Both the position numbers and the translations under genes were made by a program. The notes beneath the pieces are model-generated. The model made no database searches and was not told the DNA's origin. It saw only the letters and a list, made by a program, of their open reading frames with translations. Positions 1-37,730 of a stretch of DNA of 37,730 bases are shown here, in pieces (within the stretch, counting starts at the first letter, position 1; every line of letters starts with the position of its first letter). The stretch spans positions 1 to 37,730 of the forward strand of contig JAFCEA010000004.1 of NCBI GenBank assembly GCA_017609385.1, written 5' to 3'. The stretch is from Candidatus Woesearchaeota archaeon. GTDB taxonomy: Archaea; Nanobdellota; Nanobdellia; Woesearchaeales; CG1-02-33-12.

Positions 1-92
1 AGAATTCTGCCTTGCTGATACAGAGGGATTAAAGGCAAGAATATTATGCAATGTGCATGGATTATGGGTTAATTAATTTTTTTTAATTAAAA

Positions 93-731
93 ATGAACAA
101 GCTTCTTGAAGGTATAAAAAAACTGAGGAAATCATTAATAAGAAAAAAAGTAGACAAAAGACTCAAGGAATTTGAGAGTTTTAAAAAGAGAGATACAAAG
201 GAATGGTTTTCTGAGTTATGCTTCTGCATACTTACTGCAAACTCAAAAGCTGCTACAGCATTAAAAATTCAGAAAGAATTAACTTCAAAAGGTTTCTGCG
301 AATATTCCTTAAATAATATAAGAAAAACAATAAGAAAAAACAAGCACCGCTTTCATAACAACAAGGCAGGCTATATTGTTTCTGCGAGAAAGCATATTGA
401 CATAAAAGACAAACTAACAAAGCTAATAAAAGAACAGGATGAGATTAAAGCAAGGGAATGGCTTGTAAAAAACATAAAAGGCCTTGGCTACAAGGAGGCA
501 AGTCATTTTTTAAGGAATGTTGGATGTAAAAATCTTGCAATCCTTGACAGGCACGTCCTTAATATAATGAAAGAGAAGAATTTTATAAAAGAAAGACCAA
601 AGACACTAAACAAAAAAAATTATCTTGAGATTGAAAAAATTTTCAAAAAGATTGCTGATATGCTTAATACATCATGTGCAGAGCTTGACCTTTACATGTG
701 GTACATGAAAACCAGAGAAGTCTTAAAATAA
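93..731 (+). CDS. ogg: N-glycosylase/DNA lyase, archaeal Ogg2-type 8-oxoguanine DNA glycosylase
   Basis: 212 aa; HhH-GPD-like 'IKGLGYKEASHFLRNVGCKNLAILDRHVL' with Lys and Asp active-site pattern of Ogg2. Confidence 0.92.
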   Translation: MNKLLEGIKKLRKSLIRKKVDKRLKEFESFKKRDTKEWFSELCFCILTANSKAATALKIQKELTSKGFCEYSLNNIRKTIRKNKHRFHNNKAGYIVSARKHIDIKDKLTKLIKEQDEIKAREWLVKNIKGLGYKEASHFLRNVGCKNLAILDRHVLNIMKEKNFIKERPKTLNKKNYLEIEKIFKKIADMLNTSCAELDLYMWYMKTREVLK

Positions 732-898
732 TTAAAAGAGGCTTTATTGTTAATATGACCCAATTTAAGATATTCTTTGCTTACCTAAAGTCTTTATACC
801 TATTATTCAACTTTTAAATTAACCAAGATTGTTTAAAACGAAAGCTATTTAAACAAGATAAGTTTTACGCTTTCCATTAAATCAACGAGGTAATCATA

Positions 899-1111
899 AT
901 GGCAAGAAACATAAGCATAATACCAAAGGCCCCTATCGCAAGAATACTAATGGATGCTGGCGCAAAAAGGGTTTCTGCAGAAGCAGTTGATGCATTCACT
1001 GATGTTATAATAGATATTGCAGAGGAGATTTCAACAAAAGCAGTAAAGATTGCACAGCACTCTGGAAGAAAAACAGTGCATGATGGTGACATAAAACTGG
1101 CTGTCAAGTAA
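899..1111 (+). CDS. Archaeal histone
   Basis: 70 aa histone fold: 'IPKAPIARILMDAGAKRVSAEAVDAFTDVIIDIAEEI...AQHSGRKTVHDGDIKLAVK'. Confidence 0.97.
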   Translation: MARNISIIPKAPIARILMDAGAKRVSAEAVDAFTDVIIDIAEEISTKAVKIAQHSGRKTVHDGDIKLAVK

Positions 1112-1211
1112 CTTTATTTTTTCTTAATATTTTAATGAGAACCCTTGTAACTACTTCTAAATCACTAAAAAATCAAAAGTTTTAAATATAATCAATTTTG
1201 ACTATTTATTT

Positions 1212-2585
1212 ATGATAATAAACAATAAAAATAATTTTAATATACTTTTATCAATCTGTGAACTTGGGGGTTTTGGTGATGTTGTTTCTAGCCTGAGCAT
1301 TATGGAATATTTTGATTCAGTTAAATTACCATATCAAATATCTTTTAATGGTGATATTAGTGAAAAAGTAGAAAAAGCAGAAGAAAAATTAATAAAACTT
1401 ATTGGTAATAAAGAATTTAGGTCACTGAAACATTATAAAGATGGCCCAAAAATTGTATCCATATCCCCAGTAAGTGATAAAAGAACAAAAGAACAAGTAA
1501 ACAAAACATATGTTGATATTCAGCTGAGTGAATATGACAAGGATAAGATACCCTGGACTGACTATTCTAATAATCACATAAAAATAAAAACAGGCTTTTC
1601 TTTTGACCATGATTCATTTGGTCCGCAGGCAGGAATCTATACAAGGGAAACACTTGAATCAATCTTGACAAAGATTGATAAAAACATAACTCATAAAGGC
1701 AGCATAGAAGAACTGAGAAAAAAAGCATTAATATCAATGATAAGAAAATATCCTAAATCAAAATTCATTGATTATTTTTGTTCACATGAAATTGAAAAAA
1801 TGGTCAAAGGAGGATGGTCACTCTTTTACCCAAGCAATATGGAAGCATATAATTTTCTAGATATAGCATCATTTGCAAGAAAAAATTTAGATAAGCCTCT
1901 TTATATTTTTAGTGTTGGTAATACAAACAAATCAAACCTAAAATACCCTTGCCTTAAAAGAGGCATTACTTATTATAATCTTCCTGAGAGAGAACGCAGA
2001 TTAAAAGATAAGAATCTCTCAGTTATTGAGATGGGATTTATCCCAGATTTTGATTTCATGCAGCTTGTAGCCCTTACAGACAAATTTTCACTTGTTACAG
2101 GAGATCACTCTTTAAGCCAGATGATACAGAAATCACAATCAAAACTAAAAGTTCCCTTTGTTTATCATTCTCCTTCATGGAAGCTGGATTGCTTTAGATC
2201 CTTTTCTGAGCTTATTGGGAAAGAAGACACTAATTCAAAAGATTTTTTCTTAGATTATAGGGAACTTATTGAACGTGACATTCCTATAAGGAATAGACTG
2301 ATTCCTTCAGAAATCAAAAAAATTAAATTAAAGTTATCAAAACTCTTTTATGATAAAAAATTAATCAATGATTATAACAAATCCATATCCAAAATAAAAG
2401 AAAATTTCATTAATCAGAGAAAAGAAAAAGAAATTGATAAAGCTGATATTTTATGGTCTGTAAATAAAACGCTTTTGTTTGTTGTTAATAGGATTCTTGA
2501 TGGAATGAGTTGTTATGATGCTGTGGAACCCTTACTGGAAAAAGAAGAAAAACTTTTAGCAAAGAAGGGAAGGACAAATAGATAA
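1212..2585 (+). CDS. Hypothetical protein, possibly GT-B glycosyltransferase-like
   Basis: 457 aa ORF; N-terminal 'ELGGFGDVVSSLSIMEYF' and C-terminal 'VTGDHSLSQMIQKS...PFVYHSPSWKLDCFRSF' loosely resemble GT-B donor/acceptor motifs; family uncertain. Confidence 0.55.
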   Translation: MIINNKNNFNILLSICELGGFGDVVSSLSIMEYFDSVKLPYQISFNGDISEKVEKAEEKLIKLIGNKEFRSLKHYKDGPKIVSISPVSDKRTKEQVNKTYVDIQLSEYDKDKIPWTDYSNNHIKIKTGFSFDHDSFGPQAGIYTRETLESILTKIDKNITHKGSIEELRKKALISMIRKYPKSKFIDYFCSHEIEKMVKGGWSLFYPSNMEAYNFLDIASFARKNLDKPLYIFSVGNTNKSNLKYPCLKRGITYYNLPERERRLKDKNLSVIEMGFIPDFDFMQLVALTDKFSLVTGDHSLSQMIQKSQSKLKVPFVYHSPSWKLDCFRSFSELIGKEDTNSKDFFLDYRELIERDIPIRNRLIPSEIKKIKLKLSKLFYDKKLINDYNKSISKIKENFINQRKEKEIDKADILWSVNKTLLFVVNRILDGMSCYDAVEPLLEKEEKLLAKKGRTNR

Positions 2586-2629
2586 TACAAGGAAATCTTT
2601 TTAAACTAACATTATTTCTCTTGAGCTAT

Positions 2630-2703
2630 GGGCAGGTAGTTCAGTCCGGTAGAATGCGCCCTTGGCTAGGGTGAGGCCCCGGGTTCAAATCCCGGTCTGT
2701 CCA
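2630..2703 (+). tRNA. tRNA-Ala(GGC)
   Basis: Cloverleaf: GGGCAGG/TCTGTCC acceptor with G3:U70, anticodon stem CGCCC/GGGTG with loop TTGGCTA, T-arm CCGGG-TTCAAAT-CCCGG; no intron. Confidence 0.9.
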
Positions 2704-2722
2704 GTTAAAATGAGGTAAAATA

Positions 2723-3697
2723 ATGGCAAATGTATATCATTCAAATAATAAAGATAAATTCTTATTAAAGGTAAAAGAAGAGATTAAGCATAGGTTTAAA
2801 GACTGCAATAAAATTGCAGTCAAGATTCATTTTGGTGAGCCAGGCAACAAAACAGCTTTTAAGCCAGAGGATATCAAGCCAATAACCGATATTTTAAATG
2901 AACTTGATATAAAATTCTTTTTATTTGATTCATTGGTAAAATACAGCAGCCCAAGAAGCAATTCTAAATCTTACAAAAATTTTGCCCTTAAAAAAGGATG
3001 GGGCAAGCTTGGCGAGATCAAAACAAATGATGAACATATTAATGTGAAAGGAGAGAATCTGACATATGAGGTTTGCAGGGAGCTTGTTGATGCAGATGCT
3101 GTCTTGGTTGTAAGCCATGTTAAAGGTCATATTTGCACTGGTTTTGGTGGTGCTATTAAGAATCTAGGAATGGGTGCTTTGACAAAAAAAACAAAAGGGG
3201 ATATACATTATGGAGGAAAGCCAGTATTTGTTGGTAAATGCACACAATGTGGGACTTGTGAAAGAGCATGCCCATTAGGAACTTTAAAAGTAAAAGACAA
3301 GCCAGTCTTTGGAATATGCTATGGATGCTCTGACTGTGCTTATGCATGCCCAATTTCAGCAATTAAAACAAGGGTAAATTATTTTGATACATTGTTAGCA
3401 GAGGGAGCTACTATTGCACAATCAAGATTTAAAAAAGCATATTATATTTCATTCTTAAAAAACATAACTCAACTATGTGACTGCGAATCAGATCCAGGAG
3501 AGATTATTGCAGATGATTATGGCTTTTTGGCAAGCACTGATGGAGTTGCAATTGATATGGCTGCTCATGATATTATATTAGAGAATGAGGGAGAAGATGT
3601 TTTCCTAAAACACAATAAGAAGAGCGGAACAGAACAGGTTAAAGCAGCAGAGAAGTTTGGCATGGGCCAAAGCAAATATAATTTAATAAAACTATAG
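2723..3697 (+). CDS. DUF362-family protein with two 4Fe-4S ferredoxin clusters
   Basis: 324 aa; 'KIHFGEPGNKTAFKP', 'VVSHVKGHICTGFGGAIKNLGMG', CxxCxxCxxxCP motifs 'CTQCGTCERACP' and 'CYGCSDCAYACP'. Confidence 0.9.
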   Translation: MANVYHSNNKDKFLLKVKEEIKHRFKDCNKIAVKIHFGEPGNKTAFKPEDIKPITDILNELDIKFFLFDSLVKYSSPRSNSKSYKNFALKKGWGKLGEIKTNDEHINVKGENLTYEVCRELVDADAVLVVSHVKGHICTGFGGAIKNLGMGALTKKTKGDIHYGGKPVFVGKCTQCGTCERACPLGTLKVKDKPVFGICYGCSDCAYACPISAIKTRVNYFDTLLAEGATIAQSRFKKAYYISFLKNITQLCDCESDPGEIIADDYGFLASTDGVAIDMAAHDIILENEGEDVFLKHNKKSGTEQVKAAEKFGMGQSKYNLIKL

Positions 3698-3706
3698 GAG
3701 GTTAAA

Positions 3707-4159
3707 ATGGACTGTATATTTTGCAAGATTGTTAATGGAGAATTTGATTCTGCAAAAATTTGGGAAGATGATGAGTTTTTGGCAATACTTGAGATAATGC
3801 CAAACACAAAAGGAGTAACACTTGTTTTAACAAAAAAGCATTATGATTCTTATGCTTTTAAACTTCCTGAAGATGTTTATTTAAGATTGATGTCTGCATC
3901 AAAAAAAGTCGCTAAAGTCCTTGAAAAAGGATTAAATGTAAAAAGGGTTGCAATGGTTATGGAAGGCATGGGAGTAAATCATGCTCACACTAAATTATAC
4001 CCCTTGCATGGAGTCAAGGAAAAATTTAACCCAGCAGATTTGCCAGAAGAAAATATCTTCTTTGAAAAATATGAGGGTTATGTAAGCACCAAAAGAGGTG
4101 AAAAAGCAGATATAAAAGAATTAAAGAAATTAGCAGAAGAAATCAAGCAAAATCAATAA
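3707..4159 (+). CDS. HIT family hydrolase
   Basis: 150 aa; N-terminal 'DCIFCKIVNGE' and histidine triad-like 'NHAHTKLYPLHG'. Confidence 0.9.
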   Translation: MDCIFCKIVNGEFDSAKIWEDDEFLAILEIMPNTKGVTLVLTKKHYDSYAFKLPEDVYLRLMSASKKVAKVLEKGLNVKRVAMVMEGMGVNHAHTKLYPLHGVKEKFNPADLPEENIFFEKYEGYVSTKRGEKADIKELKKLAEEIKQNQ

Positions 4160-4244
4160 GATACAATGTGAATTTAGTGCAGTAAATATTATAGTGCAAA
4201 AATAGTAAACTATTTATAAACTCATCTTTCACATTTTTACACAT

Positions 4245-4370
4245 GCCGCTGTAGCTCAGCCTGGTTAGAGCGCTACGCTCATATGTATTGAGCGATGAGA
4301 GCTTTGCTCGATGATTAACTCATCTAACTGAGGTACGTAGAGGTCACGGGCTCAAATCCCGCCAGCGGCA
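4245..4370 (+). tRNA. tRNA-Met(CAT), elongator-like, with ~51-nt anticodon-loop intron (about 4284-4334, position 37/38)
   Basis: Acceptor GCCGCTG/CAGCGGC, anticodon stem CTACG/CGTAG with CTCATA interrupted by hairpin-rich insert, T-arm CGGGCTCAAATCCCG. Confidence 0.85.
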
Positions 4371-4396
4371 CCTTTTTTTCTTAAGAATTAATTAAA

Positions 4397-4495
4397 CGCC
4401 GGGCCCAGGATTTGAACCTGGATGCCCTTGCGGACACCCGCTTTCTTTTGATTAATTCGAGGCGGGCGCGTTAAGCCAGATTCCGCCAACCCGGC
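4397..4495 (-). tRNA. tRNA-Ser(CGA) with ~13-nt anticodon-loop intron
   Basis: Acceptor GCCGGGT/GCCCGGC, G73, anticodon stem CCCGC/GCGGG with loop CTCGAA[TTAATCAAAAGAA]A, long variable arm, T-arm CCAGG-TTCAAAT-CCTGG. Confidence 0.85.
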
Positions 4496-4508
4496 ACATA
4501 ATAATAAT

Positions 4509-4727
4509 TTAAAACTTGGGAATAAAAATGCCTATTGTTGTGATTATTATTCCCATTATAAATGTATAAAGAGGAAGTTTTTCTATAACACTAACTGTGC
4601 CTGTTATTTCATAAGATGCTTCTATTAAATTCTCATCAGCAGGCATTTCAGACACAACCATTCCAGTGATATCTGATGATGAATTAATCCCTAAATTAGA
4701 CAAGATAACTATTCTTGCAATTCCCAA
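4509..4727 (-). CDS. Small putative membrane protein
   Basis: 72 aa ORF with C-terminal hydrophobic helix 'LYTFIMGIIITTIGIFI'; upstream in-frame residues 'IFLILCSGLLGIARIVIL' suggest a second helix if it starts earlier. Confidence 0.4.
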   Translation of the reverse strand: MGIARIVILSNLGINSSSDITGMVVSEMPADENLIEASYEITGTVSVIEKLPLYTFIMGIIITTIGIFIPKF

Positions 4728-4760
4728 GAGACCTGAGCATAAAATCAGGAATATGGCTGT

Positions 4761-5354
4761 TCATTTTCTATAGACCATGATTTTTCCTTCTTGATATCCT
4801 GCAAGTCTTTGCCATAAACTATCAGGCCTTAATTGTTCAAATGGGTGTTTCTGCCCATAAACCAGAAAAAAGGAGTTGTCTTTCATTGTTTTGATCAGCT
4901 TATCTTCCAATTCTTTGTAGTTATTAAAGCCTCCTGGGAAGAAATAAATCATATCATAATCTGAAAAGTCTTCATTTAAAAAATCTCCCTGTTTAAACCT
5001 GGCTTTTTTTACATTAAACCCCTCTAAAATTAACCTTGGCTTAATTATATTATCTGATAATCTACAAAGATGCTCATTATATTCCACTCCTATGGAATAA
5101 TACCCAATTAATGAGAAAAGAAATACAATTCTTCCATCACCGCTTCCTAAATCTATGATACTAGTTTTGTCCTTGAATTTAGGATTCTTAACTGTGTTAT
5201 ATAGATTAATTAAATTAAAAGTTGGTAAATAAATCCCTTTTTCAAGTTTTTTGAAGTGGAATGTTTTAGTTTCAGAATTATTCTTGAATTTCTCATTGCA
5301 TATCTTTTCAAGTCTGGTTATTTGTTCTGGATTTAAATTGATATTAATCTTCAT
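4761..5354 (-). CDS. Class I SAM-dependent methyltransferase
   Basis: 197 aa; motif I 'IIDLGSGDGRIVFLFSLIG' followed by 'GVEYNEHL', motif IV-like 'DMIYFF'. Confidence 0.85.
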   Translation of the reverse strand: MKININLNPEQITRLEKICNEKFKNNSETKTFHFKKLEKGIYLPTFNLINLYNTVKNPKFKDKTSIIDLGSGDGRIVFLFSLIGYYSIGVEYNEHLCRLSDNIIKPRLILEGFNVKKARFKQGDFLNEDFSDYDMIYFFPGGFNNYKELEDKLIKTMKDNSFFLVYGQKHPFEQLRPDSLWQRLAGYQEGKIMVYRK

Positions 5355-5386
5355 AAAGATGACCCAATCTTAGTAAAATAAGTATA

Positions 5387-5597
5387 TGCCCGGTCCGGGA
5401 CTTTCGACCTGATTGCGATTGCAAGCGAATTTAATTGACAGGCCTGATTTTTAATTCAGTTCCTGCCATTTCTTGCGAGCGTAGCGAGCGAGTCCAGCTT
5501 TATGCTGGACATGCGTGCCAGCTGAGCAAACAGCTGTTCGAACCCGAGTCCCGGCCTCGAGAGGGCCGGATGATTGGCCGAACTACACCAACCGGGC
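5387..5597 (-). tRNA. tRNA-Glu(CTC) with ~136-nt intron in the T-loop (5401-5536)
   Basis: Acceptor GCCCGGT/ACCGGGC, anticodon stem CGGCC/GGCCG with loop CTCTCGA, T-stem TCGGG/CCCGG; T-loop TTCGAA interrupted before T60. Confidence 0.85.
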
Positions 5598-5601
5598 AAT
5601 A

Positions 5602-5767
5602 CGCCAGGGCTGGGACTTTCACTAATGGTTGGGCGAACGAAGTGAGCGCGTCCAGCTTTATGCTGGACTTTGCGTATCAAATGAGCGTAACCATTTGTTT
5701 TGAACCCAGATTCCCAAAAGGGACGAGATTTCCAGTCTCGCGCGGTACCAGATTGCGCCACCCTGGC
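5602..5767 (-). tRNA. tRNA-Ser(GGA) with 83-nt intron in the T-loop (5616-5698)
   Basis: Acceptor GCCAGGG/CCCTGGC, G73, anticodon stem CGAGA/TCTCG with loop CTGGAAA, variable arm TCCCTTTTGGGA, T-stem CTGGG/CCCAG; loop TTCAAA|intron|T. Confidence 0.87.
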
Positions 5768-5816
5768 AACCTTAAAAAGAAAACCATATTTGTTTATATA
5801 AGTTTTGAAAAAAGAA

Positions 5817-6128
5817 CTAAACATCTATCATCTCTATCTCAATATTTAAACCTTCTGGGATAGGAACTCTCATAACAAGCCTTAAAGCGCGCTCATCAAC
5901 TGCCAAGTCAATCAATCTCTTGTGTATCCTCATCTCATATCTTTCCCAGCTAGCTTTTCCTTCGCCATCTGGGCTTTTCCTTGTGGTTACCTTAAGCTTT
6001 TTTGTTGGAAGAGGTATTGGACCTCTTATTTCAACCCCTGTTTTCTCAGCAATATCTTTTATGTACTTGCATACATCATTAATCTTATTAATGTCAATAC
6101 TTGCTAACTTTATTCTTGCTTTCTGCAT
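5817..6128 (-). CDS. rps10: 30S ribosomal protein S10
   Basis: 103 aa; '[54 protein letters not shown]'. Confidence 0.96.
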
Positions 6129-6206
6129 TTTAATCTTCTCTTCAGCTTGTTTACTTCATGATAAAACCCAGTTCACCATGATTTTTTAAAACAAAAAAAT
6201 AAAAAA

Positions 6207-7502
6207 TTACTTCTTATTTAATTCCTTCTTAACCAAGTCAATACACATTCCTGCTGCCACTGTTACTCCACTATCCCTGATAGCAAACCTTGACATGTGT
6301 GGAATGTCTTTTTGTTTCTCAATTACTACTGGCTGAACTGGTTTAACCTTTATGATTGCAGCATCTCCATTCTTTACAAAGTCTGGGTTTTCTGCAATTG
6401 TTTCTCCTGTTGCTGCATTTAGCTTTTTCTCAATAGCTGTTATCTGGCAAGCAACCTGTGATGTGTGTATGTGGAATACAGGCGTATATCCAACAGTCAC
6501 AACAGTTGGGTGATTCAATACAACAATCTGTGCTGTAAATTCACTAGCAACTGTTGGCACATTATCAACATGTCCAAGAACATCACCACGGGCAATGTCT
6601 TTCTTGTCTATGCCTCTAACATTAAATCCAACATTATCTCCTGGAATTGCCTGCTTAAGCTGCTCATGGTGCATTTCTATTGATTTGACCTCACCACTAA
6701 CACCCTTTCCTTCTCTTGCTGGAACTACTATAACCTTATCTCCTACTTTCATGACACCTGTTTCAACTTTTCCTACAGGGACAACTCCAATTCCAGTTAT
6801 ATTATAAACATCTTGTATTGGAAGTCTTAATGGTAGTTGTGTTGGTTTTTCTGGTATATTAAGCAAGTCCAATGCCTCTAGTAATGTTGGTCCCTTGTAC
6901 CATGACATCTTATCTGTCTTCTTGACTACATTATCTCCTGGAAGAGAAGCAATTGGTACAAACTGAACCTTGTTTGGGTCATATCCAACTGTTTTCAATA
7001 ATGTTTCAACATCTGTTTTAATCTTCTTGAAAACATCTTCACTATAATCTTTCATATCCATCTTATTTACAGCAACAATCAGCTGCTGTACTCCAAGGGT
7101 TCTGCACAAGAAGACATGCTCCTTTGTCTGTGCCATAATTCCATCATTAGCAGCAACAACTAAGACAGCTGAATCTGCCTGGCTTGCTCCTGTAATCATA
7201 TTCTTGATAAAGTCTTTGTGGCCTGGTGCATCAATTATTGTAAAATAATATTTGTCTGTATTAAACCTTTTATGAGCCAAATCAATTGTTAGCCCTCTTT
7301 CTCTCTCTTCCTTTAGGTTGTCCATTACAAAGGCAAATTCAAAGCCTGTTTTTCCTAGATCTTTTGCTTTTTCTTTCAGCTTCCTCATACTCTGCTCATC
7401 AACAGATCCGGAGTCAAACAATAGCCTCCCAACTGTTGTTGACTTACCATGATCAACATGTCCTACAAAGACAAGGTTTATATGTTCTTTTTCTTTAGCC
7501 AT
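6207..7502 (-). CDS. tuf: Translation elongation factor EF-1 alpha
   Basis: 431 aa; '[18 protein letters not shown]', '[20 protein letters not shown]', 'NKMD'. Confidence 0.98.
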
Positions 7503-7582
7503 AATAATCCCTCCGATTATTTTTGAAAATATGTTTAAAAAAGGTGTTTTTATTTAATATATAAAGGTTTCTATAATAACCT

Positions 7583-9757
7583 TTATTCTTCTGTTTTAAG
7601 GCCTTTTCTTTGCCTTATTTGTTTTATTATCTTTTCCTGCAGCTCATTAGGCAGTTTCTCAAAGTTTTGGTCAACAAGGAAATGGCTTCCTCTGCCTGCA
7701 GTAGCAGACCTTAAGTCAGAGGTCATTCCAAACATTTCTCCAACTGGTAGCTTTCCTTTAACAGTTATATGTTCGCCCTCTTGCTGCATATCAAGCAGTT
7801 GACCCCTTTTATTAGCAATAAGCTTTGATATTTCACCCATGTATTCTGCTGGCGCCTCAAACTGCAATGTCTGTAAAGGCTCGTAGATAACAGGGTTAGC
7901 AAGCATCATAGCCCCCCTTATACCTTCTCTTACAGCAGGATATACCTGCGCCGGGCCCCTATGGATTGCATCCTCATGCAGTTTTACATCCATTAGCATT
8001 ACCTTTACATTAATGCATGGCTCTCTTGCCAGTGGGCCAGCAGACATGACATCCTCAAACATATCCATTACCATCTCAATAACCTCTCCTATATGAACTA
8101 TGCCCCTGCTCATATCTATTAACATATTGCCTTTGTAAATATCCCTTACTTTTCTTGCAACCTTGGCATCCATTCCCAATTCCTGTAGTTTCTCCCAAAG
8201 AGCCTTATCTTTTTTCTTAATCCTCATTTCAGGCAGCTCTTTCTTCTTCATTGCATCCATAAACTCCTTTGATAGAGGCTCTACCTTAAAGTAAAATTTA
8301 TTGTGTTTGTTTGGGCTTTTTCCCTCTACCTCTGAAGATGCTTTTGTGATTGCTTCCCTGTAAACAACAATTGGCGGTGATGTTTTCACATCAACACCTT
8401 TTTCTGTCTTTATCCTGTTTTCAATAACCTCAAGATGTAATTCACCCATTCCATGCATTAGATGCTCTCCTGTCTCTTCATTAATCTCAATCTGTATGGT
8501 TGGGTCTTCCTTGCTTACCCTTCTTAAGACTTCAATAAGTTTTGGTAAGTCAGAGGCCTTTGTTGCTTCAATAGCCTTTGTAACAACTGGCTCAAATATA
8601 TGGGTAATTTGCTCAAAAGGCTCTGTTGGCTCTAAGGTTATTGTTTCGCCTGGCATTGCCTTTACACCTGCAACACCAACTATATTGCCTGCAAGAGCCC
8701 TGTCAACTATCTCTCTTTTTGCTCCATTATAGATAAATACCTGCTGTATCCTAAGATTTTTATTCTCCCTGTTCAAGTAAACATTCATTCCCTTTGTTAT
8801 TGTCCCTGAAAATATCCTTCCACATGATAATTCTCCGGCTTGTGGATCAACAACAATCTTTGTAATAACAAAAAACAATGGTCCTTTTGGATTGCATGAT
8901 AAAAGTGATTTTCCCTCCTCGCTTTCAGGGTCACCCTGCCATATTTTCTTGATTCTATAGCCCTGTGCCTCTACTGGATTGGGAAGGTGGTGAATGACTG
9001 CATCAAGAACAACTTCATGCAAAGGAGCCTTCTCAGCAAGTGGCTTGTGGTCTCCCTTTTCATAAGCATCAATTATATCCTTAAAGCTAATTCCTTTCTT
9101 TTTCATATAATTTACAGACATTGCCCAGTTATGGAATGCAGAGCCAAAGCAAACAGAACCATCCATTACATTAACATTCCATTTATCCTTAAACTCCTTG
9201 TCTGCTATTTCCTTTATCAGCTTATTTACATGATCTATTATCTTTACAAACTTTTCCTGCATCTGATCTGGTTTTAACTGAAGCTCCTTTATCAGCCTGT
9301 CAACCTTATTTATGAACAAAATTGGTTTAACATTTTCCCTTAAAGCCTGCCTTAGAACTGTTTCTGTCTGTGGCATCACGCCCTCTACAGCATCGCAAAG
9401 CACAATAACACCATCAACAGCCCTCATTGCCCTTGTGACATCCCCACTAAAATCTATATGTCCAGGCGTATCGAGTAAATTGATAAGGTAATTCTTGCCT
9501 TCAACATTATGCACCATTGATACAGCTGCTGTATCAATTGTTATCCCTCTTTCTTTTTCATCCTCATGAAAATCAAGAACACATTGCTTTCCTGCAAGCT
9601 CTTTTGACATCATTCCTGCTCCTGCAAGAAGATTATCACTCAGGGTGGTTTTCCCATGGTCAATATGAGCAGCAATACCAATATTTCTTATAAATTCAGG
9701 CTTGTCAGCAAGCTCCATAACCTTTTCAACCATTTTCTCTGCCATTTTATTCCTCAC
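7583..9757 (-). CDS. fusA: Translation elongation factor EF-2
   Basis: 724 aa; 'RNIGIAAHIDHGKTTLSDNLL', 'DTPGHIDFSGDVTRAMRAVDG', diphthamide-site region 'EDAIHRGPAQVYPAVREGI'. Confidence 0.98.
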   Translation of the reverse strand: MRNKMAEKMVEKVMELADKPEFIRNIGIAAHIDHGKTTLSDNLLAGAGMMSKELAGKQCVLDFHEDEKERGITIDTAAVSMVHNVEGKNYLINLLDTPGHIDFSGDVTRAMRAVDGVIVLCDAVEGVMPQTETVLRQALRENVKPILFINKVDRLIKELQLKPDQMQEKFVKIIDHVNKLIKEIADKEFKDKWNVNVMDGSVCFGSAFHNWAMSVNYMKKKGISFKDIIDAYEKGDHKPLAEKAPLHEVVLDAVIHHLPNPVEAQGYRIKKIWQGDPESEEGKSLLSCNPKGPLFFVITKIVVDPQAGELSCGRIFSGTITKGMNVYLNRENKNLRIQQVFIYNGAKREIVDRALAGNIVGVAGVKAMPGETITLEPTEPFEQITHIFEPVVTKAIEATKASDLPKLIEVLRRVSKEDPTIQIEINEETGEHLMHGMGELHLEVIENRIKTEKGVDVKTSPPIVVYREAITKASSEVEGKSPNKHNKFYFKVEPLSKEFMDAMKKKELPEMRIKKKDKALWEKLQELGMDAKVARKVRDIYKGNMLIDMSRGIVHIGEVIEMVMDMFEDVMSAGPLAREPCINVKVMLMDVKLHEDAIHRGPAQVYPAVREGIRGAMMLANPVIYEPLQTLQFEAPAEYMGEISKLIANKRGQLLDMQQEGEHITVKGKLPVGEMFGMTSDLRSATAGRGSHFLVDQNFEKLPNELQEKIIKQIRQRKGLKTEE

Positions 9758-10251
9758 TTACCATAATGAAATATTTCATCTGCTTTTTTATAATCATATA
9801 CTTCATTTATGCTGAACCAAAGCATTATTTCTTTTTCTGCCTCTTCAGCATTAGCTGAAGCATGAATCATATTTTTTACTGACATTTCTTTGCCATTTGC
9901 ATAATGGAACGAATGATGTGTAAAATCTCCTCTTATTGTTCCAGGCAAGGCCTTGCTTGGCTCTGTATCACCAGTTATTATCCTAACAACATTTATAACA
10001 TCAACACCTTCTAAGACCATTGCTACTATTGGCCCTTCAGTTATATAATCTATGCTTTGCTTCCTGACATTTTCTCCTCTCCTCATAGCAATATCTTCTG
10101 TGTAATGCTTTGCGGCAAATTCTTTGTCTATGCAGACCATCTTAAGGCCAATTATCTTAAGGCCTTTTTGTTCAAATCTTTTTATTACCTCACCAATTAA
10201 GCCTCTTTGCACGCCGTCTGGCTTTATTAAAACAAGTGTTCTTTGTATCAT
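9754..10251 (-). CDS. ndk: Nucleoside diphosphate kinase
   Basis: 165 aa; 'RTLVLIKPDGVQRGLIGEVIKRFEQKGL', 'GTIRGDF', 'NMIHASAN' active-site His. Confidence 0.97.
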   Translation of the reverse strand: MIQRTLVLIKPDGVQRGLIGEVIKRFEQKGLKIIGLKMVCIDKEFAAKHYTEDIAMRRGENVRKQSIDYITEGPIVAMVLEGVDVINVVRIITGDTEPSKALPGTIRGDFTHHSFHYANGKEMSVKNMIHASANAEEAEKEIMLWFSINEVYDYKKADEIFHYGK

Positions 10252-10445
10252 TTTTTAGTTCCCTTTTTTATATCTTTAAATTCCTGAGTCCATTTTGTTG
10301 TTCTTGGCTTTCTCTTTAGCTTTAGCATATTTTTCTCACATTTTGATGAGCAAAAATATAATATCTTGCCAGTCTTCTGGACATATATCTTTCCAGTTCC
10401 TTTGTTAATATTTTCTTTGCAAAAACTGCACTTCACTTTTATCAT
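10248..10445 (-). CDS. rpl24e: 50S ribosomal protein L24e
   Basis: 65 aa; '[34 protein letters not shown]' zinc finger. Confidence 0.93.
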
Positions 10446-10702
10446 CTCCTACCTTGGGTAAGCTTTCTTGCCTCAATCTCTGTTTCCCTAAGCATTAATA
10501 TATCTCCTAATCTTACAGGACCCATTACATTTCTTCTTAAGATTTTGTTAGCATCCCTTCCCTCTAAAACCTTACACCTTACCTGTATAGCCTCGCCCCT
10601 AGTGCCTGTTCTGTCAATTATTTCCTCTACTTTTGCAGGAAAGGCATAGGAAAAACTAACTCCTGTCTTTTTTGCTGTTTCCTTTTTAACTTGAGGTTTC
10701 AT
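10442..10702 (-). CDS. rps28e: 30S ribosomal protein S28e
   Basis: 86 aa; '[57 protein letters not shown]'. Confidence 0.95.
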
Positions 10703-10717
10703 ATAAAATCACCTTAA

Positions 10718-11059
10718 TTATTCCTTTAATTTTTTAATTATATCCTTGACTGTGGCTTTTGCTTCACCTTCCTCAATTATTGCAATGCTTGCTGTTCCAA
10801 CACTTATGCCAGCTGCTGCACCAAGCTCTTCTTTGCTAGGCACCTCAACACATAAAACCTCCTTCTCTTTTGACAAAAGTGGTATGTGCATTGTGATTTC
10901 TGGTGGATTAACATTTTTTGCTGTTACAACCAGTTTTGCTATGCCTTTTTCAATAGCCTTTGTTACCTCATTACTTCCTTTCTTTATCCTTCCAGTTGCC
11001 TTGGCAACCTCTATAGCCTCATAAATTTTGTCTACTACTTCTTTTGATATCTCAGCCAT
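10718..11059 (-). CDS. rpl7ae: 50S ribosomal protein L7Ae
   Basis: Conserved L7Ae 'GRIKKGSNEVTKAIEKGIAKLVVTAKNVNPPEITMHIPLL'; start chosen at internal MAEISKEV (ATG at 11059), ribosome-binding-like AGGAGG upstream. Confidence 0.95.
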   Translation of the reverse strand: MAEISKEVVDKIYEAIEVAKATGRIKKGSNEVTKAIEKGIAKLVVTAKNVNPPEITMHIPLLSKEKEVLCVEVPSKEELGAAAGISVGTASIAIIEEGEAKATVKDIIKKLKE

Positions 11060-11287
11060 TTTATATTCCTCCTTGATTTGAATTATTATTTTTGAGGATA
11101 ACAAATTCAAGAATCTGCATACCTCATTCAAACCGCAAGCGGTTATCATCAATCATTGATTTTTAACTGGGAGTTTTAACCCCTTTATAAAGTTTGTGGT
11201 ATTTTAGCTATGAAAATACACAAGATTTATATATTAAACTAGAATTTAACTATAATTAGAATAAAATATTTATGATGAGGTGTAAAA

Positions 11288-11434
11288 ATGGTAGAAGCAA
11301 GATGCATGAAATGCAAAAAACAGGTTGAAATAAAAAATCCAGAAGAAGTAGTTATGAAGAATAAGATGAAGGCTATGAAAGGGGTTTGCCCACACTGTGG
11401 AACAAAGGTCTTCAGAATCTTAGGAAAAGCTTAA
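11288..11434 (+). CDS. Small zinc-ribbon protein (DUF5679-like)
   Basis: Not in ORF list; translation MVEARCMKCKKQVEIKNPEEVVMKNKMKAMKGVCPHCGTKVFRILGKA with two CxxC pairs. Confidence 0.85.
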   Translation: MVEARCMKCKKQVEIKNPEEVVMKNKMKAMKGVCPHCGTKVFRILGKA

Positions 11435-12168
11435 TTTTTTCTTTGATTTTTATTCTGAAAAGCCTCAATTGCCCTAAAGAAATCTATTTTTGTAAAGTCA
11501 GGCCACTGCTTATCTGTGAAAAAAATCATAGAGTTTTTTGAGTCCCAAAGCAAAAGCCCTGAAAATTTCTTGTTATTCTCTATTATTAAATCAGGTGATA
11601 TAAAATATGATGAATAAAGATTTTCTTTGATTAGTTGGTTGTTTATTGATTCAGGATCAATCTTTTCTGATTTTATCTGCCTTGCAATAAGCCTGCAGGC
11701 ATCAACTATCTCTTCATGGCCATCATAATTCACACAAAAATTAAGGAAGAACTTATCATAATCCTTTGTTGACTCTATTATCCCCCTTACCTGATTTACT
11801 ACGCGCTCAGGCAGGTCATACCATTTTCCAAGAACAGATACCTTTATCTGGTTTTTGTGAATTTTTTTATTAGCTATAAGTTCATTGAAGAATTTAGACA
11901 GGTCATCCATTAGAAATGAAAAATTTTCAGAGTTCTTTGCACTGCTTGATAACAGAAATATTGTCATAATAGGTATATTAGATTCTATTTGGACATTCAC
12001 AAGGTTTTTTATTAGATTAGTTCTTTTATTGTATACATCTTCAAGATTTATATTTGGCATGGTTTTCAGCTCTTTCTCCATTGTAATGGCTATATGCCTA
12101 GGCATATCTGCCTTGATTATATGGATTTTCCCCCTTGCTTTTAGGATATCAGTTATCTTCTTGAACAT
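11431..12168 (-). CDS. uppS: Cis-prenyltransferase (UppS-like polyprenyl diphosphate synthase), divergent N-terminal motif
   Basis: 245 aa; 'PRHIAITMEKEL', 'NYDGHEEIVDACR', 'SPDLIIENN...LLLWDSKNSMIFFTDKQWPDF'. Confidence 0.85.
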   Translation of the reverse strand: MFKKITDILKARGKIHIIKADMPRHIAITMEKELKTMPNINLEDVYNKRTNLIKNLVNVQIESNIPIMTIFLLSSSAKNSENFSFLMDDLSKFFNELIANKKIHKNQIKVSVLGKWYDLPERVVNQVRGIIESTKDYDKFFLNFCVNYDGHEEIVDACRLIARQIKSEKIDPESINNQLIKENLYSSYFISPDLIIENNKKFSGLLLWDSKNSMIFFTDKQWPDFTKIDFFRAIEAFQNKNQRKN

Positions 12169-12247
12169 ATAGCTACTATATGATAAAGAACTTTATAAAG
12201 CTTTTTATTTAAAAAGATTTTTTCTCACAAAGTTTAAATATAGGTCA

Positions 12248-13123
12248 ATGATTTTTTTAGTTAAGATGTTTTTATTCGCTAATGTTACAGCCTTCATAAG
12301 CCTGATTATTGCAAGCATTACAGATATAAAAACCAGAGAAGTGCCGGATTGGCTTAACTATGGGCTTATTATTTTTGGGCTTGGCTCAAGGCTTATTTAT
12401 TCTATTGCTTTATCAGATATTAGTTTCTTCTTATATGGATTAGCAGGATTTTTTGTATTTTTTGTAATAGCAAACCTTATGTTTTATTCTGCACAGTGGG
12501 GCGGTGGCGACAGCAAACTCTTGATGGGCCTTGGAGCAGTGATTGGCCTGAATTTCAATTTTAGGGAAATGCCTTTTCTTCTTATTTTCTGGATTAACAT
12601 AATACTAATAGGGGCAATATACGGGCTTTTCTGGAGTTTTATGGTTGCATTCAGAAATAAGAAAAGATTTTTGAAAGATTTTAAAACAAGAGCCAAAAAA
12701 TCAGCTAAAATAAGAAGATTTTTATTAATAATATGCCTTGCTGTTCTTTTATCTGCATTTTTTATTGATTCTATTGCAACAAGAGTTTTATTGGTTATCC
12801 TTGTTTTTTCAATACTACTAATTTTTTACATATCAATATTCATTAAGTCAGTTGAAAAAACATGCATGCTTAAGCTTGTTGAGCCAGAAAAGCTTACAGA
12901 AGGTGACTGGATTGCAAGAAATGTTATTATTAAGAAAAAAAGAATCTGCGGCCCAAAGGACTTGGGCATTGAAAAAAAGCAGATAAAACAGTTAATTAAA
13001 TTAAAAAGAAAAGGCCTGATAAAAAAAGTCCTAATAAAAGAAGGCATACCATTTGTTCCAAGCTTTTTAGTTGCATTTATTATAACTCTTTGGTTTGGCA
13101 ACTGGCTTTTATTATTCATTTAG
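12248..13123 (+). CDS. Type IV prepilin/prearchaellin peptidase-like A24 aspartic protease
   Basis: 291 aa polytopic; 'ITDIKTREVPDWLNYGL' and 'WGGGDSKLLMGLGAVIG' match A24 peptidase catalytic Asp motifs. Confidence 0.87.
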   Translation: MIFLVKMFLFANVTAFISLIIASITDIKTREVPDWLNYGLIIFGLGSRLIYSIALSDISFFLYGLAGFFVFFVIANLMFYSAQWGGGDSKLLMGLGAVIGLNFNFREMPFLLIFWINIILIGAIYGLFWSFMVAFRNKKRFLKDFKTRAKKSAKIRRFLLIICLAVLLSAFFIDSIATRVLLVILVFSILLIFYISIFIKSVEKTCMLKLVEPEKLTEGDWIARNVIIKKKRICGPKDLGIEKKQIKQLIKLKRKGLIKKVLIKEGIPFVPSFLVAFIITLWFGNWLLLFI

Positions 13124-13190
13124 GAATAAATTCTTGCTGTTTTTATGAAAAAAAGAAACTAATAAATATAAGCTATATTCTTTAATTAAT

Positions 13191-13751
13191 ATGCCTTTTG
13201 AACTTGAAGAAATAAAGAAAATAAGAAAGAGGTTTGGGCTTACGCAGTTTGAGCTGGCCAAGAAAGCACTGGTTTCACAGTCATTGATAGCCAAGATAGA
13301 ATCAAGGAGAATAGATCCAACCTTTACAAAAGTTAAGAAGATATTTGATGTTCTCGATGAATTAAAAAATAAGAATGAGCTTAAAGCAGAGGATATCATG
13401 ACAAAAAAAGTGATCTATGTTAATGCTGATGATAATATAACAAGTGCAATAAACAAAATGAGAAAGCATGAGATATCACAGCTTCCTGTTTTTAATAAGA
13501 ATAATGTTGTTGGCCTTGTTTCAGAAAGCACTATCCTGGACTCAATATCAAGCAATAAACCAGAGAAGACAGCCATGTTAAGAATTAAGGATATTATGCA
13601 GGACTGCCCGCCGATTGTTTCCAGAAAAACATCCACAAGCATTATTTCTAATTTGCTGAAATACTATCCGATCGTCTTGGTGGCCGAAGAAGGAAAACCA
13701 ACAGGAGTAATAACAAAATCAGACATGCTAAGAACTATTTACAAGGGTTGA
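13191..13751 (+). CDS. XRE-type HTH plus CBS-domain-pair protein
   Basis: 186 aa; 'IRKRFGLTQFELAKKALVSQSLIAKIESRRIDPTFTKVKKIFDVL' HTH followed by two CBS motifs 'DIMTKKVIYVNADDNITSAINKM...'. Confidence 0.9.
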   Translation: MPFELEEIKKIRKRFGLTQFELAKKALVSQSLIAKIESRRIDPTFTKVKKIFDVLDELKNKNELKAEDIMTKKVIYVNADDNITSAINKMRKHEISQLPVFNKNNVVGLVSESTILDSISSNKPEKTAMLRIKDIMQDCPPIVSRKTSTSIISNLLKYYPIVLVAEEGKPTGVITKSDMLRTIYKG

Positions 13752-14461
13752 TTTAAATTCTTTAATTTTCCAAAATCATAAACCTTGTCAGCCACAACAA
13801 AAACCTCAAAGTTGCTTATGTCTTGTCCAAGGAATGGGCTCAATAATTTCTCACTTAAGACGTCAGTGCCTTCTGTTGCAAGGCAAAAGGATGGCATAAC
13901 AATCAGGCTTTTTCTTTTCCATCTCCCTTTTAAAAAGCATTTGAATTTTTCTGTTCTTATATCCTCTCTCAGTGATATTGCAGGGTGTTCATGAGCTATG
14001 ATTATTGTTTTTGTTTTTTTCAGAATTTCTTTTTTAGGAATCTTATGGCCATGTGTTATTAAAATACCTTTTTTTGTTAAATAATGCTCAACAATCTTAA
14101 TATTTTTTTTCTTTGCAATAGGCCCAATTATTGTATCATGATTGCCTTTAATTAATATAATCTCATCACAAAACTTAGTTAAAAAATCCAATAACCTTAA
14201 TGTTTCCCTCCACTCCTGCTCTGATATTGTTCCAAACTCATGCTTTATATCGCCGTTGATTATTATTTTTAGTTTATCTTTTTTTAACCTTGAGAATATT
14301 TTTGTTAATCTTTTTATAATATCCTTGAACTGAAATTTTGGAACTAATATGCCCTGCTTGTTCAGTGTTTCCTCATAGCCAATATGAAAGTCTGCTAATA
14401 CAAGAATCTTTTCATTCTTAAGCAGAAGCCCCAAATCAATTATTTCAATTCCTTTTATCAT
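13739..14461 (-). CDS. Metallophosphoesterase
   Basis: 240 aa; 'VLADFHIGYEE', 'IINGDIKHEFG', 'LIKGNHDTIIG', 'LITHGHK'. Confidence 0.9.
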   Translation of the reverse strand: MIKGIEIIDLGLLLKNEKILVLADFHIGYEETLNKQGILVPKFQFKDIIKRLTKIFSRLKKDKLKIIINGDIKHEFGTISEQEWRETLRLLDFLTKFCDEIILIKGNHDTIIGPIAKKKNIKIVEHYLTKKGILITHGHKIPKKEILKKTKTIIIAHEHPAISLREDIRTEKFKCFLKGRWKRKSLIVMPSFCLATEGTDVLSEKLLSPFLGQDISNFEVFVVADKVYDFGKLKNLNQPL

Positions 14462-14462
14462 C

Positions 14463-17060
14463 TTAATCCATCCTGTGCTTTAACCCAATCTTTGCAAGAG
14501 TCATCTGATGCATTCTTCTCAGGAATTCCATCTTGTCTTCCATTCTCATAACATCTAAATGCCCCTGCATAACAAGATTAAGTGCAAATGGCGAGGGAAT
14601 GGTTGTTGTTATCTGCTTTATCCTGATTTTTTTCTCTTCTATTTGCTTTAAAACAAGTTTTGCATTTTCAATATCCATTAAATCTTGCAGCACTTCACGC
14701 CTTGCCTCTTTTAAAATGGAAAAATTAGGAGATATTCTTTTCACAGCACTCATTAATATCATTGAGGAAACCTGCTGTCTTCCAACCCGCATCTTTCTGC
14801 CATTATAATTTCTTAATATCATTAAAGCACGTGTTGCGCAATGCCTGAACCTTCTTTTCAAGACCTCTGTCTTGTCAATTGCCATATTAAGAACAAGCTC
14901 GAGTTTCTCAGACTTAAGAATCTTCAATGCCTTTACGCCATTTATTCCCTTTTCAGAGCTTATGTAAAATCCATTATCACTTATCCCTATCTCAACATCC
15001 CTGTGCTGAATACGAGAAATTGCAAAAGCAATGGCCCTTGACAGAACATCATTTATTCTCCGCCCATAAAGGCTGTGGAAGATACAATACTTGCGATTAT
15101 CATCATTATATGATTCAACTAATAGTTTTTTTATAGATGGAATCTCTGCATAAAAATACTGCTCCTGAAAATAATTGTATATTGCATTAGCAGCATTCAT
15201 ATCAACATAAAGATATTTGTTGATAAACTCTATAATATCTTTTTTACTCTGCTTTTTCAGGAATTTCTCTTCCATATATCTTCTAAATTTAGTTATTTCT
15301 AATGCAAGATCAAAACTTAAAGGCAGGCTTTCAGAAAACCAGGAGGGTATTGTTGGGGGCCTGTTGACAGAAGAGCTTACATAAGCAACCATTCCCTTTG
15401 AATATAAGAACTCATACATATTTCCGCCAAGCACAAAAACATCTCCTCTTCTCATTTTTTCTAAAAAGGCCTCATCTATCTTCCCGATAGTCTGCTCACC
15501 AACCTTTACAATAACAAAAGTTTCATCTGGTATTGTTCCAATGTTTGTCATGTATGTAACCCTTGCAAGCCGCCCTCTTCTGCCAATCATCCCTGTTTCC
15601 TCGTCGTGCCAGATTTTAGCATAGATATGCCTGTCTTCAAGAGAAATGTATTTTCCTGCAAGATAATCTATAATTTCATTAAAATCAACTCTTTTTAGGT
15701 CATTAAAGCAATAACTCTTTTTTATTAACGAGAATAAATCATTTATGTGTATCTTTTGTGCTATTGCAATACCATAAATCTGCTGTGCAAGGACATCAAG
15801 GCAGTTTTTTGGGATATGAATTTTATCAATCTTTTCCTCAATAGCTGACTTCAAGAGAACAGCGCATTCAACTAAATCATCCCTGTCAAGAACAATTATT
15901 CTTCCTTTTGATATGTCATGCAGCTTATGGCCAGAGCGACCACATCTCTGTAAAGCACGTGCAACTGATTTTGGAGAGCCAAGAAGGATAACCAAATCAA
16001 TATAACCAATATCTATGCCAAGCTCCAAAGAGGTGCTTGAGACAACTGCCTTTAGTTTGCCCTGCCTTAATTTATCCTCAATATCATGCCTGTGGATTTT
16101 TGACAAAGAGCCGTGATGAGCGCCTATGTTTTCAGTATAATTTTTTGGGAAACTCTCTTTAAGGTGATCAACAACCCTTTCAGTAGCAGACCTTGTGTTT
16201 GTAAATATGAGTGTTGTTTTGTGGTCCTGTATAAGCTTATCAATGAGATTATACATTGCATTCTGCATTTCTTCATGGCTTGTGTTTATTAAATCAGGAA
16301 CAGGACTTAAAACCTTTAAGTCCATTTTTTTTATGAACTGAACATTGATAATCTTACAGTCTCTTGGCTTTGCATTTTCAAAACCAACAAGGAATTTTGC
16401 AACATTATCTAATGGACTTATTGTTGCACTTAAACCAACTCTGCATATATGCTGTGAAAGCCTTTGAAGCCTTTCAAGGCTTAATGATAGATGAACCCCT
16501 CTTTTGTTATCTGCCAATGCATGTATCTCATCAACAATACACCACTCAATATTTCTTAATAACTCTCTGAATTTTATTGTTGATAATAATATAGCTAATG
16601 ATTCTGGTGTTGTTATAAGAATATGGGGTGGTTTTTTGAGCATTTTTGATCTTTCTGATGGGGTTGTATCGCCGGTCCTTACAGCAACCCTTATTCCAAG
16701 ATTTTTTCCTGCAATCTCTTCCATCTCTCTTAGTGGCTCATTTAGATTGACCTCTATATCATAATTTAATGCTTTTAATGGTGAAACATAAACGCAATAT
16801 ATCTTATCCTCTAAAATTCCCTTTTCAGCAGAGTCAACAAGCTCATTTAAAATAGATAAAAAAGCAGTCAGTGTTTTTGTTGCTCCTGTTGGAGCTGATA
16901 TAAGAACATTAGAGCGTGAATGAACTTCCATTATCCCATAAAGCTGAGGCAGAGAAAACTCTTTAAATCTGGAAAAGAACCACTTCCTTACAAGAGGGTT
17001 CATTACATTGATTATTTCCTTTTCAGTATTTGGTTTTTCCTTAACAATAATCATACTCAC
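14463..17060 (-). CDS. lhr: Lhr-type ATP-dependent DEAD/DEAH helicase
   Basis: 865 aa; 'SAPTGATKTLTAFLSIL', 'VDEIHALADNKRGVHLSLSLERL', 'LGLSATI', 'ALQRCGRSGH'. Confidence 0.93.
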   Translation of the reverse strand: MSMIIVKEKPNTEKEIINVMNPLVRKWFFSRFKEFSLPQLYGIMEVHSRSNVLISAPTGATKTLTAFLSILNELVDSAEKGILEDKIYCVYVSPLKALNYDIEVNLNEPLREMEEIAGKNLGIRVAVRTGDTTPSERSKMLKKPPHILITTPESLAILLSTIKFRELLRNIEWCIVDEIHALADNKRGVHLSLSLERLQRLSQHICRVGLSATISPLDNVAKFLVGFENAKPRDCKIINVQFIKKMDLKVLSPVPDLINTSHEEMQNAMYNLIDKLIQDHKTTLIFTNTRSATERVVDHLKESFPKNYTENIGAHHGSLSKIHRHDIEDKLRQGKLKAVVSSTSLELGIDIGYIDLVILLGSPKSVARALQRCGRSGHKLHDISKGRIIVLDRDDLVECAVLLKSAIEEKIDKIHIPKNCLDVLAQQIYGIAIAQKIHINDLFSLIKKSYCFNDLKRVDFNEIIDYLAGKYISLEDRHIYAKIWHDEETGMIGRRGRLARVTYMTNIGTIPDETFVIVKVGEQTIGKIDEAFLEKMRRGDVFVLGGNMYEFLYSKGMVAYVSSSVNRPPTIPSWFSESLPLSFDLALEITKFRRYMEEKFLKKQSKKDIIEFINKYLYVDMNAANAIYNYFQEQYFYAEIPSIKKLLVESYNDDNRKYCIFHSLYGRRINDVLSRAIAFAISRIQHRDVEIGISDNGFYISSEKGINGVKALKILKSEKLELVLNMAIDKTEVLKRRFRHCATRALMILRNYNGRKMRVGRQQVSSMILMSAVKRISPNFSILKEARREVLQDLMDIENAKLVLKQIEEKKIRIKQITTTIPSPFALNLVMQGHLDVMRMEDKMEFLRRMHQMTLAKIGLKHRMD

Positions 17061-17150
17061 AAAGAAACATTATATGCTTATAAAACTTATCATCTTAAAT
17101 ATTTATGTATCCTCTATACCCCTATGGTAAGATACATACTTATATACAAT

Positions 17151-17444
17151 ATGTTTGTACAAATAATCCATGATTCTAATTACTATCAAAATACAACAAA
17201 AACCAAAAGACGGGAGATTAATGAATTGTTAAATAGGGATAGTCTTAAAAAATATTTTGGTAGCAGGGTTGTTCCTCAGTTAACACTTCACGAATCTTTT
17301 GTTTTGGGATTTGCGAATTCTGATGCACTGCAAAAAAGAACTTATGAGGAACAACATAAGGTCATGAAATATCTGAAATCTGACAAGTTCAAAAATTATT
17401 TAAACAATTTAGAAGGAAGAATTAGCAAATTAGTTGGTGTTTAG
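17151..17444 (+). CDS. Hypothetical protein
   Basis: ATG at 17151 just after TATA-like 'cttatataca'; MFVQIIHDSNYYQNTTKTKRREINELLNRDSLKKYFGSRVVPQLTLHESFVLGF...; the supplied longer ORF start at 16920 overlaps lhr. Confidence 0.6.
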   Translation: MFVQIIHDSNYYQNTTKTKRREINELLNRDSLKKYFGSRVVPQLTLHESFVLGFANSDALQKRTYEEQHKVMKYLKSDKFKNYLNNLEGRISKLVGV

Positions 17445-17519
17445 GACTCTAAACTTATTTCTACTAACTTATGCAATAACAGATATTAAAGAAAAGTTTA
17501 AAATAAATAATGCATAGAA

Positions 17520-17957
17520 TTACTTCCTTGCTTTTTCTAGTTTGCCTTTTAATAAGGCATCTAATGACTGGTCATTTACTTTTTTTACGCACCATCTCAC
17601 GCCGCCGATGTCTCCCTTGGCCCGGCCCATCTTTCCGCCTATACACTCAATCACAACCTCATCGTGCTCATCAACAAGCTTTGTTGCGCCATCTCCTGGA
17701 AGGAATGCAGTAACCTGTTTGCCGTTCTTTATCAGCTGGACCCTTACACACTTTCTCATTGCAGAGTTTGGCTGTTTTGCCTCTAATTGAACTTTCTCAA
17801 GAACAATTCCCTTTGCCTGTGATGATCCTCCCAATGGATCAGATTTTTTCTTGAGATTAAGAGTCCTGCGAGTATATTTCTTGCTGTTCCACCTAAAGGT
17901 GTGCCTTCTCTTCTTGAGTTTTTTTCCAGTATTTATTCCAGATGATTTACTTCCCAT
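17520..17957 (-). CDS. rps12: 30S ribosomal protein S12
   Basis: 145 aa; '[55 protein letters not shown]'. Confidence 0.97.
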
Positions 17958-17958
17958 A

Positions 17959-18378
17959 TTAAATAACCTTTATTTCATTTATATCAAAATATCTTTTGAC
18001 AATCTCCTCATAGTTTCTTAGGTTTTGCCCGTTTCTTCCTATTAAGAGGCCTTTTGTTTTTGTATCTGGCCCGACAATTGTAACAACCTTGTCATCAATT
18101 TTTATTTCCTTTCCAACTAAAGGGCGGATAATATTTGCAACAAATATTTCAAGATGGGGATTAAATTCTACTATTTTAATCTTTCTATTTATCTTTTCTT
18201 TCATATTCTTTACATTAACCCCTTTTTTGCCAATTGCCTTTGCAATCTGGTTCTCTTCAACAACAAAAACCAGCAGTGAATTATTATCTATAAAGCAGTC
18301 CTTTAGTCTTGTATTTGTCAAGCTCTCAAAAAAAGACATGAACTTCATCAGATTTAGGTCATACTTTATCTTCATCAT
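17959..18378 (-). CDS. nusA: NusA-like KH-domain transcription factor
   Basis: 139 aa; '[25 protein letters not shown]', '[19 protein letters not shown]' KH motifs, located between L30e and S12 as in archaeal rpo operons. Confidence 0.93.
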
Positions 18379-18653
18379 TATTCCTTTAACACACCCAGCA
18401 TAGAGATAGAGTATTGCTTTTTGCAGATGACGCCAAGCTCGTCATTTGGCTGTTTTAGCATGATAACTGGAATCTTCAAGAGCTTAGAGTAATATTCCAG
18501 TTCCTTTTTTGAACTCTCATTACAGTTTGACGCTAGATAAATCTTTTCAAGCTTGTTAAGCCTTAAATTCTTTATCACAATCTTTGTTCCAATAACAATT
18601 TTCTTTGTTTTTAGATCTTTTTTTATATCAGTTAATGCTTGTTTTTTAACCAT
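18378..18653 (-). CDS. rpl30e: 50S ribosomal protein L30e
   Basis: 91 aa; position between rpoA'' and nusA and L7Ae/L30e-like fold. Confidence 0.85.
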   Translation of the reverse strand: MVKKQALTDIKKDLKTKKIVIGTKIVIKNLRLNKLEKIYLASNCNESSKKELEYYSKLLKIPVIMLKQPNDELGVICKKQYSISMLGVLKE

Positions 18654-19792
18654 TCTGGCTCCCTCTTAACCTTTGTTACAAGCCCTGGAAGTCCTGTACC
18701 AACAGGCACTGGCTGATTAAGCATAACATTCTCAACAACAGAGTTAAGGTGATCAACCTCGCCAATAAGGCTTGCATTAAAGATATGCTTTATTGGTGTC
18801 TCAAAAGATGCCCTTGCAAGAACACTTGCCTTTTCCTTTACAACCCCATATCTTGTTACACCCTTTATAGTTCCAGTGGCACACATTGTGTCAGCAACAA
18901 GCATAAGATGTCTTATATCAACATTTAAACCCTGGTTTTGTATAACCTTAAAAACCTCATTGATTATTGCCTGTCTTGCTGCCTCTATTCCAAGAACACT
19001 TGCTATCTCAAATATATTATTTGATATGGTTCTTGTTTTATCAACAAAATCAAGCTCTAATACCTTTTTAAGATTTGTTCCAGCTGTTATTATCAGGAAT
19101 TCACTTCCTTTTTTTATTGGTAATACTTGTGTTATGCCCTTTATTCCTTGTATATAGACTTCCTTGATTTTCTCCTTTACCTTAAAAAGCTGGTTAAGCT
19201 CTTTTTCCTTTTCACTAAGTTTTAATATAATGGAATCCCCTTTCTTAGAAAGAGCAAGTTCCTTAAAACTAGCCTTTATGCATTTTTGGATTACTGGATA
19301 ATTAACACCAATGCTTTCCATCCTTTTCTCATCAACCCTTAGTTCAATCTTTGATTCAGCTATATTAACCATAAATTCAGAAACAATTTCATTAAGTTTT
19401 GTTTCCTTTATTGATAAAGCAAGCTTCTTTATATTCTTGCCTTGACTATAGGGCTTTTTTAGATAAATTTCTGTCATAGGTGTTTCTATTGTTTTTTTGC
19501 CATCCAATATCTCAATAATTCTTGGAAGGCCCATTGTAATATTCATCTCTGCAACACCTGCAAAATGGAATGTATTTAGGGTCATCTGGGTTCCAGGCTC
19601 GCCAATGGACTCTGCACTAACAAGGCCTACAGATTCCCCTGGTTGGACCAACATCTTATTATATTCCATAACTACTTCTTCGAGGATTTTCTTCAATTTT
19701 GCCTCGCTTATTTTCTTAGGCAGTTTTTCTTTAATGTCATTAATTACCTTCAAAGGAAGTTTTCCTTCATATTTCTTAAATAACCTATTCAT
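18632..19792 (-). CDS. rpoA2: DNA-directed RNA polymerase subunit A''
   Basis: 386 aa; 'GESVGLVSAESIGEPGTQMTLNTFHFAGVAEMNITMGLPRIIEILDG'. Confidence 0.98.
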   Translation of the reverse strand: MNRLFKKYEGKLPLKVINDIKEKLPKKISEAKLKKILEEVVMEYNKMLVQPGESVGLVSAESIGEPGTQMTLNTFHFAGVAEMNITMGLPRIIEILDGKKTIETPMTEIYLKKPYSQGKNIKKLALSIKETKLNEIVSEFMVNIAESKIELRVDEKRMESIGVNYPVIQKCIKASFKELALSKKGDSIILKLSEKEKELNQLFKVKEKIKEVYIQGIKGITQVLPIKKGSEFLIITAGTNLKKVLELDFVDKTRTISNNIFEIASVLGIEAARQAIINEVFKVIQNQGLNVDIRHLMLVADTMCATGTIKGVTRYGVVKEKASVLARASFETPIKHIFNASLIGEVDHLNSVVENVMLNQPVPVGTGLPGLVTKVKREPEWLKNKH

Positions 19793-19805
19793 TAAATTTC
19801 ACCCA

Positions 19806-22388
19806 TTATTTTGTGGACTTAATTACAGTATTTACATCAACTATTCCACCATCAGACTTTGAAACATCTATTCTATCTTCTCCATAATTAAACTGTACAA
19901 TTTTCTTATTTGAGTCCCTAACAGTATTATCATACTCAACCTTCAAATCCTGCAAGGCATTTGCCAATCTTCTATACAAATAACCTGATTTGGGCGTTCT
20001 CAAGGCAGTATCCATGAGGCTGTCTCTTCCAGTCATTGATGCAAAAAAGAACTCTTTGGGATTTAGCCCTTTCTTGAACCCATCTGCTATAAAACCATGT
20101 GCTTCAGGACAGAGATCTCCTTTTTTGAAGCATGATAATGTCCTTTCCTTATAGCCCTTTTCTATTCTTTTTCCCCTCATAGCCTGCTGACCAACACAGG
20201 CAGCCATTTGTGCCAGATTAAGCAGATTTCCCCTTGCTCCTGACTTTGCCATTATTATCATATGTGTTTCCTTATTTGAATAATCAGAAACAATCTCTCC
20301 TGTTTCATTCCTTGCCTTGTTTAATAGTTCCAATATCTTAAGTTCAAGTGTTTCCTTTAATGTCCTGCCAGGAAATGTCTGCAATGTGTTATTATGATAT
20401 GAATCAATCAGCTTTTTTACATCCTCTCTTGCTTTAATCAAGACTTCATTGATTTTGTTGATTGCTTCCCTTGGAAGGTCAGCATCAGATATACCTATTG
20501 TAAATCCTCTCTTAAGCAAGACTGCTGTACCTAATCTGAAGATTGCCCCTATTATTTCTATTGCCTTTGCTTCTCCATATTTTTTGTGTATGTTCCTGAG
20601 CATCAGACCCTTGCCTCCGCCGATGTTTGAACTGTCTATAACTCCGTTTATTAGTTTTCCATTCTTGATTATTACATCCTCTTTTCCAGATTTTGATTTC
20701 CCTGTAAAATTGAAGTCATGAGGCATCAGGACGCTGAATATCTCCTTTCCGCTTACAAACTCTTTTTTACTCAACCTAGGAAAATCTGTTATTCCTGCAG
20801 ACAACAGAAGATCAACTGCCTCTTTTCTTAGATATTTTCCTTCTTTTGTAAGTAAATAATTTCCTGAGATTGCATCTTGGATTGCTCCAATAATGCTTAA
20901 TCCATATCTTGGTGATATAAGCTGTGTCTGTACCATCATAAGGGTTTCAGCCTCTGCCCTTGCCTCTTCTGTCTGTGGAATATGTAAATTCATTTCATCT
21001 CCATCATAGTCTGCGTTATAAGGGTGGGCGACTGTAGGATTAATCCTTAAAGTTCTTCCAGGCAGAACCCTAACCTTATGGCACATCATAGACATCCTAT
21101 GTAATGATGGCTGCCTGTTGAATATTGCTATGTCACCATCCATTAAATGTCTTTCAACTACATAACCTATTTGAATTTCTTCTAATAGCTGCTCCCTTGT
21201 TTCATCAGTTATCTTCTTCTTCTTGCCATCTGGTCTTGCTATATAATTAGCTCCCGGATACTTGTTTTGGCCTCTTTCAACAAATCCCTTAAGGTATTCT
21301 ATGTTCCACTCATTAACCCTCTCAGGTATTGTGAGTTTCATAGCCATAAGTTTTGGAACACCAACCTCATTTAAGTCAAGCATTGGATCAGGGCTTATGA
21401 CAGTTCTTGCTGAAAAATTTGTCCTCTTGCCAGCAAGGTTATGCCTTATTCTGCCCCCCTTGCTTTTTATTCTCTCTGTTATTGTCTTTAATGGATCACC
21501 AGAACGATGCCTTGCGGGAGGCAATTGCGCAATATTATTATCAAAGAATGTTGTAACATGATATTGTAGCAGATCCCATAGATCTTCTATGATAATCTCT
21601 GGAGCTCCTGCATTTATATTTTCAAATAGTCTTTGATTTATCCTAACAATATCTCCTAACTTATGAGTTAAATCATCCTCACTCCTTTCCCCGCTCTCTA
21701 ATGTGATAGATGGCCTCATAGTAACAGGGGGAATTGCCATTATTGTCAGAACCATCCACTCAGGCCTTATTGATTTTGGGTCTAAACCAAATACCTCACA
21801 ATCCTCATCAGTTATCTTCTCCAGCCTTGTCCTGATTTCTATTGGGGATATCCTTTTTTCATTTTCAAGAAATGTTGTTGGCTTTTCCAATGTTATCTTT
21901 TGCTGTCTGCTCTTGCAATAAGGACATTTATTTATTGTTTTAAGGCTTTTAATTATCTCCTTAATCTTTATTCTTCTCCCCTCTAACCCAGATTCAATCT
22001 CGCTCTTTTCCAATTCATCCATATATGTTTCAATCTTGTTCTTAGGAATAAGGATTCTGCTGCACTCTCTGCACGTACACCTTAATAAATCATATATAAC
22101 ACTAACAAACTTGATATGTATGACTGGCCTTGCTAAGGAAATATACCCAAAGTGGCCAACACATTCCTTGAGCTTTGAGCCGCAGGTTTTGCACTTAAGC
22201 CCTGGATCTATTACACCAAGCCTTGCATCCATTAGGCCGCCATCCACTGGATAGCCCTCTTTGTCATAAAGCTCTGGAGTTACTATCTTGGCAGAAGCCA
22301 TTTTCTTGATTGTGTTTGGGCTTAAAACACTAAAACCAATGGTTGCAACCTTTTTAAAAACCGGAATTTCATTATCTTCCATTTTCAA
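19806..22388 (-). CDS. rpoA1: DNA-directed RNA polymerase subunit A'
   Basis: 860 aa; 'NADYDGDEMNLHIPQTEEA', 'RHRSGDPLKTITERIKSKGGRIRHNLAGKRTNFSARTVISPDP'. Confidence 0.98.
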   Translation of the reverse strand: MKMEDNEIPVFKKVATIGFSVLSPNTIKKMASAKIVTPELYDKEGYPVDGGLMDARLGVIDPGLKCKTCGSKLKECVGHFGYISLARPVIHIKFVSVIYDLLRCTCRECSRILIPKNKIETYMDELEKSEIESGLEGRRIKIKEIIKSLKTINKCPYCKSRQQKITLEKPTTFLENEKRISPIEIRTRLEKITDEDCEVFGLDPKSIRPEWMVLTIMAIPPVTMRPSITLESGERSEDDLTHKLGDIVRINQRLFENINAGAPEIIIEDLWDLLQYHVTTFFDNNIAQLPPARHRSGDPLKTITERIKSKGGRIRHNLAGKRTNFSARTVISPDPMLDLNEVGVPKLMAMKLTIPERVNEWNIEYLKGFVERGQNKYPGANYIARPDGKKKKITDETREQLLEEIQIGYVVERHLMDGDIAIFNRQPSLHRMSMMCHKVRVLPGRTLRINPTVAHPYNADYDGDEMNLHIPQTEEARAEAETLMMVQTQLISPRYGLSIIGAIQDAISGNYLLTKEGKYLRKEAVDLLLSAGITDFPRLSKKEFVSGKEIFSVLMPHDFNFTGKSKSGKEDVIIKNGKLINGVIDSSNIGGGKGLMLRNIHKKYGEAKAIEIIGAIFRLGTAVLLKRGFTIGISDADLPREAINKINEVLIKAREDVKKLIDSYHNNTLQTFPGRTLKETLELKILELLNKARNETGEIVSDYSNKETHMIIMAKSGARGNLLNLAQMAACVGQQAMRGKRIEKGYKERTLSCFKKGDLCPEAHGFIADGFKKGLNPKEFFFASMTGRDSLMDTALRTPKSGYLYRRLANALQDLKVEYDNTVRDSNKKIVQFNYGEDRIDVSKSDGGIVDVNTVIKSTK

Positions 22389-24187
22389 TATTTGTTCTTT
22401 AAAACCAACTTCGGATGTATTGTTAATGACTTTAATTCATCAAGCAGTAGCTTGAAGGCATAGCTTATCTCAATAAAATTTATTTCAACATTATCACCGC
22501 ATATAGGGCAGTATAATTTATTCTTGAATTTATCATGTATTGCTATCATCCCACACTCTTCACAAACAGGAACTACTGTTCTGTCTGCATCAAACCTTTC
22601 CTTTAACAATAAGGATGCTCCATGTGCAACAAATGTATCTTTTTCCATCTCTCCTAAACGCAGACCACCTTCTTTTGCCCTGCCCTCTGTTGGCTGTCTT
22701 GTCAAAAGCTGTATTGGGCCTCTGGCCCTTGCATGCATCTTATTAGCAACCATATGCTTTAATTTCATATAGTAAATATTTCCAATGTAAATCTTTGCCT
22801 CTAACTGCTCTCCTGTGATGCCATTGTACATTGTTTCAACACCATTCTCTCTGAATCCCAATGATAAGAGTTCTTTTCTTAGCATTTCCTCTGGCTCAAC
22901 ATCAAATAATGTTCCGTCTATATACCTTGAGGATAAAGCACCGACCTTGCCTGCAATTAATTCTATAAGATGTGAGATAGTCATTCTTGACGGTATTCCA
23001 TGAGGTGAGAATATAAGATCTGGTGTAATTCCAGATGCTGTGAAAGGCATGTCTGCCTGGTCAACTATCAACCCAACAACGCCTTTCTGCCCATGTCTTG
23101 ATGTAAACTTATCACCAAGCTCTGGAATTCTCTGATCTCTGATCTTTACCTGAACAAGCCTATTGCCTTCACTGCTTTCTGTTATTAAAACAAAATCAAC
23201 AATTCCTTCTTCTCCATGTTTTAGTGCTACAGAACTCTCACGTCTGCTGCTTGGTGCAAAGTTATACTGATCCATAGAACTTAAGAATCTTGGTGGGCTT
23301 GTCTTGCCAATGATAACATCCCCTTCTCCAACCTTTGCTTCTTGGAAGATTATACCATCTTTTTCCAATAATCTGTAATCCTTCTCGCTCTTATATCCTT
23401 TTACATCCTTATCAGGTATTGATATTTCATCAGTAAGGCCGCCAGAATATCTTAACTCCTCAGCTATAGATGGTCTATAATATGTTGATCTCCCAAAACC
23501 AAGATTAATTGAAGCCTTGTTTAAAACCACTGCATCATCAACATTATATCCCTTATAACTCATAATAGCTACTATAATATTTTGTCCTGAAGGGTGCTTG
23601 TTATAGTTAGAAACATCATGCATGACTGACTGTACAACTGGTATCTGTGGGTAGTGTAACATATTGACATCCATATCAATCCTTATTGGAAAGTTTATTG
23701 CATACATCCCAAGTGCTTGTTTCTGGTTTTTAGATCCAATGCTTACTCTTGCACCAGGACTGAAATTTGCATAAGGTACTAATGATGTGCACAAGCCAAT
23801 CATTGCCAATGGAGCAATCTCTAGGTGCGTATGCTCATTTGTTAACTCTCCTTTGGAAAATGCAACAAAAGCATTCTCTTCTTCAGCTGCATCAAGATAT
23901 TCAATAACTCCTTGCTTTACAAGGTCAGAAAATAAAATCTCATTTTTTTGTAATTTTCTGATATGCTCATCTATTAAAAGTGGTTGTCCATCTTTTACAA
24001 CAATCAATGGTCTTCTTAGTCTGCCTTTATCATCATTTATGTGTATATTGCCAACTATTTTATCATTATATACATTTACATTATTTGAAATAACACCTTT
24101 TCTTCTTCCTTCCCTGATTTTATCACTAAATTCAATAGGGTTTTCTACTGTTCCAATAAATTTCCCATTTAGATATACTTCGCTCAT
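22385..24187 (-). CDS. rpoB1: DNA-directed RNA polymerase subunit B'
   Basis: 600 aa; 'GDKFTSRHGQKGVVG', 'SYKGYNVDDAVVLNKASI', 'RARGPIQLLTRQPTEGRAKEGGLRLGEMEKD'. Confidence 0.98.
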   Translation of the reverse strand: MSEVYLNGKFIGTVENPIEFSDKIREGRRKGVISNNVNVYNDKIVGNIHINDDKGRLRRPLIVVKDGQPLLIDEHIRKLQKNEILFSDLVKQGVIEYLDAAEEENAFVAFSKGELTNEHTHLEIAPLAMIGLCTSLVPYANFSPGARVSIGSKNQKQALGMYAINFPIRIDMDVNMLHYPQIPVVQSVMHDVSNYNKHPSGQNIIVAIMSYKGYNVDDAVVLNKASINLGFGRSTYYRPSIAEELRYSGGLTDEISIPDKDVKGYKSEKDYRLLEKDGIIFQEAKVGEGDVIIGKTSPPRFLSSMDQYNFAPSSRRESSVALKHGEEGIVDFVLITESSEGNRLVQVKIRDQRIPELGDKFTSRHGQKGVVGLIVDQADMPFTASGITPDLIFSPHGIPSRMTISHLIELIAGKVGALSSRYIDGTLFDVEPEEMLRKELLSLGFRENGVETMYNGITGEQLEAKIYIGNIYYMKLKHMVANKMHARARGPIQLLTRQPTEGRAKEGGLRLGEMEKDTFVAHGASLLLKERFDADRTVVPVCEECGMIAIHDKFKNKLYCPICGDNVEINFIEISYAFKLLLDELKSLTIHPKLVLKNKY

Positions 24188-24189
24188 TT

Positions 24190-25674
24190 TTACTTTAATG
24201 GTTTTAGGCCAAGCCCTTTTAGTGATTTTATTGTTTCTTCCTCTTTAACACTTTGTGATATATTTGCAATTAATGCCAGGTTTTTCTTTAGACCTATGTT
24301 TGTTCCTTCTGGAGTTTCAACAGGGCATAGTCTTCCTAAGTGGGTGCTGTGAAGTTCTCTTGCCTCAAAATTTTCCTGGGTTGCTGATAAGGGGCTCACA
24401 ACTCTTTGTAAGTGAGATATCATATCAAGGAAATTTAGGCGTTGTATCCTCTGGCTTACACCCTTTCTTCCCCCAACCCAGTTTCCTGTTGCCATTGAGG
24501 AATAAATTCTTGATGTCAACAACTTCTCTCTTATAATCACCTTTATAGACGGGAACTTACCTCTTTTTACAATTCTCTGAAAATTGTATAAGAGGTCATT
24601 TATCAATATATTAAGATTAACTCTTATCAGGTCTGCCAATAAGTCACCACTCATCTTGACTTTTTTGTTCATGTAATGATCCTTGTCATCAACTTTTATT
24701 TCTCCCCTAGAAACACGTATGAACTTCTTTATCATCTTGCATAAGTTATAGGCTTTTTGTAGCCTGTCTTTTTTGTCAATACCTATGTGGGGCATAAGAT
24801 ATTTATCTATAATTTCCTTTGTTCTCTCAATCCTTATATCCTTTGATTGTGTTATGCCTGATTTTTTTGCAATATAATCAATTGCATCTTCCTGTGTTTT
24901 TATATCAACACATCCATATAGATTTACAAACATTTCATCATAATTATTTTCTGAAACAGCTTTCATTATTTCTTCATCCTTCATAAGACCAAGTGCCTTA
25001 ATTACAATAACAATAGGTATTCTCTTGATTCTTGTAAAACTTAAATAGATTATTCCATCTTTCATCCTCTCAATCGTGTGAGGTATCTTGAAAGAGCCCC
25101 TCTCTGAAAAGAGTTTTCCAACATATTCACTAGGGCCTGTTTTTGTTCTTTCAACCAGAAGCCTATTTGATGCTAAATCCTCTATATTAACAAGCACTTT
25201 CTCACTTCCATTTATTATAAAATAACCGCCAGGGTCATCAGGGTCTTCTTCAGCATCTATTAATGCTTCTTTATCTAGTTTATTAAGATGACAGTATTTT
25301 GACTTAAGCATGATTGGAAGATTACCAATCTCTGTCTTTATGGACTCTCTTTTTTGCCCATTAATATGTGCAGATACCTCAACAAACATTGGGGCAGCAT
25401 AGGTTATTTTCCTTAGTCTTGCCTCTGATGGGAATATATCCCTTTTTGAGCCATCTGCTTCAGTTATCTCTGGCTTGGTAATCCATATTTTGTCAAACCT
25501 TATTTTATATGTATCAACATTAGGCGGTATAATTGTTGGCTCTACCTCTTTATTTTCATCAAGAATCTTTTGAAGTTCAAAATCCACAAAATTATTAAAG
25601 GACTCAATATCAGACCTAATAATGCTGTGTTCTTGAAAATATTTTTGTATTAATAATTTAGATGTTTCATCCAT
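24190..25674 (-). CDS. rpoB2: DNA-directed RNA polymerase subunit B''
   Basis: 494 aa; 'GGYFIINGSEKVLVNIEDLASNR', 'ELHSTHLGRLCPVETPEGTNIGLKKNLALIA'. Confidence 0.98.
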   Translation of the reverse strand: MDETSKLLIQKYFQEHSIIRSDIESFNNFVDFELQKILDENKEVEPTIIPPNVDTYKIRFDKIWITKPEITEADGSKRDIFPSEARLRKITYAAPMFVEVSAHINGQKRESIKTEIGNLPIMLKSKYCHLNKLDKEALIDAEEDPDDPGGYFIINGSEKVLVNIEDLASNRLLVERTKTGPSEYVGKLFSERGSFKIPHTIERMKDGIIYLSFTRIKRIPIVIVIKALGLMKDEEIMKAVSENNYDEMFVNLYGCVDIKTQEDAIDYIAKKSGITQSKDIRIERTKEIIDKYLMPHIGIDKKDRLQKAYNLCKMIKKFIRVSRGEIKVDDKDHYMNKKVKMSGDLLADLIRVNLNILINDLLYNFQRIVKRGKFPSIKVIIREKLLTSRIYSSMATGNWVGGRKGVSQRIQRLNFLDMISHLQRVVSPLSATQENFEARELHSTHLGRLCPVETPEGTNIGLKKNLALIANISQSVKEEETIKSLKGLGLKPLK

Positions 25675-25906
25675 TTATAACAACCCTATAATATATGGAT
25701 TTGCCTGCTGTTGGACTATCCCTTATTATTTTTATAACATCACCTAGCTTTACATTAAATCTTTCAATTGCAGGGTCTGTTGAAACTATCTTTGGCAGCT
25801 CATTCAGTGAGAGGTTATATTCTTCAAGCAATTCCTGAATTTCTTTTTTAGTTAGTTTAGAATGTTCGGGGACAAGCATATGCTTTTTAACATTAATATT
25901 TTTCAT
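25667..25906 (-). CDS. rpoH: DNA-directed RNA polymerase subunit H
   Basis: 79 aa; 'KHMLVPEHSKLTKKEIQELLEEYNLSLNELPKIVSTDPAIERFNVKLGDVIKIIRDSPTAGKSIYYRVV'. Confidence 0.97.
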   Translation of the reverse strand: MKNINVKKHMLVPEHSKLTKKEIQELLEEYNLSLNELPKIVSTDPAIERFNVKLGDVIKIIRDSPTAGKSIYYRVVING

Positions 25907-25932
25907 TTAGTTTATCCTCGCTTTTAAGGTTA

Positions 25933-26022
25933 TGGGCCGGACGAGATTCGGACTCGCGACCACCTGATTACTTTCAACCTTTGTTAAAAGTCAGATGCTC
26001 TACCAGGCTGAGCTACCGGCCC
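25933..26022 (-). tRNA. tRNA-Lys(TTT) with ~16-nt anticodon-loop intron
   Basis: Acceptor GGGCCGG/CCGGCCC, loop CTTTTA interrupted by short insert 'ACAAAGGTTGAAAGTA', T-arm CGAGTCCGAATCTCG. Confidence 0.87.
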
Positions 26023-26061
26023 AAAGATGCAAAAACCAGAACAAAATTCTGGTTTAAGCAA

Positions 26062-26154
26062 CGCCCTGGCCGGGATTTTCAGTATTAAATGCCTTTGAAC
26101 CCGAGTCGAAGCCTCGACAGGGCTTCATGATAAGCCGAACTACACCACCAGGGC
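26062..26154 (-). tRNA. tRNA-Asp(GTC) with 18-nt intron in the T-loop (26076-26093)
   Basis: Acceptor GCCCTGG/CCAGGGC, G73, anticodon stem AAGCC/GGCTT with loop CTGTCGA, T-stem TCGGG/CCCGG; loop TTCAAA[GGCATTTAATACTGAAAA]T. Confidence 0.88.
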
Positions 26155-26361
26155 ATTATAGTCCTTAATAAAGGGCATAAATCCTTCTTAAATCTTAAAA
26201 AGCCTTATTCGGCCTGTAAAAGACTAGAGAAAGATTATACCATCATGGGTTTCTGTCCCTTTTTTCATATATAAAGCTTTCGCAGGGAGTTAATTGTTTT
26301 TTGTATTTTCTCCTTTTTAGTTCAAAGATATATTTCCAAATAAAGTTGAAAAGAATAAACA

Positions 26362-26484
26362 TCCCCGCTGCCGGATTCGAACCAGCAACCTTTCGGTAAC
26401 AGCTGTCTGCATTTCATCCATTCTCACGCGAGATAGTCGGGCAGAATCTACAGCCGAACGCTCTAGCCGTTGAGCTAAGCGGGG
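26362..26484 (-). tRNA. tRNA-Tyr(GTA) with ~48-nt anticodon-loop intron
   Basis: Acceptor CCCCGCT/AGCGGGG, anticodon stem TTCGG/CCGAA, CTGTAG then insert, T-arm GCTGGTTCGAATCCGGC. Confidence 0.86.
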
Positions 26485-26541
26485 CCTAAACAGGTGTGAA
26501 CTAATTTATTTATATAGCTTTTGTTTTTAAATAAGAAATAA

Positions 26542-27984
26542 TTACTTAATTGAAAGGCCTACACTGTTTGAGTGTGTAATAACATCCTTTCCCTTTTCAT
26601 CCTCATACTTGATAACTGCTGGTGGAAGCTTAAACTTTCCCAATATGCCAAGCTTTGATTTTATCTTATAGGTTATTATTCTTTCTTCATACTTTTCAAG
26701 AATAGGAATATTCCACTTGATAAGATTACCCTTTTTCTCATGTGATACAATCTTATCTGGCTTAAGTGTTCCTATCTGGAATTCCTTTTGTATATCTGCA
26801 ATATTTGGAACACGGTCTATTATTGTAACATTCTTAATTGGTTTTGGTGTTCTGTTCCTCACATTCATCATAACCTTCATCTCTGTTATTCCCCCCTCTT
26901 TTGTACTCAAAATCATGGCCTGCTTTTTCACTACTATTAGGCTCCTGAATATAAAATACAATATTGTTAAAATTATTGCAGCAGTTATAACCCCTACCAA
27001 CAGTCTAAAGTTTTTAACAACCATTATTTCTGTTTTTGCACCAGGTCTTAGGTCAACATCCAATGCCCTGTATCTTTTTCCATCCTCTTTTAAAACATAT
27101 GTTTTTGGATTTGTTGATGTTACAATGTCCTCAAAGAATCCCATCTCTATCTTGAGAGTTTCCTGCTTTCTTATATTTCCATCATTTGTGTAAGTTATCT
27201 TTTTCTCTGTTTTCAGGAATGATTTTTCTAATTCTGATGACTTTATAATATCTGAGTAAGCTATTATTTCAACAGGTATGTTTTCTATTGTCCTAATGCT
27301 CTCACCATTGACATAAAGATTTAATGTTACTGTATCTTTTTTTGGTGGCTCCATAGGATCAAATGAATATGTTACAATAATTGTTTTTTCTTCTAAAGGT
27401 CCAAGTGATGTTGCTGTTTCCTTGTTTATAACAATACTTGACAGCTTTATTTTCATGTCTGTGATGTTAAGTATGTTTCTATTTCTCAGATCAATCATTA
27501 TCCTGATAGTTTCTCTAGGGTCTATTTTATCAGGGATATCAACCTTAGCTGTTACTGTTGGCGGATAATCTCCTGCAAGCTTACCTGATTTTAAATAAAT
27601 CGGAATATATATTTTTTCTAACAGATTTGTTTTAACTGATTTTACTGTAACCGGGATCCTATAAAGGCTTGGTGGCATCTCAGAAACAGGCATTATCAAA
27701 ACCCTGATTTTCCTTGTTATTCCCTCACTTATAATTACAGAAGAATCCTTTGGTGGTAATATTTGTATACTCCATTTTGGATTAATGCCAAAACTTATTT
27801 TAAAATTGTCATTAAAATTTTGATTATTTTTTATGGAAATATAGACTTCTGCTGGCTCCCTATAAACTACCTTATCCTTAACAGCTTCATAATTTACTGA
27901 AAATTCTGATAATGCAGAAACAAAGGATATAGTTAACAAAGACACAACAACTAACAAGAAAAATGCTTTTTTAGGCCACTTCAT
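26542..27984 (-). CDS. Secreted/membrane CARDB/NEW3-like beta-sandwich protein with TM helix and C-terminal DUF11-like segment
   Basis: 480 aa; N-terminal signal 'KKAFFLLVVVSLLTISFVSA', Ig-like region, TM 'LLVGVITAAIILTILYFIF', then 'MNVRNRTPKPIKNVTIIDRVPNIADI...NLIKWNIPILEKYEERIITYKI'. Confidence 0.6.
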   Translation of the reverse strand: MKWPKKAFFLLVVVSLLTISFVSALSEFSVNYEAVKDKVVYREPAEVYISIKNNQNFNDNFKISFGINPKWSIQILPPKDSSVIISEGITRKIRVLIMPVSEMPPSLYRIPVTVKSVKTNLLEKIYIPIYLKSGKLAGDYPPTVTAKVDIPDKIDPRETIRIMIDLRNRNILNITDMKIKLSSIVINKETATSLGPLEEKTIIVTYSFDPMEPPKKDTVTLNLYVNGESIRTIENIPVEIIAYSDIIKSSELEKSFLKTEKKITYTNDGNIRKQETLKIEMGFFEDIVTSTNPKTYVLKEDGKRYRALDVDLRPGAKTEIMVVKNFRLLVGVITAAIILTILYFIFRSLIVVKKQAMILSTKEGGITEMKVMMNVRNRTPKPIKNVTIIDRVPNIADIQKEFQIGTLKPDKIVSHEKKGNLIKWNIPILEKYEERIITYKIKSKLGILGKFKLPPAVIKYEDEKGKDVITHSNSVGLSIK

Positions 27985-28049
27985 TCACTACCACCACTTA
28001 TATTAAATTGGGTATTTATATATAAATGTTTCTAAATTATAAAACTAGT

Positions 28050-28117
28050 ATGTGCGAACGAAGTGAGCGTGTCTGACTTTATGCCTGACCTTCGTGCCAG
28101 CTTAGCAAGAAGCTGTA
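28050..28117 (-). repeat. Extra-tRNA copy (E4) of the hairpin-rich element found in the tRNA-Glu/Ser/Pro T-loop introns
   Basis: Minus strand 'ACAGCTTCTTGCTAAGCTGGCACGAAGGTCAGGCATAAAGTCAGACACGCTCACTTCGTTCGC' is collinear with the tRNA-Glu intron 'ACAGCTGTTTGCTCAGCTGGCACGCATGTCCAGCATAAAGCTGGACTCGCTCGCTACGCTCGC'. Confidence 0.75.
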
Positions 28118-28294
28118 TGGGGCCGCCGAGACTTCCGAAAATGGTTGCGAGCGAAGCGAGCTCGGTGGGCTTGCTGTTAGGCAATGCCCGCCCTTGCGTA
28201 TCAAATGAGCGTAACCATTTGTTTGAACTCGGGTTACCAGCGTTCCAGGATAACACCCCGGGCTGGAATGATAGCCAAACTACACTACGGCCCC
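28118..28294 (-). tRNA. tRNA-Pro(GGG) with two introns: ~13 nt at 37/38 (28243-28255) and 90 nt in the T-loop (28132-28221)
   Basis: Acceptor GGGGCCG/CGGCCCC, A73, anticodon stem CCAGC/GCTGG, T-stem CCGAG/CTCGG with loop TTCAAA|intron|T. Confidence 0.8.
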
Positions 28295-28296
28295 AA

Positions 28297-30771
28297 TTAA
28301 AAAACCTTACTAACATGCTCGCTCTTGGTTACTCTTAATATATTATCAACAAAACTCTCTATCTTGCTTTCATGGCTGACTGTTATTATCTGCTTTATAT
28401 TTAACTGGTCAAGCACATCTTTCATCTTATCAAGCTGGTCTGTTGAAAATCCATCTGTTGGCTCATCCAGAATTATGATATCCTTTGTTTTTATTCCCCC
28501 AATTAAATCATTTATTACCCTATTGAGGGCAAGCCTGTAAGCTAAGGCACATGATGTTCTCTCACCACCGCTAAGATATTCAATGCTTGTTTCATAATCA
28601 TTCTGCTCTATTATTGGCGTAAACTCATCATCAAGTCTTACACCAATGGTCTCTTCCTCCATAAGAATATTAAACCAGTTTTGGAAGAATTCATTAAACT
28701 CTTGGTAAACCCTTAGCATAATCTGCCTTTCCATCATTGACATAAGCTTTATAAAATATTCATCAAGCCAGTTCCTCATTTGTTTTAGATGGTTAATTTT
28801 TTCCTTGATTCTTAATTTTTCATCAATTTCTTTTTCCAATCCTTTAATTGCTTTATTAATGCCTTCTGCTTCCTTTTCAAGCTGTGCTTTTTTTATTGCT
28901 AAAAGTGTTTCATCTGAGATTGCCTTCTCAAGCTCTTGTTTTATTATTTTGTAGTTTTGCTCAATTCCTTCAAATCTCTTTATCTTATCATCTAGCTCTA
29001 TTTTCAAATTGTTTATCTCTCCAACATCTTTTTTTAATAATGCAATGTTCTTTAAAATCTCTTCCCTACTTTTATTTTTTTCATCCATAAGATTTATTAG
29101 GTTCTGCCTTTCATTTAACATAGTGTTGGATTTATGAATTTTTTTAAGTAAATCTTTTGATTCAGAAATCTTATTTTTTATTTTATCTAAATCTTTTGAA
29201 TTTATAAAATCAAGCTCTTTCTTAATCTTCTCCTCATCTAAACTTAACCTATTAAGCAACTTTTGTTTTTCAATAATCTCTTTTCCCAGTTGCCCAAACC
29301 TTTCTATTTCAATCTTTAATCTATCAGTGGTTTTTTCTTTTTGCAGCAGGCTCTCTAGCTCTGCATTTAAATCTTTAAGCTCATCAATAACTTTCTTTTT
29401 TCTTTTATTTTCTTGCTTTAAGGTTTCAACATAATCTTTTATTTTTTTATCTTCAAGATCATTAATGTATTTTTTGTGTTCTGATGATAATTTCTGTGAG
29501 CATATAGGACATTTATCTGATTTTAAGATGTCTTTTTTTATTTTTTCGGATTTTTCTTTATTGACTTCATTTTCTTTAATTATTAAACTTATTTTTTTAA
29601 TCTCCTCTTCTTTTTCAACAATTTCTTTCTTAAGATCTTCTTTTTTGTGGATATCATGCTGAAGCTGGTCAAACATATTTTTCTTTATAATAATCTTTTT
29701 TGACTCTTCTGATTTTGTTAATATTCCTTCTTCTAGTTCTTTTTTTCTTCTTTGCAATGACTTATTTTTTTCAGTCAGTTCAACTTTCCTCTGCATTAAG
29801 TAATTATATTCTTCCTCTTTCTTTATTATTAATTTTTCCACTTCTGATTCATTTTCTTTTATTGGTTTTATCTCAAATTTCTCTATTTTTGTATTGAACT
29901 CTTTTATGCTTTTATCCAGAACTTCTATATTTTCTTTGTAATTTTGTACTAACATAACCTTTTCTTTAAGTCTTGTGTTTGCTATTTCCTCTTTTTTCCT
30001 TAAATCATTTAATTCATTAATCCTTTTTTCCAGTTGGTTTATACTTTCTTTCTTTTCCTTAACAACAGATTCCGCTGCCTTTATCTTTGGTTTTATCTCA
30101 TCTACTTTTGTTATCACATTCCTTAACTCATTTTCTCTTTCCTTTTTCTGTATTTTTTTTTCTTCAAGGTCAGCAATCATCCCATTAAATTCCTTTGTTT
30201 TCTCTCTTATTTCCCTTATTATGATTTGACTGTTTTCCCTGATTCTTTTGTATTTGTCAATCTGAAAAACTCTTCTTAAAGTGTCAAGCCTGTAATCTTT
30301 GTCATCTAACAATATCTGTTTCATCTCTTCCTGTGGCGTATAAACAGTATACCTGTAAATCAATGATTTGGTCTTTGTAACAAGTTCTTTGGGATAACCC
30401 AAAAGGTCAAGAATTTTTGATTTTAATTCAACAGCAGTTCCCTCTGTTTTTTTGTTATTTATTATTATAAACCCAGAGTCCTGTCTTACATCACCTCTTT
30501 TCCTTTTTAATGTTCTTTTTATTATTATATCTTTATTGTCAAGACTAAATTTAAGTTCAACAGAACCCTTGTTTTTGCCGTTTCTTAAAAGAGAATTACC
30601 AGACAAAGACCTCATTATGCCAAAAAGTGCAAATTCTATGGCTAGTAGTATGGTTGATTTTCCGCTACCTATATCACCACTTAAAAGAACAGAGCCACGT
30701 GGAAAATTTATGGTTTGGTTGAGATAGCTTCTTATGTTCTCAAGCTTCACATATTTTATTATCATACACAT
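28297..30771 (-). CDS. rad50: DNA double-strand break repair ATPase Rad50 (SMC-like)
   Basis: 824 aa; 'LLSGDIGSGKSTILLAIEFALFG' Walker A, coiled coil with zinc hook 'CPICSQKL', 'YLSGGERTSCALAYRLALNRVI', 'IILDEPTDGF'. Confidence 0.95.
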   Translation of the reverse strand: MCMIIKYVKLENIRSYLNQTINFPRGSVLLSGDIGSGKSTILLAIEFALFGIMRSLSGNSLLRNGKNKGSVELKFSLDNKDIIIKRTLKRKRGDVRQDSGFIIINNKKTEGTAVELKSKILDLLGYPKELVTKTKSLIYRYTVYTPQEEMKQILLDDKDYRLDTLRRVFQIDKYKRIRENSQIIIREIREKTKEFNGMIADLEEKKIQKKERENELRNVITKVDEIKPKIKAAESVVKEKKESINQLEKRINELNDLRKKEEIANTRLKEKVMLVQNYKENIEVLDKSIKEFNTKIEKFEIKPIKENESEVEKLIIKKEEEYNYLMQRKVELTEKNKSLQRRKKELEEGILTKSEESKKIIIKKNMFDQLQHDIHKKEDLKKEIVEKEEEIKKISLIIKENEVNKEKSEKIKKDILKSDKCPICSQKLSSEHKKYINDLEDKKIKDYVETLKQENKRKKKVIDELKDLNAELESLLQKEKTTDRLKIEIERFGQLGKEIIEKQKLLNRLSLDEEKIKKELDFINSKDLDKIKNKISESKDLLKKIHKSNTMLNERQNLINLMDEKNKSREEILKNIALLKKDVGEINNLKIELDDKIKRFEGIEQNYKIIKQELEKAISDETLLAIKKAQLEKEAEGINKAIKGLEKEIDEKLRIKEKINHLKQMRNWLDEYFIKLMSMMERQIMLRVYQEFNEFFQNWFNILMEEETIGVRLDDEFTPIIEQNDYETSIEYLSGGERTSCALAYRLALNRVINDLIGGIKTKDIIILDEPTDGFSTDQLDKMKDVLDQLNIKQIITVSHESKIESFVDNILRVTKSEHVSKVF

Positions 30772-30921
30772 AAAAAATATTTCCCAAGTTTTTATATTTA
30801 ATTAAACTAAAAACCATATATTATAAAAATCACCACTACTAAATAGAAAAATATTTAAATAGAGGATAGTTCCTTTACCAATAGGAAAATACAGCACTAC
30901 TAACGCAGCTAGGAGAATAAA

Positions 30922-31119
30922 ATGGATACAAGTCAAATAGAAAGAATAGTTGATGGTGAAATTATGTATGTCAATAAACATAAGGAAGGTGCAGATATAA
31001 TAATCAAAACAATGAACTCAAAGTTTAAAGTAATTCACTGTGGGAAAGATAAGTCTCAATTTTATAATAAAATAAAACCTAGGCAACATCTTATTTATAC
31101 AAAATCTTATTTATATTGA
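30922..31119 (+). CDS. Small hypothetical protein, paralog of the ORF at 33749
   Basis: 65 aa; AGGAG upstream of ATG, TATA-like 'aatatttaaata' at ~30850; aligns with the 76-aa ORF at 33749. Confidence 0.65.
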   Translation: MDTSQIERIVDGEIMYVNKHKEGADIIIKTMNSKFKVIHCGKDKSQFYNKIKPRQHLIYTKSYLY

Positions 31120-31162
31120 GAGGAGAGAACTATGTGTTGTCAATAGTAAAAATCAACACAAG

Positions 31163-31171
31163 CTTTATATA
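31163..31171 (+). promoter_or_regulatory. Putative archaeal TATA box of the peptide/radical SAM cassette
   Basis: 'ctttatata' about 61 nt upstream of the 31232 start. Confidence 0.5.
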
Positions 31172-31231
31172 CTTCAATGTTTATTAGTATAATATTAGTT
31201 ACTAAACTAAAAAAATATGGGGTAAAATAAA

Positions 31232-31486
31232 ATGGCAAGCCAAGTATTAGAAGAAAAGTTAAGTTCTGTTCCAGAAAAGGAACAAAAAGATGGAACATAC
31301 CAGCCACCAGATGAATATATGGGTTGTCCAAAAAAAACATACGCAGGACAACCGAAACTAGAGCATGAGAAAACTATGAATGTAATTAATGAAGCAATGG
31401 TCAATGCAGATACAATTGAACTTACACCAACACGAAGATTAGGGCTTGATGCCTGTGGCTGTACAGGAAACGGTTCTTGTAGATGA
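31232..31486 (+). CDS. Candidate RiPP precursor peptide
   Basis: 84 aa, charged leader-like N-terminus and terminal Cys/Gly-rich segment 'LDACGCTGNGSCR'; immediately upstream of a SPASM radical SAM gene. Confidence 0.75.
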   Translation: MASQVLEEKLSSVPEKEQKDGTYQPPDEYMGCPKKTYAGQPKLEHEKTMNVINEAMVNADTIELTPTRRLGLDACGCTGNGSCR

Positions 31487-31505
31487 AACTCTTAATCTTT
31501 TTGTA

Positions 31506-31548
31506 TGAAGTGCTGAATACGCGGAGGCGTGTGTTTTCATTCACTTCA
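31506..31548 (+). promoter_or_regulatory. Imperfect hairpin between precursor and maturase genes
   Basis: tgaagtg-ctg-aatacgc-ggag-gcgtgtg-ttttcat-tcacttca inverted repeat. Confidence 0.45.
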
Positions 31549-31590
31549 ACTTTGTTATCAAGAATATAAGGAAATTATTGAGAGAGAAGT

Positions 31591-32865
31591 ATGTATAAGG
31601 CTAGCCGGTATAATAATTTTTTTTTGGAAAAAGATTCTATTTTTTTGTTTAATTCATTTAGCAGGGCTTCTATTAAAGTCAAAAAAGCTGAGTTAGGAAA
31701 AGTAAAGGCTATATTAAGAAAAAAAGATCCATGTACAGGAAAAAATAAGAAATATCAGGATATATTGATAAAAAATGGTTTTATTTTATCAGGTAATATC
31801 AATGAAATTGAAATTCTTGAATATTTATATAATGCAAATTATTTCCAAACAGATAAAATCACTGTTGCATTAGTACCAACATTACGATGTAATTTTAAAT
31901 GCCCCTATTGTTTTGAGGCAGGACGCGGAAAAGAAAATAATGAAGTTAAAGACTATTTTGATGTTTTAAAGAAGTTTGCTAATAAAAATTTTTGTAATAA
32001 AAAAAGAGTACATATTAGCTTATTTGGTGGAGAACCTCTTTTAAAAAAAGATGAAATTTTTTCTTATCTAGATTACCTATCAATACAAAGTAAAAAATAT
32101 GGTTATGAGTTAAGTACTGATATTGTAACAAATGGATTCTTATTGGATGAAGATACAGTTAGTGCATTATTAAAGTATAATTGTGTTTCAATTCAAGTTA
32201 CCTTAGATGGTCATAAAGAAACTCACAATAAACTTCGTGTATTACATAATAATGGTAAAACCTTTGACACGATTGTCAATAATTTTACAACAGCAATACG
32301 ATATGCTATTAAAATAAAATCAAATATTCAGTTTGTACTACGAATAAATTTATTAAATCAAAGTGTTGATGATGTTAAGTCAATTTTTAATTTGTTTGAT
32401 AAGGACGAGAGAAAAAAAATAAATATATATTTTAGGCCAATCTATTCAACTAGTCATTGCAATGTATCTAGTAGTAATACAATTTTTGATTTAAAAAAAT
32501 TTTATGATGAAGCAAATAAGTATGGATTTAGTATACTTAAAAGTACTTATTATCTACAATATTGTGAATCAGATGGAGGAATTAATTTTTTTTATGTTAC
32601 CCCTGATTTAAAAATATGGAAATGCATAAACGAATCGACAGAAACAGCTGATATTGGCTATATTGATAAAACAGGTACTACACAACTAAATTCAATGCAT
32701 ATAGCAAAGTGGTATCAAAAATCAAATCCTTTCAAGGATGAAAAATGCCGGAAGTGTTATTATTTACCAGTATGTTATGGTGGGTGTCCTCTTCATTATA
32801 TTAAAACAGGAAAACGGAGATGTACAAGTAAAGATATGACTATAACTCCTTATTTTTATTCGTGA
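31591..32865 (+). CDS. Radical SAM/SPASM peptide maturase
   Basis: 424 aa; radical SAM 'PTLRCNFKCPYCFEAGRG', 'SLFGGEPLL', C-terminal SPASM 'CRKCYYLPVCYGGCPLHYIKTGKRRC'; N-terminal ~90-aa extension typical of peptide-modifying members. Confidence 0.92.
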   Translation: MYKASRYNNFFLEKDSIFLFNSFSRASIKVKKAELGKVKAILRKKDPCTGKNKKYQDILIKNGFILSGNINEIEILEYLYNANYFQTDKITVALVPTLRCNFKCPYCFEAGRGKENNEVKDYFDVLKKFANKNFCNKKRVHISLFGGEPLLKKDEIFSYLDYLSIQSKKYGYELSTDIVTNGFLLDEDTVSALLKYNCVSIQVTLDGHKETHNKLRVLHNNGKTFDTIVNNFTTAIRYAIKIKSNIQFVLRINLLNQSVDDVKSIFNLFDKDERKKINIYFRPIYSTSHCNVSSSNTIFDLKKFYDEANKYGFSILKSTYYLQYCESDGGINFFYVTPDLKIWKCINESTETADIGYIDKTGTTQLNSMHIAKWYQKSNPFKDEKCRKCYYLPVCYGGCPLHYIKTGKRRCTSKDMTITPYFYS

Positions 32866-33107
32866 GAATCAATAACACTTAACGTGTATCTGAAGTCCTG
32901 AACAAGCGAGCAATTTGGATGGAGTAGCGAAGATGAAGCACACCCACATATTAAAATGGAGTTCTTTGTTTACATTATTGAAAACTTGTGCTCATGAATT
33001 GAAGCTGTTTAGACTTTGTTATAAGCAGTTGCTAAGTAATTGATTTCTTTTTTTTGTTTAGTCGTCTAAGCGAAGCCAAGCCCCTTGTATTGATGTCAAT
33101 AATAGAA

Positions 33108-33318
33108 CCCCTTTTTTCTAGTTGATTTATGTTTTCTTTTTTCCTTAACAACAGACTCTGCTGTATTTATCCTTGGTTTTATCTCATCTATTTTTGTTAT
33201 TACATTCCTTAACTCATCATTTCTTTGCTTTTTCTGCATTTTTTTCTTCAAGGTCAGAAACTATCCAACTAAATTCCTTTGTTTTCTCTTTTATTTCTCT
33301 TATTATAATTTGACTATT
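33108..33318 (-). pseudogene. Degenerate duplicate of an internal rad50 fragment (corresponding to ~30023-30239)
   Basis: Extended nucleotide similarity, e.g. 'ccttaacaacag', 'tggttttatctcatcta', 'attccttaactca', 'ttcttcaaggtcag', 'ttaaattcctttgttttctct'; reading frame disrupted by indels and N-terminus missing. Confidence 0.88.
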
Positions 33319-33396
33319 TTCCCAAGTTTTTATATTTAATTAAACTAAAAACCATATATCATAAAAATTACTACTCCTAAATAGAAAAATATTTAA
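33319..33396 (+). repeat. Duplicate of the rad50-ORF65 intergenic promoter region 30781-30858
   Basis: 78 nt versus 78 nt with about 4 differences by eye, ending in the same 'aaatagaaaaatatttaa' TATA-like block. Confidence 0.92.
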
Positions 33397-33420
33397 GCAA
33401 GTGATGTTATTTCTTGAAAA

Positions 33421-33735
33421 ATGGGAGAATATAAAGGTATTTTAGATACAGAACTATATCAATTTGCCTGTTGCTCATATAAAAAATATAGGGAATATGC
33501 CAGTAATTTAACTGAGGAAAACAAAGAAAAATGTTGGAAGATATATAATTCCCTTAAAGGGATTAGTCCCGGGCTCTTAGATAGAGAAAATATTGTTCAA
33601 AAAATTGAGGAAATCCAGAAAAATAAAAAATTTAATTTAAATATAAGACAGAAAAAAGGATATTATTCAATAGATGTTCAAATGCAGGATTTGAATATAG
33701 AGATTGCGCATTTTGAGGCTGTTAAGTTTAAATAG
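33421..33735 (+). CDS. Hypothetical protein
   Basis: 104 aa ORF downstream of the duplicated promoter; no recognisable family. Confidence 0.6.
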   Translation: MGEYKGILDTELYQFACCSYKKYREYASNLTEENKEKCWKIYNSLKGISPGLLDRENIVQKIEEIQKNKKFNLNIRQKKGYYSIDVQMQDLNIEIAHFEAVKFK

Positions 33736-33748
33736 TGAGGAAGAAAAA

Positions 33749-33979
33749 ATGAAGACAAGAAAAATAGAAGAAATATTAAGCGGGGAAATTATAAATATAA
33801 CAGAGAAAGAAAATTGTATTCATATATTAGTTAAGGTTTCTGAAGGTGAGTCACTAGTGATTCATTACAATGGCTATAACCCATTGTTTAACAAAAAAAT
33901 AATTGGTAAGGACATTATCTACGCAAAAGATAATAAATTGTATGTTGGAGACCATAACAAATACGTTGAAATAAATTAA
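33749..33979 (+). CDS. Small hypothetical protein, paralog of the ORF at 30922
   Basis: Start placed at ATG 33749 after 'gaggaag'; MKTRKIEEILSGEIINITEKENCIHILVKVSEGESLVIHYNGYNPLFNKKIIGKDIIYAKDNKLYVGDHNKYVEIN. Confidence 0.65.
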   Translation: MKTRKIEEILSGEIINITEKENCIHILVKVSEGESLVIHYNGYNPLFNKKIIGKDIIYAKDNKLYVGDHNKYVEIN

Positions 33980-34037
33980 CTTAAAAAATATTTTTTCTAA
34001 ACACAAATTTTTTAAATAATCTGCTTTTATATTTCTA

Positions 34038-34883
34038 TTGATGATAGTTGAAACGCTTCTGGAAACACTAAAAATCCTTGTTATAGTCTTTGTATTAATG
34101 GTTATTGTTGAATTTTTTGAGTTAAAATATGGGAATAAGATTAGGAAGAATATCACAAAAAAGCCATTAACCCAATATGGTTTATCATCTTTGCTGGGAG
34201 TTACACCTGGTTGTTTTGGTGCATTCTTTATTGTTTCATCTTATGCGCATGGCATTGTTGGCTTTGGTGCTTTGACTGCAGTTATGATTGCAACAGCAGG
34301 AGATGAGGCCTTTATTATGCTTGCAAAAATACCTGGAACTGCATTATTGATATTTTTCCTCTGCCTTATTCTTGGAGTTATTGCCGGCTTTTTAGCTGAC
34401 AAGCTTATTAAAAAAACAAAATTAAAAATATCCAGACCATGCGAGATTAAGATTCATAAAAAGCAGGATCTGCAGGGAAAATCATTTTTTACTCATTTTT
34501 TAAAAAAGCATGTTTATGGCCACATAATCAAAGAGCACATACCAAGATTATTTCTGTGGCTTTTCTTTACAATGTTAATAATAAACTCCTTAATGCTGAG
34601 ATTTGATATTGGATCAATACTGCCGCAAAATAAATTAGCATTAATATTTATAGCTGCCTTGGTTGGAATAATTCCTGTTTCAGGCCCGCATATTGTTTTT
34701 GTTTTATTATTTGCCCAGGGCATAATCCCATTTTCAGTATTGCTAGTAAGCTCAATAGTCCAGGACGGCCACGGCCTCCTGCCCTTGTTATCTTATTCTG
34801 TAAAAGATACATTTTATGTGAAGATATTTAATGTCTTGTTTGGCTTAGGAATAGGCTTAATACTTCTTGCTATTGGAATTTAA
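34038..34883 (+). CDS. Polytopic membrane protein, putative metal (ArsP_2/manganese-type) efflux transporter
   Basis: 281 aa; two internally similar halves 'LLGVTPGCFGAFFIVSSYAHGIVGFGALTAVMIATAGDEAFIML' and 'LVGIIPVSGPHIVFVLLFAQGIIPFSVLLVSSIVQDGHGLLPLL'. Confidence 0.65.
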   Translation: MMIVETLLETLKILVIVFVLMVIVEFFELKYGNKIRKNITKKPLTQYGLSSLLGVTPGCFGAFFIVSSYAHGIVGFGALTAVMIATAGDEAFIMLAKIPGTALLIFFLCLILGVIAGFLADKLIKKTKLKISRPCEIKIHKKQDLQGKSFFTHFLKKHVYGHIIKEHIPRLFLWLFFTMLIINSLMLRFDIGSILPQNKLALIFIAALVGIIPVSGPHIVFVLLFAQGIIPFSVLLVSSIVQDGHGLLPLLSYSVKDTFYVKIFNVLFGLGIGLILLAIGI

Positions 34884-34912
34884 CTGAAAAATAAAAGAAA
34901 TTGCTGATTTAC

Positions 34913-35779
34913 TTACCTTTTTATGAATGAAGCAGCACCTAAAATAGCAGCATCCTCTAACCTGCCCTTAATAATTATTGGGTTTTTATTTACATAGACC
35001 CTTTCTTTGACTGTTTTTTTCATGTTTTTTGAGAAAAATTTCCAAGCATTTGAAATACCGCCGCCAATAATTATAACATCAGGATCAAAAATATTTACAA
35101 AATTTGCAACAGCAATACCAAGATAAAAACCCATTTTTTCAAAAACTTTTATTGCTTTTTTGTTTCCCTTTAATGCAAGTTTATAGGCATCTAAAGGAGT
35201 TTTTGCCTTTAGGCCTTTTGCAAGCCTCATAATTCCTCTGGCGCTTATGTATTCTTCAAGACAGCCCCTATTTCCACATTTGCTTCTTGTTCCATCAAAT
35301 TTTATTGTCATATGACCAAGCTCTCCTGCATTAATTCTTCCATGAAATATTTTTTTATTAACAACAATCCCTCCTCCAACACCTGTGCCAATGGTTAGTC
35401 CAATAACACAGTTATGTTTTTTTCCACTGCCATAAAGAGCTTCTCCAAGAGTAAAGCAGTTAGCATCATTATCAACAAACACTGGAACCTTGAATTTTTT
35501 CTCTAATATTTTTTTTAGATTAACTTTTTTAAATGGAATATTCTTTGGGTTTATGATAAGGCCTTTTCTATAATCCAATGGTCCTGGAGAGCCTATCCCA
35601 ATTCCTACTACCTCTTTTGTCATTACATTGTTGATGGCCTTAACAAGATTTTTTATAACAATATTTTTTCCTTTGTTTGGCTCTGTTTTTACCTCTACCT
35701 TTTTAATCACTTTACCACCAAGAACTAATCCAGCCCTTATGTTAGTTCCTCCCAAGTCAACTCCAATAGTATATTTCAT
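34913..35779 (-). CDS. ROK family sugar kinase (glucokinase-like)
   Basis: 288 aa; 'IGVDLGGTNIRAGLV', 'GIGSPGPLD', 'VFVDNDANCFTLGEA', 'GHMTIKFDGTRSKCGNRGCLEEYIS' zinc motif. Confidence 0.94.
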   Translation of the reverse strand: MKYTIGVDLGGTNIRAGLVLGGKVIKKVEVKTEPNKGKNIVIKNLVKAINNVMTKEVVGIGIGSPGPLDYRKGLIINPKNIPFKKVNLKKILEKKFKVPVFVDNDANCFTLGEALYGSGKKHNCVIGLTIGTGVGGGIVVNKKIFHGRINAGELGHMTIKFDGTRSKCGNRGCLEEYISARGIMRLAKGLKAKTPLDAYKLALKGNKKAIKVFEKMGFYLGIAVANFVNIFDPDVIIIGGGISNAWKFFSKNMKKTVKERVYVNKNPIIIKGRLEDAAILGAASFIKR

Positions 35780-35836
35780 TTTCTAAAGTATTTTTTTAAG
35801 GTCTCTTATTTTGTTTATATAATAATCAATATAAGA

Positions 35837-36829
35837 TCACAACCCTTTTTTTAGCTCTTCAATCACCTCAACCGGTGTTGGGTCTGTGCCATACTTTAAT
35901 GCCAGGTAATAAGATGTTAGGTCACCAAGATAGATTGCTGAGAACAGCTTTGTTAAAAAACATTCTCCTTTAATAACCATCTCAGTTACATTAATGCCTG
36001 CCTCTGAGATAAGCCTTTTTGTTATATCAATTCTTTTCTTTACTTTAACATAATCATCATCATCTTTTATTATTATTACATGATACCCGGCCTTTATGTT
36101 GCCATATCCAACAAGCTCATTATGGTCTAATTCAGGAAATACATGACAGAATGCATGAACCTTTGCATTCTCATTAAACTGTGTTTTCCATCTGTATGCA
36201 ACAACACCCATTCTTTCTGAGGTATATATCAATGGTATTTTTTCAACAAGCTTTTCAGCAAGGTCCTGTGCCCTTTCCTTGAATTTAGGGTTTTTTAATG
36301 TCTTAATTGTCTTTTTTATATCCTCTACTGGATTATCAATGAAGTGTGAGTTATATAGCACAGTCAGCATAGGGAAGAACAAATAGGCAAGGGCTGCCCT
36401 TGGCTGAAATCCTTTTGGAATAATAATGCATGGTATTTTGCTTATTTTTGAGAGCTCTTCTAATTTTCCTCCAGTTGTTATGACTACCATGTTCATATTC
36501 TTTCTCTGAGCTGTTCTATAAGCAGAGATTGTTTCTTCTGTGTTCCCTGAGTATGATAGAATAAACAAAAGAGTTTCTTTTCCAACAAGTTCAGGCAGAA
36601 AATAATTTCTGTTAACCCTTACATCAATCTTATCTTTAAGATATGCCTTTAAAATATCTCCTGATACAGCGCTGCCTCCCATTCCAGCAACCATAATCCT
36701 CTTTATTGGCTCTGTTACCTTAACATCCTTTGCAAGCTTTACAGCCTCTGCTATTTGCTCAGGAATGCTTTCTAGAACTTCGATCATATTGGATTTATCT
36801 GTTTGATTGGTTTCATCCATATATACCAC
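35837..36829 (-). CDS. Bifunctional phosphoglucose/phosphomannose isomerase
   Basis: 330 aa SIS protein; 'MVAGMGGSAVSGDIL', 'FILSYSGNTEETISAYRTA', 'NENAKVHAFCHVFPELDHNELVGY'. Confidence 0.93.
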   Translation of the reverse strand: MVYMDETNQTDKSNMIEVLESIPEQIAEAVKLAKDVKVTEPIKRIMVAGMGGSAVSGDILKAYLKDKIDVRVNRNYFLPELVGKETLLFILSYSGNTEETISAYRTAQRKNMNMVVITTGGKLEELSKISKIPCIIIPKGFQPRAALAYLFFPMLTVLYNSHFIDNPVEDIKKTIKTLKNPKFKERAQDLAEKLVEKIPLIYTSERMGVVAYRWKTQFNENAKVHAFCHVFPELDHNELVGYGNIKAGYHVIIIKDDDDYVKVKKRIDITKRLISEAGINVTEMVIKGECFLTKLFSAIYLGDLTSYYLALKYGTDPTPVEVIEELKKGL

Positions 36830-36972
36830 CCATCATAATACTTATTTGACTATTATTTATAGTTTTCTAAAAACAGTTAAGAGAAAACTTTTTAAACAAA
36901 CTAAAACTCCTGTTCTAAAATGGATGTGGGCAGTTGCTTGCCTGAACTAAAACAAAATAATGGAGGCTAAAA

Positions 36973-37434
36973 ATGAGTTTATACAAATATGTGAGAATGC
37001 TTTGGAAAAGCCCAAAAAAGAATTTAAAGGGAATCTGGTCAAAAAGGCTTATTGAGTGGAGAAAAGAGCCAGTAACAATAAGGATTGAAAGGCCAACAAG
37101 AATTGATGCTGCTCGTTCTTTGGGTTATAAGGCAAAGCAGGGATATGTTGTTGTAAGGCAAAGGCTTATTCGTGGTGGAAGGCAAAGGCCCGATATAAAA
37201 AAAGGAAGAAGGCCAAAGCACAGCACACAAAGAAAAGTTCTTTCAAAAAACTATCAGCAGATAGCTGAAGAGAGAGTAAACAAAAAATACAAGAACTGCG
37301 AAGTCTTAAATTCTTATTATGTTGGGAAAGACGGCAAACATTTCTGGTATGAAGTGATTTTAGTAGATAAATCACACCCTTCAATAATAGCTGATAAAAG
37401 GATAAGCTGGAAGGAAAGGGCGCTGAAAAAGTAA
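36973..37434 (+). CDS. rpl15e: 50S ribosomal protein L15e
   Basis: 153 aa; 'RIDAARSLGYKAKQGYVVVRQRLIRGGRQRPDIKKGRRPKHSTQRKVLSKNYQQIAEERVNKKYKNCEVLNSYYVGKDGKHFWYEVILVD'. Confidence 0.97.
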   Translation: MSLYKYVRMLWKSPKKNLKGIWSKRLIEWRKEPVTIRIERPTRIDAARSLGYKAKQGYVVVRQRLIRGGRQRPDIKKGRRPKHSTQRKVLSKNYQQIAEERVNKKYKNCEVLNSYYVGKDGKHFWYEVILVDKSHPSIIADKRISWKERALKK

Positions 37435-37730
37435 GAAGCAAGCCAAATCAAAAGAAAAGAAGGATTTAATTCGAAACCTTTATAAATTTTAATCTTTTTA
37501 TTCTTTGCGGAAAAGAAGGGACTTTAGAGAAAGTAAAGCCAATGCAGAAGATAATAGATGAAGTTATTGATGAGATGGACTCATAATTAAACCAACATAT
37601 AATTAGTCTAATAGTTTTATATGCTCTGGCTTGGTAAGAAATTCCTCTTTCTTTAGGTCTTCGATAAATTCCCTTAAAAAATCAAAACATTTATATAAGA
37701 CCTATTACAATTATGTTATATATGTTACAA

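Follow-up and report, generated by a model that had tools for sequence, protein, structure and literature searches.

Modular hairpin units in T-loop introns of tRNA genes of a Woesearchaeota-type archaeon, a probable family of non-autonomous mobile elements

In the 37,730-nucleotide stretch of DNA analysed here (the window), the introns that interrupt the T-loops of tRNA-Glu, tRNA-Ser and tRNA-Pro carry a small modular unit that recurs in many tRNA genes of the same genome and of its relatives, as well as outside tRNA genes. Our preferred explanation, to which we assign a probability of about 0.6, is that the units are non-autonomous mobile hairpins residing in spliceable BHB tRNA introns at position 59/60 and that the introns themselves also move between tRNA genes.

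Host genome and genome sample

The genome to which the window belongs, as contig 123, measures 988 kb (0.99 Mb) and is split into 141 contigs. The named relatives that bear the element are Woesearchaeota, Nanoarchaeota or Nanoarchaeia assemblies, which places the host among the Woesearchaeota-type DPANN archaea; G003, whose record is labelled Methanosarcinales, falls in the same genus as these relatives and is probably mislabelled. We compared nine genomes of the host family, including the host's own, and 292 genomes of the order, including those nine, all of which are fragmented metagenome assemblies.

Interrupted tRNA genes in the window

The introns of the Glu, Ser and Pro tRNAs (E1, E2 and E3; Table 1) measure 83–136 nt, and the spliced T-loops read TTCGAA/T and TTCAAA/T, which corresponds to position 59/60. 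E1 holds a single unit (hairpin 1, a type-A hairpin 2 and the terminal block) and a 3′ tail with the end AATCAGGTCGAAAG, E2 combines hairpin 1 (CAAATG/CATTTG) with a type-A hairpin 2, the terminal block and the tail AACCATTAGTGAAAG, and E3 joins a hairpin 1 like that of E2 to a type-B hairpin 2 and the terminal block. As the initial annotation had reported, exact blocks are common to E2 and E3 (ACAAATGGTTACGCTCATTTGATACGCAA, 5698-5670 and 28222-28194, minus strand) and to E1 and E2 (GTCCAGCATAAAGCTGGAC, 5510-5492 and 5668-5650, minus strand). ARAGORN assigns a wrong isotype to the window copy of tRNA-Pro(GGG) because a second intron is present in its anticodon loop. Module-free anticodon-loop introns also occur in two window tRNAs, at 26362-26484 (minus strand) and 4245-4370 (plus strand).

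Table 1. Interrupted tRNA genes, T-loop introns and a free-standing unit in the window
Feature	Position	Strand	Basis or remark
tRNA-Glu(CTC) gene	5387..5597	-	BHB detector; spliced form Glu(ctc) by ARAGORN
tRNA-Glu(CTC) exons	5′ exon 5597-5537; 3′ exon 5400-5387	-	flank intron E1
E1, 136-nt intron at 59/60, tRNA-Glu	5401..5536	-	BHB helix TTCG/CGAA; R1 match 5475-5537, E=2.8e-19
tRNA-Ser(GGA) gene	5602..5767	-	spliced form Ser(gga) by ARAGORN
tRNA-Ser(GGA) exons	5′ exon 5767-5699; 3′ exon 5615-5602	-	flank intron E2
E2, 83-nt intron at 59/60, tRNA-Ser	5616..5698	-	BHB helix TTCA/TGAA; R1 match 5633-5698, E=1.6e-17
tRNA-Pro(GGG) gene	28118..28294	-	identity from orthologues (ARAGORN, Pro(ggg))
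tRNA-Pro(GGG) exons	5′ exon 28294-28222, with anticodon-loop intron; 3′ exon 28131-28118	-	flank intron E3
E3, ~90-nt intron at 59/60, tRNA-Pro	28132..28221	-	R1 match 28147-28222, E=6.5e-10
Free-standing unit adjoining the tRNA-Pro 3′ end, outside any intron	28116-28054	-	R1 match, E=1.4e-17
tRNA-Asp(GTC), module-free 18-nt intron at 59/60	26062..26154; intron 26093-26076	-	BHB helix TTCA/TGAA; spliced form Asp(gtc) by ARAGORN

Architecture of the unit

The unit follows the body plan hairpin 1, ACGCA linker, hairpin 2 and CGCTCGCTtCGCTCGC block and spans ~62–85 nt, with truncated remnants of 42–49 nt. Hairpin 1 comprises 6 bp closed by the loop TTGCT or GGTTACGCTC, the linker reads RYACGCA, and hairpin 2 is followed by the terminal block CGCTCRCTtCGYTCGC and then AA. 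This agrees with the general plan proposed in the initial annotation except that hairpin 2 is not of a single kind but falls into four or more sequence types, among them A (GTCCRGCATAAAGCYGGAC), B (GGGCGGGCATTG..CAAGCCCACC), C (AGAGCGACATTCAATTG..CAATTGAAGTCCCTC) and D (AGAGGGTTTGG..CCAAACCCCCTTAG), with a recurrent mismatch and a bulged A in types B and C. The terminal block, which had been described as a near-palindrome, is indeed shared but is a mirror/direct repeat (CGCTCGCT/TCGCTCGC), and we rejected its description as a true DNA palindrome.

The sequences of the arms vary while their pairing is maintained. Among the arm pairs are CAGCTT/AAGCTG, CAGCTG/CAGCTG, CAAATG/CATTTG, CAACTG/CAGTTG and CAACGG/CCGTTG; when 19 distinct units are placed in an unstructured alignment, 98.4% of the cells are paired and 10 of the 13 hairpin pairs have changed on both sides in a compensatory manner. 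The covariation score is 0.537 as opposed to 0.183 for shuffles, none of 500 of which (uncorrected for kinship of the sequences) reached the observed score, and slid-register controls fail. The loop GGTTACGCTC and the linker sequence ACGCAA are constant across families of the order. Scans against Rfam returned tRNA and RNase P only, and no match for the unit.

Splice sites and splicing enzymes

Most of the 95 T-loop introns analysed display a canonical BHB at their exon–intron borders, with a full 4-bp helix and AG^T, although the detector, which requires at least three of four helix pairs and keeps the best-scoring site per 5′ exon, is mildly biased toward paired sites. The T-loop sequence TTCR pairs with the 3′ end of the intron, YGAA, which is followed by AG^T (the 3′ splice site in 87 of the 95). 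Position 57 is paired with an intron base in 92/95 introns, and the intron base follows the exon: A57 faces T in 48/51 cases, whereas G57 faces C in 32/44 and T in 12 more (Fisher p=3.8e-12). Likewise, three species have C in place of T55 in their tRNA-Pro(CGG), and the intron supplies the matching G (TCCG/CGGA).

On the intron side, the BHB helix is formed by the 5′ arm of hairpin 1 and the intron tail, whose pairing exceeds that of all 5000 tail shuffles (z=6.7, uncorrected for kinship). This arm can thus pair with two alternative partners, its hairpin counterpart or the tail; RNA folding gives the outer-helix form for the Ser pre-tRNA and the hairpin form for the isolated Lys intron. Removal of the intron restores the cloverleaf, and ARAGORN recognises nearly all spliced sequences.

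We detected EndA (PF01974) in 8/9 family genomes as a single alpha-type protein of 184–195 aa with the Tyr, His and Lys residues present, its closest PDB match being the catalytic Nanoarchaeum subunit (3iey_A); a second EndA subunit was looked for and not detected. RtcB (PF01139) is encoded in the host genome. We interpret the T-loop introns as canonical BHB introns that should be removable by EndA, the normal tRNA-splicing enzyme: EndA would cut out the intron and RtcB would rejoin the exons. Since the 13 intron-free tRNAs sampled in the host genome are isoacceptors other than those encoded by the interrupted genes, the latter appear to be the only copies, which suggests that they must work.

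Copies across the family and the order

A covariance model of the unit body (R1, comprising hairpin 1, linker, hairpin 2 and terminal block; threshold E<=1) finds 20 matches in the host genome, 16 of them in T-loop introns of 14 tRNA genes, two directly 3′ of tRNA genes and two elsewhere (L019, L027). In this group of archaea, roughly one tRNA gene in three is interrupted near its end by an intron built from the unit. The unit is present in all nine family genomes: five congeners have 10–17 matches apiece, the two g2 genomes 11 and 15, and G008 (genus g3) a single one. Several tRNAs of G008 have T-loop introns devoid of modules (17 nt in Val, 30 nt in Ile, and one in the Ala gene of the 16S–23S spacer). 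In the order as a whole, 38/292 genomes have matches, the nine family genomes included. The covariance-model search and the comparison of introns thereby bear out the proposal of a modular family with many copies in the host and its relatives and with exchange of modules.

The initial annotation had also raised the possibility that the elements target the T-loop. T-loop preference holds within the host family only, whereas other families of the order use anticodon-loop introns (G073, G268, G058, G219) or the D-loop (G051), in addition to T-loops in G268 (Tyr) and G186 (Gln); some copies are located 3′ of tRNAs, between genes or inside an open reading frame. The concentration of units in T-loops may reflect survival where splicing makes insertion harmless rather than targeting. 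As TTCRA is available in the T-loop of every tRNA, any tRNA entered by an intron with the 3′ end YGAAAG should be able to splice it out, and T-loops would therefore constitute safe sites.

Units occur in tandem inside the introns of L047, L055 and L066. The hairpin-1/linker/hairpin-2 core is also contained, without the terminal block, in larger repeats of G048 (16 copies), G060 and G084. The G048 repeat (L159-L165) is dispersed, multi-hairpin and ~290 bp long with complementary ends (GTAAGTAAAAAGTC/GACTTTTTACTTAC), and further multi-hairpin repeats lie at L166, L167, L170 and L171 (G084) and L168 (G060). No gene was found inside these repeats, and neither of the two sources scanned against Rfam gave a match. 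We rejected them as a parent element, as inspection by eye of the flanking reading frames in G048, G060 and G084 revealed unrelated genes and no recognised transposase.

Several copies have unusual surroundings. One unit of G005 (L051, 2684-2746) lies antisense within an open frame of 432 codons and reads in frame (SANEVSASSFMPDLRASLARSC). A type-C hairpin 2 (GCGACATTCAACTTCGTTGAAGTCCC) is found antisense just upstream of an open reading frame that by eye resembles ribosomal protein L2, an arrangement kept in five congeners (L075, L078, L079, L080, L076). The 3-kb contig L219 (G005 C5) carries two units outside tRNAs, next to frames that by eye resemble a transcriptional regulator and a zinc-ribbon nuclease.

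Turnover of introns and modules

In tRNA genes that are otherwise orthologous, replacement affects single modules as well as entire introns from one splice site to the other. With orthologue groups defined by exon sequence, mean intron identity within genus g1 is 0.66 between orthologous and 0.63 between non-orthologous genes, as compared with 0.976 for the adjacent exons. For 38/60 introns the closest relative belongs to a different tRNA, in many cases of another species: the G000 Lys and G001 Ile introns are 96% identical end to end over 81 nt, and the G000 Gly and G005 Glu introns are 94% identical over 96 nt, with the intron base swapped (T/C) to fit A57 or G57. Within one genome, the ValTAC and ValGAC introns of G002 match at 0.96. 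These replacements between tRNA genes are in line with the duplication or mobility across unrelated tRNAs that had been inferred from the window.

Presence, absence and replacement are seen at two orthologous loci. At the Ile locus, the intron measures 20 nt in G000, 81 nt in G001 and 30 nt in G008, so that a 20-nt intron stands opposite an unrelated 81-nt element intron. At the Val(CAC) locus, where the gene surroundings are conserved, G002 has no intron and the introns of G000, G004, G005, G006 and G007 contain differing modules, while G003 (L116, C60) presents an intact tRNA followed by the element and a second tRNA 3′ end (GAAAG-TCCGGGTGGGCCCA). Downstream units of other species end in TATGAAAGTTTGAG, reminiscent of an intron terminus whose 3′ exon has decayed. 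Homology flanking the T-loop insertions extends over ~10–12 nt, and no clear target-site duplications were seen for the units. Judged as MITEs, the tRNA units have no evident terminal inverted repeats or target-site duplication; the ends of the G048 repeat are complementary. A further variation is offered by the tRNA-Lys of L006 (G000 C80), which has an additional D-loop insertion besides its T-loop intron and may contain two introns at non-anticodon positions.

Candidate mechanisms and alternative explanations

Under the mobile-hairpin reading, spread would take place at two levels: units would be inserted or recombine with one another, and entire introns would transpose or be gene-converted between T-loops. 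Part of the mosaic could stem from gene conversion between introns that share modules. A more far-reaching version, which we advance tentatively, is that the units belong to a kind of mobile element not described before and suited to tRNA splicing, whose own half of the BHB (YGAAAG) would pair with the universal T-loop TTCR, so that it could enter any tRNA and be spliced at once; it would spread as a complete intron, possibly through excised (circular) intron RNA that is reinserted and copied into DNA.

Transposition is nonetheless our interpretation of patterns that homologous recombination might also produce. Old T-loop introns could have been homogenised, with no present transposition, by gene conversion among tRNA genes sharing the T-arm and modules, the mosaics being conversion tracts. 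Module junctions that fall in shared sequence (e.g., the H1b/H1a fusions in L021 and L035), the closeness of the two G002 Val introns and the module-free T-loop introns of G008 and tRNA-Asp all fit such a scenario. We nevertheless consider it rather unlikely as the full account, since many best matches involve a different tRNA in a different species, the Ile and Val(CAC) loci differ by unrelated or missing introns, the flanking homology is short and units reside at unrelated sites too. Chance similarity, low complexity or an assembly artefact has a negligible probability: the assemblies are fragmented, but the shared 19-mer (<=2 mismatches) has 8 genome matches and its reversed control pattern none, the window contains the terminal block 4 times where shuffled sequence averages 0.00, R1 E-values reach 1e-19, the nine genomes were assembled independently, and covariation is seen. 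The control patterns and shuffles thus refute it.

Two hairpins, a constant linker, many small copies and the mismatch and bulged A of hairpin-2 types B and C, which recall HUH substrates, would also suit REP- or IS200/IS605-like palindromic units moved as single-stranded DNA by a host Y1 (HUH) transposase, the partner suggested in the initial annotation. Y1_Tnp genes are indeed present in 6/9 family genomes (7 matches), but they belong to ordinary IS200-like elements with other end hairpins, no module lies near or at the ends of the seven matches, and the three genomes with no detectable Y1 carry 10, 11 and 15 units. Neither a GTAG nor a CGTC tag adjoins the unit hairpins (alignment A3), the ends of the Y1 elements compared differ from those of the unit, which speaks against an IS200/IS605-derived PATE, and Pfam revealed no partner gene among the ten window reading frames examined. 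Such mobilisation is in our view improbable. Two IMG/VR scans for a viral origin, and a plasmid search with the larger G048 repeat, gave no match. Slightly less probable still is that host selection maintains the intron body as a functional (regulatory or guide) RNA, its copies being paralogues in a convenient transcription unit. The strong conservation of the structure from family to family within the order, constant loop and linker included, and the occurrence of the core in the larger repeats of G048, G084 and G060 would agree with a function, whereas the fast turnover of modules at orthologous loci, the tandem and truncated copies, the copy inside an open reading frame and the missing Rfam match argue against it.

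Comparison with known systems

Transposition of tRNA introns has been reported for Thermoproteales in 2010 work, with the mechanism described as unknown, and the summary in PMC4090602 mentions very similar BHB introns with unrelated bodies in different isodecoder tRNAs and lists 59/60 among the known non-canonical intron positions. The near-identical introns in different isotypes described here resemble that case; as far as this summary goes, our case differs in its Woesearchaeota-type DPANN host, in the dominance of one position and in bodies assembled from hairpin modules, which are found outside tRNA genes and within larger repeats as well. What is new relative to known tRNA intron transposition is that a dispersed hairpin element makes up the intron body, that the host belongs to a different major group of archaea and that the introns are concentrated at a single position. 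For Caldiarchaeum, tRNA intron gain via a mobile element has been proposed (PMC3293823); both cases tie mobile DNA to intron gain and show duplicated tRNA pieces by the gene, as in the doubled 3′ end at Val(CAC) of G003, but an integrase-type element at a single locus is involved there, and a small hairpin unit in many tRNAs with no integrase here. Mitochondrial double-hairpin elements and GC clusters of fungi and others (PMC4478555, PMC2800124) are likewise short, GC-rich, gene-free mobile hairpin repeats in an AT-rich genome, although the unit here is housed in a BHB intron and contributes through its end to the splice site. In the openly accessible literature that we searched, we found no paper describing a tRNA-intron hairpin element or non-canonical tRNA introns in DPANN archaea, and only a group I intron paper for tRNA introns and Woesearchaeota.

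How archaeal tRNA introns are gained is an open question, and no element was pinned down when transposition was proposed for Thermoproteales. In the present case the sequence that probably moves can be delimited, consists of modules and is still undergoing turnover between sister species, and the same tRNA genes in empty, minimal and filled states offer a natural case for the study of intron gain. They also yield a testable rule, by which one half of the splice site comes from the T-loop and the other from the element, and point to hairpin repeats for which essential RNA genes would serve as safe sites where the genome is very small.

Rickettsia palindromic elements are reported to be read in frame within open reading frames, as is one unit of G005. 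Like them and like REP/BIME (PMC2817692, PMC3733652), the units are small palindromic repeats; unlike REP/BIME, they have no GTAG or CGTC tag and no linked RAYT, number ~20 copies and are concentrated in tRNA introns.
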